DNA of 64,000 nt, from positions 62,001 to 126,000 of the forward strand of contig NZ_CP026951.1 of NCBI RefSeq assembly GCF_003065485.1, read 5' to 3'. The position numbers and the translations under genes were made by a program. The DNA comes from Salinibacterium hongtaonis. GTDB taxonomy: Bacteria; Actinomycetota; Actinomycetes; Actinomycetales; Microbacteriaceae. Positions 1-64,000 of this stretch are shown in pieces; the first letter of the stretch is position 1, and the number at the start of each line of letters is the position of its first letter. The notes below the pieces were generated by a model. That model saw nothing but the letters and a program-made list of their open reading frames with translations. It was not told the origin of the DNA and did not search any database.

Positions 1-186
1 TCCGACGCGGTGGTGCTCGGCCTCAACTGCTTCAGCGACGGCGCATCGGTGGTGATCGCCGAGAGAGCCCGCGGGTTCGCCCGGCAGCTCACCGAGCGCG
101 GCTATACGCCCGTCGGGGTGGAGCTCGACGAGCTTTTGCGCGGCGGCGGCGGCGTCAAATGCTGCACCCTGGAGTTGCGACGATGA
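1..186 (+). CDS. ddaH: Dimethylargininase (DDAH), C-terminal end, truncated by window
   Basis: The window opens inside a reading frame whose last 61 residues end in a GGGGVKCCTLELRR tail. This matches the C-terminus of the dimethylarginine dimethylaminohydrolase / arginine deiminase superfamily, where the Cys in the GG(V/I)KC motif is the catalytic nucleophile. The enzyme would hydrolyse methylated arginine to citrulline and methylamine. The stop codon overlaps the ATG of the aminotransferase gene (ATGA), so the two are translationally coupled. A ddaH-rocD pairing fits arginine/ornithine catabolism. The upstream part is outside the window, so family membership rests on the tail only. Confidence 0.8.
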   Translation, partial: SDAVVLGLNCFSDGASVVIAERARGFARQLTERGYTPVGVELDELLRGGGGVKCCTLELRR

Positions 187-1490
187 GTGCCATGAGGCCG
201 AGGGTTGGGACACTCGCCGACACCACGCCAGCGGCGGTGACGCCGACCAGCGGATCTACGCCGCCCGCGGCATCCGATGCCTTCATCTCGGCGGTTGACG
301 AGCACAGCCCTCACAACTACCACCCGCTGCCCGTGGTTATTGCTACGGGGGAGGGCGCCTGGGTGACCGACGTGCATGGCCGCCGATATCTTGACTGTCT
401 TGCGGCCTACTCCGCCGTGAACTTTGGGCACTCGCCCCGGCGCCTAATCGACGCCGCCAAAGCACAGCTCGACCGCATCACGCTCACTAGCCGTGCGTTC
501 CACAATGACCGGCTCGGAACGTTCGTGACCGAACTGGCCGCCCTCGCCGGCAAAGACATGGTGCTGCCGATGAACACGGGAGCGGAGGCCGTGGAATCGG
601 CCATCAAGGTTGCGCGGGCGTGGGGATACAGGGTCAAGGGCGTGGAGTCTGACCGGGCGAACATCATCGTGATGGCGGGCAATTTTCATGGCCGAACCAC
701 CACAATCGTGAGCTTTAGCGACGATCAGGATGCGCGCGCCGATTTTGGGCCGTTCACCCCGGGTTTTCGCACCGTGCCCTATGGAGATGCCGCCGCTGTG
801 GCGGCAGCAATAGACGAGAACACCGTCGCCGTTCTTGTTGAGCCGATTCAGGGTGAGGCCGGAGTGATCGTGCCGCCGCCCGCGTTCCTGCCGCAGCTGA
901 GAGACCTCTGCACCAGAGAGAACGTGCTGCTGGTCGCCGACGAGATTCAATCGGGCCTCGGCAGAACCGGCACAACCTTCGCCTGTGACCTCGTGGGGGT
1001 CGTGCCCGACCTCTACCTGCTGGGCAAGGCCCTCGGCGGTGGCATCGTCCCCGTCTCTGCCGTCGTGGGCAACCGCGACATCCTGGGCGTTCTGGAGCCC
1101 GGCCAGCATGGCTCCACCTTTGGCGGCAACCCCCTTGCCGCCGCTGTGGGCACCGAGGTCGTGCGCATGCTTGCAGACGGGGCTCCGCAGCGCAGGGCGG
1201 CCGAGCTGGGCGAGAGGATGCACGCGCGACTGCGCGCGCTGGTCGGCTCGGGCGTCGTTGCCGTGAGGGGTGCCGGGCTCTGGGCCGGCATCGATATCGA
1301 TCCCAGCCTCGCTACCGGCAGGAGGGTGTGCGAACTGCTGCTCGCCGAGGGTGTGCTCGTGAAAGACACCCACGGCTCCAGCATCCGCCTGGCCCCGCCC
1401 CTCGTCATCGAGCAAGCGGACCTCGACTGGGCGGTGGATCGGCTCGGCACCGTCATCGAGCACCTCACGGTGCCCGCCAGCGCGCGGTAA
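183..1490 (+). CDS. rocD: Ornithine aminotransferase (PLP, class III)
   Basis: The 435-aa product converts ornithine and 2-oxoglutarate to glutamate semialdehyde and glutamate. Visible class-III aminotransferase signatures are the MNTGAEAVESAIKVAR segment, the GNFHGRT loop, the cofactor-contacting VADEIQSGLGRTG segment, and LLGKALGGG with the Schiff-base lysine near residue 282. The N-terminal 35-40 residues are rich in Pro, Ala and Thr and precede the conserved SAVDEHSPHNYHPLPVV start of the fold. ATG 183 was chosen over ATG 159 because it overlaps the ddaH stop (ATGA) and has GGAG eight bases upstream. It forms a two-gene catabolic unit with ddaH. proC at 53480 could use its product after cyclisation. 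Confidence 0.95.
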   Translation: MSAMRPRVGTLADTTPAAVTPTSGSTPPAASDAFISAVDEHSPHNYHPLPVVIATGEGAWVTDVHGRRYLDCLAAYSAVNFGHSPRRLIDAAKAQLDRITLTSRAFHNDRLGTFVTELAALAGKDMVLPMNTGAEAVESAIKVARAWGYRVKGVESDRANIIVMAGNFHGRTTTIVSFSDDQDARADFGPFTPGFRTVPYGDAAAVAAAIDENTVAVLVEPIQGEAGVIVPPPAFLPQLRDLCTRENVLLVADEIQSGLGRTGTTFACDLVGVVPDLYLLGKALGGGIVPVSAVVGNRDILGVLEPGQHGSTFGGNPLAAAVGTEVVRMLADGAPQRRAAELGERMHARLRALVGSGVVAVRGAGLWAGIDIDPSLATGRRVCELLLAEGVLVKDTHGSSIRLAPPLVIEQADLDWAVDRLGTVIEHLTVPASAR

Positions 1491-1586
1491 CCTCTACAGC
1501 TGTAGCACGACCGGTCGGCGACTTTCTGAAGGCGCTGGTGCCGGGATGCAGTTACGTTCGCAGGAGTGTGGACGAGAGGAGACCAG

Positions 1587-2669
1587 ATGGCAACGTTCGG
1601 CATGGAAGAGGAATACGCCATTCTCGACCCTATGACCCTCGCACCCCGGGACGAGGCGCCTGCTGTTTATCGCGCCCTGCGGGTGGAGCGCGGCGAGAGC
1701 CGCAACATTCAGCGCGAGTTTCTGCTGAGCCAGCTGGAGCGGCCAACCCCGGTGTGCGAGACCGCCGAGGCCGCGCTCGCCGACCTCATCGGCTTTCGCC
1801 GGAGGCTGCGGGATGCGGCGACGAGCGTCGGTGTCATCGCCGCGTCAACGGGCACCTACCCGCTCGTGGCAAATCCCATCGTGCTCACCGACAAGTCCCG
1901 GTATCACCGAGTGCTGGATGAGTACCGCCACGTGGCCAAGGAATACTTCTACGGCGGATTGCATGTGCACGTAGGCATCGACGATCGTGAATCCGGGGTG
2001 CGAGCGATGAACGCGCTCCGTGTCTGGATGCCCGTCATCGCTGCCCTCGCCACCAACTCACCGCTGTGGAAGGGTGAAGACACCGGGTTCTCTAGCTACC
2101 GCATCATCCAGCTTCAGCGATGGGCGACCAGGGGCACCCCGCCCGCCTTCGTCGACGCGGATGACTACGATCGACGTTCCGCCCGCATCGTGGGGGTCGG
2201 GGGAACCTTCGACGACGCGCTAATCGCCTGGAATATCCGGCTCTCTCGCAAGTTCCCGACCATTGAGGTGCGCGTAGGCGACGCGCAGCTTGAGGCATGG
2301 CACTCGGTGCTGGTGGCGCTCCTGATCCGCGCACTCGTGAGCACCGCGCTCGCCGAGGAGAAGCCCGCTGACCCGCTCCACCCTGAGCTCATCGATTCTG
2401 CGCTGTGGCTTGCCGCCCGTGATGGCATCTCTCACCGGCTTGTGCACCCGTTCACGGGCGAACTCGAGGTGTCGCGCACGGTTGTGGATGCGCTGCTTCA
2501 GCACACGGCCGCCGCACTCGCCGCAGAGGGAGACGCCGAGCGAGTAACCGAGTGGATCGACCGGCTTTTTGCCGAAGGGACGGGCGCCGATCGTCAAAGG
2601 GCGGCCTACTCGGCAGGCGGTCTCCCCGCTCTGGCAGCGCTCATGCGCGGGGCGCTCGCACCCGAATAG
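1587..2669 (+). CDS. YbdK-family carboxylate-amine ligase (GCS2 fold)
   Basis: The 360-aa protein belongs to the glutamate-cysteine ligase type 2 / YbdK family (COG2170): GMEEEYAILDP at the N-terminus, the GGLHVHVGIDD segment around residue 125-130, and SRKFPTIEVRVGD further on are typical active-site stretches. These enzymes use ATP to join an amine to a carboxylate, but the in vivo substrates of YbdK proteins are mostly unknown. ATG 1587 was preferred over GTG 1566 because AGAGGA lies just upstream. It sits 97 bp ahead of the ATP-grasp/alpha-E/transglutaminase trio, a neighbourhood known for these amidoligases, so a role in the same peptide-bond chemistry is inferred. Confidence 0.88.
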   Translation: MATFGMEEEYAILDPMTLAPRDEAPAVYRALRVERGESRNIQREFLLSQLERPTPVCETAEAALADLIGFRRRLRDAATSVGVIAASTGTYPLVANPIVLTDKSRYHRVLDEYRHVAKEYFYGGLHVHVGIDDRESGVRAMNALRVWMPVIAALATNSPLWKGEDTGFSSYRIIQLQRWATRGTPPAFVDADDYDRRSARIVGVGGTFDDALIAWNIRLSRKFPTIEVRVGDAQLEAWHSVLVALLIRALVSTALAEEKPADPLHPELIDSALWLAARDGISHRLVHPFTGELEVSRTVVDALLQHTAAALAAEGDAERVTEWIDRLFAEGTGADRQRAAYSAGGLPALAALMRGALAPE

Positions 2670-2766
2670 TCGACGGATCGCAGCCCCGGCGGGCCGCCGC
2701 AATCGGTAACCTGCAGGGCTACCTGCTCGAAACACCCGCGCAATAGTGCGTCCCTAGGCTCCGGAC

Positions 2767-4371
2767 ATGGACGGGCTCTTCGAGGGATACGGCAGTGGCG
2801 TTAGCCGCCGCCGTGGGGCTGCGCCCTGGGACGAGATGTTCGATCAGAGCAGCGGGGTGCGCCCCGGGTATAAGGAGCTCCACGCTGGCCTGGCAAAGAT
2901 GACCCAGGCGGAGCTGCGCGGTCGCACAGAAGACCTCGCCAACTCCTATCTGGCCCAGGGGGTCACCTTCGACTTTGCCGGCGAGGAGAGGCCGTTCCCC
3001 CTTGACGCCGTGCCCCGGCTCATTGAGCAGCAGGAGTGGAAGGCGGTTTCGGCCGGGGTGCAGCAGCGGGTGCGAGCCCTCGAGGCCTTTCTCGCTGACG
3101 CCTATGGCCCCCAGACCGCGGTGCGCGACGGCATCATCCCGGCGAGGCTCGTGACCTCCTCGACCCATTTTCATCGGGCTGCCGTAGGAATCGAGCCCGC
3201 AAATGGGGTGCGCATCCAGGTCAGCGGCATCGACCTGATCAGGGATGAAGCGGGCGCCTGGCGCGTGCTCGAGGACAATGTGCGCGTGCCGAGCGGGGTG
3301 AGTTACGTGATCTCGAACCGACGGGTCATGAGCCAAACCCTGCCGGAGCTGTTCGCGAGCATGAAGGTGCGCCCCGTCGCCGACTACCCGAGCAAGCTTC
3401 TCGGGGCGCTCAGGGCGAGCGCGCCCGCTGGCGTGGAAAGCCCGACCGTTGTCGTCCTCACCCCCGGTGTTCACAACTCCGCCTACTTTGAGCACACGCT
3501 GCTTGCCCGGCTGATGGGCGTCGAGCTCGTCGAGGGGCGCGATCTCTTTTGCTCTGGCGGAAGTGTCTACATGCGCACGACGGCGGGGCCCACCCGTGTG
3601 GATGTGATCTATCGCCGCGTCGACGACGAATACCTCGATCCTTTGCACTTTCGGGCGGATTCCGTGCTGGGCACACCGGGAATGCTGCTTGCCGCCCGGC
3701 TCGGTCGGGTCACGATTGCCAATGCGGTCGGAAACGGGGTGGCCGACGACAAGCTCGTCTACACGTATGTGCCCGACCTCATCCGCTACTTTCTCGGCGA
3801 AGAGCCGCTGTTGCCCAATGTGACAACCTGGCGACTCGAAGACCCGGAATCGCTTGCCGAGGTACTCGATCGACTCGACGAACTCGTCGTTAAGCCGGTC
3901 GATGGCTCCGGCGGCAAGGGGCTCGTCATCGGGCCGGATGCCAGCAGGGCCGAGCTCGATGAACTGCGCCTCAGGCTCGTGGCCGACCCGCGAGGGTGGA
4001 TTGCCCAACCGCTCGTGCAGCTCTCCACGATTCCCACACTCGTCGATGACGGCATGCGCCCGAGGCACGCCGACCTGCGCCCGTTCGCCGTCAACGACGG
4101 GCGCGATATCTGGGTGCTGCCGGGTGGGCTCACGCGAGTGGCCCTGCCCGAGGGCGAACTCGTGGTCAACAGCAGTCAGGGAGGCGGCTCAAAAGACACC
4201 TGGGTCGTAGGTGATGTGCACGAACCCGCGTGGCCCGTCGGACCCGACCGACGTGCCCCATCCGCATTCTCCCGAGGCGAGAGGTTGCAAGACCACGCTC
4301 CGGCCGATGCGGCGTCTGGGCAACGACAACACGAACAACAACAACAAAGTCGGGAGACACGGCAATGCTGA
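2767..4371 (+). CDS. Circularly permuted ATP-grasp protein (peptide-ligase-like)
   Basis: The 534-aa protein resembles the circularly permuted type-2 ATP-grasp family (COG2308; formerly DUF404/DUF407). Recognisable pieces are LEDNVRVPSGVSYVISNRR, YRRVDDEYLDPL, the nucleotide-binding VVKPVDGSGGKGLVIGPDA segment and the SSQGGGSKDTWV motif near the end of the core. The family is thought to form peptide-like bonds, with substrate unknown. The last 45 or so residues are a low-complexity Gln/Arg/His-rich tail outside the family core. The stop lies inside the start region of the alpha-E gene (7-nt overlap). Together with the flanking genes this is the conserved amidoligase cluster. Confidence 0.9.
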   Translation: MDGLFEGYGSGVSRRRGAAPWDEMFDQSSGVRPGYKELHAGLAKMTQAELRGRTEDLANSYLAQGVTFDFAGEERPFPLDAVPRLIEQQEWKAVSAGVQQRVRALEAFLADAYGPQTAVRDGIIPARLVTSSTHFHRAAVGIEPANGVRIQVSGIDLIRDEAGAWRVLEDNVRVPSGVSYVISNRRVMSQTLPELFASMKVRPVADYPSKLLGALRASAPAGVESPTVVVLTPGVHNSAYFEHTLLARLMGVELVEGRDLFCSGGSVYMRTTAGPTRVDVIYRRVDDEYLDPLHFRADSVLGTPGMLLAARLGRVTIANAVGNGVADDKLVYTYVPDLIRYFLGEEPLLPNVTTWRLEDPESLAEVLDRLDELVVKPVDGSGGKGLVIGPDASRAELDELRLRLVADPRGWIAQPLVQLSTIPTLVDDGMRPRHADLRPFAVNDGRDIWVLPGGLTRVALPEGELVVNSSQGGGSKDTWVVGDVHEPAWPVGPDRRAPSAFSRGERLQDHAPADAASGQRQHEQQQQSRETRQC

Positions 4372-5291
4372 GCCGAATCGCCGAATCACTCTTTTGGATC
4401 GGGCGTTACATCGAGAGAGCCGATGGCACCGCGAGTGTGCTCGACGCGCACCTGCAACTGCTGCTCGAGGACCCCTGGATTGACGAGAATCTCGCGTGCC
4501 GTTCCATCCTCGAAGTGATGGGAGCCAAGATTCCCGAGACCGGCGACATGACCCGGCAGGACGTGCTCTCGCTGCTCGCCGTCGACCGTTCCCAACCCAC
4601 CGCGATCGCCTTCTCGCTGGGCGCGGCACGGGAGAATGCCCGCCGGGCTCGCGAGATCGTCTCAACCGAACTATGGGAGTGCCTCAACACCACGCGGGCG
4701 CGCACGCCGCGCAAGGTCGCCGACGACAAGGTGCACGCCTTCATCGCGTGGGTTCGGGAGCGCTCGGCGCTCGCCGTTGGCATCATCGAGTCGGCGACGC
4801 GACGCGACGAAGCCTGGTATTTCTTCACGCTCGGCAGGAGCCTCGAGCGCGCCGATATGACGGCACGGCTTCTGGCCACGCGCTCACTCACAGAAGACAG
4901 CGGGCCATCATGGACCACCATCCTGCGCAGTTGCGGTGCCTATGAGTCGTATCTGCGTACGCACAGCGGTTCGCCCAGCGCCGTGCGTGCGGGGGAGTTT
5001 CTGCTGCTTGATCGGCAGTTCCCCCGCAGCATCCTTTTCTCCCTCACGAGGGCGGAGCATTGCCTCGACGAGATCGAACCGAGGTCCGAGACGGCGGCAC
5101 CCGATCAGAGCAGGCGCATGCTCGGCCAAATCCGCAGCGAAATCGAGTACCGACCCATCGCCGAGATCCTCGAAGACTTGCCCGCACATATGGAGAGCGT
5201 GCAACTCGCCACGAGCTCGGTTTCGGAGCAGGCGCGGCTGCGGTACTTTCCCAACGATGCCGCCCCCAGCTGGGTAGGGGAAACCACATGA
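4365..5291 (+). CDS. Alpha-E domain protein (COG2307)
   Basis: The 308-aa, almost entirely helical protein begins MLSRIAESLFWIGRYIERAD, the hallmark of the alpha-E family, and contains the related repeat WYFFTLGRSLERADMTARLL near residue 145-165. The biochemical function is unknown; alpha-E proteins accompany the circularly permuted ATP-grasp and transglutaminase proteins and are thought to assist the amidoligase. ATG 4365 overlaps the upstream stop and matches where family members begin, although the frame stays open further upstream to 4230. The stop overlaps the next ATG, so the three downstream genes of the cluster are coupled. Confidence 0.92.
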   Translation: MLSRIAESLFWIGRYIERADGTASVLDAHLQLLLEDPWIDENLACRSILEVMGAKIPETGDMTRQDVLSLLAVDRSQPTAIAFSLGAARENARRAREIVSTELWECLNTTRARTPRKVADDKVHAFIAWVRERSALAVGIIESATRRDEAWYFFTLGRSLERADMTARLLATRSLTEDSGPSWTTILRSCGAYESYLRTHSGSPSAVRAGEFLLLDRQFPRSILFSLTRAEHCLDEIEPRSETAAPDQSRRMLGQIRSEIEYRPIAEILEDLPAHMESVQLATSSVSEQARLRYFPNDAAPSWVGETT

Positions 5292-6133
5292 ACCGGTTAC
5301 GCGTCCGTCACATTACGGGGTTTCGCTACACCTCTCCCGTCGCCGCGTCATACAACGAGGCCAGGATGCTGCCCATCACGACCGACGGCCAGTTTGTTTT
5401 GCACGCGAGCATCGACATCCAGCCGGCGTCGAGCCACCACGAATACATGGACTACTGGGGCAGCAGAGTTTCGGCGTTCGAGGCATTGAGTGGCCACCAC
5501 GAGCTCTCGCTCACGTCGACGAGCCTCGTGGAGGTGAGCCATCGCCGACACGACCATGAGGCGATCGGTTGGGATGACCTCGCCGCCGAAGTCGAGCGCC
5601 TCGTCGAGACGGTCGAGCATCTTGAGCAGAGTGAGCGCACGACCCCACCTGCTGAACTGGCCGAACTCGCCGTCGCGATTGCGGAGACCTCCGCCGGACC
5701 GTGCGATGCCGCGCGGCGAATCTGCATCGCAATCGGTGAGCAGCTCGACTACGTCAGCGGCATTACGGGCGTCAACTCGACCGCGGCAGAGGCCTGGGTA
5801 GAACGCAAAGGGGTTTGCCAAGACTTTGCTCACCTCGCGCTCGGGGCTCTCCGCTCGATCGGCATCCCCGCTCGCTATGTCTCCGGCTATCTGCACCCAG
5901 ACCCTGAGCCCATCGTGGGGGTTACCCAGGAGGGCGAATCCCATGCATGGGTCGAATGGTTTTGCGGGGTCTGGTGCGGGTTTGACCCCACAAACGGCAT
6001 CGATATTGGCGACCGCCACGTGCTCGTGGGCCGAGGTCGTGACTATGGAGATGTTCCGCCGCTGAAGGGCGTGTACTCGGGCGGCACCGCCTCAGAAATG
6101 TTCGTGCGCGTTGACATCACCCGCGAGGCCTAG
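5288..6133 (+). CDS. Transglutaminase-like cysteine protease/peptidase (COG1305)
   Basis: The 281-aa protein has an N-terminal beta domain (MNRLRVRHITGFRYTSPVAASYNEARMLP) and a transglutaminase core: ERKGVCQDFAHL contains the catalytic Cys, SHAWVEWFCG the catalytic His, and FDPTNG the Asp. This bacterial transglutaminase group usually acts as a cysteine peptidase or amidase rather than a cross-linker. The start ATG overlaps the alpha-E stop (ATGA). It is the last gene of the amidoligase cluster and ends 7 bp before the convergent MFS gene. It may process, release or transfer the product of the two ligases; that role is inferred from neighbourhood. Confidence 0.92.
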   Translation: MNRLRVRHITGFRYTSPVAASYNEARMLPITTDGQFVLHASIDIQPASSHHEYMDYWGSRVSAFEALSGHHELSLTSTSLVEVSHRRHDHEAIGWDDLAAEVERLVETVEHLEQSERTTPPAELAELAVAIAETSAGPCDAARRICIAIGEQLDYVSGITGVNSTAAEAWVERKGVCQDFAHLALGALRSIGIPARYVSGYLHPDPEPIVGVTQEGESHAWVEWFCGVWCGFDPTNGIDIGDRHVLVGRGRDYGDVPPLKGVYSGGTASEMFVRVDITREA

Positions 6134-6140
6134 CGAGCGC

Positions 6141-7484
6141 TTAGCTCTTTTGGTTGTTTGCCTCGACGACCGCGATTTCTCGGGTCGCAGCATCCGGGCT
6201 CACCTCATCCTTGACGACCGCTCGGCCGTCGCCGAGGTACTCCATGCGCACGCGTCGTTCGCCGCGGTAGAGGCGCAGACGCAGTCCACGATGGCGGATC
6301 ATCCACCACAGGGCGATCGCGGCGGCGAGCAGGCCGGAGATTGCCGCAAGGCCGAGGCCCCAACGCGGACCAAGCTCGTTGGTGATCCAGCCCGTGACGG
6401 GGGCGCCGAGGGGGGTTCCGCCCATGAAGATGGCCAGGTAGAGGGCCATGACTCGGCCGCGCAGCTCGGGCGGTGTCGTCGTTTGAACATAGGCATTGGC
6501 GCTCGTCATCATGGTGAGTGAGCTGAGGCCCACGAGCACGAGCGCTGCGGCGAACGAGACGTAGTTAGGCATGACGGCCGCGATCATGCACGCCACTCCA
6601 AAGGCTGCGGCTGCCGCTGTCACGATGCGCAGCCGTGGCCGCTCGCGCCGCGCCGCGATGAGCGAACCGGCGACGGCGCCGACCGCCATGAGCGATGAGA
6701 GAAGCCCGAACTCGCCGGCTCCTTGGCCGAACTCGACCGTGGCCATCGTGGAGATGAAAATTGCGAAGTTGAAGCCGAAAGTGCCCACCAGGAACACCAT
6801 CACGAGCGTGACGACGATGTCGGGTCGACCGCGCACATAGCGGTATCCGTCTCGAATCTGGCCCTTGGTCCGCGGTGCTGGCCGTGACGGCGTCAATTCA
6901 TTGCGCCGCATCTGGGTGAGCGAAACGAACACCGCAATGAACGACGCCGCATTGATGAGGAATACCCATCCAGCGCCGATGAGGGCCACCAGGATGCCCG
7001 CCACGGCGGGCCCCACAAGGCGAGCGCTGTGGAACGAGAGCGAGTTGAGACCAACGGCATTCGTGAGATCTTTCTCTCCCACCAGCTCGGAGACGAACGC
7101 CTGACGCGAGGGAGCATCGAACGCCGAAACCACTCCGAGGGCGAGCGCGAAGGCGTAGACCTGCCAGAGCTGCGCGACGCCAAGAACCACGATGAGCCCG
7201 AGCCCCAGTCCGAGCACGCCGAGCAAGACCTGGGTGAGCATGAGCATGCGGCGCTTGTCGACCCGGTCGGCGATGAGACCGGTGATGGGGGTGAGCACGA
7301 GCGCTGGGCCGAACTGCAGAGCCATCGTCACGCCGAGCGCTGCTGCGTCGTGATCCGTTAGGTCCGTGAGCACGATCCAGTCCTGTGCAGTGCGCTGCAT
7401 CCACGTGCCGATGTTGGAGACGAGTGCACCGGCGAACCAGAGCCGATAGTTGTAGATGGAGAGCGAGCGGAACATTGACTTCAT
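6141..7484 (-). CDS. MFS efflux transporter (EntS/DHA3-like)
   Basis: The 447-aa protein has about 12 hydrophobic segments. Its start MKSMFRSLSIYNYRLWFAGALVSNIGTWMQRTAQDW and the cytoplasmic loop GLIADRVDKRRML are typical of the DHA3-type major facilitator family that includes the enterobactin exporter EntS and macrolide pumps. It probably exports a small molecule by proton antiport. The start was set at the ATG overlapping the MarR stop; the longer frame would run into the regulator. It is co-transcribed with the MarR gene and presumably under its control. A charged C-terminal tail of about 45 residues follows the last membrane segment. Substrate unknown. Confidence 0.88.
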   Translation of the reverse strand: MKSMFRSLSIYNYRLWFAGALVSNIGTWMQRTAQDWIVLTDLTDHDAAALGVTMALQFGPALVLTPITGLIADRVDKRRMLMLTQVLLGVLGLGLGLIVVLGVAQLWQVYAFALALGVVSAFDAPSRQAFVSELVGEKDLTNAVGLNSLSFHSARLVGPAVAGILVALIGAGWVFLINAASFIAVFVSLTQMRRNELTPSRPAPRTKGQIRDGYRYVRGRPDIVVTLVMVFLVGTFGFNFAIFISTMATVEFGQGAGEFGLLSSLMAVGAVAGSLIAARRERPRLRIVTAAAAAFGVACMIAAVMPNYVSFAAALVLVGLSSLTMMTSANAYVQTTTPPELRGRVMALYLAIFMGGTPLGAPVTGWITNELGPRWGLGLAAISGLLAAAIALWWMIRHRGLRLRLYRGERRVRMEYLGDGRAVVKDEVSPDAATREIAVVEANNQKS

Positions 7485-7897
7485 TCCTCGGCCAGCTCTC
7501 GGAGGACGGGCTCGGCGGCGCGGAGGATGGCGAGCTTCTCTGGGGCGAGCTGCGAGAGGCGCTGGGCAAACCACGCGTCCCGGCGGCGGAGGGTTTCTTG
7601 CGTGATCTCAAGCCCCGCATCGGTGAGGGTGACGATCACTTTTCGACCGTCGTCGGGGGAGGAACCCCGCGAAACGAAGCCTGCGTCCTCGATCGCGTTG
7701 ACGATGCGGTTCATCGAGGGCGGGGTCACGCGCTCTCGCGTGCTGAGTTCGCCGATGCTGAGCGGGCCGTGCTGAAGCAGGCCAAAGAGCACCGCGAGCT
7801 GGCCGTCGCTGATGTCATCGCGAGCTCGCTGCGACCGCATGCGCCGGGCGAGGCGGGCGATCGTGAGTCTGAGGGTGGGGTTGGGGTGATTCGGCAT
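7481..7897 (-). CDS. MarR-family transcriptional regulator
   Basis: The 138-aa protein has the MarR winged-helix layout: DISDGQLAVLFGLLQHGPLSIGELSTRERVTPPSMNRIVNAIEDAGFV (helix-turn-helix) followed by the wing SRGSSPDDGRKVIVTLTDAG. ATG 7897 was chosen rather than the TTG at 7903. There is no clear ribosome binding site, and a TTAGGCT stretch just upstream suggests a very short or absent leader. It lies first in an operon with the MFS exporter (ATGA overlap), a common ligand-responsive repressor/efflux arrangement. Overlapping palindromes immediately upstream are the likely operator. Confidence 0.9.
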   Translation of the reverse strand: MPNHPNPTLRLTIARLARRMRSQRARDDISDGQLAVLFGLLQHGPLSIGELSTRERVTPPSMNRIVNAIEDAGFVSRGSSPDDGRKVIVTLTDAGLEITQETLRRRDAWFAQRLSQLAPEKLAILRAAEPVLRELAEE

Positions 7898-7901
7898 CGA
7901 C

Positions 7902-7934
7902 AATTAGCCTAACAAATTAGCTTTGCTAAGCAAA
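7902..7934. promoter_or_regulatory. Putative MarR operator, overlapping palindromes
   Basis: Immediately upstream of the marR start are three nested symmetric elements: TTAGCCTAA (7904-7912), TTAGC-TTT-GCTAA (7917-7929) and TTTGCT-A-AGCAAA (7922-7934). A direct repeat AATTAGC also occurs at 7902 and 7915. Such AT-rich symmetry in a GC-rich genome, at the position of the promoter, fits autoregulation by the MarR protein. Part of it resembles the iron box upstream of the lipoate ligase operon at 10057. Confidence 0.65.
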
Positions 7935-7996
7935 TCGCCACGCAGAACGCCAGACTTCCGCCGACGCCGCTGGCAGTGACGGGTGCGGCCCTCAGG

Positions 7997-9001
7997 TCAC
8001 CATCGGTTCGTTACATGCTCGGCCCACCCCAGAACGCCATCGACCGGCACTCGCTCGCCCGAATCGTCGGCCATCCAGCCCGAATAGAAACCGAAGCACT
8101 GGTGGGTCGCCGAGGCGATAACCACAAAATTGGTAGTCGAGACCCGGTCATAGAACGGTGTGAAAGTTAGGTCGGCACGCTCGCCGGTGATGCGCCACGG
8201 GCGCAGCCAATCCTCCTGGTCGTAATCCCACACCAGCTCCTCGCTGATCTTGTGCATGCGGCCATCGATCACCAGAGCGTTTTCGGTTGATCCAGACCCC
8301 GCGGTCCACTTGCCGCCGAGTTGCACCCCAATCGTGCGGCCGTCGACGACGCCGGATGCAGCGCCCCAGTTCCAGGTGAGTGTGTACGGCCAGCGGCCTC
8401 GACCGTGGTCAAGCACGGCCCAGCTCTCACCCTGCTGCACCGTAGAGGTCACGCCATCGATCGTGATGGATCCCGTCGCGGGGCGCGCAACGTCCTTCAC
8501 CGTGTACTGAAACAGACGCTTCGACCACGGCACAACAACGCCCATGAACTCGTGCCCCTCTGGGCGGTGCGCCATCACGTCGAAGCTCACGCGCGGGGTC
8601 GACCCTCGCAGTCGCGTGCCACCCTCGACCTCGTCGATCGTGATCTCCAGGTCGCCCACCCGCACATGAGTCCGACCCGCGCCCAGCGTGCCCGGCAGCG
8701 TGGGGCCGGCCCACGGCATCGTGATCTCGGTCGCGTCGACGGCCTCGCCCGTCGCCCGATCGAACGCCCATACCTGGTGCAGGCCCGCATAGTCGAGGCT
8801 CGACACCGTAATGGCCAGGATGTGGGAGGGCGTCGTAACGCCCCAGTACTCCCAGCGCTTGTTGCGACCCCAGCCGTAGAGCCCAGTGCCGATGCCACCG
8901 GTGTTCAGAAGCGGGCTGCGATAGAAGCCCACGGCATCCGGGTTTAGCTGGCCGTTCGGCAGGCACAGCTCAGTAGGCGTAAGAATTTCGCGTTCGGGCA
9001 C
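7997..9001 (-). CDS. DUF2804 domain-containing protein
   Basis: The 334-aa protein matches the DUF2804 family pattern, a predicted all-beta protein rich in Trp and Gly (GWGRNKRWEYWGVTTPSHIL, GRGRWPYTLTWNWGAASG, RPWRITGERADLTFTPFYDR). No signal peptide or membrane segment is visible. The function of the family is not established; a carbohydrate- or lipid-related role is only a guess. GTG 9001 (or TTG 9004) follows AAGGCGG and gives the conserved beginning VPEREILTPTELCLPNG. The frame is open upstream to 9241, but that part has no family-like sequence and overlaps the divergent hydrolase gene. Confidence 0.75.
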   Translation of the reverse strand: MPEREILTPTELCLPNGQLNPDAVGFYRSPLLNTGGIGTGLYGWGRNKRWEYWGVTTPSHILAITVSSLDYAGLHQVWAFDRATGEAVDATEITMPWAGPTLPGTLGAGRTHVRVGDLEITIDEVEGGTRLRGSTPRVSFDVMAHRPEGHEFMGVVVPWSKRLFQYTVKDVARPATGSITIDGVTSTVQQGESWAVLDHGRGRWPYTLTWNWGAASGVVDGRTIGVQLGGKWTAGSGSTENALVIDGRMHKISEELVWDYDQEDWLRPWRITGERADLTFTPFYDRVSTTNFVVIASATHQCFGFYSGWMADDSGERVPVDGVLGWAEHVTNRW

Positions 9002-9124
9002 CAATGACCGCCTTAGAAGAAGGGATGTTGGGGCGATCCTAGCGACGACGCCGTCAGCGCCTGAACCGGGCGCCGCAGCGGCCCTGGCTCTACACTGGAA
9101 CACCACTATGACGGAGGAGTCACC

Positions 9125-9994
9125 GTGATTCGCTTCACCGCCGAACGCAAGGATCGCAGCTTCGTCGACCCCGAGGGCGTGGAGATCCACTTTTATCAGT
9201 GGAAGGTCGGAACACCGCGGGCCATCGTGCAGATCGCCCACGGCCTAGGCGACCATGCCCTGCGCTACGAGCAGGTCGCGCAAGACTTCGTGGCCGCCGG
9301 CTACACGGTCTATGCCGACGACCACCGAGGCCACGGCCGCACTGGAGCAACTCAGTGGCCGGGGGAGCCAGAGAAGATGGGCCGCCTCGGGCCCGGCGGG
9401 TTGCGGGCCACCGTCGCCGACGTTCGCCAGATGACGGCCATCATCCGCGCCGAGAACCCCGGCGTTCCCGTGGTGATGGTGGGCCACAGTTGGGGATCGC
9501 TCCTCGCGCAGATCATCCTCAACGAGCATTCCGAAGACTTTGACGCAGTCGTGCTGAGCGGCAGCGCATTGCGCACGTTCCGCCACATGAACGGCGGCAA
9601 GCTCAACGCAAAGCACGCCCATCTCGGAACCACGGGCAATGAGTGGCTCAGCCGCGACCCTGCGGTGGCGGCGGCATTCTCCGACGACCCCCTCGCGTTT
9701 GCGGCATCGGCAATCAAACAGCTGGGCCTGCGCGACAGCCTCCGACTGATGGGCAAGCCCGCCCGCGACCTTGCTCACGACGTTCCCCTGCTCATCCAGG
9801 TGGGCAGCGACGACAGCTTTGGCGGTGAGCGCAGCGCCGAACTCTTGGCCGAGGCCTACATCACACGCTCGGGGCTTACGGACGTCGAGCTCATCGTTTA
9901 CCTCGAAGCGCGGCACGAGATCTTCAACGAGACCAACCGCGACGAGGTCATCGCCGACACCCTCGAGTGGCTGGATGCTCGCATCCCGAGCTAG
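9125..9994 (+). CDS. Alpha/beta hydrolase, monoacylglycerol-lipase-like
   Basis: The 289-aa soluble hydrolase has the Hydrolase_4 (serine aminopeptidase/MAG lipase) pattern: AHGLGDHALRYEQVAQDFVAAGYTVYADDHRGHGRTG at the oxyanion region, VGHSWGSLLAQ with the nucleophile Ser near residue 122, an Asp in QVGSDDSF, and the His in EARHEIFNE. It probably cleaves ester bonds of monoacylglycerols or similar lipids. GTG 9125 is preceded by GGAGG with good spacing. It is divergent from the DUF2804 gene and monocistronic. Substrate specificity cannot be read from sequence. Confidence 0.88.
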   Translation: MIRFTAERKDRSFVDPEGVEIHFYQWKVGTPRAIVQIAHGLGDHALRYEQVAQDFVAAGYTVYADDHRGHGRTGATQWPGEPEKMGRLGPGGLRATVADVRQMTAIIRAENPGVPVVMVGHSWGSLLAQIILNEHSEDFDAVVLSGSALRTFRHMNGGKLNAKHAHLGTTGNEWLSRDPAVAAAFSDDPLAFAASAIKQLGLRDSLRLMGKPARDLAHDVPLLIQVGSDDSFGGERSAELLAEAYITRSGLTDVELIVYLEARHEIFNETNRDEVIADTLEWLDARIPS

Positions 9995-10056
9995 ACGTCA
10001 CCGACCGCTGCCCCTCTGCGCGCGGGGCCGTCGTGCGCACGAGCGCCGCGCGCCAG

Positions 10057-10075
10057 TTAGGCTTGCCTAAGCAAA
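10057..10075 (+). promoter_or_regulatory. Putative DtxR/IdeR-type iron box
   Basis: TTAGGCTTGCCTAAGCAAA matches the DtxR/IdeR consensus TTAGGTTAGCCTAACCTAA at about 15 of 19 positions. It sits 18 bp upstream of the ATG of the lipoate ligase gene, which heads an operon with iron/haem-type ABC transporter genes. Iron-dependent repression of the whole operon is inferred. Confidence 0.75.
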
Positions 10076-10093
10076 GAGCGAGGAGGACCCGGC

Positions 10094-11143
10094 ATGCACG
10101 GGGAGTACAAGGTACCCGGTGGCAAGCTTGTTGTCGTCGACCTCGATATTGAGCAGGGCCGCATTGCTAACTTCCGGCTCGCCGGTGACTTCTTTCTCGA
10201 GCCAGACAGCGCCCTCGACGACATTAACGCCGCAGTTAACGGCATGCCAGAGTCCAGTGATTCGGCGAGCATCGCAACCGCGATCAGCCGGGCCCTGCCC
10301 GATGGCGCGCAGCTCTTGGGTTTCTCTCCCGAGTCGGTGGCCATCGCCATCCGCCGGTCCCTCTCGAAGGCCAGTAGCTGGACCGACTACGACTGGAAGC
10401 TCATCCACGGCGAAGCGCTGCCGCCTCGCCTGCACCTCGCTCTCGACCAGGTGCTCACAGAAGAAGTGGGCGAGGGCCGCCGCGGGCCGACTCTGCGCAT
10501 CTGGGAGTGGAACGAACCGGCCGTCGTGATCGGCAGCTTTCAGTCCCTCAAGAACGAGGTGGATCTCGCCAACGCCGAGAAGTATGGCATCGACGTTGTG
10601 CGCCGGATCAGCGGTGGTGGCGCCATGTTCATGGAGGCCGGCGGAATCATCACATGGTCGCTCTATGTGCCGGGCGATCTGGTGCAGGGCCTCACGTTCG
10701 CCGATTCGTATGCGTTCCTCGATGAGTGGGCCGTGACGGCGCTCAAGTCCCTCGGCATCGACGCGAGCTACCAGCCGCTCAACGACATCACGAGCCCGTC
10801 AGGCAAAATTGGCGGAGCTGCCCAGAAGCGTCTCGGCAATGGCGCCGTCCTTCATCACGTGACCATGAGCTACGACATGGACCGGGACCGCATGGTCGAG
10901 GTTCTGCGCATCGGCCGCGAGAAGATGAGCGACAAGGGCACCAAGAGCGCCAACAAGAGGGTCGACCCGCTCAAGACGCAGACGGGGCTGAGCCGTGACG
11001 CGATTATCGAGCGGATGGTCGACACGTTCCGCGGACTGTATGGCCTGACGCCCGACGAGATCACGCCCGACGAGATGGCCAAGGCCGAGCAGCTGGTCAC
11101 CGAGAAGTTCGCCACCGATGCGTGGCTCAAGCGGGTGCCGTGA
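10094..11143 (+). CDS. lplA: Lipoate-protein ligase A
   Basis: The 349-aa enzyme activates free lipoate with ATP and attaches it to lipoyl domains of dehydrogenase complexes. The catalytic BPL/LplA domain covers roughly residues 120-290: RIWEWNEPAVVIGSFQSLKNEV, the RRISGGGAMF loop, and SGKIGGAAQKR with the lipoyl-AMP-binding lysine. The first 100 or so residues look like the small accessory domain, which in classical LplA is at the C-terminus, so the domain order is swapped. The ATG follows GAGGAGG. A putative iron box lies just upstream, and the stop overlaps the FecCD permease start (GTGA). Iron-controlled salvage makes sense because lipoyl synthase is an Fe-S enzyme. Confidence 0.92.
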   Translation: MHGEYKVPGGKLVVVDLDIEQGRIANFRLAGDFFLEPDSALDDINAAVNGMPESSDSASIATAISRALPDGAQLLGFSPESVAIAIRRSLSKASSWTDYDWKLIHGEALPPRLHLALDQVLTEEVGEGRRGPTLRIWEWNEPAVVIGSFQSLKNEVDLANAEKYGIDVVRRISGGGAMFMEAGGIITWSLYVPGDLVQGLTFADSYAFLDEWAVTALKSLGIDASYQPLNDITSPSGKIGGAAQKRLGNGAVLHHVTMSYDMDRDRMVEVLRIGREKMSDKGTKSANKRVDPLKTQTGLSRDAIIERMVDTFRGLYGLTPDEITPDEMAKAEQLVTEKFATDAWLKRVP

Positions 11144-12192
11144 ACGAAAAGACTCGCACGCGCCGCAGAGGCGTGGTGCTCACCCTTGTGCTCGTTGTCG
11201 CATTGCTCGGCGGCGTTCTGCTGTCGGCGATGCTCGGCCAGCTGCCCGTCACCCCTACCGAGGTGATCGGCTCGATTCTTCAGGCGATGGGAATCCAGAA
11301 CGAATGGGCTCCCACCGACCCCATCGTTGAAGCCACCCTGTGGGCGGTGCGGTTCCCGCGCATCGTCATGGGCCTCGTCGTCGGTGCTGCGCTGGCGGTT
11401 GCCGGTGCCGTAATGCAGGCGATCTTCGGCAACCCGCTGGCCGAGCCCGGCGTCGTTGGGGTGTCATCCGGTGCCGCCCTTGGCGCTGCCGCCGCGATCG
11501 TCTTTGGGCTCACGGCCTTTGGCGGATGGATCGTGGCCGTTATGGCATTCGCCACAGGCCTGTTGTCGGTGCTGCTGGTGTACTTTGTTTCTCGCTCGAG
11601 CGGCCGCACCGAGGTTGTCACCCTGCTGCTCACCGGAATCGCGATCAACGCGTTCGCGGGGGCGGGGCTCGCCATGCTCATGTTCGCCGGTGACGCGTCG
11701 AGCCGTGAACAGATCGTTTTCTGGCAGCTCGGTTCGATGAATGGCGTTCGGTGGAACGAGGTCGCGATCGTTGCGCTCGTCACAATCGCCGGCATCATCG
11801 GCGCGATGTTCGCCGCCCGTCGCTACGACCTGCTCGCGCTCGGTGAGCGCGCCGCCAAGCATCTCGGCGTCAATGTGGAGCAACTGCGTGTCGTATCGAT
11901 CGTGCTCGTTGCCCTGCTGACGGGTGTCGCGGTCGCCTTCTGCGGCATCATCGCGTTCGTCGGCCTGGTGGTGCCCCACATCATCCGTATGGCTATCGGC
12001 CCCGCTCACCGGCCGCTCATCCTGGCCAGCGCCATCGGCGGCGGTGTTCTGTTGGTCTTCGCCGACATCCTGGCGCGCACCCTCATCTCGGGGGCTGACC
12101 TGCCCATCGGCATGCTCACGTCGCTCGTTGGCGGGCCGTTCTTCTTCTACCTGCTCTACCGTGCCCGCAAGCAGAGCGGGGGGTGGGCGTGA
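11140..12192 (+). CDS. FecCD-family ABC permease (iron/haem uptake)
   Basis: The 350-aa protein belongs to the FecCD/BtuC permease family, with about ten membrane segments and the conserved stretches PRIVMGLVVGAALAVAGAVMQAIFGNPLAEPGVVGVSSGAALGAA and AFCGIIAFVGLVVPHIIRM. It would form the transmembrane homodimer of a siderophore or haem importer. GTG 11140 overlaps the lplA stop, so translation is coupled. The ATPase gene follows with a one-base overlap. A HmuU-like haem role is plausible because the ATPase resembles HmuV, but no haem- or siderophore-binding protein gene is adjacent. Confidence 0.9.
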   Translation: MNEKTRTRRRGVVLTLVLVVALLGGVLLSAMLGQLPVTPTEVIGSILQAMGIQNEWAPTDPIVEATLWAVRFPRIVMGLVVGAALAVAGAVMQAIFGNPLAEPGVVGVSSGAALGAAAAIVFGLTAFGGWIVAVMAFATGLLSVLLVYFVSRSSGRTEVVTLLLTGIAINAFAGAGLAMLMFAGDASSREQIVFWQLGSMNGVRWNEVAIVALVTIAGIIGAMFAARRYDLLALGERAAKHLGVNVEQLRVVSIVLVALLTGVAVAFCGIIAFVGLVVPHIIRMAIGPAHRPLILASAIGGGVLLVFADILARTLISGADLPIGMLTSLVGGPFFFYLLYRARKQSGGWA

Positions 12193-12974
12193 TGGCGGCC
12201 AACTCTGTGACGGTCTCGGCCCGCAGCATTGGGGTCACGATCGACCGTGCCACGCTGCTGCGGGATGTTTCGCTCGATATCCGCGGCGGCGAAGTCTTGG
12301 CCCTGGTGGGGCCCAACGGTGCGGGCAAGTCGACCCTGCTCGGCGTGCTTTCGGGCGACCGTGCCCCTGCCGAGGGTCGGGTCGAGTACGACGGGCGCGA
12401 TGTCGCCACGCTCAAGCATCTTGAGCTGGCTCAGTTGCGCTCGGTGCTCACGCAGGAATACTCGGTCAGCTTTCCATTCCGCGTTCGCGAGGTCGTTGAG
12501 ATGGGGCGCAGTCCCTGGTCTCGCGTGACGGATATCGATAACGATGACGAGGTCATCGACGCGGCGCTTGCCTCAACGGACGTGACGCACCTGGTCGATC
12601 GCCGCTTCACCTCCCTGTCGGGTGGTGAAAAGGCGCGGGTGTCGCTCGCTCGCGTTCTCGCCCAGAGCACCCCCGTCGTCTTTCTCGACGAGCCCACGGC
12701 CGCCCTGGACCTGCGTCACCAAGAAGATGTGATGCGGGTCGCCCGCCGACTCGCTTCGGAGGGGCGCGCCGTCGTGGTTGTGCTTCATGACCTCTCGCTC
12801 GCGGGAGCGTATGCCGATCGCATTGCCCTGCTCGCGGACGGGCGCATGGTTACGGTCGGCACCCCTGCCGAGGTTCTCACTGCGGATCTCGTGCGCAATG
12901 CCTATGGGCTCGAGGTGCAGATTCTGCATCAACCCGAGACGGGCCGCCCCATCGTGCTGCCCGTACGGCACTGA
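12192..12974 (+). CDS. HmuV-like ABC transporter ATPase (haem/iron)
   Basis: The 260-aa ATPase shows Walker A GPNGAGKST near residue 40, the Q-loop in LTQEYSVSFPFRVREVVEMGRSPW, signature LSGGEKARVSLARVLAQ, Walker B VVFLDEPTAALD and the switch His in VVLHDLSLAGAYADRI. The EVVEMGRSPW segment and overall length are typical of HmuV/FhuC-type importers. ATG 12192 overlaps the permease stop (TGATG); GTG 12189 is a possible alternative. It powers the FecCD permease encoded immediately upstream. It ends the iron-box operon; the next gene has its own start region. Confidence 0.9.
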   Translation: MAANSVTVSARSIGVTIDRATLLRDVSLDIRGGEVLALVGPNGAGKSTLLGVLSGDRAPAEGRVEYDGRDVATLKHLELAQLRSVLTQEYSVSFPFRVREVVEMGRSPWSRVTDIDNDDEVIDAALASTDVTHLVDRRFTSLSGGEKARVSLARVLAQSTPVVFLDEPTAALDLRHQEDVMRVARRLASEGRAVVVVLHDLSLAGAYADRIALLADGRMVTVGTPAEVLTADLVRNAYGLEVQILHQPETGRPIVLPVRH

Positions 12975-13035
12975 CCTGCCCTCTCCCGCGGGCTCTCGGC
13001 ACGAGAGCGGTGCCAGCGGGTGGGAGGATGGTGCC

Positions 13036-13920
13036 ATGACCGCCTGGACCCCCGATTGCCCGAACCGGGTGATGCAGGGCGACAACCTCGAGCTGATCGC
13101 CGGGCTCCCCGATGGCGCATTCACCCTCGTTTACCTCGACCCTCCTTTCAACACCGGTCGGAGTCAGACCCGTCAGACAACGACGAGTGTGCGCAGTGCC
13201 GAGGGTTCCGTTCGCGGCTTTAAGGGCCAGAACTACGAGCGCATCCGCGGCGATCTCATGAGCTACGACGACCACTTCGAGGATTACTGGTCGTTTCTCG
13301 AACCACGACTCATGGAGGCCTGGCGCCTCCTCGCCGATGACGGCACGCTCTATCTGCATCTCGATTACCGCGAGGCGCACTACGCCAAGGTCATGCTCGA
13401 TGCCCTTTTTGGCCGCGATTGCTTTCTCAACGAGATCATCTGGGCCTATGACTACGGGGCCAAGTCCAAGAGCCGGTGGCCCACAAAACACGACACGATT
13501 CTCGTCTATGTGAAGAATCCGGATGCTTACCACTTCGATTCCGAGGCGGTCGATCGCGAGCCCTATATGGCGCCGGGCCTTGTGACCCGCGAGAAGGCGG
13601 AGCGAGGAAAGCTGCCGACCGATGTGTGGTGGCACACGATCGTCTCGCCCACCGGCTATGAGAAGACCGGCTATCCCACTCAGAAGCCCGAGGGCATCCT
13701 TCGCCGCATCGTGCAGGCGTCGTCACGGCCGGGAGACTGGGTCATCGACTTTTTCGCCGGAAGCGGCACGACGGGGGCAGTTGCCGCGGCCCTTGGGCGC
13801 AAATTTGTGCTCGTGGACCGCAGTGATGAATCGATGGCGGTCATCCGCGCCCGCCTGGAGAAGGCCTCCGTCGAGGTCGAGTTCGTGGGCGAAGCCGTCG
13901 CCAAACCCGCGGGCGCATAG
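13036..13920 (+). CDS. Site-specific DNA methyltransferase, beta class (N6A or N4C), orphan
   Basis: The 294-aa protein carries the catalytic motif IV DPPFNTG (residues 35-41) before the AdoMet-binding motif I FAGSGTTGAVAAALGRKFVLVD (about residue 239 onward). This is the order of beta-class amino-methyltransferases such as CcrM and M.HinfI. The central region, with GAKSKSRWPTKHDTILVY and TDVWWHTIVSPTGYEKTGYPTQKPEGIL, includes the usual substrate-binding motifs. ATG 13036 follows GGGAGG; the open frame continues upstream but that part overlaps the ABC ATPase. No restriction endonuclease, specificity subunit or Vsr gene is beside it, so a solitary, regulatory or protective methylase is likely. 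Target sequence unknown. Confidence 0.9.
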   Translation: MTAWTPDCPNRVMQGDNLELIAGLPDGAFTLVYLDPPFNTGRSQTRQTTTSVRSAEGSVRGFKGQNYERIRGDLMSYDDHFEDYWSFLEPRLMEAWRLLADDGTLYLHLDYREAHYAKVMLDALFGRDCFLNEIIWAYDYGAKSKSRWPTKHDTILVYVKNPDAYHFDSEAVDREPYMAPGLVTREKAERGKLPTDVWWHTIVSPTGYEKTGYPTQKPEGILRRIVQASSRPGDWVIDFFAGSGTTGAVAAALGRKFVLVDRSDESMAVIRARLEKASVEVEFVGEAVAKPAGA

Positions 13921-13956
13921 GCGCTGCGCGACCCAGCGGCCCCTGCCCGACCTCGT

Positions 13957-14979
13957 CTAGACCGACTGGCGCTCGATCAGGTGTGTGGGGATGATCGTGC
14001 GGCGAGGCACGTCCTCCCCATTGATGAGCCGCACCACAACCTCGGCGATGGCCGATCCTTGCCGCACCGACGGCTGGTCGATCGTTGTGAGCGGCGGCAG
14101 CGAGTTTTGGGCGTAGTAGTCGTTGTCGATGCTGACGATGCCGATGTCTTCTGGCACGCGGAGGCCGTGCTCGCGCAGCGCCACCAGCGCTCCTGAGGCC
14201 ATCTGCGCGCTCGCGGCGAAGAGCCCATCGATTGGTTGCCCGCGATCGAGGAGCCGGCGCATCGCCTGTTCGCCGCCACTGGGGGAGAAGTCGCCCTCTT
14301 CGTGAAGCGAGGCGTCGAGCCCGGCCGCCTCGAGAGCCTCGCGCCAGCCCTGAGTACGGTCGATGCCGGAGGCCATGTCGTGGGGTCCGCTGATCGTGGC
14401 GATGTTCTTCTTGCCGTGATCGATGAGGTACTGAGTGGCCTCACGAGCGGCGGCAACGTTGTCGACGTCCACGAAGTAGCTCTGCGAGCTGTCCTCGCTC
14501 ATGGGGCGGCCACCGAAGACCACGGGCATGCGCTGTGACAGTTGCACATAGGAGCTGTCGTCGCTGTGATGCGAGAGGATGAGCGCCCCATCGACGTTGC
14601 CGCCCTGCAGGTATCGCCGGGTCTTCTCCGACTCGGTCTCGGAGGCGATGAGCAGGCTGAGCGTGTACTCGGTGTCGGCCAGGTACATCGCGGCACCCTG
14701 GATTACGGACGCAAAATAAGGGTCTGCGAAGAACTTGGCCGTGTTCTCGGGGATGACGAGGGCGATCGCGTGAGTGCGACGGCTCGCCAGCGACCGAGCC
14801 GCACGGTTGGGCACATAACCGAGGCGGTCGATTGCCGCGGTGACCGCAGTGACAACCTCAGGTGTGACATTGGGGCTCCCGTTGACCACGCGTGAGACCG
14901 TTGAGCGTGACACCCCGGCGAGCTCCGCCACTCTCTCGAGTGTGGGAGCGCTTGCCGCGGAGGCTTCGCCGATGCTCAT
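13957..14979 (-). CDS. cebR: LacI-family repressor, probable CebR
   Basis: The 340-aa regulator has an N-terminal LacI helix-turn-helix (TLERVAELAGVSRSTVSRVVNGSPNVTPEV, with hinge LGYVPNRAARSLASRR) and a periplasmic-binding-protein-like effector domain. It is adjacent to a GH1 beta-glucosidase and a binding-protein/two-permease sugar transporter, the same content as the Streptomyces cebR-cebEFG-bglC locus. The 14-bp palindrome recognised by CebR in Streptomyces is present upstream of the binding-protein gene. It would repress the cluster until cellobiose or a related beta-glucoside binds. A partial CebR-like site (11 of 14) lies inside its own early coding sequence near 14943. Confidence 0.88.
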   Translation of the reverse strand: MSIGEASAASAPTLERVAELAGVSRSTVSRVVNGSPNVTPEVVTAVTAAIDRLGYVPNRAARSLASRRTHAIALVIPENTAKFFADPYFASVIQGAAMYLADTEYTLSLLIASETESEKTRRYLQGGNVDGALILSHHSDDSSYVQLSQRMPVVFGGRPMSEDSSQSYFVDVDNVAAAREATQYLIDHGKKNIATISGPHDMASGIDRTQGWREALEAAGLDASLHEEGDFSPSGGEQAMRRLLDRGQPIDGLFAASAQMASGALVALREHGLRVPEDIGIVSIDNDYYAQNSLPPLTTIDQPSVRQGSAIAEVVVRLINGEDVPRRTIIPTHLIERQSV

Positions 14980-15021
14980 GACGCTGCATCCTTTTCGGTC
15001 AGGGTGGTGCTGGGTGCCAGT

Positions 15022-16443
15022 CTAAGCATGGACGCTCGTGTGCTCCGCGATGATGCTGGCGTACTCGAGCCCGCTGTCTTTAATTGTGCGCACCTGGGTG
15101 TCGTAATCCACGTGCACGATGCCGAACCGCTTGTCGAATCCCCACGCCCACTCGAAGTTGTCGAGCAGCGACCAGAGAAAGTATCCTCGCACGTCGGCGC
15201 CGTCGGCGACAGCATCGTTGACGGCCTCGACATGTGCGCGAATGTAGGCGGCGCGCTCCGGGTCAGAGACCCGGCCATCGATAACGACGTCGCCATCGTA
15301 GGAGGCGCCGTTCTCGGTGACATAGAGCGGGGGCAGCGTGGGGTACTGCTGCGTGAGCCGCACCAGGAGGGTGCGCAGCCCCGAGGGGTTGACCTCCCAT
15401 CCCATCGCAGTGCGGGGCAGGTCGCGGCTGGGAAAGGTCACGTATTCCGACCCGACGAAAGGCGATGACTTGAGGCTCGGCGTCGGCTGCAACCCAGCCG
15501 GAGTGCCCGCGGGCAGCGGATGACCGCTGACATTGTCGTCGTGGTAGTGGTTGACGCCCAAAAAGTCGATGGGTGCCGAGATCGTCTGCAGATCGCCGGG
15601 GAGAATCAGCTCGGCGAGCCCGTAATCCCGCACATCATCGAGAAGGTCCACGGGGTACGCGCCGAGCAGGATCGGCTCGAGGAACATGCGGTTCCATAGC
15701 GCGTCGATGCGGCGGGCGGCCTCGAGATCGACGGCATCCGTCGGGTCGTTGGGCACCGCGTTGGTCAGGTTGAGCGTGATGCCGATCTCGAGGGGCTGCG
15801 CCGCCAGCTCCCGAAGGGCCGTTGTGGCCAGCCCGTGGGCGAGGTGCTGGTGGTGCACTGCGGCGAGGGCAGCACGGGGATCCTGCAGACCGGGGGCATG
15901 CTCGCCCGCCGCATAACCGATGAGGGACGAGCACAGCGGTTCGTTGAAGGTGGTCCAGTGGTCGACTCTGTCGCCGAGCACCTCATGCACCGTCGCCGCG
16001 TAGTCGCGGAAGCGGTAGGCCGTGTCGCGGTTAGCCCAACCGCCCTTCTCCTGCAGAGCCTGCGGCAGGTCCCAGTGATACAGGGTGAGCCACGGAAGGA
16101 TGTTTGCGTCGAGTAGTTCGTCGACCAGGCGGCTGTAGAACTCGAGGCCCTTTTTGTTGACCTCGCGGTCTCCGGGCTTGATGCGGGCCCAGCTGGTGGA
16201 GAACCGGTAGGACTGCAGCCCGATGCGCTTCATCACCTCAACGTCGGCCGGCATGCGGTTGTAGTGGTCGACCGCGACCTCGGGGGTGTCGCCCTGGGCG
16301 ATGGCGCCGGGAACGCGAGCGAAAGCATCCCAGATCGAGTCTTCTTTGCCGTCGTTGTGGGCGGCGCCTTCGATCTGGGCGGCCGCAGTGGCCGAGCCCC
16401 ACACAAAGTTGTGGGGGAGGTGGGTGATGAGTGTCTGAGGCAT
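15022..16443 (-). CDS. bglC: GH1 beta-glucosidase (cellobiose hydrolysis)
   Basis: The 473-aa glycoside hydrolase family 1 enzyme contains NFVWGSATAAAQIEGA at the N-terminus, the acid/base motif TTFNEP and the nucleophile motif YVTENGASYDGD, plus the YSWSL-like FLWSLLDNFEWAWGFDKRFGIV. No signal peptide is visible, so it acts on imported cellobiose or cello-oligosaccharides in the cytoplasm to release glucose. Its start lies directly against the stop of the cebG permease gene (16443/16444), so it is the fourth gene of the ceb operon. cebR lies downstream in the same orientation. Confidence 0.95.
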   Translation of the reverse strand: MPQTLITHLPHNFVWGSATAAAQIEGAAHNDGKEDSIWDAFARVPGAIAQGDTPEVAVDHYNRMPADVEVMKRIGLQSYRFSTSWARIKPGDREVNKKGLEFYSRLVDELLDANILPWLTLYHWDLPQALQEKGGWANRDTAYRFRDYAATVHEVLGDRVDHWTTFNEPLCSSLIGYAAGEHAPGLQDPRAALAAVHHQHLAHGLATTALRELAAQPLEIGITLNLTNAVPNDPTDAVDLEAARRIDALWNRMFLEPILLGAYPVDLLDDVRDYGLAELILPGDLQTISAPIDFLGVNHYHDDNVSGHPLPAGTPAGLQPTPSLKSSPFVGSEYVTFPSRDLPRTAMGWEVNPSGLRTLLVRLTQQYPTLPPLYVTENGASYDGDVVIDGRVSDPERAAYIRAHVEAVNDAVADGADVRGYFLWSLLDNFEWAWGFDKRFGIVHVDYDTQVRTIKDSGLEYASIIAEHTSVHA

Positions 16444-17349
16444 TTAGCCCTTCACTGCTCCTTGCATGATTCCAGAGATGAGCTGCTTGCCGGCGATGAT
16501 GAACAGCACGAGCAGGGGGAGTGTCGACAGCACCGCGCCGGCGAGCACGATGGAGAAGTTGACGTAGTAGCCCGACTGCAGTTGCGAGAGCGCCACCTGC
16601 AGGGTGGGGTTGTTGGGCAGCACGAGCATGGGCCAGAGAAAGTCGGTCCACGCGGTCATGAAGGTGAACAGGCCCAGGATGGCCATTGCGGGCCGAGCCG
16701 CGGGAACCCCCACGTGCCAAAAGGTGCTGATCATGGATGCACCATCGACCCTGGCGGCCTCGATCAGCTCGTCGGGAATCACATCCACCAGGTATTGCCG
16801 CATGAAGAACACGCCGAATGCGGTGACCAGCGTGGGCACGATCACGGACCCGATCTCGCCCGTCCAGCCCCACTGACGCATCAGGATGAAGAGCGGGATG
16901 ATGCCGAGCTGAGTCGGGATCGCCATCGTGGCGATCACGGCCACCATGAGCCAGTTGCGGCCGCGAAAGCGCAGTTTGGCGAACGCGTAGCCCGCGAGCG
17001 TGGAGAAGGTGACGACCGAGAACGTGATGACGGATGCCACGATGATGCTGTTGGCGAGGGCCTGCCAGAACGGCACGGCATCGAACACGGTGAGGGCGTT
17101 GCTCCAGAAGTTGCCGCCGGGGATCAGCGGAGGCCATGGAGTGCCCAGGGCGCTGTTATCGCGGGAGGCGATGACGAACGACCACCAGAACGGGTAGGCC
17201 GAGCCGAGCAAGACCACGATGAGGACTGCATAGACGAACCAGCCGGGTCGGCGATCAAGGCCTACGGCCCTGCGGCGCCGGGGAGCGGCCGGGGGTCGAG
17301 GGGCTGCGGGCGGTGCCGCTGCGGCGGGGGGCCTGACGGTGGTGGTCAT
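16444..17349 (-). CDS. cebG: Sugar ABC transporter permease, MalG type
   Basis: The 301-aa inner-membrane permease has six predicted helices and the EAA loop region EAARVDGASMISTFWHVGVPAARPAMAILG, which docks the ATPase. The first 35 residues form a Pro/Ala/Arg-rich cytoplasmic segment. ATG 17349 overlaps the cebF stop (ATGA); the frame is open far upstream but that is antisense-free overlap with cebF. It pairs with CebF for cellobiose/cellotriose import. No ATPase gene lies in the cluster; in Streptomyces the shared ATPase MsiK is encoded elsewhere, and the same is inferred here. Confidence 0.92.
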   Translation of the reverse strand: MTTTVRPPAAAAPPAAPRPPAAPRRRRAVGLDRRPGWFVYAVLIVVLLGSAYPFWWSFVIASRDNSALGTPWPPLIPGGNFWSNALTVFDAVPFWQALANSIIVASVITFSVVTFSTLAGYAFAKLRFRGRNWLMVAVIATMAIPTQLGIIPLFILMRQWGWTGEIGSVIVPTLVTAFGVFFMRQYLVDVIPDELIEAARVDGASMISTFWHVGVPAARPAMAILGLFTFMTAWTDFLWPMLVLPNNPTLQVALSQLQSGYYVNFSIVLAGAVLSTLPLLVLFIIAGKQLISGIMQGAVKG

Positions 17350-18383
17350 AGCTTCGCGTCCTCTGCGATGGTGCCGGGTGTGGTGACAGCCGCCTCGATC
17401 TGGGGGGCCTGCGCTTCTCGCATTTCGGCGAGACGCTTCTTCGTGCGCCGCTTGCTCACCCTGACCTCGGCCGAGCCGATGCGCTGCGATAGCCCGAAGT
17501 TGATGAGGCCGATGACGATGATCAGCAAGAAGAGAATCCAGGCGATGGCAGCTGCCTCGCCAAAGTCTTGGCGGAAGAACGCCATCTCCCATAGATAGAG
17601 CACGGTCGTTTGGAACTGCCGATGGGCCCCGCCGATGCCGCCTGCGGTCGACGGGTCGAACAGCTTGGGCTCGGCGAAGATCTGCAGGCCGCCGATCGTG
17701 GCGGTGATGATGACGAAGATCATGGTGGGGCGGATGCCCGGCAGGGTGATCGAGAAGAAGCGGCGGAACGCGCTGGCTCCGTCGAGGGCGGCCGACTCGT
17801 GCAGATCGCGCGGGACCGCCTGCATCGCGGCGAGCAGGATGAGGGCGTTGTAGCCGGTCCAGCGCCAGTTGACCATCGTCGCGATTGCCACGTGGCTGGC
17901 GAAGGTGTCTTGATGCCAAGCGATGGGATCCATCCCAAAGTTCTTGAGCAGGTTATTGATGAGGCCGTACTGGTCGCCGAACAGGTTGCTGAAGATGATC
18001 GCGACGGCAACGGGGGTGACAACGTAGGGCAGCAGCACGCTCATGCGCCAAAACGTCTTGCCGCGGATATTGCTGTCGAGTACCGCGGCGAGGAACACGG
18101 CAACCGTGAGCTGCGGGATGGCCGAGAGCAAGAAGATGCTGAACGTGTTGAAGAGCGAGTTCCAGAAGAACCGGTCTTGAAGGATGCTGACGAAGTTGGT
18201 GAGGCCGATGAACTCGCCCTGACCTTTGAGCAGGTCCCACTCGTGGAGCGAGACGACAAAGGTGTAAATGAGGGGGTAGAGGCCGGTCGCGGCAAAGAGC
18301 ACGAAGAACGGGGCGATGTAGAGGTAGGGGGAGACCTTGACATCGAGACGGCTAAGTCGCTGGCGGGGGGTGAGATTGGTCAT
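17346..18383 (-). CDS. cebF: Sugar ABC transporter permease, MalF type
   Basis: The 345-aa permease shows six transmembrane segments starting at KVSPYLYIAPFFVLFAATGLYPLIYTFVVSL, and the EAA-loop region ESAALDGASAFRRFFSITLPGIRPTMIFV typical of sugar transporters. The C-terminal tail of about 45 residues is basic and then rich in Ala, Thr and Glu, and is cytoplasmic. It is separated from cebE by a 148-bp gap that holds a strong hairpin but no gene, and overlaps cebG by four bases. It is the partner of CebG in a cellobiose-type importer. Confidence 0.92.
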   Translation of the reverse strand: MTNLTPRQRLSRLDVKVSPYLYIAPFFVLFAATGLYPLIYTFVVSLHEWDLLKGQGEFIGLTNFVSILQDRFFWNSLFNTFSIFLLSAIPQLTVAVFLAAVLDSNIRGKTFWRMSVLLPYVVTPVAVAIIFSNLFGDQYGLINNLLKNFGMDPIAWHQDTFASHVAIATMVNWRWTGYNALILLAAMQAVPRDLHESAALDGASAFRRFFSITLPGIRPTMIFVIITATIGGLQIFAEPKLFDPSTAGGIGGAHRQFQTTVLYLWEMAFFRQDFGEAAAIAWILFLLIIVIGLINFGLSQRIGSAEVRVSKRRTKKRLAEMREAQAPQIEAAVTTPGTIAEDAKL

Positions 18384-18473
18384 CGTCTGCCCATTCGTTC
18401 AGGCGGTCCGGGCCGGGGGTGCCGGTCGACGTGCCGTGGAGGGTGTGCACCGATCGGTGCGAAGGAGAGGGGC

Positions 18474-18509
18474 GTGTGGCCTCCGGCTCCGGGTTACCGG
18501 AGGCCACAC
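18474..18509 (-). terminator. Intercistronic hairpin between cebE and cebF
   Basis: A perfect 13-bp inverted repeat (GTGTGGCCTCCGG / CCGGAGGCCACAC) with a 10-nt loop lies 22 bp after the cebE stop. There is no U-tract on the transcript side, so it is more likely an RNA-stabilising or partially terminating structure that keeps binding-protein mRNA in excess over permease mRNA. Confidence 0.75.
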
Positions 18510-18531
18510 TGTGGGGGTGTTGGTGGTGCTG

Positions 18532-19836
18532 TTACTTCACGAGCTCCTCGAGCAATGTCAAGGCCTCTTGCCACGCCTGCTCGCCGTTCGAGTTGCCAGA
18601 GTCAAGCGACTTGATGGCAGGTCCGAAGACGTTCTCCTGAATGAGCGAGTCCTTCGGGCCCTTGAACTGAGCCTTTACGCCCTCAGCGCGCGAGGCGAGG
18701 ATTGTGCCGACGGGGGCGTCGTTGAAGAACTCGTTGGGCGTTCCGCCCGTCGCAAGTTCTTCCTGCGCCTCTGTCGTGGACGGGAAGGCGCCAGCGGCCT
18801 CGAACTGCTTGAGCTGCTGCTCGGGAGCGGTCAGCCATGCGGCGAGGGCTGCAGCCTCTTCCTGGTGCTTCGACGAGGTCGCAACCGAGAGGAATGCTCC
18901 ACCCCAGTTGCCAGCGCCGCCGGGGAATACGTCGGCGAAGTCCCAGCCGGAGGTGGCGTCTCCGCCGCCCTTCTCGACCTGCTCCTTGACAACGCCAAGC
19001 ATCCAGCCGGGGCAGACGAACGTTGCGAACGTGCCGTCAACGAATGCCTTGCCTCCGCCCCAGTCCCACTGGGACTGGTTGGCGGAGAGTCCGCCAGCTG
19101 CTGCATCGGCCAGCTCGAGGAACGCGGCCTTCATCTCGGCGTTGTCTTCGATGTTGAGCTCACCGTCTTCGGTGTAGTAGCCCTCGGGCATCTGGTTGAC
19201 GATTGCGTTCCACACGAAGCCGGACTGGTCGTACCAGGCCTTGCCCGTTGCCGCCTTGTACTGGTTGCCGACCTCGTAGAACTTGGCCCAGGTCGCGTCG
19301 TCGCCGCCGAGCAGCGTCGCAACGCCCTCGCGGTCTGAGGGCATGCCCGCTGCCTCGAGAAGCGTTCCGTTGTAGCAGACGCCCGTCGGGCCGATGTCGG
19401 TGCCGTAGCCGATGACGCGGCCGTCGGCGTCGGTGCCCTGGTCGAGCTTCCAGTCGACCCAGCGGTCGGCAATGTCTGCCGCGCCAAAGTCGTTGAGGTC
19501 AACAAACTGGTCGGAGACCTCCATGACGGAGCCGAGCCAGCCTTCTTCGATCGCAACGATGTCGCTGAGTCCGCTGCCTGCGGCGATCTTGGTGAACGCG
19601 TCGGTGCGGGCGTTTCCACCCGTGTCGATGTTGGTCGCCTTGATCTTGATGCCGGGGTTGGCCTTCTCGTACTCCTTGTAGAGGTCGTCGTAGCCGAAGG
19701 TTCCGAACGTGGTGATGCTCAGTTCGATGTCTTCGTTCTCGCCGCCGGGGGATGCCGAGCATCCCGCCGCGACAAGGGCAAAAGCTGCTGCGCCAGCGAC
19801 GGCGGCAACAGCGGTGGTGCCTCGTGAAAGCTTCAC
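18532..19836 (-). CDS. cebE: Extracellular sugar-binding lipoprotein
   Basis: The 434-aa solute-binding protein starts with a lipoprotein signal whose lipobox LVAAGC ends at about residue 25, followed by SASPGGENEDIELSITTFGTFGYDD. The mature part has the family-1 sugar-binding fold, with many Trp and Gly residues in the ligand cleft (SQWDWGGGKAFVDGTF, FVCPGWMLG). GTG 19836 was chosen because AAGGAG is correctly spaced; upstream in-frame codons are unlikely. It captures cellobiose or cello-oligosaccharides at the cell surface for CebFG. It is the first gene of the operon and is preceded by a consensus promoter flanked by two CebR boxes. Confidence 0.93.
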   Translation of the reverse strand: MKLSRGTTAVAAVAGAAAFALVAAGCSASPGGENEDIELSITTFGTFGYDDLYKEYEKANPGIKIKATNIDTGGNARTDAFTKIAAGSGLSDIVAIEEGWLGSVMEVSDQFVDLNDFGAADIADRWVDWKLDQGTDADGRVIGYGTDIGPTGVCYNGTLLEAAGMPSDREGVATLLGGDDATWAKFYEVGNQYKAATGKAWYDQSGFVWNAIVNQMPEGYYTEDGELNIEDNAEMKAAFLELADAAAGGLSANQSQWDWGGGKAFVDGTFATFVCPGWMLGVVKEQVEKGGGDATSGWDFADVFPGGAGNWGGAFLSVATSSKHQEEAAALAAWLTAPEQQLKQFEAAGAFPSTTEAQEELATGGTPNEFFNDAPVGTILASRAEGVKAQFKGPKDSLIQENVFGPAIKSLDSGNSNGEQAWQEALTLLEELVK

Positions 19837-19896
19837 GGTCACTCCTTTGTGTGCGTGGTGGGTGTGGGTGTCCGCGGGGCGCCAGGTGGGTAGTCG

Positions 19897-19910
19897 TGGG
19901 AGCGCTCTCA
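19897..19910. promoter_or_regulatory. CebR operator, promoter-proximal
   Basis: TGGGAGCGCTCTCA matches the Streptomyces CebR box TGGGAGCGCTCCCA at 13 of 14 positions. It lies just downstream of the -10 element of the cebE promoter, where bound repressor would block transcription start. Confidence 0.88.
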
Positions 19911-19922
19911 CGAATCGCCTTC

Positions 19923-19951
19923 ACCCTAGGCAGACCGCGAAAGCGTGTCAA
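19923..19951 (-). promoter_or_regulatory. cebE promoter
   Basis: On the minus strand TTGACA (19951-19946) and TAGGGT (19928-19923) are separated by exactly 17 bp, a near-consensus sigma-70-type promoter. The expected start point falls about 7 bp further on, directly before or within the proximal CebR operator. This would drive cebEFG-bglC. Confidence 0.8.
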
Positions 19952-20003
19952 TACTCAATCCTCTAGCCGGAGAAAAATCGCAGGTCAGAGCACCATAACA
20001 ATT

Positions 20004-20017
20004 TGGGAGCGCTCCCA
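20004..20017. promoter_or_regulatory. CebR operator, distal, perfect consensus
   Basis: TGGGAGCGCTCCCA is a perfect 14-bp palindrome identical to the CebR recognition site described in Streptomyces. It lies about 107 bp (roughly ten helical turns) upstream of the proximal operator, so a repressor-mediated DNA loop across the promoter is possible. Confidence 0.9.
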
Positions 20018-20110
20018 CGGGGAGCCGCGCCGGGGGACAAATCGCCCATCGCGAGCGATCGGGCCGCGCCCGTCGGCGCCGCCGCCAGTTGAGCCAATAG
20101 GGTGGAGCCC

Positions 20111-20959
20111 ATGGTTCCCGACCGGCGCAAAAACGACGTCTATCTCAGGCGACGAATTGTGGTCGGCATCGGCGCGCTCGTCGCCCTCGGACTCGTGGCC
20201 TCCGGAGTTGCCATTGTCACGGCACCTCGCGCACCCGATGCCGCCGCTCCCGCGTCTACGCCGCCAGCATCCGCCTCCCTTTCGGAGGTCCCGGCGGAGA
20301 GCGTGAAGCCCGCCCCGAAGCCCACCCCCGAGCAACCCGAGTTCGACAAGGCGGCCCGATCGATCGACGACCCCGCCAGCATCTGGGTCGTCGCCAATAA
20401 GACTCGACCCCTCTCGCCCCTCAGCTTTGCGCCTGCCGACCTCGTCACGGCCAAGGTGCCATACACGGCCAACGCCGTGCTGCGCGCAGAGGCCGCCGCC
20501 GCGATGGAGCAGATGTTCGCCGCGGCGCAGGCCGAGGGCGCGGGATCCCTCATGCTTCAGAACGCCTACCGCTCGTATGAGACCCAGGTGTCGCTGCACA
20601 ACTCCACGGTCGCTCGGCTGGGAAAAGACAAGGCTCGCGCCCAGAGCGCGATTCCCGGGTACAGCGAGCACCAGACCGGGTTGTCGGCCGACATCATGTC
20701 GTCGCCCCAAGTGTGTTCGGTTGAGGCCTGCTTCGGGCAGACACCCCAGGGCATATGGCTCGCAGAAAACGCCTGGCGCTTCGGGTATCACTTGAGATAC
20801 CCGGCCGATAAGACCCCCGTCACCGGCTACATCTACGAGCCGTGGCACTACCGCTACATCGGCGTCGAACTCGCCACAGAGATGCGCAACAAGGGCATCA
20901 CGACGCTCGAAGAGTTCTTTCGGCTACCGCCGGCCCCCGACTACGCGCCGGGGGTCTGA
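20111..20959 (+). CDS. VanY/D,D-carboxypeptidase-family peptidase, membrane-anchored
   Basis: The 282-aa protein has a membrane segment near residues 16-37, a Pro/Ala linker, and a C-terminal VanY domain: [11 protein letters not shown], the zinc motif [11 protein letters not shown] and EPWHYRYIG. It would trim D-Ala-D-Ala ends of cell-wall peptides outside the membrane. ATG 20111 is supported by TAGGGT 7 nt upstream, suggesting a leaderless transcript; GTG 20102 is less likely. The 3' end overlaps the convergent pgm gene by 19 bp. It is monocistronic, divergent from the ceb promoter region. Confidence 0.9.
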
Positions 20960-22779
20960 CCGGGGGTATCTACCTCTTCGTCAGGGTCCACTTCTTCGTC
21001 AGCGTCGACCTCAGCGATGTCATCGACCTCATCGGCGTCGGAAAGTTCGGCGTCGGAAAGCTCGGCGTCGTCAAGCTCCGTGTCGTCGTCAAGCTCCGTG
21101 TCATCGGAATCGCCAGCGCCGGCAGCGGCGAGCGTCGCGTCGACAATCGCTTTGGCCTCCTTCTGCACCTCGGCCAAGTGGTCGGGGCCAGCAAAGGATT
21201 CCGCATAGATCTTGTAGACGTCTTCTGTGCCGCTCGGGCGAGCGGCGAACCAGGCCCGCTCCGTAACAACCTTCACCCCGCCGATGCTCGCACCGTTGCC
21301 GGGCGCCTCGCTGAGCTTGGCAATGATCGGGTCGCCCGCGAGCTCATCAACCGTGATTGCATCACCGTCGAGCTGTGCCAGCGTGGCCTTCTGCGCCGGA
21401 GTCGCGGCAGCATCCACCCGCTCATAGGCGGGGTCGCCGAACTCGTCAACGAGCTCCGCATACAGCTGCGAGGGGGTCTTGCCCGTGACGGCAAGAATCT
21501 CACTCGCCAGCAGGCACATGACGATGCCGTCCTTGTCGGTGCTCCAGGCGGTGCCGTCCTTGCGCAAGAAGGAGGCGCCTGCGCTCTCCTCGCCGCCAAA
21601 CGCGACGCTGCCGTCGAGCAGGCCGGGCACAAACCACTTAAAGCCAACGGGCACTTCGAGCAGTTCCCGTCCGAGCGATTCGGCCACCCGGTCGATCATG
21701 GCGCTCGACACGAGAGTCTTGCCGATCGCGGCATCCTCTTTCCACTCCGGCCGGTGCGTAAACAGGTACCGGATGGCCACGGCGAGAAAGTGGTTGGGAT
21801 TCATCAGGCCGCCATCGGGCGTGACGATGCCGTGCCGGTCGGCGTCGGCATCATTGCCCGTAAGAATGTCGAAATCATCCTTGCGAGTCAGAACCGAGGC
21901 CATCGCCGAAGGCGACGAAGGGTCCATGCGAATCTTGCCGTCCCAGTCGAGCGTCATGAACGACCAGGTCGGGTCGACGATGGGGTTCACGACCGTGAGG
22001 TCGATGCCATAGCGATCCCGGATCGCATCCCAGTAGTTAACGCTGGCGCCGCCGAGCGGGTCGGCGCCGATGCGCACGCCTGCCTCGCGGATCGCATCGA
22101 AATCGATGATGCTGCCGAGGTCATCCACATAGTTCGTGCGGAAGTCGTAGGTGGCGATCGCCGTCGGCTCTGCCATGAGCACCTCGGCGTTGCCGCCAGC
22201 CAGGATTTCGTTGGCGCGGTCGGCGATCCACGACGTCACGTGGCTGTCGGCCGGGCCGCCGTGCGGCGGGTTGTACTTGAATCCGCCGTCGCGGGGAGGG
22301 TTGTGGCTGGGGGTAATGACGATGCCGTCGGCGAGACCCGGCCCGCTCGGCTTGGTGCGACCTCCACCATTGCGGTTGGCAGGCCCCGTGCGGTTGTAGG
22401 TGAGGATCGCGTGCGAGAGCGCAGGTGTTGGCACGTAATCGGCGAAGGTGTCGACCCGGACATCGACCTTGTTGGCGACCAGCACTTCGAGGGCCGTGGT
22501 CTCGGCAGGGCGCGAGAGCGCGTGGGTGTCGCGGCCAATGAATAGGGGGCCGGTGATGCCCTCTTTTGCTCGGTAATCGACGATCGCCTGCGTTATCGCG
22601 GCGATGTGCTGCTGGTTGAAGGCGGTGTCGAGAGACGACCCTCGGTGGCCAGAAGTGCCAAAGGCAACCCTCTGGGAGGGGATCGAAACATCGGGGGTCA
22701 GGGCGTAATACGCATGGATTAACTCCGACACCTCGACGAGGTCATCGGGCATGGCGGGGGTTCCAGCTCGGTGGTTCAC
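20941..22779 (-). CDS. pgm: Phosphoglucomutase, alpha-D-glucose-specific, with acidic tail
   Basis: The 612-aa enzyme interconverts glucose 1- and 6-phosphate. Landmarks are the phosphoserine loop [10 protein letters not shown], the metal loop [10 protein letters not shown] and the sugar loop [14 protein letters not shown] 22779 follows GGGAGAG and gives [17 protein letters not shown], as in typical Pgm starts. The family core ends near residue 550; an extra tail of about 60 residues is almost entirely Asp, Glu, Ser, Thr and Val, encoded by short tandem repeats. The end overlaps the convergent peptidase gene. It is divergent from pheA with only 34 bp between starts. It links glucose from cellobiose to nucleotide sugars or storage glucan. 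Confidence 0.95.
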
Positions 22780-22813
22780 AACTAAAGACTCTCCCACAAA
22801 TAGACTTTGTGCC

Positions 22814-23761
22814 ATGCCAGATTCCCCGCGCGAGCAGACTTACAGCTATCTGGGACCTGCGGGAACCTTCACCGAGGCGGCCCTCGCCCAGGTGCCAGAG
22901 GCTCAAGGCAAGACCTGGCGAGCCGTGAACAACGTCGGCGAAGCCCTCGGAGATGTGCTCGAAGGGCGCAGTGTTGCCGCCATGATCGCCATCGAAAACT
23001 CCGTGGATGGCGGTGTCAGCGCCACTCAGGATGCTCTCGCAACGATGACGGGGCTCCGCATCGTTGGCGAATACCTCGTCTCGGTGAACTTTGTGCTCGT
23101 CGCCCGCCCGGGAACGACGCTGGCGGATGTCCGGGTCATCAATGCACATCCTGTCGCCTACGCGCAGTGCTCCCGCTGGCTCGGAGCCAACCTGGCCAGC
23201 CACGGGCACATCCCTGCCACCTCAAATGTTGCCGCTGCGGCATCCCTCTTCGACAATGCTCAAGCGAACGCTGCAATCGCCCCGCCAGGAATTACTGCCC
23301 ACTACGACCTCGATGTGCTCGCGGAGGGTATCGGCGACAACCCCAACGCGGTGACCCGCTTCGTGCTCGTGAGCCGCACGGCCCCCGTTCCCGAGCGCAC
23401 GGGGTCTGACAAAACGAGCATCATCGCCGAGCTGCCCGACAACAAGGCCGGCCGGCTCCTCGAAATGCTCGAGCAGTTCGCCACCCGGGGTGTGAATATG
23501 AGCCTGATCGAGTCGCGGCCCATCGGTGACGAGCTCGGCCGCTACCGATTCGTGATCGACCTTGAAGGTCACATCCTGGATGAGCGGGTCGCAGATGCGC
23601 TGCTGGGACTCAAGCGGTTCAGCCCCAATGTGATTTTTCTCGGGTCATATCCGCGGGCCGATCGTGCGCGCCCGACCGTGACGCCACGCTACGAAGATGC
23701 GGCGTTCACCGATGCGCGTGACTGGCTTCGCGGGCTCATTGCGGGAGAACCCGCAGCATAA
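22814..23761 (+). CDS. pheA: Prephenate dehydratase
   Basis: The 315-aa monofunctional enzyme converts prephenate to phenylpyruvate for phenylalanine synthesis. The catalytic domain starts [15 protein letters not shown], includes [15 protein letters not shown] and the TRF motif in [11 protein letters not shown]; a C-terminal ACT domain ([36 protein letters not shown]) carries the phenylalanine-binding ESRP motif for feedback inhibition. ATG 22814 has no Shine-Dalgarno but TAGACT ends 7 nt before it, which fits a leaderless mRNA. It is divergent from pgm and followed by a small membrane-protein gene. Confidence 0.95.
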
Positions 23762-23798
23762 GGTCGACACGCGGGGGCTAAGCCGTCACAATGGCGCC

Positions 23799-24332
23799 AT
23801 GCCCGAGCAGACGACGCCTCCGATCGACCCCCGGTTCGATCCGCTGTTTCAGCGCGGATATGCCGACAGCCCGAGTCACGCCGCTGACCAACGGTGGGGC
23901 CTCGGGGTCGCCAGCGCCGCCGCTCACCGGCCCGCCCAGGCCCAGCCTGCCCAGCCAGTTCAGGCGCAGCCAGCACAGTCAGCCCAGCCTGCCCAGTCTC
24001 AACCGAAACCGGCCCCGCCAGCAGCAGAACCGGCCGCGCCCGTTGTGACCGCGTCAGCCCTCGGCGATGAACCCGTCACGCGCACGTCGCTGCGCAATCC
24101 GTTCGTTTATGTGCTGGCCGGCGCGAGCATCCTTCTGTTCGTTTCTGCGGTGACCATTCTCGTGCGCGCCGCCGAAATGCAGACCACGGGTATGGTGGAA
24201 CAGCAGGACATCGTGATGCAGCAGCTCGCGTGGAGCCTGGCGCCGCCCATGCTCAATGGCGGAGTCATTGGCATAGTCGCCGTGCTGATCTACCTTGCCT
24301 TCGCCTGGCAGCGAGAGGCGACCCGTCGCTAA
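23799..24332 (+). CDS. Hypothetical two-helix membrane protein with Pro/Gln/Ala linker
   Basis: The 177-aa product begins with DPRFDPLFQRGY, has a long cytoplasmic Ala/Gln/Pro-rich repeat (AQPAQ-like units at residues 47-80), then NPFVYVLAGASILLFVSAVTILVRAAE and PPMLNGGVIGIVAVLIYLAFAW as two membrane helices, and ends in a basic tail. No known domain was recognised; similar small proteins occur in Microbacteriaceae. ATG 23799 was chosen because upstream codons overlap pheA. It lies 37 bp after pheA in the same direction and converges on the kinase gene with a 4-bp overlap. Function unknown. Confidence 0.7.
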   Translation: MPEQTTPPIDPRFDPLFQRGYADSPSHAADQRWGLGVASAAAHRPAQAQPAQPVQAQPAQSAQPAQSQPKPAPPAAEPAAPVVTASALGDEPVTRTSLRNPFVYVLAGASILLFVSAVTILVRAAEMQTTGMVEQQDIVMQQLAWSLAPPMLNGGVIGIVAVLIYLAFAWQREATRR

Positions 24333-25294
24333 GCGGGCACGCGGATCTTCATCGAAAGCGGGTCGACCCGCGCCTTAAGGGCGACCGCCGTGCCGAATGG
24401 GTCACCGTCGAGCTCGAACTCCTCCGGGCGGCTGAGTCGCGCCACGAACTTCTTGCCCCGCATATAACGAAGCGTGCGCACCTCTTTGGTGTACGAGAGC
24501 ATCTTGCGCCCCACCTGGCTGCGCCGCAAAACACCGTTCTCCCACACGACCTTGACCCAGATCTGCACCCAGCCGATGAGGCCCTGTGGGCGAAGCGCTA
24601 CGACATCGAGAACGCCATCGTCGACGAGCGCATCGGGCAGCAGCAATAGGTTTCCCGGCAGGGTGCCGCAGTTGCCGATGAGCACGGTGTGAGCCGTCAT
24701 GGCCCGAGGGGTCGACCCGTCCACGCTAAACCGCAAGCGGATGCGGCCGTTGCCTTTAAGGGAGCGGGCAATCGCATCGACGTAGGCGAGCCATCCGACC
24801 CGCTTTTTGAGTTCGGGGTTGGTGTTCTGCAGCATCTGGGCGTCGAGGCCGACGCCGGCCATCACGAGAAAGGTGAAGGATTCGCGCGTGCCGTCGGCCC
24901 GTTCGGCTTCGACGATGCCCACGTCGATAGTGCGGTCCTCTCCCGTGAAGGCGGTAGTCACCGACTGGGCGAGGTCGAGGGATAGTTCGAGGTTGCGCGC
25001 GAGCAGGTTGCCCGTGCCAGAGGGCAGCAGACACAGCGGCACGTCGGTGTTGTGAAGGCCCTGCGCCACACAGCGCACGGTGCCGTCACCACCAGCGGCG
25101 AGCACAACGGTGGCTCCCTGCGCGATCGCCTCAATGGCCTGGCTGGTGCCGGGCTCATCTTCTGTTGTGGCGAACCACAGGGTTTCACCCCAGCCCTCTG
25201 CCTGCTGGGCATCGGCGATGAGGGATCGGAGGGCATCTTCGTCCACTTTGATCGGGTTGTAGACGACAGCGGCACGTTTCTCGGAGACGGTCAC
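24329..25294 (-). CDS. Diacylglycerol/sphingosine kinase-family lipid kinase
   Basis: The 321-aa protein has the DAGK catalytic core: AAVVYNPIKVD, the nucleotide loop AAGGDGTVRCVAQGL, PLCLLPSGTGNLLARNL, and a C-terminal beta domain with DGVLDVVALRPQG and FELDGDPF. It phosphorylates diacylglycerol or a related lipid, recycling it into phosphatidic acid. GTG 25294 is preferred over GTG 25303 because TACCGT lies 7 nt upstream (leaderless geometry). The frame remains open through the serS gene on the other strand, but that portion is a shadow. It is divergent from serS with 42 bp between starts. Confidence 0.9.
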   Translation of the reverse strand: MTVSEKRAAVVYNPIKVDEDALRSLIADAQQAEGWGETLWFATTEDEPGTSQAIEAIAQGATVVLAAGGDGTVRCVAQGLHNTDVPLCLLPSGTGNLLARNLELSLDLAQSVTTAFTGEDRTIDVGIVEAERADGTRESFTFLVMAGVGLDAQMLQNTNPELKKRVGWLAYVDAIARSLKGNGRIRLRFSVDGSTPRAMTAHTVLIGNCGTLPGNLLLLPDALVDDGVLDVVALRPQGLIGWVQIWVKVVWENGVLRRSQVGRKMLSYTKEVRTLRYMRGKKFVARLSRPEEFELDGDPFGTAVALKARVDPLSMKIRVPA

Positions 25295-25336
25295 ATGAGC
25301 CACGGTAGGGCATGCGAGGCCGAATAGACTGGAGGA

Positions 25337-26605
25337 GTGATCGACCCGCAGCTGCTTCGTGAAAACCCCGACGCCGTCAAAACCTCCCAGCGCGCTCGTG
25401 GCGCGTCCGTCGAGCTTGTCGATGCGGCCCTCGAGGCCGATGTTCGGCGCCGCTCCGCGATTGCTGAGTCGGAGACTCTGCGCGCCAGCCAGAAGGCGCT
25501 CGGCAAGCAGGTCGCCCAGGCCAAGGGCGACGAGAAGCAGGCGCTGCTCGCCGAGGCGCAGCAGCTTGCCGCTCGGGTCAAAGAGCTGACCCAGGCAGCG
25601 GCGGATGCTGAGGCCGACTTCACGAAGACCGTTGGCGCCATCCAGAACCCCATCATCGAGGGGGTGCCCGCCGGTGGCGAAGAGAACTTTGTGACCCTTC
25701 GCGAGGTCGGCGAGAAGGCCACATTCGACTTCGAGCCGCGCGACCACGCCGAGCTCGGCGAGATTCTGGGCGCCATCGACATCCCCCGCGGCGTGAAGGT
25801 CTCGGGCAGCCGCTTCTACTTTTTGCGCGGCAACGGTGCGCGCCTCGAACTCGCGCTCATGAACATGGCCCTCGACAAGGCCATCTCCGAAGGCTTCGTT
25901 CCCCTCATCACCCCCACGCTTGTGCGGCCGGAGATCATGGCGGGCACCGGGTTCCTGGGCGAGCACGCCGACGAGATCTACTACCTGCCCGCCGACGATC
26001 TCTACCTCACGGGCACGAGCGAGGTAGCGCTCGCCGGGTACCACTCCGACGAGATCATCGACCTCGCGGACGGCCCATTGCGCTACGCCGGGTGGTCGAC
26101 CTGCTACCGCCGCGAAGCTGGTTCCGCTGGCAAGGACAACCGCGGCATCCTGCGCGTTCACCAGTTCAACAAGCTTGAAATGTTCAGCTATGTGCTGGCG
26201 GAGAATGCCGAGGCGGAGCACGACCGCCTCGTCGCCTTTCAGGAGGCGATGCTTCAGGCGTGCGAGCTCAGCTACCGCGTTATCGACGTAGCGGCAGGCG
26301 ACCTGGGCTCCAGCGCCGCCCGCAAGTTCGACATCGAGGCCTGGGTGCCGACGCAGGGAACCTACCGCGAGCTCACGAGCACCTCGAACTGCACGACCTA
26401 CCAGGCGCGCAGGCTCGATATCCGCACCCGCACGGAGTCGGGCAAGACCACGCCCGTCGCCACCCTCAACGGAACCCTCGCGACGACGCGCTGGTTGGTT
26501 GCCATCCTCGAAACGCATCAGCAGGCGGATGGTTCAGTGCGCGTGCCCGAAGCGCTGCGGCCCTACATGGGCGGCCTCGAAGTATTGGAGCCGGTGCAAC
26601 GGTGA
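25337..26605 (+). CDS. serS: Seryl-tRNA synthetase
   Basis: The 422-aa class II synthetase charges tRNA-Ser. It begins [22 protein letters not shown], then has a long Ala/Glu/Gln-rich coiled-coil arm (residues 30-105) that recognises the long variable arm of tRNA-Ser. The catalytic core follows: [12 protein letters not shown] (motif region), [28 protein letters not shown] (motif 2) and [17 protein letters not shown] (motif 3). GTG 25337 is preceded by TAGACT with only GGAGGA between, so it may be leaderless. Two of its substrates, tRNA-Ser(TGA) and tRNA-Ser(GCT), are encoded just downstream. Confidence 0.97.
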
Positions 26606-27441
26606 CCGACGTAACGGCCCCTCGTTTCGGCGCGGCGCATCCTGAACCATGGCTCGTCGCCCTCGATATCGACGGCACGATCATGCTTCAGGACGGCGTT
26701 ATCACCGAGGCGGTGAGCCGGGAGGTGGCGCGGGCGCGCGACCTCGGCCACGAGGTGATGCTCGCCACGGGGCGTGCCGTCTCCATGACCCTGCCTGTCG
26801 CTGAGAAGCTCGGCATTCAACCCGAATACTTGGTGTGCTCCAACGGCGCGGTCACGATGCGCCGCGACCCGGAAGCTCCGCTCGGCTACACCCGTGCCCA
26901 CGTCGAAACGTTTGACCCCAGTGTTGTGCTCACGGCACTCCACGAGCGGCTCGCCGGGGCCAGCTTCGCCCTCGAAGACGAGCACGGTCACTACCGTTAC
27001 GTCGGCGAGTTCCCCACGGCATCCCTGGGCATCTCGAGCGAACGAGTGGAGTTCGACGAGCTTCTCGGTGTCGAGGCGACGCGCCTGGTGGTGCTCTCGC
27101 TTGAGCATGACCAGGAGGAGTTCCTGGGCATTGTCGAGCAGATCGGTTTGCACAAGGTCAGCTACAACATCGGCTGGACCGCGTGGCTCGACATCGCGCC
27201 CGACGGCGTGAACAAGGCAACCGGCATGGAGCGCGTCCGCGAGTGGCTCGACGCCCCGCAATCGCGTGTCATGGCGGTCGGCGACGGGCGCAACGACATA
27301 GAAATGCTCGAATGGGCCAGTGTTGTGGGCCGCGGCGTCGCTATGGGGCAGGCGCCGGATGAGGTCAAGGCTGCGGCCAACGAGGTCACGGCCACGGACC
27401 ACGAGGACGGCCTCGCTGCCGCGCTCGCCACGCTGAACTGA
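26602..27441 (+). CDS. HAD-superfamily phosphatase, Cof type
   Basis: The 279-aa protein shows HAD motif [10 protein letters not shown], motif II LATGR, the catalytic Lys in [11 protein letters not shown], and motif [12 protein letters not shown], with a C2-type cap typical of Cof/YbiV sugar-phosphate phosphatases. GTG 26602 overlaps the serS stop (GTGA), so it is translated with serS. It likely dephosphorylates sugar phosphates or related metabolites in the cytoplasm; exact substrate unknown. A -10-like TAGAAT for the following tRNA lies 33 bp after its stop. Confidence 0.9.
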
Positions 27442-27499
27442 GGTGGGCGGAGCGGGTTGCGTGCGCGCATCCGTTAGAATCGTGGCCGGGGATTCCCCT

Positions 27500-27587
27500 G
27501 GAGGGCTGTCCGAGCGGCCGATGGAGCCAGTCTTGAAAACTGGTGGGCAGAAATGTCTCGTGGGTTCGAATCCCACGCCCTCCGCCA
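27500..27587 (+). tRNA. tRNA-Ser (anticodon TGA)
   Basis: GGAGGGC pairs with GCCCTCC at the acceptor; the anticodon loop CTTGAAA reads TGA; a long class-II variable arm (GGGCAGAAATGTCTCG region) and T arm GTGGG-TTCGAAT-CCCAC follow, and CCA is encoded. It decodes UCA and wobble Ser codons. TAGAAT at 27475-27480 is a plausible -10 element. Confidence 0.97.
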
Positions 27588-27642
27588 AGCCTTGTCAGAC
27601 AGTCCGCGTTTCGACGCATGACCTAGCGGAGGAACGCCACCA

Positions 27643-28914
27643 GTGAGCACAGCCAGAGAGCCCCGCACTGCACCCATTGCGCGCCATGGCCGGCTTCGCC
27701 GCTCAAGCGCCCTGATGGGGTTTCTCTCGCTCGTCGGCGCATCGCTCGCCGTGCTTCTCGTCAGCGGCGTCGCCGTCGCCGGAATCACCGTCACGCAGCT
27801 TGAGGGCAGCATCGAATCGGTCGCTCTCATCGGAGAAGAGGATGGCCCTCCGCCCGCACTCGGCGCCTATGAGGGCGGCTTCAACGTGCTCATCGTGGGT
27901 AGCGACCAGTGCGAGCAGGAGGGTGGATGCCGCGACCGGCAGGCGACTCTCAACGATGTGAACATCCTGGTTCATGTCTCGTCTGACCACACCAACGCCA
28001 CGGCCGTGAGCTTTCCCCGTGACCTCGTCGTTCCCATCCCGGCATGCCCGCGCGAAGACGGCAAGGGCAACAACTCGGCAATGTCGGCACAGCCGCTCAA
28101 CGTTGCGCTCTCGCACGGCGGTCTTGCCTGTGTCGCCCTCACTCTCGAGAAGCTCACAGGCCTCGACATCCCGTTCGCCACGATGATCACCTTCAACGGT
28201 GTCGTCAACATGTCAACGGCGGTCGGCGGCGTCACGGTGTGCACCACCGGCCCGATTTACGACCCCATGGCCAACGGGCTCAACCTGCCGAGCGCTGGCG
28301 AGCACACGATCGAGGGTGTTCAGGCCCTCGGGTTCCTGCGCACCCGCTATGGCGTCGGCGATGGCAGCGATCTCGGACGCATCAGCTCCCAGCAGGTGTT
28401 CATGTCGGCCCTCATGCGCAAAGTCACGTCGGAGGGCGTGCTCGACGACCCGGCCACCCTGTACCGCATCGCCACCGCCGCGACGAAGTCGATGACCCTC
28501 TCCAACAGCATGAAGAACGTGCCAACGCTGGTGTCGATGGCACAGGTGTTCAAGAACATGGACCTGTCTCGCATCCAGTTCGTGCAGTACCCGAGCACCA
28601 CGGGGGTCGGCGGAGTCTATGCGGGCAAGGTCGCGCCGATCGAGCGCACCGCAAAGGCTCTGATGGAGAAGATCAAGGCAGACGAGCCGTTCTCTGTCGA
28701 GAGCACTGGCCGCGGTTCGACCTCGAACGACCCGGCTCCCACCGAGACGCCCGCGCCCACGGAAACGGCTCCGGCCGCTCCGGCCACGCCTCCCGCCGAC
28801 GGTGCGACGGATGCGGCAACGCCGGACCCGGCCGCGCCCGCTGAGCCCGAGGTCATCAAGGGGCTGCTGGGCCAGTCTGCGGCGCAGAACACCTGCGCCA
28901 AGGCGAACAACTAG
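27643..28914 (+). CDS. LytR-CpsA-Psr (LCP) family wall-polymer ligase
   Basis: The 423-aa protein has an N-terminal cytoplasmic stretch and one membrane helix (about residues 23-48), then an extracellular LCP domain: FNVLIVGSDQ, DRQATLNDVNILVHVS, AVSFPRDLVVPIP with the conserved Arg, and GFLRTRYGVGDGSDLGRISSQQ. LCP enzymes transfer teichoic-acid-like or arabinogalactan-like polymers from lipid carriers to peptidoglycan. The last 70 residues are a Pro/Thr/Ala-rich flexible tail ending with a Cys-containing segment. Two extra Cys residues near SDQCEQEGGC hint at a disulfide. GTG 27643 follows CGGAGGA. Monocistronic, between two tRNA-Ser genes. Confidence 0.93.
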   Translation: MSTAREPRTAPIARHGRLRRSSALMGFLSLVGASLAVLLVSGVAVAGITVTQLEGSIESVALIGEEDGPPPALGAYEGGFNVLIVGSDQCEQEGGCRDRQATLNDVNILVHVSSDHTNATAVSFPRDLVVPIPACPREDGKGNNSAMSAQPLNVALSHGGLACVALTLEKLTGLDIPFATMITFNGVVNMSTAVGGVTVCTTGPIYDPMANGLNLPSAGEHTIEGVQALGFLRTRYGVGDGSDLGRISSQQVFMSALMRKVTSEGVLDDPATLYRIATAATKSMTLSNSMKNVPTLVSMAQVFKNMDLSRIQFVQYPSTTGVGGVYAGKVAPIERTAKALMEKIKADEPFSVESTGRGSTSNDPAPTETPAPTETAPAAPATPPADGATDAATPDPAAPAEPEVIKGLLGQSAAQNTCAKANN

Positions 28915-29003
28915 CTCGCTGCGCGCGGGCTGGCCGGGCCGGGCGCTGGTCCGAGCCGCTCGCTGCGCGCTCGCCGCGGGCTCGCTGCGGGCTCAAGATC
29001 CCG

Positions 29004-29062
29004 CCGAGGGGTCCCACTTTCGCCTTGGTGAGCATCCGGAACACGCATTCGGGCCACCTCGC
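29004..29062. repeat. 59-bp palindromic element, degenerate copy
   Basis: The left arm (29004-29023) matches the 20-bp arm of the copy at 49174 at 16 of 20 positions and the right arm (29043-29062) at 14 of 20. The loop is again exactly 19 nt. It lies in the 241-bp gap between the LCP gene and tRNA-Ser(GCT), which otherwise contains only GC-rich simple sequence (CTCGCTGCGGGCT-like). Confidence 0.7.
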
Positions 29063-29155
29063 GGGGATGCCGGGTGCGGGATGCCGGATGCCGGGTGCAG
29101 TCAACGCGGTCGAATTAGACGCCCTCGAATTTGCCGCTATGATTGACGAGTTACT

Positions 29156-29248
29156 GGAGACGTCGCATAGTCCGGCCTAGTGCACCACCCTGCTAAGGTG
29201 GAGTTCCCTTTATGGGAACCGAGAGTTCAAATCTCTCCGTCTCCGCCA
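29156..29248 (+). tRNA. tRNA-Ser (anticodon GCT)
   Basis: GGAGACG pairs with CGTCTCC; the anticodon loop CTGCTAA reads GCT; a long variable arm (GGAGTTCCC-TTTAT-GGGAACC) and T arm GAGAG-TTCAAAT-CTCTC are present, and CCA is encoded. It decodes AGC/AGU serine codons. A rho-independent terminator follows directly. Confidence 0.97.
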
Positions 29249-29254
29249 GAATTC

Positions 29255-29297
29255 AACCCCCTGCATCCCCGTCAACACGGGGGAGCAGGGGGTTTTT
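29255..29297 (+). terminator. Rho-independent terminator of tRNA-Ser(GCT)
   Basis: AACCCCCTGC (29255-29264) pairs with GCAGGGGGTT (29285-29294), with an inner CCCCG/CGGGG stem, followed by a T-tract. The next 211 bp up to 29508 contain no convincing gene. Confidence 0.9.
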
Positions 29298-29508
29298 CGT
29301 TGTCTGAAGTGGCCATGTGCCCACAAGTCGCAAGCCGAGAAGCAGCGCCATGGTGACAAATACTCGACGGACCGCTAGCGTGACGGTGCGGGGAACCCGC
29401 GCACGGAGCTACTGGTGGCGACGTCCCCGGCGGTTCGTTGGATTTCGAACCCGGCAGGGAGTCTGTGGCCGCACGAAATACCCAGCTCGACCAAGCGAAG
29501 GAGCCGCA

Positions 29509-30072
29509 ATGCCTCCCACCCTCACCTGGAAGCAACTCCTGTGGACAGGGATAGTCCTCACGGTCGTCGGCTTGGTCGCCCGCCTCTACCTCGTACCGCT
29601 GGCGTTCGCTCTTTGGGGGGACGCCGGGCTGAATAACCCGGCGCTGCACTGGACGCAGGCCGTGCTGGGCCACGTCGCTTTCCAGATTGGGCTTGCGCTG
29701 ATCGCCTTCTTGCTTGTGATTCGGGCACTCGAACGCAGTGGCTTGCCCGACGGCGCGCCAACAAACGGCGCCGTGGACAAAGGCGCCGTTTCGTCCGCCG
29801 CACCTGCACCCGCACCGCGGACTCTGGTGAGGGTGTTCTGGATCGGTGTAGTCCTTGTCGTTCTTGGTCTGATCCTGCAGGAATCGCTAGTGCAATGGGA
29901 GTTCGACTTATTGGGGGCTGTGGATGTCGCGGGCGGCATCGCCCGCGACATTCTCTGGCTCGTTGGGGCGCCACTCGAGGCGGTCGCCATGCCGCTGGGG
30001 GTCCTTCTGACTACCGGCGCCGTTGCGGCTCGCACGCTTGAGTCCGCCTTCATCCGGCCTCGTGTTTCATAG
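29509..30072 (+). CDS. Hypothetical four-helix membrane protein
   Basis: The 187-aa product has hydrophobic segments at about residues 9-32 (LLWTGIVLTVVGLVARLYLVPLAFALW), 50-70, 106-127 (VFWIGVVLVVLGLILQ) and 145-175. The two helix pairs look like internal duplicates, each starting with a (F/L)WxGIVLxVxGL pattern. A short Pro/Ala linker separates the halves. ATG 29509 follows AAGGAG. No known family was recognised. It stands downstream of the tRNA-Ser terminator as a monocistronic gene, convergent with the next membrane protein. Confidence 0.7.
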   Translation: MPPTLTWKQLLWTGIVLTVVGLVARLYLVPLAFALWGDAGLNNPALHWTQAVLGHVAFQIGLALIAFLLVIRALERSGLPDGAPTNGAVDKGAVSSAAPAPAPRTLVRVFWIGVVLVVLGLILQESLVQWEFDLLGAVDVAGGIARDILWLVGAPLEAVAMPLGVLLTTGAVAARTLESAFIRPRVS

Positions 30073-30106
30073 CCGACGAGCTCGACACCGAAGCCGGCGT
30101 CGGCGA

Positions 30107-30709
30107 CTAGACCACCGTTGGCCGCCGGTTCTCGCTCGGCACGGCATCCGCACGCAGAAGGGGCACGGAAGCGAGCAGTAGCGCGGCGACGAATGAGCCG
30201 ACGCCGCCAGCGACCATATCGCCAATGGTGTCTTGGTAGGCGACATAAATCGTTTCGCTGATGAACGCCCAGCCGAACCATTCGAACACCTCCCACATCG
30301 CGGAGAGGGCGAGCCCCATCGTCGTGGTGAGCACGACCGTGGCGATTCCGCTGCGGTCGGGCTCCCCGACGATGTCGTAGCGGGCAAACAGGAGGTAGAG
30401 CAGAACCGCAGTGAGGCCCGTGAGCACAAAGTGCACGACGAGATCCCACCCCGGAACCGTCGTGTAGAGGTCGAGCACATTGCTCCAGACCGATATCAAC
30501 ACGGTGATGCCGAAGACCACGTCGAACCACGCCTTGACGCCAAGAAGTCTAGGGAGAACGAGTCCGGGCAGGGCGAGGGCGAGAATTCCGCCATCGGCGA
30601 GGCTCCAGCTGGTTATTCCGATGACAACGCAGACGAGCCCGGCAACCCGGAGCAGGTCACCGCACCACTCGCCGATGGTGCGTGGGGGTCGCAGAAAGTT
30701 GAGCTTCAC
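30107..30709 (-). CDS. Integral membrane protein, DUF2238/YjdF-like
   Basis: The 200-aa protein has about six hydrophobic helices and a conserved-looking segment WEVFEWFGWAFISETIYVAYQDTIGDMVAGGVGS near residues 135-170. This resembles the YjdF/DUF2238 pattern of membrane proteins with Glu and Asp residues in helices. Function unknown. GTG 30709 is taken as start because it overlaps the stop of an upstream 8-codon frame with a strong ribosome binding site (GTGA). The in-frame extension to TTG 30760 lacks a ribosome binding site and reads as charged filler. No operon partner is seen. Confidence 0.7.
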   Translation of the reverse strand: MKLNFLRPPRTIGEWCGDLLRVAGLVCVVIGITSWSLADGGILALALPGLVLPRLLGVKAWFDVVFGITVLISVWSNVLDLYTTVPGWDLVVHFVLTGLTAVLLYLLFARYDIVGEPDRSGIATVVLTTTMGLALSAMWEVFEWFGWAFISETIYVAYQDTIGDMVAGGVGSFVAALLLASVPLLRADAVPSENRRPTVV

Positions 30710-30732
30710 GGTGTGGCGCCTGATCTGGTCAT
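30706..30732 (-). CDS. Leader mini-ORF (MTRSGATP) coupled to the membrane protein
   Basis: ATG 30732 lies 5 nt after GAGGAG, the only good ribosome binding site in this upstream region. The frame is eight codons long and its TGA overlaps the GTG of the membrane-protein gene (GTGA). It may serve to deliver ribosomes to the GTG, that is, translational coupling. A sequencing frameshift is an alternative explanation. Confidence 0.45.
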   Translation of the reverse strand: MTRSGATP

Positions 30733-30843
30733 GGTGACTCCTCTGCGTCTCGCTTCGCAACGCTAGGAGCGTCGGCGCACTTTCTGTAGGCGCATGGGGG
30801 ATCGGGCCAGCGGTCGCGGCGACGCGGGTCGGCTCAGCCCAGC

Positions 30844-31413
30844 TCAGGAAGGGTCGGCCGTTGGCCGCATCCCGGTCACGAAAATGTCGACGAGCTGCGA
30901 GGTGAGCGACGGGGCTGCCTCGTGGATTGCCGGGAGCTGCGGGCGGGTGATCATGCCGATGCCCACGATGAGTTCGAGTGCGCCGAAATTGGTGCGCACG
31001 AGTCCTGCCGATTGTGCTGCGGCAAGAACCTCCTCGACGCCCGACAGGGTTTGGGCCTGAGCGTCCCGCACGGAGGCTGACATCCCTGCCGCTACAAATC
31101 CCGAGAGTGCCGCCGTGAGGGCCCCCAGATCGAGTTCAACCAAACGGTCGATGTAGTCGCGCCAGGCGGATTCCGCTTGGGATCCGACCGTGATGAGGGC
31201 TTCGGAAGATGCCTCACGCATGTCGGAGAGGATTGCCAGCGCCACTTCGTCGGCCAGGGCGGCGCGCGAATCGAAGTTGCGGTAGAGGGTGGCGATGCCC
31301 ACGCCGCTCGCTTCGGCAATCGTTTCGAGCGCGATCATGGCCCCGTGCTCTGCGAACAGCCGTCTGGCCTCTCTCACGATTGCTTGGCGTCGTAGTGCTG
31401 CGTCAGCGCGCAT
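30844..31413 (-). CDS. TetR-family regulator
   Basis: The 189-aa repressor has the TetR helix-turn-helix AIVREARRLFAEHGAMIALETIAEASGVGIATLYRNFDSRAALADEVA at residues 11-57 and a helical C-terminal ligand domain (TetR_C-like, with SAWRDYIDRLVELDLGALTAALSGFV). It is divergent from a YhgE-like membrane-protein gene, with a 25-bp palindrome and -10 element between them. That arrangement suggests that it represses the neighbour and itself. Effector unknown. Confidence 0.9.
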   Translation of the reverse strand: MRADAALRRQAIVREARRLFAEHGAMIALETIAEASGVGIATLYRNFDSRAALADEVALAILSDMREASSEALITVGSQAESAWRDYIDRLVELDLGALTAALSGFVAAGMSASVRDAQAQTLSGVEEVLAAAQSAGLVRTNFGALELIVGIGMITRPQLPAIHEAAPSLTSQLVDIFVTGMRPTADPS

Positions 31414-31474
31414 GTGGCCTGCCCTTCTCCGCCGTGATGTCCTCCCAGCGTAAGCGCAGGGTCGTGGGCAATAA

Positions 31475-31503
31475 TAAGTGGAGGAAAATCATCCGCTTAC
31501 AAT
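31475..31503 (+). promoter_or_regulatory. TetR operator overlapping -10 of the membrane-protein gene
   Basis: TAAGTGGAGGA (31475-31485) and TCATCCGCTTA (31489-31499) form an imperfect inverted repeat around AAA, AT-rich for this genome. TACAAT at 31498-31503 overlaps its right edge and is a likely -10 for the gene at 31531. A bound repressor would cover the promoter. Confidence 0.7.
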
Positions 31504-31530
31504 CCACCTCCATCGAACGGGCATGAACGC

Positions 31531-32571
31531 ATGGCATTAACCGGCGCAGCAGAGAACGCCACCGCATCTGAAACCGATCCCGCGAACGCCAACGCGAACG
31601 CTGCTCAGCCGCGCAAGGCGAAGGCCCTGCCGCCGCTGGCGAAGCTTGTGGGAATGATCGCCGGACTCGGCGTCATCCTGTTCGCCATGCTGATGCTCTT
31701 CATCATGCCGTCGCTCAAGAGCGGCCCGCACGACCTTCCCGTTGGCGTCACGGGTGATTCGGCCGCGGTCGAAACCTTCGAGCAGGCGCTCGAGAATGCT
31801 GCCCCTGGTGCGTACGAGGTCCAGACCCTCGACTCCGAGGCTGAGTTGACCGAGGCGATCCGCGACCGCGAGGTTGTCGGCGGCTTCGCGGTGACAGAAG
31901 CAGGCGTCAGTGCCTATACCGCCAGCGCAGGTTCCGCGGTGATCTCTTCGACCATCGCGGGCACGGCGAAGGCTATCGGCGGCGATGTGCCCGTCACCGA
32001 TGTTGTGCCACTTCCGGCCGAAGACCCGACCGGTATTGGCATCGGAGGGCTCGCCTTCCCCCTCGTCTTCGGCGGAATCGTGCCTGCTGTGGCGTTTCGC
32101 AAGGTGTTTCCCCGCAGCCTCGGCTGGACAGTAGCGGGCATCGCGAGCTTTGCCGCGATCGGGGGCATCGCCGTGGCCGCCGTGCTGATGTTCTCATTTG
32201 GCAGCATCACCGCGGGGTTCTGGGCCGTGGCTGGCTCGATGGCATTAGGAATCGCCGCACTGGGGTTGCCGCTCGCGGGGCTCCAAGAAGCCTTCGGGGG
32301 CAAGGGCTTCACAATCGGGGCTATGGCCATGATGTTCCTGGGTAACCCGCTCGCGGGAATCTCGACAACAGCGGCCTGGCTCCCCGCCGGTCTTGGAATC
32401 ATCGGTCAGATTCTGCCCCCTGGTGCCACGGGAACGCTCGTGCGCTCGGCGGCCTACTTCGGTGGTTCGGGTGGCCTGGTAGCTGCTCTTACTCTCGTGG
32501 CCTGGATCGTCGGCGGGGCCGTGTTGCTCGCCCTGGGCAAGCGTCGCGCGCGCCGGGTGGCCGCCGAATAA
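31531..32571 (+). CDS. YhgE/Pip-like (ABC-2-type) membrane protein
   Basis: The 346-aa protein has a first helix at about residues 35-58, an extracytoplasmic domain starting LPVGVTGDSAAVETFEQALENAAPGAYEVQTLDSEAELTEAIRDREVVGGFAV, and five or six helices in the C-terminal half. This layout matches YhgE/Pip-type or ABC-2 permease proteins. Members export or sense small toxic compounds, but no ATPase is adjacent. It is under the divergent TetR regulator, consistent with an inducible efflux/defence function. The N-terminal 30 residues are Asn/Ala-rich and probably disordered. Confidence 0.78.
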   Translation: MALTGAAENATASETDPANANANAAQPRKAKALPPLAKLVGMIAGLGVILFAMLMLFIMPSLKSGPHDLPVGVTGDSAAVETFEQALENAAPGAYEVQTLDSEAELTEAIRDREVVGGFAVTEAGVSAYTASAGSAVISSTIAGTAKAIGGDVPVTDVVPLPAEDPTGIGIGGLAFPLVFGGIVPAVAFRKVFPRSLGWTVAGIASFAAIGGIAVAAVLMFSFGSITAGFWAVAGSMALGIAALGLPLAGLQEAFGGKGFTIGAMAMMFLGNPLAGISTTAAWLPAGLGIIGQILPPGATGTLVRSAAYFGGSGGLVAALTLVAWIVGGAVLLALGKRRARRVAAE

Positions 32572-32623
32572 CGGGTCAGATGCGGTCATATTCACCTGAA
32601 TCATGACGAGCGTCACAAAAACC

Positions 32624-32717
32624 TTGACATTAACTCCGGCGTGACTGACTATTGCTGAGTCGACACACAGCAGTGCAGACAGGCTTACCCGCCGCAGCGC
32701 ACCATCCGCTGCACTGC
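32624..32717 (+). promoter_or_regulatory. Promoter and structured leader of the SsuA/NMT1-type ABC operon
   Basis: TTGACA at 32624 is a strong -35, with weak -10 candidates 18-20 bp on (ACTATT/TATTGC). Downstream, GCAGTGCAG (32670-32678) and CTGCACTGC (32709-32717) can pair around a 30-nt loop in the 5' leader, ending 38 bp before the ATG of the binding-protein gene. No known riboswitch was recognised in it. Confidence 0.45.
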
Positions 32718-32755
32718 CTCGTTGACATCCGTCCAACAGTCACGAGAGGCATTCA

Positions 32756-33730
32756 ATGAAGAAGAGTCTTGCCGCGGTCGCATTCGCGGCCGTCACCGTC
32801 CTTGCCCTAAGCGGATGCACCGACACGGGTGCCGACACCGCCACCGAGCCCAGCGGCTCTGGCGAACTCACCAAGATTCGCGTCGCGTCCCTGCCGATCG
32901 CCGAGACCGGCGCTCTGTGGGCCGCGATCGACGAGGGGATCTTTGAGGATCACGGCCTGGACGTCGAGGTCGTTCCCGCCCAGGGTGGCGCTCAGGCCAT
33001 TCCCGCCCTGCTCAGCGGCGACATCCAGTTCGCGGTTGGGCAGCCGTTCGGCCCGTTCCGCGCCGACCTGCAGGACCTCGGGGTTGTCGTGGTCAGCAAC
33101 TATGCAAGCTCGCTGCCCGAGGGCAAAGACGTCAACGCCGTTGTCGCCCTTGCCGACTCCGGCATCACCCGCCCCTCCGACCTTGAGGGCAAGACTGTCT
33201 CGGTCAACAGCCTCGGCGCCGCCGGTGACCTGACCATCATGAAGGCCGTCCAGGATGATGGTGGAGACCCCGCGACCATCGAGTTCGTCGAAGTCGGCTT
33301 CCCCGAGGCCCAGGCGCAGCTCGACGCGGGCAACATCGACGCAGCCTGGGTGCCCGACCCGTTCATGTCCAAGATCGTTGCGGAGGGTGGCGCGCTCGTC
33401 GTTCACCCCTACCAGGTCACGATTCCCGGCCTGCCCTTGCTCGTGAACATCGCCACGCAGAAGCTCATGGATTCTGACCCCGAGCTCGTGGAGGCATACT
33501 CCGCGGCCATGGCCGAGGCTTTGGACTGGGCGGATGCCAACCAGGAGGCCGTTCGGGCCGCGATCGTCACCAACATGGAGATTCCCGAAGCCGCAGCCGC
33601 CGGAATCACCCTTCCCAAGTTCACGGCAGAGCTCGATGTTGATGCGCTTGAGCAGCTTGCAGCCCTGGGCGTTGAGTTCGGTGTCATCGAGTCGGAGCCC
33701 GACCTCGATCGCCTGATCAAGCAGCAGTAG
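32756..33730 (+). CDS. SsuA/NMT1-type ABC substrate-binding lipoprotein
   Basis: The 324-aa binding protein has a lipoprotein signal (MKKSLAAVAFAAVTVLALSGC, lipobox Cys at residue 21) and then the NMT1/SsuA fold: IRVASLPIAETGALWAAIDEGIFEDHGLDVEVVPAQGGAQAIPALLSGDIQFAV. Family members bind nitrate, sulfonates, thiamine precursors or aromatic carboxylates; the substrate cannot be named here. The ATG follows GAGAGG. Two permease genes and an ATPase gene follow in the same direction and a PaaX-like regulator lies downstream. A strong hairpin occupies the gap before the first permease. Confidence 0.9.
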   Translation: MKKSLAAVAFAAVTVLALSGCTDTGADTATEPSGSGELTKIRVASLPIAETGALWAAIDEGIFEDHGLDVEVVPAQGGAQAIPALLSGDIQFAVGQPFGPFRADLQDLGVVVVSNYASSLPEGKDVNAVVALADSGITRPSDLEGKTVSVNSLGAAGDLTIMKAVQDDGGDPATIEFVEVGFPEAQAQLDAGNIDAAWVPDPFMSKIVAEGGALVVHPYQVTIPGLPLLVNIATQKLMDSDPELVEAYSAAMAEALDWADANQEAVRAAIVTNMEIPEAAAAGITLPKFTAELDVDALEQLAALGVEFGVIESEPDLDRLIKQQ

Positions 33731-33735
33731 CCGGA

Positions 33736-33768
33736 TGCGGGGCGTCTCGGTCAGCGAGGCGCCCCGCA
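33736..33768 (+). terminator. Intercistronic hairpin after the binding-protein gene
   Basis: TGCGGGGCGTCTCG pairs with CGAGGCGCCCCGCA (one G-U pair) around a 5-nt loop, beginning 5 bp after the stop codon. No U-tract follows. It probably stabilises the upstream mRNA or partly terminates, giving more binding protein than permease. The same device occurs in the ceb operon. Confidence 0.75.
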
Positions 33769-33822
33769 CACCCGCTGTCATCAGAACGATCAAGCACCTC
33801 TCTTTTCGATTGGGAAGGCATC

Positions 33823-34623
33823 ATGGCTCGCTCCTCAGCGCAGACGGCTCATGCAGTGCGCAAGTTCGCACTCGGGGCCGCCGGGATCGCTGGATTTCTG
33901 CTCACCTGGCAGCTCATCCCCACGCTCGGCATCATTAGCCCCGAGTTTCTGCCCTACGCCACCGAGACTCTTGCCCGGTTCGCGCTAGAACTGCGCGATC
34001 TCGAGTTCTGGCGCAACGTGGGCTACACCATGACGGCCTGGTTTCTCGGCCTTCTCGTGGCCACGGTCGCGGCCATGGTGCTGGGGGCTGGCATCGGTAT
34101 GGTGCCGTTTCTGCGCCGCGCCACCCACACGACCGTGGAGTTTCTGCGCCCCATTCCTTCGGTAGCGCTCATTCCGCTTGCCGTGCTCATTTACGGCATC
34201 CAGCTTCAGGCAGCGCTCGTCATTGTGATCTTCGCGAGCTTCTGGCAGGTGTTCGTTCAGGTTCTTTACGGCGTTGCGGATGTCGACACTGTCGCCCGCG
34301 ACACCGCCCGCAGCTTTGCTTTGACCCGTGCAGAGCGTGTGCGCTTTCTCGTATTCCCCACGATGCTGCCCTACCTGATCACGGGCCTGAGGCTCGCCGC
34401 GTCGGTGGCGCTCATCCTCTCGGTCACGGCCGAAATGGTCATCGGCAACCCGGGGCTCGGCAAGGTGCTGGTCAAGTACCAGAACGCCGGCGACTGGGTG
34501 GGGGTCTACACGATCGTCATCGTTACGGGGTTGCTCGGCCTTGTGGTCAACCTCATCTTTCGCGCGGTCGAGCGCAAGTCGCTCGCCTGGCACCAGTCGA
34601 TTCGAGCGGAGGAGGTCCTGTGA
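33823..34623 (+). CDS. SsuC/TauC-type ABC permease 1
   Basis: The 266-aa permease has six helices and the BPD_transp_1 EAA-type loop VDTVARDTARSFALTRAERVRFLVFPTMLPYLITGLRL, as in nitrate/sulfonate/taurine transporters. ATG 33823 follows GGGAAGG. Its stop overlaps the second permease start (GTGA). Having two different permease genes means the channel is probably a heterodimer, unlike SsuC or TauC, which form homodimers. Confidence 0.92.
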   Translation: MARSSAQTAHAVRKFALGAAGIAGFLLTWQLIPTLGIISPEFLPYATETLARFALELRDLEFWRNVGYTMTAWFLGLLVATVAAMVLGAGIGMVPFLRRATHTTVEFLRPIPSVALIPLAVLIYGIQLQAALVIVIFASFWQVFVQVLYGVADVDTVARDTARSFALTRAERVRFLVFPTMLPYLITGLRLAASVALILSVTAEMVIGNPGLGKVLVKYQNAGDWVGVYTIVIVTGLLGLVVNLIFRAVERKSLAWHQSIRAEEVL

Positions 34624-35444
34624 CCCTCTACACGAGCACCGTCGTCGTTCCCCGCACGAAGTCTCGGGCGTGGAAGCGCGTGGGAGAGAGCATGCTGTTC
34701 GCTCTCGGGCTGCCGTTTCTTCTGCTCGTGATCTGGGGGATCTCTTCGTCTATCGCGCCAGCCCAGTTCTTTCCCAGTCCCCTCAGAATCGCGCAGGCGT
34801 TCGTCAACACCTGGGTGGGGCCAGCCTTTGTGACGGATGTTCTCCCGAGCCTCGCCCGGCTGGGTCTCGGAATCGTTCTCTCCGTACTTGTGGGCATTGT
34901 CGCGGGCACCGTGATCGGTCTCGTTCGCTGGTTGCGGGAACTCCTGGAGCCGCTGCTGGAATTCTTCCGCGCGATCCCGCCGCCTGTTCTCATCCCCGTC
35001 TTCACGCTGCTCATGGGTCTCACCGATTCGATGAAGATCTTCGTGATCGTTTTCGGTGCTGTGTGGCCTGTGCTGCTCAACACGATCGAGGGGGTTCGCT
35101 CGACGGACAGCGTGATGAAGGAGACGGCACAGTCGTTCTCCCTCACCCGGGCGGAACGCCTACGGTTCCTGGTGCTCCCGGCGGCTAGCCCGCGCATCAT
35201 GGCGGGCGTTCGCCAGACGTTCTCGGTGGCCCTCATTCTCATGGTGATCTCGGAGATGTTCGTCTCCTCGTCGGGCCTCGGCTACAAGATCACCTATTTT
35301 CAACGCAACTATCTGATCGCAGAAATGTGGAGCGGCATCGTGCTGCTCGGACTCATCGGCGTCTTTCTCGCCCTCATCTTTAGCGTCATCGAGAAGCGGG
35401 TACTGCGCTGGTACCACGGAATCAAGGAGGTCGAACGTGCCTGA
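34620..35444 (+). CDS. SsuC/TauC-type ABC permease 2
   Basis: The 274-aa permease is homologous to the preceding one: six helices, FFRAIPPPVLIPVFTLLMGLTDSMKIFVIVFGAVWPVLLNTIEGV, and the coupling loop TDSVMKETAQSFSLTRAERLRFLVLPAASPRIMAGVRQ. GTG 34620 overlaps the previous stop, and its own end overlaps the ATPase GTG by 8 bp, so the operon is tightly coupled. It would pair with permease 1. Confidence 0.92.
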   Translation: MTLYTSTVVVPRTKSRAWKRVGESMLFALGLPFLLLVIWGISSSIAPAQFFPSPLRIAQAFVNTWVGPAFVTDVLPSLARLGLGIVLSVLVGIVAGTVIGLVRWLRELLEPLLEFFRAIPPPVLIPVFTLLMGLTDSMKIFVIVFGAVWPVLLNTIEGVRSTDSVMKETAQSFSLTRAERLRFLVLPAASPRIMAGVRQTFSVALILMVISEMFVSSSGLGYKITYFQRNYLIAEMWSGIVLLGLIGVFLALIFSVIEKRVLRWYHGIKEVERA

Positions 35445-36237
35445 GACACTGCTCAAGGTCGAGCACCTAAACAAGGTCTACGAGTCGTCGACGGGCAACG
35501 TCGAGGCAATCGGTGACATCAGCTTCACTATGCAGCGGGGAGAACTCGTCTGCATCGTTGGGCCGTCAGGCTGCGGCAAGACGACGTTGCTCAAGTGCAT
35601 CGCTGGACTGCTGCGTCCGAGCGCCGGAATAGTCGAGCTGGACGGCAAGATCGTCTCTGGCCCACCCGCCAACATGGCGCTGGTGTTTCAGGAGTATGGC
35701 CGCAGCCTCTACCCGTGGCTCACCGTGCGGGGCAATGTCGAACTGCCCCTCCGCCACAAGAAGCTGTCGCGGGCGGAGAAGGATGCCCTCATTGATGATG
35801 CTCTGCTGGCGGTCGGTCTCGATCATGCCGGCGGCAGCTTTCCCTGGCAGCTCTCGGGCGGAATGCAGCAGCGCGTGGCGATCGCCCGCGCCGTGGCCTA
35901 CCAGCCCGAGGTTCTCATCATGGATGAGCCTTTCGCCGCGGTCGACGCCCAGACGCGCGCCGACCTCGAGGATCTTGTGCGCAGCCTGCACCGGGAACGC
36001 GGAATGTCGATTCTCTTCGTGACGCACGACATCGATGAGTCCGTGTATCTTGGCGAACGCGTGGTCGTGCTCTCGAAGTCACCGACCTGGGTGCAAGAGG
36101 ACCTCGCCATCGATCTTCCGGCCGAACGAGACCAGATCACCACGAGGGCTATGCCTCGATTCACCGAGCTGCGCACCTACGTTTATGAACAGATTCAGCG
36201 TGCGAAGCGAGGGCAAGCCGTTCGGCCTACCTCCTGA
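35437..36237 (+). CDS. SsuB/TauB-type ABC ATPase
   Basis: The 266-aa ATPase shows Walker A GPSGCGKTTLLKCIAGL (about residue 45), the Q-loop LVFQEYGRSLYPWLTVRGNV, signature LSGGMQQRVAIARAVAYQP, Walker B VLIMDEPFAAVD and the His switch FVTHDIDES. The Q-loop sequence with SLxPW is typical of nitrate/sulfonate-type importers. GTG 35437 lies within the end of the permease-2 gene. It drives the transporter encoded by the three genes upstream. Confidence 0.94.
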   Translation: MPETLLKVEHLNKVYESSTGNVEAIGDISFTMQRGELVCIVGPSGCGKTTLLKCIAGLLRPSAGIVELDGKIVSGPPANMALVFQEYGRSLYPWLTVRGNVELPLRHKKLSRAEKDALIDDALLAVGLDHAGGSFPWQLSGGMQQRVAIARAVAYQPEVLIMDEPFAAVDAQTRADLEDLVRSLHRERGMSILFVTHDIDESVYLGERVVVLSKSPTWVQEDLAIDLPAERDQITTRAMPRFTELRTYVYEQIQRAKRGQAVRPTS

Positions 36238-36295
36238 CCACGTGACCAGCGCGCTGCTGCAGCGCACACAGCTCTGAGGGGTGAGGGGGATCGGG

Positions 36296-37177
36296 ATGCG
36301 AAGCCGACAGCCAAAACGGCTCATCCTGGCTTTTTTTGGCGAGTACGTTTTTGAGCAGAACGTTGAGCCCGTGCGGGCGAGCGTGCTCATCGACGTGCTC
36401 GACGGCGCCGGGATAGCAGCCTCGGCGACGCGGGCGACGCTCGACCGGCTGGTCGCCCACGGCATCTTGGCGCGTGAGCGCAAGGGGCGCGAGATTATGT
36501 TCTCCCTGACGGATGCGGGCTCGGCCGTGTTGCGCGAGGCCGGCGATCGGGTGCGTGGCCAGCACAGCTTCACGCCTCAGGGCGACGGCTGGACCATGGT
36601 CACCTTCACGATTCCAGAAGATCAGCGCACCCTTCGCCATCGCCTTCGATCCACACTCACCTGGGAGAGGTTTGCGCCGTTGCGCGACGGTCTCTGGCTG
36701 GCGCCGGGAGACGTTGACCTCGATGCCGTGCTCGAACCGTTGCGCGCGGACTTGCCCACTGGCGCCCTGACCGCCTTCCGCGCGCGCGAGCTGCCCGGCT
36801 ATTCGATGGATGCGAGCGTCGCGGCAGCGTGGGATCTCGACCGGATTCGGGGCGAGCACGAGGCATTCATTGAGGCGTGGAGTGACCTCTCCACGATGGA
36901 GGCGGCGGGCAGTGCTCTCTCGGCCCGCACGATGCTCGTTGCCGACTGGCTGGGGCTGCTCAGGGTCGACCCTCGATTGCCTCCCGAGTTCTTGGGTGCG
37001 GATTGGCCGTCTCCTCTCTCCGCCGAGCTGTATTGGTCGTGGCGCGCGCAATTGGCCGACGACGCGTTGGCCGAGTTCGCCCGCCGCGTTCCTGCCGCGC
37101 CCGCGCCCGTGCCGCCCGCGGCATACAAGCGCCCTCGTGTCATTTCAACCCCTGGATCGAGCCGGGCTTTGGGGTGA
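36296..37177 (+). CDS. PaaX-family transcriptional regulator
   Basis: The 293-aa protein has a PaaX N-terminal winged helix (PKRLILAFFGEYVFEQNVEPVRASVLIDVLDGAGIAASATRATLDRLVAHGILARERKGREIMFSLTDAG) and the PaaX central/C-terminal region with WTMVTFTIPEDQRTLRHRLRSTLTWERFAPLRDGLWLAP. PaaX represses phenylacetate catabolism through phenylacetyl-CoA, but many actinobacterial paralogues have other roles. ATG 36296 was preferred to GTG 36281 as it has GGGGGA upstream and matches the family start. It lies 58 bp after the ABC operon and may sense a CoA derivative of the imported compound; that is inference. Confidence 0.88.
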   Translation: MRSRQPKRLILAFFGEYVFEQNVEPVRASVLIDVLDGAGIAASATRATLDRLVAHGILARERKGREIMFSLTDAGSAVLREAGDRVRGQHSFTPQGDGWTMVTFTIPEDQRTLRHRLRSTLTWERFAPLRDGLWLAPGDVDLDAVLEPLRADLPTGALTAFRARELPGYSMDASVAAAWDLDRIRGEHEAFIEAWSDLSTMEAAGSALSARTMLVADWLGLLRVDPRLPPEFLGADWPSPLSAELYWSWRAQLADDALAEFARRVPAAPAPVPPAAYKRPRVISTPGSSRALG

Positions 37178-37188
37178 CGATGGCGGGA

Positions 37189-37200
37189 CTGTCAACCACT
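37189..37200 (+). promoter_or_regulatory. Shared stress-locus 12-mer, upstream of SRPBCC gene
   Basis: CTGTCAACCACT occurs here 33 bp upstream of the SRPBCC gene start, in the orientation of transcription. The identical 12-mer lies upstream of the alcohol dehydrogenase (46957-46968, minus) and manganese catalase (48803-48814, minus) genes. A CGTT follows 15 bp after TGTCAACC. It may be a -35 element for an alternative sigma factor or an activator site. Confidence 0.55.
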
Positions 37201-37233
37201 CCCGCCCTCGGGCGTTGGAGAGAGAGGACCGCC

Positions 37234-37692
37234 ATGCAGACCATTACCGAGTCAATTGATGTCGATGTGCCCGTAGCGACGGCGTACAACCAGTGGACCC
37301 AGTTCGAGGATTTCCCCGAGTTTCTGAGCTTCGTCGACTCCATTACGCAGCTCGACGACGTGCAGCTTCATTGGCGGGTGAACATCGACGGCGTTGTGCG
37401 GGAGTTCGACGCGAGAATCACGGAGCAGCACCCCGACAAGCGCGTCGCCTGGAACAGCATCAGTGGCGATGCCAACCACGCCGGGGTTGTGACGTTTCAC
37501 AAGCTCACCGACACGTCGTGCCGGGTAACCGTGCAGCTCGACTGGCAGCCGGAGGGCTTCGTGGAGAAGGTGGGCGCAGCCCTCGGCGTGGATGACCGGT
37601 CAGTGAAGAAGGACCTCAAGAAGTTCAAGGAATTTATCGAGTCGCGCTCGGTAGAAACGGGGGCGTGGCGCGGGGAGGTAGACAATGGCTGA
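37234..37692 (+). CDS. SRPBCC-family protein (polyketide cyclase/dehydrase-like)
   Basis: The 152-aa protein begins MQTITESIDVDVPVATAYNQWTQFEDFPEFLSFVDSITQLDD, the typical SRPBCC/START-like ligand-binding entry found in actinobacterial cyclase-like proteins; the C-terminal helix is EKVGAALGVDDRSVKKDLKKFKEFIESR. It may bind lipids or hydrophobic metabolites; a specific role is not known. ATG 37234 follows AGAGAGGA. Its end overlaps the SDR gene by 8 bp. Such pairs are often part of the general stress response. The 12-mer shared with the catalase and dehydrogenase promoters supports that here. Confidence 0.88.
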   Translation: MQTITESIDVDVPVATAYNQWTQFEDFPEFLSFVDSITQLDDVQLHWRVNIDGVVREFDARITEQHPDKRVAWNSISGDANHAGVVTFHKLTDTSCRVTVQLDWQPEGFVEKVGAALGVDDRSVKKDLKKFKEFIESRSVETGAWRGEVDNG

Positions 37693-38593
37693 GGCCACAC
37701 GGGCCGGAGCCGAAAATGAAGCTCAAGACCCCCGGGAGAAGCACCATTCGGGTGAGTACCCAGTGCAGTCGCAGGAGCAGCCGGGTCTCACCCGGGAGAC
37801 AAGCCCTACCCCCGACCACGGGGAGGACTCATATCGGGGCAGCGGCAGGCTCACGGGCCGACGGGCGCTGATCACCGGCGGCGATTCCGGCATCGGCCGG
37901 GCGGTAGCCATCGCGTATGCCCGTGAGGGGGCAGATGTTGCCATCGTCCACCTGCCGGAGGAGGCGGAGGACGCCGCGGCAACCGTGGAGCTTATCGAGC
38001 GCGCTGGCAGGCGCGGCGTCGCCTTTGCCGGAGACGTGCGGGATGAAGAGTTCGCCGGCCACATCGTTGCCGACACCGTGACCGAACTGGGCGGGCTCGA
38101 CATCCTGGTTCTCAACGCCGCATATCAGAAGAACCGGGAAGGCCTTGAGGAGCTCGAAACCGAGGAGCTCGACCGGGTCTTTCGCACGAATCTGTATGGT
38201 TTGGTCTACACGGCCAGGGCGGCCATCCCCTACCTCGGGGCCGGCGCTTCGATCATCGTCACGTCGTCGATTCAAGCGTTCAACCCGTCGCCTGAGCTCA
38301 TCGATTACGCCATGACCAAGGCCGCGCAGGTTGCATTCGTTAAGGCGCTCGCCGAGCAGCTCGGGCCGGAGGGTGTGCGCGTCAATGCCGTAGCGCCGGG
38401 TCCGATCTGGACCCCGTTGATCCCCGCCACGGATTTCGACGAGGAGAAGCTCACCGCCTTTGGCGCCGATACGCCGCTGGGTCGTGCCGGTCAGCCCGCC
38501 GAGCTCGCGGGGGCTTATGTCTATCTTGCAAGCGACGAGGCATCGTATGTCTCTGGCGCGGTCGTGCCCGTAACCGGTGGCAAGCCGCTGTAA
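37685..38593 (+). CDS. Short-chain dehydrogenase, general-stress type (YdaD/GSP39-like)
   Basis: The 302-aa oxidoreductase has a hydrophilic N-terminal extension of about 55 residues (HHSGEYPVQSQEQPGLTRE, then DHGEDSYRGSGRLTGRRALITGGDSGIGRAVA), typical of the general-stress SDRs. The Rossmann motif is TGGDSGIG, NAAYQ replaces the usual NNAG, and the catalytic triad includes Ser in TSSIQAF and the YAMTKAA Tyr/Lys. It probably reduces an aldehyde or ketone with NAD(P)H. It is coupled to the SRPBCC gene and followed by a bidirectional hairpin terminator. Confidence 0.9.
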   Translation: MAEATRAGAENEAQDPREKHHSGEYPVQSQEQPGLTRETSPTPDHGEDSYRGSGRLTGRRALITGGDSGIGRAVAIAYAREGADVAIVHLPEEAEDAAATVELIERAGRRGVAFAGDVRDEEFAGHIVADTVTELGGLDILVLNAAYQKNREGLEELETEELDRVFRTNLYGLVYTARAAIPYLGAGASIIVTSSIQAFNPSPELIDYAMTKAAQVAFVKALAEQLGPEGVRVNAVAPGPIWTPLIPATDFDEEKLTAFGADTPLGRAGQPAELAGAYVYLASDEASYVSGAVVPVTGGKPL

Positions 38594-38614
38594 GGCAAGC
38601 GCTGTGACCAGCAG

Positions 38615-38644
38615 CCGCCCGTCCGGCATCAGCCGGGCGGGCGG
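38615..38644. terminator. Hairpin between convergent SDR and pncC genes
   Basis: CCGCCCGTCCGGC and GCCGGGCGGGCGG pair with one G-U around a 4-nt loop, in the 55-bp gap between convergent genes. It has no clear T-tract but probably serves both strands. Confidence 0.7.
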
Positions 38645-38648
38645 GCCG

Positions 38649-39110
38649 TTAGCTGAGCATCGCCGCGAGAATGCGCAGAGCTTCGGCCACGGTTTGATCG
38701 AGAATCTCGTCGGGGTTGCCATCGAACTCGCACAGGGTACTCCCGGCCCCTGCGGATGTTGCCCAGCCCACATATACGGTTCCGGGCCGGTGGCCGTCTT
38801 GCTCGTCGGGGCCCCCGACGCCCGTGGTTGAGATAGCGACGTCGGCCTCTAGCAGTTCACGCACCCCGGTTGCGAGGATTTCTGCGCACTCGGCCGAACA
38901 CGGGTCAACCCCGGGTGGCAGCCCAAAAAGCTTCTGCTTGGTGCTCACGTGATAGGCCACGACGGCACCCGCGAACCACTCCGACGCCTCTCGCCCCGCC
39001 CCCACCTGCGTTGCCAGGCGGCCGCTCGTCAGCGACTCGGCGATGGCAATGCTCACGCCGGATTCCGCGGCACCGGCCGCAATGAGTTCGACATCACTTG
39101 ACGTTGTCAT
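38649..39110 (-). CDS. pncC: CinA C-terminal-domain nicotinamide-nucleotide amidase
   Basis: The 153-aa stand-alone CinA_C domain deamidates nicotinamide mononucleotide to nicotinate mononucleotide in NAD recycling. Motifs: SIAIAESLTSGRLATQVG, AVVAYHVSTKQKLFGL, and ISTTGVGGPDEQDGHRPGTVYVGWA. Family length is about 160 aa, so it is complete, without the N-terminal MoCF-like domain of full CinA. It is divergent from the AGCS symporter gene. Confidence 0.93.
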   Translation of the reverse strand: MTTSSDVELIAAGAAESGVSIAIAESLTSGRLATQVGAGREASEWFAGAVVAYHVSTKQKLFGLPPGVDPCSAECAEILATGVRELLEADVAISTTGVGGPDEQDGHRPGTVYVGWATSAGAGSTLCEFDGNPDEILDQTVAEALRILAAMLS

Positions 39111-39181
39111 GGTTGCTCCTGCCTGTCTCGCCGGTGACGATACACCTCGACGCGCGCCGAGGTCAGACGCATACTGGGCGA

Positions 39182-40651
39182 ATGGATGCCCTCAACGATT
39201 TCATTCTCGTAGCCAGTGATGGGCTCTGGACGTGGGCGGTGCTCCCCGTCCTCGGGGTGCTCGGCATCTACTTCACGGTGCGGTCGGGCGTCGTGCAGTT
39301 CCGCATGATCCCCGAGATGTTTCGCACCCTCACCAACCGCACGCCGCTGGGCGCCGACGGCAAACCACAGTCGGTTTCGGCGTTTCAGGCGTTCACCATC
39401 TCCGCGGCATCCCGGGTAGGCGTTGGCAACATCGCCGGGGTCGGCACCGCGATCGCGATCGGCGGTCCCGGTGCCGTGTTCTGGATGTGGACCATGGCGT
39501 TTGTCGGCGGGGCATCGAGCTTTGTTGAATCGACTCTGGGCCAGCTCTATAAGGTGAAAGACCCCAGCGGGTTTCGCGGCGGGCCCGCGTATTACATGCA
39601 GCACGGGCTGAAGGCCAAGTGGATGGGCACGCTGTTCGCGGGCATCCTGATCGTCTGTTTTCCCTTCGCTTTCAGTTCGCTGCAGGCCAACACCATCAGC
39701 GCGACGGTGTCATCGAGCTTTGGCGGCGAGGTCGGCTGGATTCCGTGGGTTGTGGGCATTTCGCTCTCGGTGCTCACGGGCCTCGTCGTGTTCGGCGGTC
39801 TTCGGCGCATCGCGAGCGTGACTCAGGCGGTGGTGCCGGCGATGGCGCTGCTCTATCTGTTGCTGGGGCTCGTAATCGTGGGCCTGAATATTGAGCAGCT
39901 GCCAGCAGTTTTCGCCTCAATTTTCACTGCGGCATTCGGATTCAATGAGGTCGTGGGGGCCACCCTCGGCCTGATCATCATGACCGGGGTGAAGCGTGGC
40001 ATGTTCTCCAATGAGGCCGGGCTAGGTTCAGCGCCGAATGCCGGTGCGAGCGCTGCCGTGACTCATCCCGTGAAGCAGGGACTGGTGCAAACGCTCGGCG
40101 TCTATTTCGACACGTTCCTGGTGTGTTCCATCACGGCATTCATCATCCTGGTGTCGACCCCCGATCTGGCAACCGCGACGAGGGGGATCGGGCTCACCCA
40201 GCAGGCCATTGTCGGCAATCTAGGCGAGTGGTCCAATGTGGTGCTCAGCGTGATCATCTTCTTGTTGGCCTTTAGCTCGATCCTCGGCAACTACTACTAC
40301 GGCGAATCGAACATCGAGTTCCTGTCAACCGCCCGGGGGGTGCTGCCCATCTACCGGGGGCTCGTCGTGGCGGTCGTCTTCGTGGGGGCGATCTCGTCTG
40401 CCGACATCATTTGGAACACGGCCGACGGCATCATGGGCATCATGGCGCTCGTCAACCTCGTGGCGATCGCGCTGCTCTCGGGCGTCGCATTCAAGCTGCT
40501 TAAGGATTACTCCGCTCAGCGAAGGGAGGGCAGGGAGCCCGTGTTCACCAGGGACCGGCTGCCCGAGCTGACGGGCGTGCAGTGCTGGGCCGATGAACTC
40601 AGCGTGACGGGGCCGCTGCCGGTTGTGGATGCCGACCGCACCAAGCTGTGA
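39182..40651 (+). CDS. Alanine/glycine:cation symporter (AGCS family)
   Basis: The 489-aa transporter has around 11 helices and the AGCS signatures FQAFTISAASRVGVGNIAGVGTAIAIGGPGAVFWMW and MTGVKRGMFSNEAGLGSAPNAGASA. It couples uptake of alanine or glycine to Na+ or H+. ATG 39182 was chosen from the typical start MDALNDFILVASDGLWTWAVLPVLG; CATACT lies 6 nt before it, so it may be leaderless. It is monocistronic. The C-terminal 50 residues are cytoplasmic and charged. Confidence 0.93.
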   Translation: MDALNDFILVASDGLWTWAVLPVLGVLGIYFTVRSGVVQFRMIPEMFRTLTNRTPLGADGKPQSVSAFQAFTISAASRVGVGNIAGVGTAIAIGGPGAVFWMWTMAFVGGASSFVESTLGQLYKVKDPSGFRGGPAYYMQHGLKAKWMGTLFAGILIVCFPFAFSSLQANTISATVSSSFGGEVGWIPWVVGISLSVLTGLVVFGGLRRIASVTQAVVPAMALLYLLLGLVIVGLNIEQLPAVFASIFTAAFGFNEVVGATLGLIIMTGVKRGMFSNEAGLGSAPNAGASAAVTHPVKQGLVQTLGVYFDTFLVCSITAFIILVSTPDLATATRGIGLTQQAIVGNLGEWSNVVLSVIIFLLAFSSILGNYYYGESNIEFLSTARGVLPIYRGLVVAVVFVGAISSADIIWNTADGIMGIMALVNLVAIALLSGVAFKLLKDYSAQRREGREPVFTRDRLPELTGVQCWADELSVTGPLPVVDADRTKL

Positions 40652-40689
40652 CCAGGGTGATTGGCGGGGTCCGCGAAAACGCTGCCGGT

Positions 40690-43020
40690 CTAGCGCCGAG
40701 GCGTGAACCCGCGTAGCCGAAGGCTATTGGTCAGCACGAACACGCTCGAGAACGCCATCGCAGCACCCGCGATCATGGGGTTGAGCATGCCAAGGGCGGC
40801 AAGCGGAATCGCGGCGACGTTGTAGGCGAAGGCCCAAAACAGGTTGCCCTTAATGGTGCCCAGGGTTTTGCGCGACAGCCGGATGGCATCCGCAGCCGAC
40901 CGCAGGTCGCCCTGAACGAGGGTGAGGTCGCTGGCCTCGATGGCGATATCTGTGCCGGTGCCCATGGCGAGCCCCAGGTCGGCCTGGGCGAGCGCCGGTG
41001 CGTCGTTGATGCCGTCGCCGACCATCGCCACGACGTGACCCTCCGACTGCAGGCGGGAGACCACATCGACCTTCTCCTGGGGCAGAACCCCGGCAATGAC
41101 CTGGTCGATGCCGACCTCATCGGCGACCCGACGGGCGACGGTCTCATTGTCGCCCGTGAGCAGAAGGGGGGTCAGGCCGAGCGCCTTCAGGTCGGCGATC
41201 GCGGCGGCGCTCGTGGGCTTGACGGTGTCGGAGACCGCGAGAAGTGCCCGAACGCTGCCGTCCCAGCCGACCGCAACTACCGTGCGGCCATCGCCCACGG
41301 CTGAGTCGAATGCCGCGACCAGGTCGTCGGGCATGGCGAGGCCGCGGTCCGTGAGCATTGTGGGGCGGCCGATCACGGTTTCGACACCGTCGATTGTGCC
41401 GCGCACGCCGTGACCAGCGAGGTTCTCGAAGTCGGTTGTGGCGGACAGGGCTGCGCTCGCCGCCTCGATGCTCGCGGCCTCGATGCTCGCGGCCTCGACG
41501 ATCGCGGCCTCGACGATCGCCCGGGCGATGGGATGCTCTGACGAGCTTTCGAGGGCGGCGGCGCGGCGCAGAGCCTCAGCCCGGTCGACGCCGTGGCCCG
41601 TGATGATGTCGGCCAGCGACATCCGCCCGGTGGTCACCGTGCCGGTTTTGTCGAGCACGACCGTGTCGACGCGGCGGGTGGATTCGAGCACCTCAGGGCC
41701 GCGGATGATGATGCCGAGCTGGGCGCCGCGCCCGGTCCCCACGAGGAGGGCGGTGGGCGTGGCAAGGCCGAGCGCACACGGGCAGGCGATGATGAGCACG
41801 GCGACGGCCGCGCTGAACGCGATCTCGGGGGAGTCGCCCCACGCGAGCCAGGCGCCGAGCGTGGCGATCGCGATGACAATGACGATGGGAACGAAGAATC
41901 CGCTTACCCGGTCGGCCAGGCGCTGAACCTCGGCTTTGCCGTTCTGGGCCGCTTCCACGAGGGTGGCCATGCGAGAGAGTTGGGTGTCGCTGCCAACGCT
42001 CGTGGCTCGCGCGACGAGTCGCCCGCTGATGTTGGTCGTTGCGCCGACGACGCTGTCGCCCGCCGTCACATCGACGGGCACCGACTCGCCCGTGAGCATG
42101 CTGCGGTCGACGGATGATGAGCCGCTGAGCACAACGCCGTCGGTTGCAATTTTCTCGCCGGGGCGAACGACGAACTCGTCGCCGACTGCGAGGCTGGCCG
42201 CTGGCATCCGCTGTTCGACTCCGTTACGCAGAACGGTGACGTCTTTGGCTCCCAGGTCGAGGAGCGCGCGCAGTGCCGCCCCCGCCTGACGCTTCGATCG
42301 TTTCTCGGCGTAGCGCCCCGCGAGCACGAACACCGTGACGGCCGCAGCGACCTCGAGGTAGATGTCGCCGCCGCCCGAGCCGGGGGTGAGGCTGAACTCG
42401 AAGCCGTGGGTCATGCCCGGCATGCCGGCATGGCCGAAGAAGAGCGCGTAGAGCGACCAGAGGAATGCGGCACCTGTCCCCACCGTGATGAGGGTGTCCA
42501 TCGTGGTGGAGCCGTGGCGCAGATTTGTCCAGGTCGCCTTGTGGAACGGCAGGCCGCCCCACACCACCACGGGTGCGGCAAGCGTGAGCGACAGCCACTG
42601 CCAATAGGTGAACTGCCACGCTGGCACCATGGCTAGGACGACGACCGGCAGTGTGAGGATTGCGCTCACGATGAGTCGGGTGCGCAGGGCAGAGAGCTCC
42701 GCATCCTGTGCCGTCTGGCCCTGGCGTGCTTCGTTGGGCTCTCGAGTCTCGGGCGCGGGCGGCAGTTCGGCGGTGTAGCCTGCCTTCTCGACCTCGGCGA
42801 TGAGCTGTGCGGGGCCGATCGTGGGGGCGAACCGAACGTGGGCCTTCTCTGTTGCGTAGTTGACGGATGCCTCGACCCCGTCGAGCTTGTTGAGTCGCTT
42901 CTCGATGCGGGCGGCGCACGAGGCGCACGTCATTCCGCCGATGGCGAGGTCGAGCGCCTCGAGCTGAGCGGTTTCGTAGGCGCTCTCATCAACCGCTGTG
43001 GTGGTCGAGGGGTCAGTCAT
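40690..43020 (-). CDS. copA: Copper-translocating P1B-type ATPase
   Basis: The 776-aa pump exports Cu(I). It has one N-terminal metal-binding domain ([16 protein letters not shown], Cys at 32 and 35), eight membrane helices, the A-domain TGES, the intramembrane CPC in [18 protein letters not shown], phosphorylation motif DKTGTVT, nucleotide-domain [10 protein letters not shown], and [14 protein letters not shown] run of near-identical five-residue units ([20 protein letters not shown]) is inserted just after the HP motif, from 15-bp DNA repeats. It is 55 bp downstream of copZ in the same direction and likely controlled by CsoR. Confidence 0.95.
41452..41526 (-). repeat. 15-bp tandem repeats inside copA
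   Basis: Four to five near-identical 15-bp units (two of GCGATCGTCGAGGCC type and two of GCGAGCATCGAGGCC type on the coding strand) encode the Ile/Val/Ser-Glu-Ala-Ala repeat in the nucleotide-binding domain. The frame is kept because the unit is a multiple of three, so copy number could vary between strains. Confidence 0.85.
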
Positions 43021-43075
43021 GGCGGGGCGGGATCCTTGTGGGTTGGCTGTGGCGCGAGGCGCGAGGCGCGAGGCT

Positions 43076-43282
43076 CTAGGCGCTGGCGAGGCTGTACCCG
43101 GCCTCGTCCACGGCGGATGCGACGGCCTGCGGGTCGGGGTCGGTGTCGCTGGTTACGGTAACGAGTCCGCTGGCGAGGTCGACGTCGACGCCCGTGACGC
43201 CCGCGATCTTGCTGATTTCTTCTGTGACGGAACTCGCGCAGTGGCTGCACGTCATCCCTGTAACGGTGAAGGTGGATTCCAT
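43076..43282 (-). CDS. copZ: Copper chaperone, HMA domain
   Basis: The 68-aa protein is a single heavy-metal-associated domain: [43 protein letters not shown], with the metal-binding CSHC. It delivers Cu(I) to CopA. The frame is open far upstream but the family starts at ATG 43282. TATAGT ends 7 nt before this ATG, giving a leaderless promoter whose -10 is inside the CsoR palindrome. Three GAGGCGC heptamers lie in the gap to copA. Confidence 0.93.
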
Positions 43283-43291
43283 GGTGGCAAC

Positions 43292-43310
43292 TATACCCCC
43301 AGGGGGTATA
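43292..43310. promoter_or_regulatory. CsoR operator
   Basis: TATACCCCCAGGGGGTATA is a perfect 19-bp palindrome of the type bound by CsoR-family copper sensors. It sits between divergent copZ and csoR. Its left edge provides the copZ -10 (TATAGT on the minus strand), and it covers the -35 region of csoR, whose -10 is TACAAT at 43315. Confidence 0.9.
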
Positions 43311-43342
43311 AAGTTACAATGGCACCACGAGAGGATGAGCCC

Positions 43343-43624
43343 ATGCATGGATACAGCGACGACAAACAGAAACTGCTTGCGCGTCTCAAGCGCGCAGAAG
43401 GACAGGTGCGGGGCATCCATCGGATGATCGAAGAAGACGTCTATTGCATTGACGTCCTCACCCAGGTTTCGGCTGCCACCAAAGCACTCGAAACGGTGGC
43501 ACTCGCCCTGCTCGACGACCATCTGACCCACTGCGTCGCAGAGGCAACGCGGGAGGGTGGCGAGGTCGCCGACGCGAAAATCGCCGAGGCTTCTGCCGCG
43601 ATCGCCAGGCTCGTGCGCTCGTAG
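43343..43624 (+). CDS. csoR: CsoR-family copper-sensing repressor
   Basis: The 93-aa all-helical DUF156 protein reads HGYSDDKQKLLARLKRAEGQVRGIHRMIEEDVYCIDVLTQVSAATKALETVALALLDDHLTHCVAEA. The Cys in VYCIDVL and the His and Cys in DDHLTHC are the Cu(I)-binding residues. Copper binding would release it from the adjacent palindrome and induce copZ-copA. ATG 43343 has GAGAGG upstream; ATG 43319 lies inside the -10 element and is unlikely. Confidence 0.94.
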   Translation: MHGYSDDKQKLLARLKRAEGQVRGIHRMIEEDVYCIDVLTQVSAATKALETVALALLDDHLTHCVAEATREGGEVADAKIAEASAAIARLVRS

Positions 43625-43723
43625 CGGCAGCCGGCCCCGCGCCGGCCGCCCTTGACCGGCCGCTCCGAAGTGCCTAGTCTCGCGAGCATCCGACCGCCGC
43701 AGAGCCGCGCAGAGGAGTTGGCT

Positions 43724-44515
43724 ATGACCGAGTTCGTCACATCGTCGCGAGGCGATCGAGTTGCCTATGACGTGAGGGGCAGCGGGCCGGGGCTCATCTT
43801 CGTCGCGGGAGCCGGGCCCTCTCGAGAGAGTGACCCGCTCACCTCCGCAACGGCGGAATTGGTTGCCCAGCGCGGTATAACTACGATCGTCTATGACCGA
43901 CTCGGCCGAGGCGAGAGCGGCGCGGAAGGCAACATCGGCCTCGACCGAGAACTCGCCGCCATTGCTGCGCTCATTGAGATTGCCGGGGGCAGCGCCGTGC
44001 TGTGCGGGCATTCATCCGGCGGCTCCATCGCACTGCTGGCCGCCGTCGAGGGCCTCGCGGTTGACGGACTTGCCCTGTGGGAGACCCCCGTTTCGCCCGA
44101 GCGGGAGGCGGTGGAGTGGGCCGCCGAATTCGAGAGGCGGCTCGACGCTGGCGATCTGGAGGGCGCGCTCGAGTACTACATGAAAGATATGCCGCCCGAG
44201 TGGCTAGAAGGCGCCCGCAGGTCGCCGGCGTACCCGCAGATGGTCGCACAGGTCGTCACGTCTCGGGCTGATGCGCAGTCGCTGTCGTGGGCGGCGTCTG
44301 GCTCGCATGCCGAACTGTTTGGGGGCATCCGGGTGCCCGTGCTCGTGATGTATGGAGAACAGACCTATGCCGAGATGGTCGACGCGGCCGATTCCCTGGT
44401 GGGGGCGATTCCGGATGCGCGCCAGAAGCGCATGCCAGGAGCCGGCCACATGTGGGAGGCCGAGCCGATGGCGCAGGAGCTCGCCGAGTTCGTGTTGTCC
44501 GTTCGCCGCACCTAG
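43724..44515 (+). CDS. Alpha/beta hydrolase
   Basis: The 263-aa hydrolase has the oxyanion-hole region LIFVAGAGPSRESDPLT, the nucleophile elbow CGHSSGGSIAL with Ser near residue 93, and a C-terminal His in PGAGHMWEAEP. The fold is that of epoxide hydrolase/esterase-like proteins; the substrate is unknown. ATG 43724 follows GAGGAG. It is separated from csoR by 99 bp and ends at a strong terminator shared with the convergent SDR gene. Confidence 0.88.
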   Translation: MTEFVTSSRGDRVAYDVRGSGPGLIFVAGAGPSRESDPLTSATAELVAQRGITTIVYDRLGRGESGAEGNIGLDRELAAIAALIEIAGGSAVLCGHSSGGSIALLAAVEGLAVDGLALWETPVSPEREAVEWAAEFERRLDAGDLEGALEYYMKDMPPEWLEGARRSPAYPQMVAQVVTSRADAQSLSWAASGSHAELFGGIRVPVLVMYGEQTYAEMVDAADSLVGAIPDARQKRMPGAGHMWEAEPMAQELAEFVLSVRRT

Positions 44516-44550
44516 CGAAAGGGGCCCCGGCACGGCGGGAGCCCCTTTCG
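44516..44550. terminator. Bidirectional hairpin terminator
   Basis: CGAAAGGGGC and GCCCCTTTCG form a perfect 10-bp stem around a 15-nt loop, directly after the hydrolase stop and 14 bp before the convergent SDR stop. Confidence 0.85.
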
Positions 44551-44564
44551 TTGTATGGTCGCGC

Positions 44565-45638
44565 TTAGACGGCCGACCAGCCGCCATCCGACGGCAGGAT
44601 CACGCCGTTGATGTTCACGCCGTCGTCGCTGAGCAGAAACGTGATGGATGCCGCCAGGGCGTCGCCCTCGACAGCGTCGGGCATTGCCGCCATGCCGGTG
44701 CGAATGCGCTGCTCCCCGAGAGGGGAAGCGAAGCTCGCCTCGATGTTGGTGATCGTGGGGCCGGGCGCTACTGCGTTGACGCGAATGCCGCTGGGTCCGT
44801 ACATGTAGGCACTGCTCTTGGTGAGTCCGGCCACGGCGTGCTTGGAGGCCGTGTAGGCGGCGCCGGCGGCGGAGCCGCGAAGGGCGGCCTCGGAGGCGAC
44901 GTTGACGATCGACCCGTAGGCCTGAGCGAGCATCGTGGGGATCACGGCGCGCATGAGCTTCATGGTGCCGTCGACGTTGATGGCGAAGACCCGCTTCCAC
45001 ACGGCGTCGTCCACCTCGCCGACGGGGGTCATGTTGTCCATGATCCCGGCGACGTTCGCGAGGCCGTCGATCTGGCTTCCCGCCGTTTCGATGATCGTGG
45101 CGATGGAGGCGTCGTCGGTAATGTCGCCCACCACCGTGATGACCTGGGCGCCGGCCTCCGTCATCTCGGTGGAGAACTCGTCGAGTCGCTCGGCCGAGAT
45201 GTCAACGGCGATGACGCGGCCGCCCTCGCGGGCAACGCGGGATGCGGTGGCGCGGCCGATTCCGGAGCCAGCGCCCGTGACGATGATGGTCTTGCCGCTA
45301 AAACGACCGGCGTCGATGCGCTCGACCCATTCGGGCCGCTCGACAGTGGCGGGGGCATCCGCTGCATCGTCGGACGAGGTGGCGGGAGCGGCGGGCGCGC
45401 CGGCTGGGACGTCGCCGGCGGCGGCACGGGCCACGAGCTGGTCAACCATCTCCTGGCTGAAGGTGCCCTTGCTGAGCTTGACGAGGCGCTTGATGGCGAG
45501 GCGGCGAACGGGGCGAAGGACGTCGGCATTCTGGCCAGCCTGCGCGAGCAGGTCACGCATGATGGGCCCTCCGACGGGGTGATCAAGCCACGTTCCGATG
45601 GATGAGTCTCCCGAGAGTGGAGCTGATGATGATGCCAT
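44565..45638 (-). CDS. SDR oxidoreductase with 115-residue N-terminal extension
   Basis: The 357-aa protein has a classical SDR domain at the C-terminus: TGAGSGIG, NVAGIMD, catalytic Ser in NVASEAALRG and YTASKHAV. Before it lie about 115 residues with no match to SDRs: a helical segment (HPVGGPIMRDLLAQAGQNADVLRPVRRLAIKRLVKLSKGTFSQEMVDQLVARA) and an Ala/Pro linker. That segment could be a docking domain. ATG 45638 was chosen for its upstream GAAGG. A GGACAA/TTGTCC inverted repeat lies 22 bp before it. NAD(P)-dependent; substrate unknown. Confidence 0.85.
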   Translation of the reverse strand: MASSSAPLSGDSSIGTWLDHPVGGPIMRDLLAQAGQNADVLRPVRRLAIKRLVKLSKGTFSQEMVDQLVARAAAGDVPAGAPAAPATSSDDAADAPATVERPEWVERIDAGRFSGKTIIVTGAGSGIGRATASRVAREGGRVIAVDISAERLDEFSTEMTEAGAQVITVVGDITDDASIATIIETAGSQIDGLANVAGIMDNMTPVGEVDDAVWKRVFAINVDGTMKLMRAVIPTMLAQAYGSIVNVASEAALRGSAAGAAYTASKHAVAGLTKSSAYMYGPSGIRVNAVAPGPTITNIEASFASPLGEQRIRTGMAAMPDAVEGDALAASITFLLSDDGVNINGVILPSDGGWSAV

Positions 45639-45660
45639 GTGCAACTGCCTTCTTTTAAAG

Positions 45661-45674
45661 GGACAACCTTGTCC
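45661..45674. promoter_or_regulatory. Putative operator of the SDR gene
   Basis: GGACAA-CC-TTGTCC is a perfect 6-bp inverted repeat with a 2-bp spacer, 22 bp upstream of the SDR ATG. It is in the expected 5'-leader or promoter position. The cognate regulator is not identified; the TetR at 47021 is one candidate. Confidence 0.5.
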
Positions 45675-45750
45675 GTAATCTACGCGAGCGGTCTTTGACG
45701 CAGAAGGCTACGACGCTCCCCTGAGCGCCGTCGCAAAGCACGCCGTGCCC

Positions 45751-46884
45751 TCAGCTTGCCGGGTGAAGAAGGACTTTAGTCCAGCCCTCCTCCCGGCGAT
45801 CGAACTTCTCGTAGGCGGTGGGGGCCTCCTCCAGTGGCAGTTCGTGCGAGACGATCATCGATGGGGTGGCGACCCCCTCGATTATGAGGTCGCGAAGGTA
45901 GCGGTTGTAACGCTTTACGGGGCACTGACCGGTGCCGATCGTGAGGCCCTTTTCCCAGGCGGCGCCCCAGTTAAACTGAACGCGCCCATCCGGAGCCTCG
46001 TCCGACGCCGGATCTTCGGGCACGTACACGCCGACCACTCCGATGCTCCCGGTAGCGCGCACGACTCCAACGAGCTCATCGAGCACCATCTCCGGATGCT
46101 CTTCGCCGCTGGCATCGTGGGCCTGGTATCCGACCGCCTCGATTCCGCAGTCAGCACCCAGCCCGCGGGTGGCATCCATGATCACGTCCTCGACGCTCTC
46201 CTGTGAGAAGTCGATCGGGGTCGCACCCAGCTCGCTGGCAAGGTGAAGGCGATCTTTTTCCTTGTCGACAACGAAGACCTGGGATGCGCCGCGAATGGCA
46301 GCGCTGTGTGCTGCCATAAGACCGACGGCCCCTGCGCCAAAAATCACCACGGAGCGGCCGGGGGCGACATGCGCAAGCTCGGTGCCGTGGTAGCCGGTCG
46401 GAAACACGTCGGAGAGCATCGTGAAGTCGTTCTCAAAATCGGTTCCTCTGGGTAGCAACAGAAGGTTGAAGTCGGCCCACGGAACCCGCAACTGCTCGGC
46501 TTGCCCGCCGCGGTAGGGGCCCATTTTGGGGTAGCCATACCCCGCCCCCGGGGTGCCCTCGGGGTTTGCCGTCAGACAGGCGGAGGTGAACCCTTCTTCG
46601 CAGTTGCGGCACGTGCCGCAACCGATATTGAAGGGAACCGAGACCCGGTCTCCCACCTTCACTCGGTTGACCGCGCTGCCGACCTCGGTAACGATGCCCA
46701 TGTTTTCATGGCCCAGCACCGAGCCCGCGGGCATATCGGCTCTTCCCTCGTACGGGTGCAGGTCTGAACCGCAGATGTTTGCGGTGGTGATCGAGACGAT
46801 CGCGTCGAGCGGGCTCTCGATTCTGGGGTCGTCGACCTCTTGCACACCGACCGTGTATGGGCCGTTGAAAACCACGGCTTTCAT
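45751..46884 (-). CDS. Zn-dependent alcohol dehydrogenase, formaldehyde-dehydrogenase-like
   Basis: The 377-aa medium-chain dehydrogenase starts MKAVVFNGPYTVGVQEVDDP and has the catalytic zinc ligands in NICGSDLHPYEGR and GHENMG, structural zinc Cys in NIGCGTCRNCEEGFTSAC, and the cofactor motif GAGAVGLMAA. The layout and NIGCGTC region resemble glutathione-independent formaldehyde dehydrogenases and threonine-dehydrogenase-like enzymes. It may oxidise formaldehyde or another reactive aldehyde. ATG 46884 follows GGAGG. Its promoter region carries a 45-bp module shared with the catalase gene. Confidence 0.88.
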   Translation of the reverse strand: MKAVVFNGPYTVGVQEVDDPRIESPLDAIVSITTANICGSDLHPYEGRADMPAGSVLGHENMGIVTEVGSAVNRVKVGDRVSVPFNIGCGTCRNCEEGFTSACLTANPEGTPGAGYGYPKMGPYRGGQAEQLRVPWADFNLLLLPRGTDFENDFTMLSDVFPTGYHGTELAHVAPGRSVVIFGAGAVGLMAAHSAAIRGASQVFVVDKEKDRLHLASELGATPIDFSQESVEDVIMDATRGLGADCGIEAVGYQAHDASGEEHPEMVLDELVGVVRATGSIGVVGVYVPEDPASDEAPDGRVQFNWGAAWEKGLTIGTGQCPVKRYNRYLRDLIIEGVATPSMIVSHELPLEEAPTAYEKFDRREEGWTKVLLHPAS

Positions 46885-46923
46885 CGCTACCTCCAAAGTT
46901 GTGAGTGCACTTGCACACTTTGG

Positions 46924-46968
46924 GCGCGACGCTATGCCGCGAAATGCTTGTGGGTCAGTGGTTGACAG
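46924..46968 (-). promoter_or_regulatory. 45-bp stress module upstream of the dehydrogenase
   Basis: On the minus strand this module starts with CTGTCAACCACTG and ends with TAGCGTCGCGC, with the same internal spacing as the module at 48770-48814. The TAGCG part lies about 40-50 bp before the ATG, as expected for a promoter. Confidence 0.65.
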
Positions 46969-47020
46969 ATGCGCGGGGAGAGCGCAAGGCGGCCTTCCTC
47001 AAGCGGGCTCGGCGCTGGTG

Positions 47021-47653
47021 TCAGACGCCGAGCTCCTCCGTCATCTCTTTAAGCAGAGTGGGGAGCGTGCGAGAAACATAAGGGGATTCCGCGAACGATG
47101 TCTCGTCATTGCCGTCGAGCAACCAGGTCTCGAACGAGCCCTCATAGGTGTCAACGATGACACGCACCGCGAGCATCGATGGCCAGCTGAATGCGCGGCC
47201 GAGGTGGGCGACGAGGTCGGAGAACACGGGAACGAGCTCGGCGACGAACTTGCGTTCGGCGGCTGCCGCGGCCCCGCCGTTGCGGTTGTTGCGCAGCGCC
47301 TGCAATCGGCGGTCGGCCCTGATGAGCATGCCTCCGCGATCGAGGGGCCATGATTCGGCGAGGGCGACGGCCGCCTGGGCGAATGGTCGGTCGGAGGGGT
47401 CGGAAGCCACGAACTGGTCGACACCGTGGCGGATGCGCGCCGCGCATTCCTCCACAAGATGGTCGTTGACGGCATCCAGAAAGCTATCGTCCGTGGGGAA
47501 CAGCGTTCGAAAGGCATGCGGATGAATGCCAGCCTGCTCGCAGACATCGGTAATGAGGGTGTCGGTGACTCCGCCGCCGTTGGACAGCAGACTGCGCGCT
47601 GCGGCAACGAGGACCCGCTTCACGTTCTGACGGTGTGTTTCAGCTTTATTCAT
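47021..47653 (-). CDS. TetR-like regulator
   Basis: The 210-aa protein has a TetR-type N-terminus: HRQNVKRVLVAAARSLLSNGGGVTDTLITDVCEQAGIHPHAFRTLFPTDDSFLDAVNDHLVEE. The turn QAGIHPHAFRTLF deviates from the usual GVSxGxLYxHF. The rest is helical and ligand-binding-like. ATG 47653 was chosen because the upstream residues are not TetR-like. It lies between the dehydrogenase and catalase genes, in the same direction as both, and may control one or both. Effector unknown. Confidence 0.82.
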   Translation of the reverse strand: MNKAETHRQNVKRVLVAAARSLLSNGGGVTDTLITDVCEQAGIHPHAFRTLFPTDDSFLDAVNDHLVEECAARIRHGVDQFVASDPSDRPFAQAAVALAESWPLDRGGMLIRADRRLQALRNNRNGGAAAAAERKFVAELVPVFSDLVAHLGRAFSWPSMLAVRVIVDTYEGSFETWLLDGNDETSFAESPYVSRTLPTLLKEMTEELGV

Positions 47654-47782
47654 TGCAACTCTCGGCCAGGGCGGCGAATGGCTCATCACCCGCTCGCCAA
47701 CGCTCAGCAGTTTATCGAGCCGTCGTCGAGTCTGTGGCCATTGCCGCCGTGGCCGAGAGCGTACCCGGCCGAGCGGGTCTGT

Positions 47783-48733
47783 CTATGTGAGGGGCCCGAA
47801 GCTCGACGAGACCGGCTCCATTTCCATCTCAGCGGTCGCCTGGATCAGTTCAAGCAGGTCGGCGTCGAGTCCGGGGGAGAACTCCTCAAAGCGCTCCGGC
47901 GCAATCACCGATGGCACGCCCTCCGGTGCTTGCTCGGTCGCCATGAGATTGGTTCCGTCGTTCGAGGGTGACGGCCCCTGAAAGATCTTGCCCGCTTCCG
48001 ACTGAGCGGTGAGATCAAACGTGTACTGCTTGCTCTGCAACCCGAGGTCGAGCAGGCGCGCGACTTCGGGGAACTGTTCGGCATTGGTCTTGGGGATCGG
48101 CAGCGCGGTTCTCCAGTTCACGCCGAGCGACTCGAGCGCGCGCGCATAGGCGTTCTCATGTGCCTGGTCGCGAACGATGAGATAGGCGATGGTCGAGCGA
48201 GCTGTCGCGTTGTCGGTCATCTCGTAGATTCGGCACTTCTGCAGCCGGCCCGTTGACTCGAGCATGAGGTTATAGATCAGGTCGAGCACGAGGTTTCCGC
48301 TGTTGTACACCCAGGATCCGTTCCACGGGTTTCCCGCAGCGTCGACGGGCATCGCACCCTGGGCGGCGACGAGAAAGTGGTGGATATTGCCAGCGCTCTT
48401 GGCGAGCTCAAGAGGGATTGCCCCGCCAGCACCCGGGGTATCCACCGGGTCTGTTGGGGAGCCCTGATATCGAGGCGACCCGTCGAGCAGGCGAGAGATC
48501 GTGGTGCCGATCAGCTCGACGTGGCTGATCTCCTCGGTGCCGATGCCCTGGAGCAGATCGCGGTACGGTTTGGCGTCGGGCCCTCGAAAGTTGAAGCTTT
48601 GAAACAGGTACTGCATCATGGTGCGCATTTCGCCGAATTGGCCGCCAAGCCCCTCTTGCAGAGCATTCGCCGCGCCGGGATCCGGCTCGTCGGCCACGAT
48701 TTCGTTGATGAGACGCTGCACGTGAAAGAACAT
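47783..48733 (-). CDS. Manganese catalase (ferritin-like di-Mn)
   Basis: The 316-aa protein begins MFFHVQRLINEIVADEPDPGAANALQEGLGGQFGEMRTMMQYLFQSFNFRG, the signature of non-haem manganese catalase; further metal ligands are in GTEEISHVELIG, LMLESTGRLQ and DQAHENAYARALES. It decomposes hydrogen peroxide without haem. Length fits the family (about 290-320 aa). ATG 48733 follows GGAGG; GTG 48736 is an alternative. Its upstream region shares a 45-bp module with the dehydrogenase gene. Confidence 0.93.
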   Translation of the reverse strand: MFFHVQRLINEIVADEPDPGAANALQEGLGGQFGEMRTMMQYLFQSFNFRGPDAKPYRDLLQGIGTEEISHVELIGTTISRLLDGSPRYQGSPTDPVDTPGAGGAIPLELAKSAGNIHHFLVAAQGAMPVDAAGNPWNGSWVYNSGNLVLDLIYNLMLESTGRLQKCRIYEMTDNATARSTIAYLIVRDQAHENAYARALESLGVNWRTALPIPKTNAEQFPEVARLLDLGLQSKQYTFDLTAQSEAGKIFQGPSPSNDGTNLMATEQAPEGVPSVIAPERFEEFSPGLDADLLELIQATAEMEMEPVSSSFGPLT

Positions 48734-48769
48734 CACTACCTCCGTTGTTGCGGATTCTTACTCGGTTGA

Positions 48770-48814
48770 GCGCGACGCTACGCCCGCGAGATTGATGGAG
48801 GCAGTGGTTGACAG
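48770..48814 (-). promoter_or_regulatory. 45-bp stress module upstream of the manganese catalase
   Basis: Reading on the minus strand: CTGTCAACCACTG, about 21 less-conserved bases, then TAGCGTCGCGC. Both ends are identical to the module at 46924-46968 and the total length is the same. It lies 37-81 bp upstream of the catalase ATG. Confidence 0.65.
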
Positions 48815-48829
48815 CCGGGCGACCCTGGC

Positions 48830-49033
48830 CTAGCTGTTGTCGATATCGGGGTCTATGCCAATCGACGGCTCATCGTCATCTTCTAGAGCGTCGCCTTCCC
48901 CACCGCCATCGGTGTCGTCCTCGTCGTTGTCGGCGTGAGGATACGGGTTCGAAGGAGCATCCGTCGGCACCGCCTCGGGAGCCAACTCGGGGTCGTCGAT
49001 CTGGTGGTAGGCGTCGCTTGTGGGGTCGGACAT
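48830..49033 (-). CDS. Small acidic hypothetical protein
   Basis: The 67-aa protein starts MSDPTSDAYHQIDDPELAPEA and is very rich in Asp, Glu, Pro and Gly, with runs such as DNDEDDTD. It is predicted to be disordered. ATG 49033 follows GAGGAGG. No domain was recognised. It lies upstream of the catalase in the same direction, separated from it by the stress module, and could belong to the same stress response. Confidence 0.7.
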   Translation of the reverse strand: MSDPTSDAYHQIDDPELAPEAVPTDAPSNPYPHADNDEDDTDGGGEGDALEDDDEPSIGIDPDIDNS

Positions 49034-49173
49034 CGGAGTTCCTCCTCGCAGTCGGTGGATTTTGGTGTACCCATCAGACCCCCCTGGCGTGCCTCTCGCA
49101 AAGGGTTGATTTACGGTGTCGCCGGCGGTAGAAGGCGCTGCCCCTTGCGCCCCCCGAATGCGCAACTTCGCCG

Positions 49174-49232
49174 CTGAGGGGTCCCAAATGCGCATTGGCG
49201 GATGCCCCGGAGGCGCATTTGGGACCCCTCAG
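49174..49232. repeat. 59-bp palindromic element, perfect copy
   Basis: CTGAGGGGTCCCAAATGCGC (49174-49193) and its exact reverse complement (49213-49232) flank a 19-nt loop. Related copies lie at 29004 and 60962. The 310-bp gap 49034-49343 holds this element, the tandem repeat at 49234 and a terminator, and no gene. Confidence 0.9.
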
Positions 49233-49233
49233 T

Positions 49234-49269
49234 GGGCTGCGCGGCGGGCTGCGCGGCGGGCTGCGCCGC
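49234..49269. repeat. 12-bp tandem repeat, three units
   Basis: GGGCTGCGCGGC occurs twice and once more with one change (GGGCTGCGCCGC), directly after the palindromic element. Similar GC-rich simple sequence adjoins the degenerate copy near 28920-29000. Confidence 0.85.
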
Positions 49270-49313
49270 GGACGCGGTTTCCGCCGCTGCGGGCTAGGTC
49301 GCCGCTTAACGAC

Positions 49314-49341
49314 GAAAGCCCCGCACGAGTGCGAGGCTTTC
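49314..49341 (-). terminator. Terminator of tRNA-Arg
   Basis: GAAAGCC-CCGCAC and GTGCG-AGGCTTTC pair around a short loop, just after the 3' end of the minus-strand tRNA gene. Confidence 0.8.
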
Positions 49342-49343
49342 CG

Positions 49344-49419
49344 TGGTGCGCCCGGAGGGATTTGAACCCCCGGCCTATTGATCCGTAGTCAATTGCTCTA
49401 TCCGCTGAGCTACGGGCGC
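49344..49419 (-). tRNA. tRNA-Arg (anticodon ACG)
   Basis: On the minus strand GCGCCCG pairs with CGGGCGC; the anticodon loop CTACGGA reads ACG (inosine after TadA editing); the T arm contains GGTTCAAAT and CCA is encoded. It decodes CGU, CGC and CGA. The editing enzyme TadA is encoded at 52022. Confidence 0.97.
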
Positions 49420-49446
49420 ATGTTAGGTAAAAAACCCAACTGGATG

Positions 49447-49476
49447 ACTATATCAGGGTCTGAGGGGGCTTTCGAA
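49447..49476 (-). promoter_or_regulatory. tRNA-Arg promoter
   Basis: On the minus strand TTCGAA (-35-like) and TATAGT (-10) are 18 bp apart, the latter about 28 bp upstream of the tRNA 5' end. Confidence 0.6.
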
Positions 49477-49542
49477 CCGAGTGACCCGCGCGCCTATGCC
49501 GAGACATCGGGGGATGCCCTGGACGACGAAAAGTGTGCCGCG

Positions 49543-49986
49543 CTAGCGGCGCTTGACTCCCGCGCGAAGCTTGTCGCAGAGCGCGGTCAGGTGGGCGAGC
49601 TCGGGCTCGGTGAGGGCCGAGCCCACCGCGGTCGAGATCGAGGCGCTGTGTTCAACGGCGACCCGACGGAACAGGTCGTAGCCGTCGTCCGTGAGTGCGA
49701 CGACGACGCCCCGGGCGTCGCGCGGGTCGGGAGACTTGGTGATCAAACCGCGGGCGGCCAGCCGATCGACGAGTCTGCTTACGCTCGGCTGCGTGATGAG
49801 CAGGTCGTCCACGAGGTCCCGGATGCGCATGGCGCGTTCGGCATGCCGGGCCAGGTTAAAAAGCACGTCGTATTCGACGAGCGAGATCTCGTTGGTGGGG
49901 AACTCGGCGCTCAAGCGTCGCATCACAGCGACCTGGGCTCGAAACAGTGCTTCCCATGCCGTTACCGCTGAGGCTTTGGTCGCCAT
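49543..49986 (-). CDS. MarR-family regulator
   Basis: The 147-aa protein has the MarR core ISLVEYDVLFNLARHAERAMRIRDLVDDLLITQPSVSRLVDRLAARGLITKSPDPRDARGVVVALTDDG, with recognition helix QPSVSRLVDRLA and wing PDPRDARGV. ATG 49986 was chosen because AGAGGGGCG precedes it and upstream residues are not MarR-like. No obvious target gene is adjacent; the neighbours are a tRNA and a winged-helix gene. Effector unknown. Confidence 0.88.
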   Translation of the reverse strand: MATKASAVTAWEALFRAQVAVMRRLSAEFPTNEISLVEYDVLFNLARHAERAMRIRDLVDDLLITQPSVSRLVDRLAARGLITKSPDPRDARGVVVALTDDGYDLFRRVAVEHSASISTAVGSALTEPELAHLTALCDKLRAGVKRR

Positions 49987-50088
49987 CGTCGCCCCTCTCG
50001 TCGCGTCAAGCCTATTGCCGGGGAACGCGCCGCGGTCGTGCATGCCAGCCGATTCGCGGCCGGGCCAATCGAGGCCTTTAACGTGATT

Positions 50089-50122
50089 GAGGGCCCGTCG
50101 TAGAGGCTTACGACGGGCCCTC
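50089..50122 (-). terminator. Strong hairpin terminator
   Basis: GAGGGCCCGTCGTA and TACGACGGGCCCTC form a perfect 14-bp stem with a 6-nt loop. It lies between the winged-helix gene and the MarR gene on the same strand, so it probably ends the former's transcript. Confidence 0.75.
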
Positions 50123-50273
50123 TCCCTTGCACCAAGAGTGTCCTGCAATCACATTCCGTGGGAGCTGCCACAGCAAACAACTTCCACATCTCGAACTCTA
50201 TAACGGTTGGGTAACGGGCGCTAGTTATCCTTTTGTTATTTTTCTGCGAGTTGGCTGATAGGCAGGTGGGCGT

Positions 50274-50999
50274 CTAGAAACGGTCGGGCGACGGGGTGCT
50301 CGTGTGCTGCACCGACACGTCGGCGTGACGGTCGAAGCGGTAGCCGACACCGCGCACGGTGCGCACGATTTCGTCGTAGACACCGAGCTTGGACCGCAGC
50401 CGGCGAACGTGGACGTCGATCGTGCGCTCATTGGGGGCGTCGTCGTCGTCGGCACCCCAGAGTCCCGAGATGAGCTCAGCGCGGTCGATCGTGCGGCCTT
50501 CGCGCAGCACGAGGTACTGCAGCAGCTCGAACTCCTTGTAGGTGAGCGGGGCAGTCTCACCCTCGATCACCACGCGCTTGCGGGACAGGTCGATGATCAC
50601 ACCACCCTTGGACTCCGGCGCCACGGTCTCATCCGTGCGCCGGTGCTTCGCCAAAGCGGCGGGGTCCTGCAGGGCAAGGCGCACGACGTCGACATCGCGC
50701 CCACCGACGCCCTGGGGGGCAAGCGCGACGGCGGCATACGTTTCGGCGGAGGGAACGAGCAGTTCCGTCAGCCGCTTGAGCTCCTCAACGATCGTGCCGA
50801 GGTCGGTGCCGGCTGCTGCGGCCTTGAGCTCGTCTACGCCGACATAGAGAACGAAGCCGCGAGCTTCGGTGCCATCGGGGACGGCGCGGAGTCGGCGCGA
50901 CGGCGCTTCTGCAGAGGGCGCCGGTGCTGCGACGACCGCCGGCGACGCGGCGACGGGAGCGGATGTGGCGGGTCGGGCAAGGTCGAGTGCAAGAGACAT
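50274..50999 (-). CDS. Winged-helix (OmpR/PhoB-type) DNA-binding protein without receiver
   Basis: The 241-aa protein has an OmpR/PhoB-like C-terminal DNA-binding domain (LSRKRVVIEGETAPLTYKEFELLQYLVLREGRTIDRAELISGLWG, then NERTIDVHVRRLRSKLGVYDEIVRTVRGVGYRF) at about residues 135-227. In place of a phospho-receiver it has a low-complexity Ala/Pro start and an unfamiliar domain (GFVLYVGVDELKAAAAGTDLGTIVEELKRLTELLVPSAETYAAVALAPQG). There is no sensor kinase nearby. ATG 50999 has GAAGGA upstream. Orthologues seem common in Microbacteriaceae; the regulon is unknown. Confidence 0.85.
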   Translation of the reverse strand: MSLALDLARPATSAPVAASPAVVAAPAPSAEAPSRRLRAVPDGTEARGFVLYVGVDELKAAAAGTDLGTIVEELKRLTELLVPSAETYAAVALAPQGVGGRDVDVVRLALQDPAALAKHRRTDETVAPESKGGVIIDLSRKRVVIEGETAPLTYKEFELLQYLVLREGRTIDRAELISGLWGADDDDAPNERTIDVHVRRLRSKLGVYDEIVRTVRGVGYRFDRHADVSVQHTSTPSPDRF

Positions 51000-51221
51000 G
51001 AGTCGAATTCCTTCGGAGGGGTGAAGGGCCTCTAATGATGAGGGTGTGATCCTTCGATTACTTCAGGTAATGCGCTGAGGATGGACGTTCCGCTATGAGG
51101 GAGCGCCATCCGGAGTTCATGTCCGTCATCAGCGGCGCACTATGAGGCGGGGCTGGAGGCGGGGGCGAACTCGGCGAGATGAGCCGATTAAGCGCACATT
51201 CGACAACACATGGCGGCACGT

Positions 51222-51241
51222 GTCGACACCATGGTGTCGAC
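51222..51241. promoter_or_regulatory. 20-bp perfect palindrome, operator-like
   Basis: GTCGACACCATGGTGTCGAC is a perfect 20-bp palindrome in the 356-bp gap between the winged-helix and upp genes. It lies 28 bp upstream of a candidate 29-aa ORF. The rest of the gap (51000-51221) shows nothing recognisable. Confidence 0.6.
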
Positions 51242-51269
51242 GGTCCGGGAACCCACAAAGGAGATCACG

Positions 51270-51359
51270 GTGCGCGCGGATGTAGTCATAGAGCCAGTAT
51301 CACCCACGCGCGCCGTGTTACGCAACCGCGCCGAGTGCGGGCGGGGGCTGCGAATCTAG
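51270..51359 (+). CDS. Candidate 29-aa peptide with strong ribosome binding site
   Basis: GTG 51270 follows AAAGGAGATCACG, one of the best ribosome binding sites in the window, in a gap otherwise without genes. The product starts [14 protein letters not shown] and is Arg-rich with one Cys. Its stop overlaps the stop of the convergent upp gene. Protein-level support is absent, and it could be chance. Confidence 0.4.
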
Positions 51360-51988
51360 ACGGTGCCGTACAGGCGATCGCCGGCGTCGCCGAGACCGGG
51401 AACGATATAGCCGCGCTCGTTGAGCCCCTCGTCGAGCGCGCCGAGCACGATCGTGACCTCGCGCCCCTGGGTTGCCTCGTCGACGGCCTTGAGGCCTTCA
51501 GGCGTGCCGAGCAGGCAAATCGCCGTGACATCCTGAGCGCCGCGGTCAAAGAGATAGTTGATCGCGGCGACGAGGGAGCCGCCGGTCGCGAGCATGGGGT
51601 CGAGCACGAAGCACTGCCGGTTGGACAGGTCGTCGGGCAGGCGCTCGGCGTAGGTCGTGGGCATCAGAGTTTCTTCGTCGCGCACCAGTCCGAGAAAACC
51701 GACCTCGGCGGTGGGGACAAGCTTGACCATGCCGTCGAGCATGCCGAGGCCCGCGCGCAGAATCGGCACGACCAGGGGCAACGGGTGGCTGATGGCCACG
51801 CCCATCGTTTCGATTACGGGGGTCTGAATCTTCACTGGCTCGGTGCGCACATTGCGCGTCGCCTCATAGGCGAGCAGGGTGACGAGTTCCTCGGTGAGGG
51901 CACGGAATGTCGGCGATGCGGTGTTCTTGTCCCGCAGCACGGTGAGCTTGTGCGTGATGAGCGGGTGGTCGGCAACGTGAACTCGCAT
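51356..51988 (-). CDS. upp: Uracil phosphoribosyltransferase
   Basis: The 210-aa enzyme makes UMP from uracil and PRPP. It starts [35 protein letters not shown] and has the PRPP loop [17 protein letters not shown] and the uracil-binding [16 protein letters not shown] end. ATG 51988 has TAGGTT 7 nt upstream and no ribosome binding site, so it is probably leaderless. It is divergent from tadA with 33 bp between starts. Confidence 0.97.
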
Positions 51989-52021
51989 AGGCTTAAACCT
52001 AGTCGAGCGAGGGGAGTGCAG

Positions 52022-52486
52022 GTGCAGCCATCTCGCAACGCCTACCGTGAGCGGATGCTCGAGGCGGTAGCCGATGCCCGCTTAGCCCTCGAAACGGGCG
52101 ATGTTCCCGTGGCAGCTCTCGTGTTGGATGCCCAGGGAAACGTTATTGCCTCGGCAAGAAACGAGCGTGAACTGCGGCAGGATCCCACCGCCCATGCCGA
52201 GGTTTTGGCGCTCCGCAGGGCGGCGGAGGCCACGGGCGATTGGCACCTTGAGGGAACGACCCTCATCGTGACCCTTGAGCCGTGTGTCATGTGTGCCGGC
52301 GCGATTCTCTCGGCGAGGGTGCCCGTCGTGGTGTTTGGCGCGTGGGACGACAAGGCTGGCGCCTCCGGCAGCGTCTACGACGTGCTGCGTGATCGCCGGC
52401 TCCCTCAGCGGGCAGAGGTCTTTGCCGGGGTCGAGGCCGAGGCGTGCGCAGCGCTCCTCACGGAGTTCTTCGTCGACAAGCGCTAG
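52022..52486 (+). CDS. tadA: tRNA adenosine(34) deaminase
   Basis: The 154-aa deaminase converts A34 to inosine in tRNA-Arg(ACG), which is encoded at 49344. Zinc motifs: [11 protein letters not shown] and [13 protein letters not shown] 52022 follows GGGGAG; GTG 52016 is an in-frame alternative. Length matches TadA. It is followed 8 bp later by the convergent CDF gene. Confidence 0.95.
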
Positions 52487-52494
52487 AGAATCTC

Positions 52495-53457
52495 CTAGTC
52501 GGTGCCGCGAATCACAAATGCGTCCGTCGACGGATTGGCGTCGCTCGGCTTGCGGTAAACATCCGGCTCAATGTAGATCACCCGCGCCGCGGGAACCGCC
52601 TCACGGATGGTGGCCTCCACAGCGTCGATATCGGCAGCGATATCGACAAGCCGCTCCCGCGGCTCGAACGCTACCTTCGCCGCGACCAGCAGCTCATCCG
52701 GCCCCAGGTAGAGCGTCTTCATGTGGATGAGCGAGACAACCTCGGGGTGGGCGTTGATCGCGCTGCGGATCGCCTCGGCATCCGACGCGGTTGCGCCCTC
52801 GCCCACGAGCAGGCTCTTGGTTTCGATGCCCAGGATGATGGCGACCAGCACGAGCAGAACACCGATGGCCAGGGTGCCGATGGCGTCGAACACGGAGTTG
52901 CCCGTGATGATGGTGAGCCCCACGCCCGCGAGGGCGAAGACAAGACCCGTGAGGGCCGCGATGTCTTCGAGCAGCACGACCGGTAGCTCCGGCTGGCGGG
53001 CGTGGCGCACGAACGAGACCCAGCTCTGCTTGCCTCGCACGAGATTGGATTCGCGGATGGCCGTGCGCAACGAGAACGACTCGAGGACGATGGCCACAAG
53101 GAGAACGACGATCGGCAGCCACGCGTTCTCAAGCGGGTGTGGGTGGGTGAGCTTCTCGTAACCCTCATAGAGCGAGAAGACGCCACCGACGCTGAACAGG
53201 ATGATGGAGACGACGAACGCATAGACGAACCGTTCGCGTCCATAGCCGAACGGGTGCTCAGCATCCGCAGCGCGCTTGGCTTTGCGCCCGCCGACGAGCA
53301 GCAGCACCTGGTTGCCTGTGTCGGCCAGGGAGTGCACACCCTCGGCGAGCATCGAGCTCGACCCCGAGAACGCCCACGCAATGAACTTGGTGATCGCGAT
53401 GCCTGCGTTGGCGAGCATCGCCGCGATGATGGCCTTATTGCCGCCGGTAGCACTCAT
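52495..53457 (-). CDS. Cation diffusion facilitator (CDF) transporter
   Basis: The 320-aa protein has about six helices and CDF features: KFIAWAFSGSSSMLAEGVHSLADTGNQVLLL (metal site SxxxxEGxHSxxD), HPFGYGRERFVYAF, and a C-terminal cytoplasmic domain (HPEVVSLIHMKTLYLGPDELLVAAKVAFEP). It exports Zn, Fe or Mn in exchange for protons. It ends with a Ser/Asp-rich tail. It is divergent from proC with a 22-bp gap. The metal cannot be named. Confidence 0.9.
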   Translation of the reverse strand: MSATGGNKAIIAAMLANAGIAITKFIAWAFSGSSSMLAEGVHSLADTGNQVLLLVGGRKAKRAADAEHPFGYGRERFVYAFVVSIILFSVGGVFSLYEGYEKLTHPHPLENAWLPIVVLLVAIVLESFSLRTAIRESNLVRGKQSWVSFVRHARQPELPVVLLEDIAALTGLVFALAGVGLTIITGNSVFDAIGTLAIGVLLVLVAIILGIETKSLLVGEGATASDAEAIRSAINAHPEVVSLIHMKTLYLGPDELLVAAKVAFEPRERLVDIAADIDAVEATIREAVPAARVIYIEPDVYRKPSDANPSTDAFVIRGTD

Positions 53458-53479
53458 GCGCCAATCCTAGGATGTGATG

Positions 53480-54313
53480 ATGACAGATTTTCGCCCCACA
53501 ATCGCTCTTCTCGGTGCCGGCTCCATGGGCTCCGCCATTCTCGAAGGTCTGCTTCGCGACGGAACAGTGGTGGGCGGGGGGATCCGCATTACGAACCGCA
53601 CCACGGCCAGCGCCTCTCGACAGTGGCCAGACGCCGTGACCTCGCTCTCCCTCGAGGCCGACCCCGAGGCCAATCTGCGCGCCGTTGACGGTGCGGACGT
53701 CGTGATTATCGGGGTCAAGCCGGGCATGGTGGCCGGCCTCCTCGGCGAGATTGGCGGGGCGCTCAAGCCCGGAGCTGTCGTCGTGAGTGTTGCCGCAGGA
53801 GTGACCACGGCATCCCTCGAAGCGGCTCTTCCCGACTCGGTCGCCGCGGTGCGGTCGATGCCCAACACCCCGACGGCGGTCGGCCTTGGTGTCACGGCGC
53901 TGAGCAGGGGGTCGCGAACAACCGACGAGCAGCTCGCAACGGTCGAGCGCGTCTTCGGCGCCGTCGGCGAGGTTCTGGTCATCGACGAGGACCGGATGGC
54001 CGGGCTCACCTCGGTCTCAGGCAGCGGCCCCGCGTATGTCTATTACATGGTGGAGTCGTTCACTCGAGCGGCTGAGGCCCAGGGGTTCGCGCCCGACGAC
54101 GCGGCCCGGTTGGTTTCGCAGACGTTTAGGGGAGCGCTCGAAATGCTGCGGACATCCGGCAAATCGCCAGAGCAGCTGCGCCGCGATGTGACGAGCCCCA
54201 ATGGCACAACGGAACGCGCCGTCGCCGTGCTGATCGAGGCCGATCTGCCCGCGATTCTCACGGAAGCCGTTGAGGCTGCCGCGGCGCGATCTCGGGAGAT
54301 GTCGGCAAGCTAG
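53480..54313 (+). CDS. proC: Pyrroline-5-carboxylate reductase
   Basis: The 277-aa enzyme reduces pyrroline-5-carboxylate to proline. It has the Rossmann entry TIALLGAGSMGSAILEGLL, ADVVIIGVKPGMV, VRSMPNTPTAVGLGVTAL and the signature SGSGPAYVYYMVESFTRAAEAQGFAPDDAARLVSQT. ATG 53480 was chosen over GTG 53474 because TAGGAT ends 6 nt before it (leaderless geometry). It could consume the product of RocD at the other end of the window. Monocistronic, followed by the convergent trkA gene. Confidence 0.96.
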   Translation: MTDFRPTIALLGAGSMGSAILEGLLRDGTVVGGGIRITNRTTASASRQWPDAVTSLSLEADPEANLRAVDGADVVIIGVKPGMVAGLLGEIGGALKPGAVVVSVAAGVTTASLEAALPDSVAAVRSMPNTPTAVGLGVTALSRGSRTTDEQLATVERVFGAVGEVLVIDEDRMAGLTSVSGSGPAYVYYMVESFTRAAEAQGFAPDDAARLVSQTFRGALEMLRTSGKSPEQLRRDVTSPNGTTERAVAVLIEADLPAILTEAVEAAAARSREMSAS

Positions 54314-54326
54314 TGCCGCTCGGCGC

Positions 54327-54995
54327 CTAGGACGTGGCGGCGAAGCGCTCGATGTCTGCGGCATTGCCGCTCACGATGATGAGGTCGTGGTTGGAGATGA
54401 GCGTCTCGGCTGTGGCATAGGTGAACTCTTTGCCGGGCGATTTGACCCCGACAACCGTGAGGCCGAACTTCTTGCGAATCTGGGATTCGCCGAGAGTCTG
54501 GCCGCGCAACGTCTTGGGCGGATACATCTTGACGATCGCGAAGTCGTCATCGAATTCGATGAAGTCGAGCATGCGGCCCGAGACGAGGTGGGCCACGCGC
54601 TCGCCAGCTTCTGCCTCAGGGTAAATCACGTGATTCGCCCCGATGCGGGCCAAGATCTTGCCATGCGACTGGCTGATGGCCTTGGCCCAGATCTGCGGAA
54701 TCTTGAGGTCGACGAGGTTCGCCGTGATGAGCACACTGGCTTCGATGGACGAACCAACGGCCACGACGGCGACAGAGAAGTCCTGGGCGCCGATCTGCCG
54801 CAGCGCGTCGATGTTGCGGGCATCTGCCTGCACCGTATGAGTGACGCGCTCTGACCACTTTTGCACCAGGGCGGCGCTCTCGTCGACCGCGAGCACTTCG
54901 CGGTCGAGCCTGTCGAGCTGGCCGGCGGTTGCCGCGCCAAATCGTCCGAGCCCGATGATGAGCACGGGGGCATCGTGGGGGATGCGATCAACCAA
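54327..54995 (-). CDS. trkA: TrkA/KtrA potassium-channel regulatory subunit
   Basis: The 222-aa cytoplasmic RCK protein has a nucleotide-binding N-domain (VLIIGLGRFGAATAGQLDRLDREVLAVDE) and a TrkA_C domain (FAIVKMYPPKTLRGQTLGESQIRKKFGLTVVGVK). It gates the TrkH channel in response to nucleotides. TTG 54995 follows AGAGAGG and gives the family start; longer in-frame starts lie inside trkH. It overlaps trkH by 8 bp. Confidence 0.93.
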   Translation of the reverse strand: MVDRIPHDAPVLIIGLGRFGAATAGQLDRLDREVLAVDESAALVQKWSERVTHTVQADARNIDALRQIGAQDFSVAVVAVGSSIEASVLITANLVDLKIPQIWAKAISQSHGKILARIGANHVIYPEAEAGERVAHLVSGRMLDFIEFDDDFAIVKMYPPKTLRGQTLGESQIRKKFGLTVVGVKSPGKEFTYATAETLISNHDLIIVSGNAADIERFAATS

Positions 54996-56412
54996 CGATG
55001 GGCCTCTCTTCCGCTCGCCTAAACAGTTGGCGGCGCTGGGTTGCGGCAAGAGCCGCAGCCAACGTCACTGTACCAACGCGCCCTGCCCACATCGTCGCGG
55101 ACAGAACATACTTGCCCGCATCGGGCAGAGTTTCTGTGAGGCCCGTCGAAAGACCACAGGTCGCAAATGCCGAGATCACGTCGAACAACACAAAGTCGAG
55201 CGGGGCTTTGGTCAGCTGCAGCAAGAAGATCGACGCGGCCGCCACGATGGTCGCGCCCCACAGCACGACGCTCACGGCAAGTCGGAGAACATCCGTGGGG
55301 ATGCGGCGGTCGAAAACCTGCATGTCTTCGTCACCGCGCGCCTCGGCGAATGCGGCGAGAAACAGCACGGCCAGAGTCGTGACCTTGATGCCGCCCGCAG
55401 TCGAGGCGGAGCCTCCGCCCACGAACATCAGCATGTCCATAACGAGAAGGGTGGAGCCGTTTGCTTGGGCCAGATCGATCGTGGCGAAGCCACCTGACCT
55501 CGTCATGACCGACATAAAGCCCGCCGTCAGAGGCCTGCTCCCCGGTGGATCGGATCCGAGCGTCTGTGGGTTGCTCCACTCGAGCAAGGCAATGGCCAGC
55601 GCACCCAAAATGATGAGGGCAATAGTCGTGAACAACGTGAGCTTGACGTGAACGGGCCACCGACGCGGAGTGCGCCAGCCCCTAGTCAGCGCAAAGATCA
55701 CGGGAAAGCCGACGCTGCCCAAGAACACGGCGATTGCCAGCACCGTGAGCATCCACGGGTCTGCCGTGAAGAGTTCGAGCCCCTCGGCATTGGGCGTGAA
55801 GCCCGTGTTGGTGAAGGCCGAAGCTGCGTAGTAGAACGACTGCCATGCTGCCGTCCACGTGTCGAAGCCTGCCACGAGCAGGCTGGGGAAGATGGCGATG
55901 GCTACGCCGACTTCGATCACGAGAGCGCTGAGGGCGACGGTGGCGAGCAGCCCGCCGATCTCGCCGAGGCGAATCGCCTGCGACTCAGAGACCGGGCCGT
56001 GGTGGATGCGCGACGGGTTCGAGTCGCTCGCGGCCATGAGGCGGGTGCGCAGGCCAAGGCGGCGCGAGACGACGAGGCCCATGATGCTCGCCAGTGTGAG
56101 CACGCCGATGCCGCCCACCTGCAGCCCGACCAGGATCGCTACGTTGCCGAACAGGCTCCAGTGCGTGGCCATGTCCACAACAGAGAGGCCCGTGACGCAG
56201 ATCACCGAAACTGCCGTAAACAGGGCGTCGGCCGCTGAGGTCTGTTGACCCTCAGCGTGCGCGATGGGCAGCGACAGCACGAGAGTGAGGATGAAGATCA
56301 GCGCCGTGAAGATGCCGATCGCGAAGCGCGCGGGAGAGACCGTAGCGAATTCGTCGACGGCATCGCGGAACCGGGATGCAACAGTGGTGCGCGACACGGG
56401 TTTGGTGCGCAT
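54988..56412 (-). CDS. trkH: TrkH/KtrB potassium transporter
   Basis: The 474-aa membrane protein has the repeated M1-P-M2 units of Trk/Ktr channels with selectivity-filter segments VSVICVTGLSV, ASAFTNTGF, MTRSGGFATID and ISAFATCGLSTGLT. ATG 56412 was chosen for the GGGGGG site upstream and a start MRTKPVSRTTVASRFRDAV. It is co-transcribed with trkA and imports K+, important for osmotic adaptation. It is divergent from the ArsR-like gene. Confidence 0.94.
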   Translation of the reverse strand: MRTKPVSRTTVASRFRDAVDEFATVSPARFAIGIFTALIFILTLVLSLPIAHAEGQQTSAADALFTAVSVICVTGLSVVDMATHWSLFGNVAILVGLQVGGIGVLTLASIMGLVVSRRLGLRTRLMAASDSNPSRIHHGPVSESQAIRLGEIGGLLATVALSALVIEVGVAIAIFPSLLVAGFDTWTAAWQSFYYAASAFTNTGFTPNAEGLELFTADPWMLTVLAIAVFLGSVGFPVIFALTRGWRTPRRWPVHVKLTLFTTIALIILGALAIALLEWSNPQTLGSDPPGSRPLTAGFMSVMTRSGGFATIDLAQANGSTLLVMDMLMFVGGGSASTAGGIKVTTLAVLFLAAFAEARGDEDMQVFDRRIPTDVLRLAVSVVLWGATIVAAASIFLLQLTKAPLDFVLFDVISAFATCGLSTGLTETLPDAGKYVLSATMWAGRVGTVTLAAALAATQRRQLFRRAEERPIVG

Positions 56413-56497
56413 GTGCCCCCCGTCATTTCCGACTTTGGCCGTGACCCGGCGACAGCTAGCCATGGTACTCCCCGGCGGTGGCCAGTAGCCTGTTGCC

Positions 56498-57028
56498 ATG
56501 ACCGACATTTTTGGCGTTGTGGCGGATGCGACGCGTCGTGAGCTTCTCCAGGTTCTGCTCGAGCGCTACCTTGCGCCGGAATCCGCTACCGGCGACATCA
56601 GCGTCGGAGAGCTGGTTGAGAAGCTCGGGCTGAGCCAGCCCACCGTTTCTAAGCACCTCAAGGTTTTGCGCGACAGCGGCCTCGTCGCCGTTCGTGAGGT
56701 CGGTCAGCACCGCTACTACCGGCTAGAGCCGGGCCCGCTCGATGTGGTCGAAGAGTGGCTTGTGCCGTTCCTTTCTGTGGACTCTCTCGGCGGAGGGCTC
56801 GAACAGGGTGAAGCATCCGGGGCGTTCGCGGCGTGGTCGGGAGTGCAGATGCCTGCGTCGCTGCGCCGCGCTGGTGAGAGCCTGCAGCACCCCAGCGACG
56901 CTGGCGCTGCCGTTGGTCGCGCGATGGCTGACGCCACCCATGGCACGCGCCACCGCTTCGAGGAGGCCTCTGAGGCCGTCGAGCGCAAGGTGTTCGATCC
57001 GATTCGCAAGAAGCTCAAGAAAGACTAA
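56498..57028 (+). CDS. ArsR-like HTH regulator with C-terminal extension
   Basis: The 176-aa protein has a winged helix at residues 1-80: IFGVVADATRRELLQVLLE, then SVGELVEKLGLSQPTVSKHLKVLRDSGLVAVREVGQHRYYRLEP. The metal-site Cys of classical ArsR is absent. The C-terminal 90 residues are Ala-rich with amphipathic helices and a Lys-rich end (DPIRKKLKKD). TAGCCT ends 7 nt before ATG 56498, so it is probably leaderless. It is divergent from trkH; whether it controls potassium uptake is unknown. Confidence 0.85.
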   Translation: MTDIFGVVADATRRELLQVLLERYLAPESATGDISVGELVEKLGLSQPTVSKHLKVLRDSGLVAVREVGQHRYYRLEPGPLDVVEEWLVPFLSVDSLGGGLEQGEASGAFAAWSGVQMPASLRRAGESLQHPSDAGAAVGRAMADATHGTRHRFEEASEAVERKVFDPIRKKLKKD

Positions 57029-57041
57029 ACGCCGCCCTCTC

Positions 57042-57084
57042 GCCCGCGTGCTTCCGCAGTTTGGCCCGCGTGCTTCCGCAGTTT
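57042..57084. repeat. 22-bp period tandem repeat
   Basis: CCCGCGTGCTTCCGCAGTTT occurs twice with a period of 22 bp (57042-57062 and 57064-57084), just after the ArsR-like gene and 143 bp before the excisionase-like gene. Confidence 0.8.
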
Positions 57085-57226
57085 CGCGCGCCAATTTCTG
57101 AGTGTCCGGCGTGCCGTTGCTTCGATCGCGCTGAAGATGTGGACAATGCGTCACTTCTACCCCTAAAGTAGCGTTTCAGCACTTCAGTAACACCCGTATC
57201 AAGTGCGCGTACATAAGGACAGCCCA

Positions 57227-57421
57227 ATGGCAAGCGATCTATCTGATGTGAAGTTTTTGACGGTCGCCGAGGTTGCGGACATGATGCGCGTCTCCAAGAT
57301 GACCGTCTATCGACTGGTGCATTCCGGGGAGCTTCCCGCCATCCGATTCGGCCGATCTTTTCGCGTTCCGGAGTCGGCAGTAGAGGCGGCCGTGCAGTCC
57401 CACATCGCGGACGTCGGCTGA
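57227..57421 (+). CDS. Excisionase/MerR-like HTH DNA-binding protein
   Basis: The 64-aa protein VKFLTVAEVADMMRVSKMTVYRLVHSGELPAIRFGRSFRVPESAVEAAV is a single HTH_17/excisionase-type winged helix. Proteins of this kind are conserved in actinobacteria next to bS22 and are not linked to mobile elements. ATG 57227 has AAGGA upstream. It ends 96 bp before the bS22 gene. Function unknown. Confidence 0.9.
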   Translation: MASDLSDVKFLTVAEVADMMRVSKMTVYRLVHSGELPAIRFGRSFRVPESAVEAAVQSHIADVG

Positions 57422-57517
57422 CCCCCACAAACATCGGTTACACTGTCGAGAGGCAATAATATTTTTCCGCGGTTCTGAACGGACCCGGTCGTCTGTTCAA
57501 GAATCAGTGAGGTTTTC

Positions 57518-57616
57518 ATGGGCTCTGTAATCAAGAAGCGCCGCAAGCGTATGGCTAAGAAGAAGCACCGCAAGTTGCTTCGTAAGACTCGTCACCAGCG
57601 CCGCAACAAGAAGTAG
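57518..57616 (+). CDS. Ribosomal protein bS22 (AURKAIP1/COX24 domain)
   Basis: The 32-aa, extremely basic peptide begins [19 protein letters not shown] and closely resembles the actinobacterial small-subunit protein bS22 (33 aa in mycobacteria). It would bind 16S rRNA in the 30S subunit. GAGG lies upstream of the ATG. Terminator at 57630. It is easily missed by gene callers because of its length. Confidence 0.92.
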
Positions 57617-57626
57617 CGCACGACAC

Positions 57627-57659
57627 AAAAACGCCAGACCTTCGGGTCTGGCGTTTTTT
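57627..57659. terminator. Rho-independent terminator, bidirectional
   Basis: AACGCCAGACC and GGTCTGGCGTT pair around TTCG, flanked by AAAA and TTTTTT, ending the bS22 transcript and probably also that of the convergent HAD-IB gene. Confidence 0.93.
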
Positions 57660-57692
57660 GTGCCGTTTTTTGTGCCCGGGAGCGTCTGGGCG

Positions 57693-58436
57693 CTAGTTTG
57701 CCTCGCGGCGGAGCCGGCGGCGAGCCGCGCGGATGCTCTTCTTGTTGAGGTTCATGATCGACCAGCCGTGAGTGACCGCATGGCGAAGAAGCACCGAGTC
57801 GGGATTCACCACGACCCTGTGGCCCGCCAGCTCCAGCAGGGGCAGGTCGTTGCGCGAATCAGAATAGGCCCAGCACTCCGAAAGCGCAGAGCCGATGCGT
57901 TCGGCAAGCCCGCGGGCGGCATCCGCCTTGAGCGGGCCGTGCAACATATGGCCGATGAGGTTGCCCGTGTAGCGGCCATCGGAGGTCTCGAGCTCCGTGC
58001 CGATGGCTCCCGTAAGCCCCAGCCTGCGCGCTATGACGTTGGCAACTACAGAGGGGGTCGCCGTCACGAGCCAAACCTGATGCCCCATGGCGATGTGCTC
58101 GCGGGCAAGACCAACACTCTCCGGCCAGAGGCGCGGTTGAATTTTGGAGTCGAAGATCTCTTCAGCGAGTTGCTCGACCTCCGACTGAGGGATGCCCACG
58201 GCAAGCCCCAGGGCCTTCTCTCGCACGATCTCCAGGTGGCGCAGATTCTCGCCCACGGCCACGAAACGGGCCTGGGTCCAGGCGAATCGCAGCAGATCCC
58301 GCAGCGTCACATAGCCGCGTCGGTAGGCGCCGCCGCCAACGTGATAAACGCTCGCGCCACGCATGAGCGTGTTGTCGACATCAAAAAACGCAATGACAGG
58401 ACCGCCGCCCCCTGCGTCGTCGTTGCTCGCATTCAT
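57693..58436 (-). CDS. HAD-IB family phosphatase
   Basis: The 247-aa protein has HAD motif I IAFFDVDNTLMRGAS, motif II LVTATPS, the Lys of GPLKADAARG and motif IV YSDSRNDLPLL, as in the HAD-IB (SerB-like) family that in actinobacteria flanks bS22. It probably hydrolyses a phosphomonoester, perhaps a lipid or serine phosphate. ATG 58436 is supported by TAGCAT 7 nt upstream (leaderless). The C-terminus is basic. Confidence 0.9.
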   Translation of the reverse strand: MNASNDDAGGGGPVIAFFDVDNTLMRGASVYHVGGGAYRRGYVTLRDLLRFAWTQARFVAVGENLRHLEIVREKALGLAVGIPQSEVEQLAEEIFDSKIQPRLWPESVGLAREHIAMGHQVWLVTATPSVVANVIARRLGLTGAIGTELETSDGRYTGNLIGHMLHGPLKADAARGLAERIGSALSECWAYSDSRNDLPLLELAGHRVVVNPDSVLLRHAVTHGWSIMNLNKKSIRAARRRLRREAN

Positions 58437-58510
58437 CGCGCCCATGCTAGCGGGCCACGGCCCGAGAGGGTCAAAGTCTGCTCAGACGGGCACCCCCGTA
58501 ACATGGGGGT

Positions 58511-58777
58511 ATGCCCGCCCTCACGCTGCTGACCCGCCCTGGATGCCACTTGTGTGACGACGCCAGGGATGTTGTGAGTGCGGTTATCGAGGAGCTGGGC
58601 GGCGAAGCATCCGCTGGGCCTATAACGCTCGAGGAACGCTCGATCGTGGACGACGCCGAGCTGCTCGCCCGTTATTCAGAAGAGATTCCTGTGCTGCTGA
58701 TCGACGGCCGCGTGCACAACATTTGGCGCATCGATCCCGAGCGGCTGCGGTCGGCTTTGACGACCGCAGCGCCCTAA
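58511..58777 (+). CDS. Glutaredoxin-like protein (CxxC)
   Basis: The 88-aa thioredoxin-fold protein begins MPALTLLTRPGCHLCDDARDVV, with CHLC as redox site, and EEIPVLLIDGRVHNIWRID containing the cis-Pro. It belongs to the DUF836/glutaredoxin-like group often beside HAD-IB genes. TAACAT ends 6 nt before the ATG, so it is probably leaderless. An ACCCCC/GGGGGT inverted repeat (58492-58510) overlaps this promoter. Confidence 0.9.
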   Translation: MPALTLLTRPGCHLCDDARDVVSAVIEELGGEASAGPITLEERSIVDDAELLARYSEEIPVLLIDGRVHNIWRIDPERLRSALTTAAP

Positions 58778-58781
58778 TCGG

Positions 58782-59342
58782 TTAGTCCTTCTTGGCCGCT
58801 GCTTCTGCCTCGGCGCGTGACTCGTACACGGGCTCATCGAGCACGAAGGTGAGGGTCTCGTTGGGGGCGACGAGAAGCAGGTCGGTCGGCTCCTCGGCGG
58901 CCTCGAAGTCATCTGCCGTGAGGGGCTCGTCGTTGAGGTGAACGGTCACGAGGCCACTGCCGGTCTCAAGAGCGTCGATCTCGAACGCGGGAAGAGGCTT
59001 GCCCGCCTTCTGCAGCAGCTCGCCGACGAGGGCGCCGATGCCTCCGGCACGAGCAAGCAGGGCCTTCTCGTCGGAGACCGTGTAGTCATAGCGGGTGCGC
59101 ACCGTGAAGGTGAGCTCGTCGGCGCCAGAAGCCTCATCGGGCTCTTCGGCCTCGTCATAAAGGTCATCAAGGGCGTCGCCGTACTCGCCAACGGCCTCCC
59201 ACAGGCGACGGTCGACCTCTTCGGCCTCGTCGTCGCTTCCGGTGCCGCCAGCGACCAGGTCGATGTGCGTGCGCAGGATCTCGAGCAGCGCCTCCCCGGC
59301 TTCGATTGCGGACTGACGGGAGGGGACAGATTCATTGCTCAT
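58782..59342 (-). CDS. Conserved hypothetical acidic protein
   Basis: The 186-aa product starts MSNESVPSRQSAIEAGEALLEILRTHIDLVAGG and is acidic, with two parts: an N-terminal helical segment, and a C-terminal alpha/beta part (TRYDYTVSDEKALLARAGGIGALVGELLQKAGKPLPAFEIDALETGSGLVTVHLNDEPLTADDF). No known domain was recognised; orthologues appear limited to related actinobacteria. TACCGT lies 7 nt before ATG 59342. It converges on the glutaredoxin-like gene, 4 bp apart. Confidence 0.75.
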   Translation of the reverse strand: MSNESVPSRQSAIEAGEALLEILRTHIDLVAGGTGSDDEAEEVDRRLWEAVGEYGDALDDLYDEAEEPDEASGADELTFTVRTRYDYTVSDEKALLARAGGIGALVGELLQKAGKPLPAFEIDALETGSGLVTVHLNDEPLTADDFEAAEEPTDLLLVAPNETLTFVLDEPVYESRAEAEAAAKKD

Positions 59343-59482
59343 ATCCGCCACGGTACCAGCCACTGCGGGGCAGTGAGGAGCCGTGCGGATGAGCGCAATT
59401 CAGCAACCTCGCAGAAACGGCCCGTAATCTCGACGGGTTTAGCCCGGGCCCGTTGAGCCACCCCATCGTCAACACCCCCGAT

Positions 59483-60145
59483 ATGACCCGAATCTTTCGC
59501 CCCAGCACTGCGCGACGCCGCGCAGAAGTGGCGCGCCCTGGTGCAAAAACGTGGATCGCCGTCGCCGCGGCAGCATTGGCTGTGGTCACCCTCGTCGCCA
59601 CACTCCCGGCCCACCTCGCCGAATCGACTACGGTCGCCAAGGATCAGGCTCAGAGCCTCGACATCGTCGATTCTGCGGTGCTGTCGGTCACGGCCCGCGA
59701 CAGCTATACGGCATCCGCACCCAACGCCGAAACCTACATTTCGGGCGGAACAAACCGTGACTGGGCTGCGCTCGTGCTCTTTTATGGCGAATGGCCCGTC
59801 ACCGACGAGAACGTGACCGTGATCATGCGGTGGATGCGGCAAGAGAACTATGTGAAGTCCTGGTGGAACCGCAACAACCCCCTCAATAACGGCTGGGGTT
59901 CCGGCGGAGGAGGGGGCACTGGCTCGTATGCCAGCCTGCGGGACGCAGCACTCAACGCCGCCGAAGCGCTGCACACCCTTCCTGGCTATGCCGGCATCCG
60001 GGAATCGTTCGCGGCATCGGCCCCTACGGCGACAACCGAGGCCGCCATCTGGGCGTCACCGTGGGCAAGCGGGCACTACAACAATGGCGCGCACTGGCAC
60101 TACAGCGACGTCGAGATCATCGCAGCGCCAGCATCCGCCTGGTAG
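59483..60145 (+). CDS. Secreted phage-lysin-like putative wall hydrolase
   Basis: The 220-aa protein has a membrane or signal segment (KTWIAVAAAALAVVTLVATLPA, about residues 22-43) and an extracellular domain with WAALVLFYGEWPVTDENVTVIMRWMRQENYVKSWWNRNNPLNNGWG, a Gly-rich loop, SYASLRDAALNAAEALHTLPGYAGIRESFA and IWASPWASGHYNN. The NPLN...YAS...GI...SPW pattern resembles lysozyme-like domains of phage lysins and tail proteins. A muralytic role is inferred. The start is uncertain: ATG 59483 or TTG 59453, neither with a clear ribosome binding site. Confidence 0.65.
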   Translation: MTRIFRPSTARRRAEVARPGAKTWIAVAAAALAVVTLVATLPAHLAESTTVAKDQAQSLDIVDSAVLSVTARDSYTASAPNAETYISGGTNRDWAALVLFYGEWPVTDENVTVIMRWMRQENYVKSWWNRNNPLNNGWGSGGGGGTGSYASLRDAALNAAEALHTLPGYAGIRESFAASAPTATTEAAIWASPWASGHYNNGAHWHYSDVEIIAAPASAW

Positions 60146-60158
60146 AGCGGGCCGGTTA

Positions 60159-60923
60159 CTAGCCGAACAAGCCCACGAGTTCGGTTGAGGTGATGACGAC
60201 ATCGCCGTAGGAGTTGATGAACTCGGCCGGTACGCCGGCCTCAAGCGCTGAGGCGCTGAGATCGAGATAGTCGCCTTCGAACGTGTACCCCTCGATAATC
60301 CAGTCCTCGATCGACTGAAGGTCGGGGTGCTGCGCAGCCACCTCAAGCAGCGCACGGTATTCGTCAGAGGGCAGCGACGTGGCGTCGAGCGCGACGTAGA
60401 TCACGACAAGGCCCTCGCCGTTGTAGGCCTCGAACTGGATCTCATCAGCGCTGGGCGCGGCGGCAGCAAAGGCGGCGGATGCGAGTTCGTATTCCCCGGG
60501 CGAGGTCTCGGCCTCGGTCTCTGTCGTGGAGGAGCCGCCTGGCTCGGCGAACTGCTCTAGAAAACGGGGCGTCTCCGCAAGTGCAGCAGTGAACCCGGTC
60601 AACAACAGAGTCATGACGATGAAGGCAATGATCGATCCGACGATGCCGACGGCACCCGTGACTATTCCTGTGATGGACATGCCCTTGGACTGACGCTTGA
60701 CCAGCGCGATGATGCCGAGGACGACGGCAGCAATTCCGCATGCGATCGAGAGCCAGAAGAACACGACCGTGACCAGGGAAACGAGTCCGGTGACGAGGGC
60801 GGCGATGGCCAGGCCCTTGGCGGAGGATGGCGCGGGTGCGGGTGCCGGTGCTGCGCTGTAGGGGCTGGTCGTGAACGCGGCGGGAGGAGCCTCGGGTACT
60901 GCTGGCGGTGTGAAGTCAGACAT
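60159..60923 (-). CDS. DUF4190 membrane protein
   Basis: The 254-aa protein has a Pro/Ala-rich cytoplasmic start, then the DUF4190 pattern GLAIAALVTGLVSLVTVVFFWLSIACGIAAVVLGIIALVKRQSKGMSITGIVTGAVGIVGSIIAFIVM (two to three helices), and an extracellular C-terminal part with a DLQSIEDWIIEGYTFEGDYLDLSASALEAGVPAEFINSYG domain. Function unknown. ATG 60923 has GAAAGAG upstream. The palindromic element lies 39 bp upstream of its start. Confidence 0.8.
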   Translation of the reverse strand: MSDFTPPAVPEAPPAAFTTSPYSAAPAPAPAPSSAKGLAIAALVTGLVSLVTVVFFWLSIACGIAAVVLGIIALVKRQSKGMSITGIVTGAVGIVGSIIAFIVMTLLLTGFTAALAETPRFLEQFAEPGGSSTTETEAETSPGEYELASAAFAAAAPSADEIQFEAYNGEGLVVIYVALDATSLPSDEYRALLEVAAQHPDLQSIEDWIIEGYTFEGDYLDLSASALEAGVPAEFINSYGDVVITSTELVGLFG

Positions 60924-60961
60924 AGCAACTCTTTCGTCGGTGAACTGTGGCCGTGGTGCAG

Positions 60962-61020
60962 CTGAGGGGTCCTGAATGCGCATTCCGCCGTCGCGGGCGA
61001 GCGCATTCAGGACCCCTCAA
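60962..61020. repeat. 59-bp palindromic element, third copy
   Basis: TGAGGGGTCCTGAATGCGC (60963-60981) and its exact reverse complement (61001-61019) flank a 19-nt loop. Compared with the copy at 49174, the two arms carry matching compensatory changes. It lies between the aspS stop and the DUF4190 gene and could act in aspS 3'-end formation. Confidence 0.9.
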
Positions 61021-61041
61021 CGGAGAAGTAGTCGTCCGACC

Positions 61042-62370
61042 CTAGGGGAGCAGGCGGTTCGGCCCGCGGAAGAGGTAGGTCGTTTCGCGCAGGTTCGGCA
61101 GCCCGAGCATGAGCATGAGAACGCGCGAGAGACCCATTCCGAAGCCACCGTGCGTGGGCACTCCGTAACGGAAGAAGTCGAGGTAGAAGTCCAGCTCCTC
61201 GGGGTCGAGGCCCTTCTCCTTCGCCTGCTCGATGAGCACGTCGACGCGGTGCTCGCGCTGTGCTCCCGTGGAGATCTCGACGCCGTTGAAAACGAGGTCA
61301 TAGCTGTTGGTGATGCCAGCATCCTCGGCATTACGCATGTGGTAAAACGGCCGGATGCTCGACGCATAGTCGGTGAGGAACACGAAGTCGTGACCGAACG
61401 TCTCCTTGACGTAGGCCGCGATCTGGCGCTCACCCTCAGGGTCCATGTCGTCGTCGTGACGGGGAACTTCGTAGCCGCGCTCGGCGACGATGCGCTTGGC
61501 CTCGGCGAGCGGAATGCGCGGGAACGGTGTCGTCGGAACCTCAAGAGTGATGCCGTAGAGCGCCTCGATCTCGGCGCCGTGCTTGGCCTTGACGGCCTCG
61601 AAGCCGGCGACGAGAAGCTCCTCGTGCATCTTCATGACGTCTTCGTGGCTGTCGATCCAGCTGATCTCAGCATCCACCGAGGTGAATTCGGTGGCGTGGC
61701 GCGACGTGAAGGAGGGGTCGGCGCGGAAGGCCGGGCCGACCTCGAAGATCTTGCCGAAGCCAGCGGGCTGAGCCATCTGCTTGAAGAACTGGGGGCTCTG
61801 CGCGAGGTAGGCCTTGGTGTCGAAGTACTCGACCTCGAAGAGCTCGGCGCGCGACTCGGAGGCGCTCGCCATGAGCTTGGGGGTGTGCAGCTCGATGAAG
61901 TCGTTCTCGACCCAGTAGGTGCGCCACGCGTGCTCGAGGGTGGTTTGGATCTTGAAGACGAGGGCGTGCTTGGGCACGCGCAGGTCGAGAAAGCGCCAGT
62001 CCATGCGCTTGTCGATGCCGCTGTCGTCGGCGATGGGGGTTTCGGCGATCGCGGGCGCGGTCGTCACGATCGAGTCGAGCTTGATCTCGACCCCGCCAAG
62101 CTTGACGCGCTCGTCGTGCTTGAGCTCACCCGTCGCGGTGAGGAAGGTTCCCTGGGCGAGGCCAGAAATGGTGTCGGCGAGGGCGTCTTCGAGGGGCGCG
62201 CCATCCTCTCCGAAGGCGCGCGGGTGCACCAGCTGCACGGCGCCGCTCTCGTCGCGCAGTACGACAAACTGCACCTTCTTCTGATCACGCACCGTCTCGA
62301 CCCAGCCGGAAACAGAGGTGGGACCGTCGGATGCCGCGGCCAGGTTCTTAATAAGGGTGCGTTCGCTCAC
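61042..62370 (-). CDS. aspS: Aspartyl-tRNA synthetase, archaeal type (probably non-discriminating)
   Basis: The 442-aa class IIb synthetase has an N-terminal OB-fold anticodon domain (TSVSGWVETVRDQKKVQFVVLRDESGAVQLV) and a catalytic core with HTPKLMASASESRAELFEVEYFDTKAYLAQSPQFFKQM, FEVGPAFRADPSFTSRHATEFTSVDAE (motif 2) and GGFGMGLSRVLMLMLGLPNLRE (motif 3). It lacks the bacterial GAD insertion, so length and order match the archaeal AspRS type. Such enzymes often also charge tRNA-Asn with Asp, for later amidation by GatCAB. GTG 62370 has TAGACT 6 nt upstream (leaderless). Confidence 0.93.
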   Translation of the reverse strand: MSERTLIKNLAAASDGPTSVSGWVETVRDQKKVQFVVLRDESGAVQLVHPRAFGEDGAPLEDALADTISGLAQGTFLTATGELKHDERVKLGGVEIKLDSIVTTAPAIAETPIADDSGIDKRMDWRFLDLRVPKHALVFKIQTTLEHAWRTYWVENDFIELHTPKLMASASESRAELFEVEYFDTKAYLAQSPQFFKQMAQPAGFGKIFEVGPAFRADPSFTSRHATEFTSVDAEISWIDSHEDVMKMHEELLVAGFEAVKAKHGAEIEALYGITLEVPTTPFPRIPLAEAKRIVAERGYEVPRHDDDMDPEGERQIAAYVKETFGHDFVFLTDYASSIRPFYHMRNAEDAGITNSYDLVFNGVEISTGAQREHRVDVLIEQAKEKGLDPEELDFYLDFFRYGVPTHGGFGMGLSRVLMLMLGLPNLRETTYLFRGPNRLLP

Positions 62371-62428
62371 TCAGTCAGTCTAAAGGCGCTGGGCCGGAGG
62401 TTCAGGATCGTTTGCCTAGACTGGTCTC

Positions 62429-63067
62429 GTGCCCGCGAATCTCATTCATCTCGTGCGCCACGGCGAGGTTCATAACCCGCAGGGCGTTCTCTATGGCCGT
62501 ATCCCGGGATACCACCTCTCAGAGCTGGGTCACAAGATGGCGGAGGTCGCCGCCGACTCCTTTGATGGGCATCCGATCACTGCCCTGTATGCATCGCCTT
62601 TGCAGCGTGCGCAGGAATCCGCCCAGCCGTGGAGCGACCGGTTCGGCCTCGACATCGTCACAGAAGATCGCATCATCGAGCCGACCAACAAGTTCGAGGG
62701 CAAGACCTTCGAGTTCGGACCGCAGGTGCTGCTGCGCCCGCAGTCGTGGCCCTGGGTCGTCAACCCGTGGCTGCCGAGCTGGGGCGAGCCATTTGCGAGC
62801 GTTGCCGACCGCATGCTCGCCGCAATCGAAGATGCCTGGTCGAATGCCGACGGAGGCGAGGTGGTGATGGTGAGTCACCAGATGCCCATCGTTATGGTGC
62901 AGCGCTATGTGTCTGGTCGCCGGTTGCCGCATGACCCGCGCAAGCGCCGGTGCAGCCTGTCGAGCATCACGACGCTTGAGCGTCGCGACGATGTTTTTGT
63001 TGAGGTCGGCTACTCAGAGCCGGCGGCGGCTCTGCTCGGGCAGGCCGCAGATTTTGGAGCAGTGTGA
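62429..63067 (+). CDS. Histidine phosphatase-family protein
   Basis: The 212-aa protein has the RHG motif IHLVRHGEVHN, LYASPLQRAQESA, and the second His in MVSHQMPIVMV, as in phosphoglycerate-mutase-like phosphatases. It acts on a small phosphate ester in the cytoplasm; substrate unknown. GTG 62429 has TAGACT 6 nt upstream (leaderless). It is the first gene of an apparent operon with the ResA- and CcdA-like genes; gene overlaps are 4 bp and 1 bp. Confidence 0.92.
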   Translation: MPANLIHLVRHGEVHNPQGVLYGRIPGYHLSELGHKMAEVAADSFDGHPITALYASPLQRAQESAQPWSDRFGLDIVTEDRIIEPTNKFEGKTFEFGPQVLLRPQSWPWVVNPWLPSWGEPFASVADRMLAAIEDAWSNADGGEVVMVSHQMPIVMVQRYVSGRRLPHDPRKRRCSLSSITTLERRDDVFVEVGYSEPAAALLGQAADFGAV

Positions 63068-63672
63068 CCGTGAACCGCCGTTCGTCGCTGCGCAGCGTGA
63101 TCACGATTGCCGCTGTGGCCGCCATTGCCCTCACGGGCTGCACGAGCGACCCGCTTGCCGCTAAGTACGGCAACGGCGGGACCACCAATTACACGTCGAG
63201 CGACGGGACGGTGACGGAGGTCCCCGCCGAGAATCGCGCCGACCCCATGGAATTTGAGGGAGTAACCGACGGCGGCATCGACATCAGCAGCGCCGACTAT
63301 GCCGGCGACGTTGTCGTGGTGAACTTTTGGTACGCCAACTGTGCGCCGTGCCGCGCCGAGGCTCCCGACCTGCAGGAGATTAGCGCCCGTTATGCCGATA
63401 AAGGCGTCTCGTTCGTCGGAGTGAACATTCGGGATCAACCGGAGACGGCACTCGCCTTTGCACGCAAGTACAGCATCACCTACCCCTCGATCATCGACGC
63501 CGAATCCGGGGCTGCCCGCCTAGCGTTTGCCGGTCACGTGCCGCCGAGCGCTGTTCCGACCACCATCGTGCTCGACAAGCAGGGGCGGGTTGCTGCGCGG
63601 TTCCTCGGCCAGATCACGTCGCCGTCGAACCTCGACACGGTGATTCGTGACCTGCTGGCTGAGGGCGCGTAG
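63064..63672 (+). CDS. TlpA/ResA-like thioredoxin-fold lipoprotein
   Basis: The 202-aa protein has a lipoprotein signal (lipobox LTGC near residue 26) and an extracellular thioredoxin domain with VVVNFWYANCAPCRAEAPDL (active-site CAPC) and the cis-Pro in SAVPTTIVLDKQGRV. It reduces cytochrome c apoprotein disulfides for haem attachment, taking electrons from the CcdA protein encoded next. GTG 63064 overlaps the upstream stop; GTG 63070 is an alternative. Confidence 0.93.
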   Translation: MTVNRRSSLRSVITIAAVAAIALTGCTSDPLAAKYGNGGTTNYTSSDGTVTEVPAENRADPMEFEGVTDGGIDISSADYAGDVVVVNFWYANCAPCRAEAPDLQEISARYADKGVSFVGVNIRDQPETALAFARKYSITYPSIIDAESGAARLAFAGHVPPSAVPTTIVLDKQGRVAARFLGQITSPSNLDTVIRDLLAEGA

Positions 63673-64000
63673 TGGATTCCATCTACGAGATCGTCACTGA
63701 GGGCACGCTGCTTCTTGCAGTGCCGCTTGCGCTTCTCGCGGGCTTCGTGTCGTTTGCATCTCCCTGCGTGCTGCCGCTCGTGCCGGGGTACCTGGGTTAC
63801 ATCGGCGGCGTCACCGAAGCAGCCGAGTCGGTGGGCGACCGCCGCAGGGCACGCAACCGCCTGCTTCTGGGCGTTCTGCTCTTTGTGCTGGGGTTCAGCG
63901 TTGTTTTTGTGGCCTTCGGCATGATCTTTGGCGTGGCCGGCCTGCTGCTGGCGCCCTGGATGGATCTGATCACGCGCATCGCCGGAGTGGTGATCATCAT
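63672..64000 (+). CDS. ccdA: CcdA-type thiol:disulfide interchange membrane protein, cut by window end
   Basis: The visible 109 residues include VPLALLAGFVSFASPCVLPLVPGYLGYIGG, the CcdA/DsbD signature with the first redox Cys, then a basic loop and a second helix LLLGVLLFVLGFSVVFVAFG. It moves electrons across the membrane to the ResA-like lipoprotein. GTG 63672 overlaps the preceding stop by one base. Downstream resB/resC-type genes are expected outside the window. Confidence 0.93.
   Translation, partial: MDSIYEIVTEGTLLLAVPLALLAGFVSFASPCVLPLVPGYLGYIGGVTEAAESVGDRRRARNRLLLGVLLFVLGFSVVFVAFGMIFGVAGLLLAPWMDLITRIAGVVII

Follow-up and report, generated by a model that had tools for sequence, protein, structure and literature searches.

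An actinobacterial ATP-grasp/alpha-E/transglutaminase operon with a conserved polyglutamine tail and a predicted link to nitrogen limitation

The window, i.e., the whole 64,000-nucleotide stretch of Salinibacterium hongtaonis DNA that was analyzed, carries a three-gene operon encoding a circularly permuted type 2 ATP-grasp amide ligase (GRASP), an alpha-E protein, and a transglutaminase-like protein (TGL). This operon is an actinobacterial, Anbu-less form of the known circularly permuted ATP-grasp/Alpha-E/transglutaminase system. Two of its features look new against the literature searched: a polyglutamine tail that is a conserved hallmark of GRASP, and a predicted leaderless promoter of GRASP's own, joined in most of the sampled Microbacteriaceae by a box that fits the published GlnR consensus. 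As far as the available text of that literature goes, no paper was found that links the operon with polyglutamine or GlnR. We posit, with a probability of roughly 0.58, that this is an amide-ligase operon of nitrogen limitation, controlled by GlnR, in which the Gln tail would serve TGL as a substrate or a docking site.

The three-gene core and its GCS2 neighbor

Four consecutive genes had been proposed as one amidoligase cluster; all are present on the forward strand, and each is matched by Pfam profiles: GCS2 (positions 1587-2669; PF04107, 143 bits), GRASP (534 aa; 2767-4371; PF14403, 533.9 bits, and PF04174, 492.3 bits), the alpha-E protein (308 aa; 4365-5291; PF04168, 264.9 bits), and TGL (281 aa; 5288-6133; PF01841, 70.9 bits, and PF08379, 69.3 bits). 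In the profile scans, three of the frames started somewhat upstream of the gene starts given here. The overlapping stops and starts of the last three genes are as described in the original prediction, with 7 nt shared by GRASP and alpha-E (ATGCTGA, 4365-4371) and 4 nt by alpha-E and TGL (ATGA, 5288-5291), and a 97-bp spacer (2670-2766) with a promoter-like site separates GCS2 from GRASP.

That this is an amidoligase neighborhood of the predicted kind is supported, with conservation far above chance. The co-occurrence in relatives on which the claim hung is there: the order GRASP-alphaE-TGL is kept in 70 of the 80 named alpha-E loci, and the remaining 10 lie at a contig end, have a split frame, or show one more match to alpha-E or TGL. 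All four other genomes of the window's genus lack an intact core, and the operon is thus dispensable. A suggested survey for a fifth co-occurring gene returned no conserved candidate. When ORFs of at least 100 aa were clustered (44 loci of the family and class set plus the 80 named loci), most loci held only the three core families; among small ORFs of 20 to 99 aa within about 1.5 kb of the core, no cluster occurred in more than 10 of 126 loci, and the two that occurred at 10 were ribosomal protein S20 (judged by eye) and one downstream ORF, taken for chance. An alpha/beta hydrolase and an MFS/MarR pair are recurrent, yet they are retained where the core is lost; they were rejected as members, and we read them as old neighbors of the core.

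GCS2, in contrast to its placement in the original prediction, is a neighbor and is rejected as part of the unit by linkage broken in both directions and by trees. One could imagine a single four-gene pathway in which GCS2 makes a gamma-glutamyl or similar dipeptide and GRASP extends it. GCS2 does adjoin the core in the same direction in the window, GRASP has a glutathione synthetase fold, and 11 of the loci fetched carry a gene for a natural fusion of GCS2 with GRASP (about 850 aa), which gives indirect support to a link between the two enzyme families. However, GCS2 occurs in the fetched flanks (up to 8 kb) of 0 of the 80 named alpha-E loci, 50 of which had the full 8 kb on both sides; among loci fetched for alpha-E, no genus but the window's has it next to the core, and the plasmid searches gave no GCS2 adjoining GRASP among the matches listed. 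GCS2 also survives without the core, both in the sister genomes G080 and G393, which have no alpha-E and no core gene at the place, and in G044, outside the genus. In G143, GCS2 is intact and GRASP and TGL carry internal deletions; G392 lacks alpha-E and, at E 1e-40, GCS2 as well. Given, in addition, the separate promoter-like site between the two genes and trees in which both halves of the fusions fall outside the clades of the window's GCS2 and GRASP, we regard a four-gene pathway as very improbable.

The polyglutamine tail of GRASP

GRASP ends in a tail of 55 aa (4204-4368, forward strand) that follows a GGGSKDTW motif and includes the run QQQQ, encoded by four CAA codons (4336-4347). This Gln/His/Arg-rich tail had been called unusual; the tail is real, but polyglutamine is conserved in relatives, and the Gln content in the window is 14.5% against a median of 15.0% for the 117 tails longer than 20 aa. 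Runs of at least three consecutive Gln occur in 109 of 121 single-gene GRASP tails, and runs of at least four occur in 101. A frameshift as the origin of the odd tail is disfavored, given that the relatives' tails are similar and in frame. Four proteobacterial relatives have their C terminus within 12 residues of the motif, and the Gln tail is therefore not needed for the chemistry in general.

Could the tail be only a neutral, disordered end grown by CAG/CAA slippage, or a stretch that serves only the translation of alpha-E? Most Gln runs end 8 to 104 nt upstream of the alpha-E start, in gene pairs that mostly overlap or nearly touch; CAA makes up a larger share of the Gln codons in tails (242 of 1285) than in the body of the protein (107 of 1652); and the rest of the tail is strongly variable, all of which would fit such an origin. 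The frame test speaks against it, with CAA/CAG runs of at least four found 113 times in the Gln frame and 0 and 0 times in the other two frames, a result that also disfavors an RNA-level reason for the CAA repeat. Moreover, a run of at least three is retained in all seven loci where GRASP and alpha-E are more than 40 nt apart and in 36 of 39 named tails outside the Microbacteriaceae list. QQQQ is present in 102 of 118 GRASP ORFs, compared with none of the 937 other conserved ORFs that accompany them in their loci and 0 of 140 alpha-E C termini. On balance, a neutral or purely translational tail is possible but rather unlikely.

The original prediction also noted no obvious substrate peptide. 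The tail itself, however, is a candidate: polyglutamine kept across actinobacterial families beside a TGL gene is a concrete candidate substrate, and conserved bacterial polyglutamine would be of interest to polyglutamine research generally. We do not claim that polyglutamine replaces Anbu, given that neither is listed for the stretches fetched from Sinorhizobium (L225) and Caballeronia (L226); a phmmer search with Klebsiella Anbu matched only L137 and L138, both without a Gln run. As a side observation, a D-x-[GSANT]-P motif precedes the run in 52 of 109 tails (shuffled mean, 16; maximum, 28), which is suggestive only, the pattern having been picked after looking.

Promoter and GlnR-type box

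The predicted leaderless promoter has the -10 hexamer TAGGCT (2755-2760, forward strand), 6 nt before the GRASP ATG. Of 73 loci, 50 have the pattern TANNNT 6 to 7 nt ahead of the GRASP start, with shifted controls at 0, 0, 0, and 1; 15 of the 73 anchors miss a start codon, so that the true number could only be higher, and we rely on this figure rather than on a looser count of 93 loci that has no denominator. Upstream of the hexamer is a GlnR-box-like site, GAAAC-n6-GCAAT (2729-2744, forward strand), one mismatch from GNAAC-n6-GNAAC and not among the four exact matches in the window's genome. The exact pattern precedes GRASP in 28 of 35 named Microbacteriaceae and in 23 of 32 loci of the family set, versus 78 of 16,566 control windows; it was found in 0 of 28 named loci of the other grouped families and in 1 of 14 loci of the phylum set. 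For comparison, the Mycobacterium smegmatis GlnR consensus is GnnAC-n6-GnAACA (PMC3662644, available text).

Where else does such a box occur? The strict box combined with a -10 element gave 57 sites in 30 of 60 genomes, versus 1 for the reversed pattern. Of these, 21 are near alpha-E, and 20 of the 36 others came with a locus. The genes downstream of these 20 include a glnR, two nucleobase permeases, solute-binding proteins, an amidohydrolase, and NAD synthase; none of the 20 resembled glnA or amtB, and several (SIR2, ABC ATPase, GNAT) are not obvious nitrogen genes. The window's genome has one glnR match (G000:C1:307000-307653), 68% identical to the GlnR used as query. The best PDB matches of that query are 8hih, 8hig, 8hml, and 4o1i, which we take to be GlnR structures, followed by PhoB chains and 4o1h, titled "Transcription regulator GlnR" in the PDB. 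The 260 nt upstream of glnR in the window's genome showed no GNNAC-n6-GNAAC, whose position before glnR is -172 in two of five genus genomes. Among the 53 M. smegmatis ChIP-seq GlnR sites in Table 1 of PMC3662644, none is annotated as such an operon, and several are "uncharacterised." Based on these motifs, GlnR would most likely control the operon at nitrogen limitation in the Microbacteriaceae, and the box would point to nitrogen limitation as the operon's condition. Separately, the Streptomyces coelicolor transglutaminase-domain protein SCO1086 is, in the literature text available, described as repressed by ArgR.

Proposed mechanism and known systems

In the mechanism that we propose, the operon's own leaderless promoter would transcribe GRASP-alphaE-TGL, and GlnR would bind and control it at nitrogen limitation in the Microbacteriaceae. 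GRASP would then couple a carboxylate with an amine at the expense of ATP. A solved relative is 3n6x (E 2.1e-153), which is also the best fold match (E 4.2e-32), followed by eukaryotic glutathione synthetases; GRASP shares its fold with eukaryotic glutathione synthetase and glutathionylspermidine synthetase. At least 97% of the 120 sequences compared keep K376, the Gly-rich loop, and almost all of N468-W479, and phosphate release from ATP has been published for a relative (PMC6376114, available text). The alpha-E protein has a confident AlphaFold2 model (pLDDT 88.6) for which Foldseek gave no significant PDB match, a combination that looks new against the literature searched; we predict that this helical protein acts as a GRASP subunit, since natural GRASP/alpha-E fusions occur. 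Its conserved residues include R14, R18, R89, E161, and R168. The flexible GRASP tail, through its Gln run, would probably act as acyl donor for TGL or as its docking site. In TGL, Cys177, His219, and Asp233, presumably the Cys-His-Asp triad, are shared by at least 97% of 129 sequences. TGL may transfer or hydrolyze Gln amides or reverse the ligase product.

We further speculate that GRASP carries its own substrate, i.e., that TGL, encoded in the same operon, uses the Gln run as its acyl donor at nitrogen limitation. We hold this stronger version to be unlikely; if it were true, the ligase-alphaE complex would be amine-loaded, cross-linked, or deamidated via its tail, and polyglutamine would be under selection in bacteria as part of a self-substrate amide cycle. 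Pupylation-like protein tagging, in which GRASP would tag proteins for turnover during nitrogen starvation and TGL would take the tag off, is likewise improbable. Such a role has been suggested for the Anbu operon (PMC6376114, available text), and amide-forming and amide-cleaving enzymes in one operon, together with a nitrogen-type promoter in relatives, would suit it. However, the absence of an adjacent Anbu noted in the original prediction extends to the whole genome, with no match to the Anbu/Proteasome family (PF00227) in a search that was positive in 10 of 14 control genomes. The lack of any conserved extra gene or widespread small ORF in the surveys described above, and a GRASP fold nearest to small-peptide ligases, also argue against tagging.

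How does the amide-ligase operon compare with known systems? Function predictions for such gene sets go back to Iyer et al. 2009, as cited in PMC6376114 and PMC5666114, and the available text of these two Anbu papers reports no substrate. The Anbu operon that they describe (ATP-grasp, alpha-E, transglutaminase-like, Anbu) has three families in common with ours, and the only annotated Anbu locus fetched, Klebsiella L224, lists ATP-grasp, a gap (alpha-E not listed), transglutaminase, and Anbu. Our operon differs from the Anbu operon in the C-terminal polyglutamine tail and the lack of Anbu in the genome, Anbu being a frequent but not a universal part of such systems, and the Microbacteriaceae operons differ in their GlnR-type promoter. 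The GCS2-ATP-grasp fusions of Microbacteriaceae (L101-L111) share the GCS2 and circularly permuted ATP-grasp families with the window but are fused and have no polyglutamine tail and no GlnR box, and the stretches fetched for them hold neither alpha-E nor TGL. Eukaryotic glutathione, glutathionylspermidine, and trypanothione synthetases share the ATP-grasp fold with GRASP at about 10-15% identity, whereas GRASP has an alpha-E partner. The rlo operon of Pseudomonas aeruginosa also combines an ATP-grasp and a transglutaminase-type protein with a protease, but its transglutaminase is transmembrane and inactive, its retropepsins are secreted, and alpha-E is not named in the abstract (PMC12239564). 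Finally, the Burkholderia cenocepacia cluster I35_5080-83 likewise has DUF404/407, DUF403, and transglutaminase-like genes and nitrogen control (predicted in the window); it is NtrC dependent according to the available text of PMC5491218, which agrees with our nitrogen-limitation reading, and it differs in its sigma54/NtrC regulation and in a second, large transglutaminase-like protein.

The core operon and its upstream neighbor

Four genes lie on the plus strand from 1587 to 6133, in the order originally predicted: a GCS2/YbdK-type ligase gene (GCS2, 1587-2669), a circularly permuted ATP-grasp amide ligase (GRASP, 2767-4371), an alpha-E (PF04168) protein (4365-5291), and a transglutaminase-like protein (TGL, 5288-6133). 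The overlapping stops and starts attributed to the last three genes are indeed present, as ATGCTGA (4365-4371) between GRASP and alpha-E and ATGA (5288-5291) between alpha-E and TGL; 97 bp separate GCS2 from GRASP. An alpha-E alignment yielded 580 confirmed matches, and in the best 80, a set of named loci skewed toward the window's relatives, GRASP-alphaE-TGL is the standard order in 70; the other 10 run into a contig end, have a split frame, or carry an additional match, to alpha-E (Microcella, L163) or, distantly, to TGL (L202). Of 150 genomes of the family Microbacteriaceae, 94 have an alpha-E, as do 44 of 246 genomes of a phylum sample; the window's genome (2.81 Mb, single contig) has one match.

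Membership of GCS2 in a four-gene cluster, as first proposed, did not survive comparison. A GCS2 profile matched the flanks of 0 of the 80 named alpha-E loci (best 80 of 580), where the full 8 kb was available on both sides in 50 and the shortest locus offered 3.4 kb in total. Among five genomes of the window's genus, the window's own has all four genes; G143 has intact GCS2 and alpha-E but an internal deletion in each of GRASP and TGL, and no circularly permuted ATP-grasp was found elsewhere in that genome. G080 and G393 retain an OAT-GCS2-MFS order with no core gene in between and no alpha-E found in either genome, and in G392 a search at E 1e-40 gave no GCS2, with alpha-E likewise absent. 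Outside the genus, the most similar GCS2 (64%) adjoins the MFS gene in G044, a genome in which neither alpha-E nor GRASP was found. In trees, the window's GCS2 and GRASP fall outside the clades of natural GCS2-GRASP fusions. Based on the flanks lacking GCS2, the relatives with GCS2 and no core, and the trees, we rejected GCS2 as a member; judged by these sequence comparisons, it does not belong to the GRASP-alphaE-TGL unit. An ornithine aminotransferase-like gene (159-1490) lies immediately 5' of GCS2 and is retained next to it in G143, G080, and G393. At L062:9201-10550 in G143, alpha-E lies intact between the internally deleted GRASP and TGL and shares 84% identity with the window's.

The proposed survey for a fifth co-occurring gene returned none: clustering of ORFs of at least 100 aa around the core gave no conserved candidate, and each small ORF next to it recurred in at most 10 of 126 loci. 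The noted absence of Anbu beside the cluster extends genome-wide, since a Pfam Proteasome-family search of the whole window genome gave no match, be it to Anbu, HslV, or a 20S proteasome.

A GlnR-like promoter

The GRASP start could be placed via an N-terminal motif in 73 loci, with 15 anchors off a start codon, and 50 of the 73 have a TANNNT hexamer 6 to 7 nt 5' of it, versus 0, 0, 0, and 1 for four shifted controls. In an alignment of 92 upstream regions, chosen for having the hexamer, GAAAC-n6-GCAAC ends 10 nt before it, and GNAAC-n6-GNAAC occurs within 60 nt in 46 of the 92, versus 0.001 expected per region. With groups assigned from record titles (17 of 80 named loci remain ungrouped), this box precedes GRASP in 28 of 35 named Microbacteriaceae loci and 0 of 28 from other families (looser GNNAC-n6-GNAAC, 3 of 28), all among the best 80 of 580 matches; the frequencies are 23 of 32 in the family set, 1 of 14 in the phylum set, and 78 of 16,566 in control windows. 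When 60 Microbacteriaceae genomes were scanned for the strict box plus -10, 30 of them yielded a total of 57 sites, versus 1 for the reversed pattern, and 21 of the 57 lie within 3.5 kb of alpha-E.

Of the other 36 sites, 20 had an associated locus that showed the downstream genes. Family search or PDB match identified among these a glnR (L258), permeases for xanthine and uracil (L234, L249), aminotransferases (L237, L246), an amidohydrolase (L235), NAD synthase (L253), solute-binding proteins (L231, L245, L248, L252), and a Pfam-confirmed SIR2 gene (L232); the remaining genes, further SIR2 genes included, were assigned by eye only. None of the 20 resembles glnA or amtB. SIR2-like genes follow the promoter in several genera (L232 by Pfam; L233, L255, and L257 by eye).

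Is this promoter a GlnR target? The M. smegmatis GlnR consensus is given as GnnAC-n6-GnAACA (PMC3662644), further boxes are tabulated in PMC10704036, and the window genome encodes a glnR. Three observations count against GlnR: the window's own copy, GAAAC-n6-GCAAT with TAGGCT, has one mismatch to GNAAC-n6-GNAAC; no box was found in the 260 nt upstream of the window's glnR; and none of the 53 M. smegmatis sites in Table 1 of PMC3662644 is annotated as this operon. Among the papers listed by literature searches for a link of GlnR or polyglutamine with the operon, none makes one.

In the fetched loci, 48 full sites precede GRASP; of the 5 at other places, 3 lie directly ahead of orphan or second alpha-E genes (L094:9511-10512, L095:9574-10522, and L163:9815-10768). 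A search for circularly permuted ATP-grasp found no match in the L094 genome and, in that of L095, only the GCS2 fusion.

The glutamine tail of GRASP

Across 121 single-gene GRASP proteins, the tail that follows a GGGSKDTW-type motif is 68 aa long at the median. Glutamine runs of at least 3, 4, and 5 occur in 109, 101, and 77 of these tails, or in 107, 99, and 76 of 119 once identical tails are removed, a set in which some genomes occur twice under different handles. Beyond our Microbacteriaceae list, 36 of 39 named tails have a run of at least 3. Of the 121 tails, 12 lack one (L091, L125, L133, L135-L139, L176, L201, L208, and L218); six of these (L133, L135-L139) belong to members of the phylum sample from other classes than the window's, among which L140 alone has a run. 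No run occurs in the 11 GCS2-GRASP fusions, and four proteobacterial relatives end at most 12 residues from the motif.

Could such runs reflect a DNA repeat or the gene overlap? CAA/CAG runs of at least 4 number 113 in the glutamine-reading frame versus 0 and 0 in the other frames, all 7 loci with a GRASP-alphaE gap above 40 nt retain a run of at least 3, and QQQQ occurs in 0 of 140 alpha-E C termini. Because of these patterns, it seems to be glutamine as an amino acid that is kept. QQQQ occurs in 102 of 118 GRASP ORFs versus 0 of 937 conserved non-GRASP ORFs of the same loci.

A possible role at nitrogen limitation

Alpha-E gave a confident model (pLDDT 88.6, pTM 0.89), for which Foldseek returned 172 matches, all weaker than E 0.001 (best E, 0.76). 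A natural GRASP-alphaE fusion from a paralogous cluster, modeled as a single chain (pLDDT 89.4, pTM 0.90), matches through its ATP-grasp part 3n6x, eukaryotic glutathione synthetases, and glutathionylspermidine and trypanothione synthetases. In TGL, Cys177, His219, and Asp233 are at least 97% conserved (129 sequences).

Passages in published work offer hints. A DUF404/407, DUF403, and transglutaminase cluster of B. cenocepacia is described as NtrC dependent (PMC5491218), higher Anbu under nitrogen limitation in P. putida is cited in PMC5666114, and urea metabolism in marine metagenomes is associated with DUF403/404/407 plus a transglutaminase-like domain (PMC3597751). PMC5666114 also describes the operon proteins as nonessential without stress and unchanged under various conditions. 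For a relative, phosphate release from ATP was measured, and the same authors found neither peptidase activity for Anbu nor a complex between it and the operon proteins (PMC6376114).

In total, the comparison establishes which genes the core contains and in what order, along with its tail and its promoter pattern. We posit that GlnR controls a GRASP-alphaE complex that makes an amide at nitrogen limitation, with TGL acting on the tail, and give this whole reading a probability of about 0.58, slightly down from 0.60 because of the M. smegmatis table and the region upstream of the window's glnR. Its best-supported part is that GlnR probably acts on the operon; next in support, GRASP and alpha-E would form a complex; third, an amide may be the product, formed when nitrogen is limiting; and, with the least support, we speculate that TGL might act on the glutamine tail.

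Paralogous clusters with a GRASP-alphaE fusion occur at L089, L090, L128-L132, L134, and L139; TGL adjoins in most, several have a second TGL match in an open frame of more than 1100 codons, and none of the 9 upstream regions has the GlnR box. Two actinobacterial genomes, both distant (L137, L138), have Anbu-like ORFs between alpha-E and TGL, and their GRASP lacks the glutamine tail. At 11 Microbacteriaceae loci (L101-L111), GCS2 and a circularly permuted ATP-grasp are naturally fused into proteins of about 850 aa, which resemble a synthase that makes gamma-glutamyl peptides in two steps.
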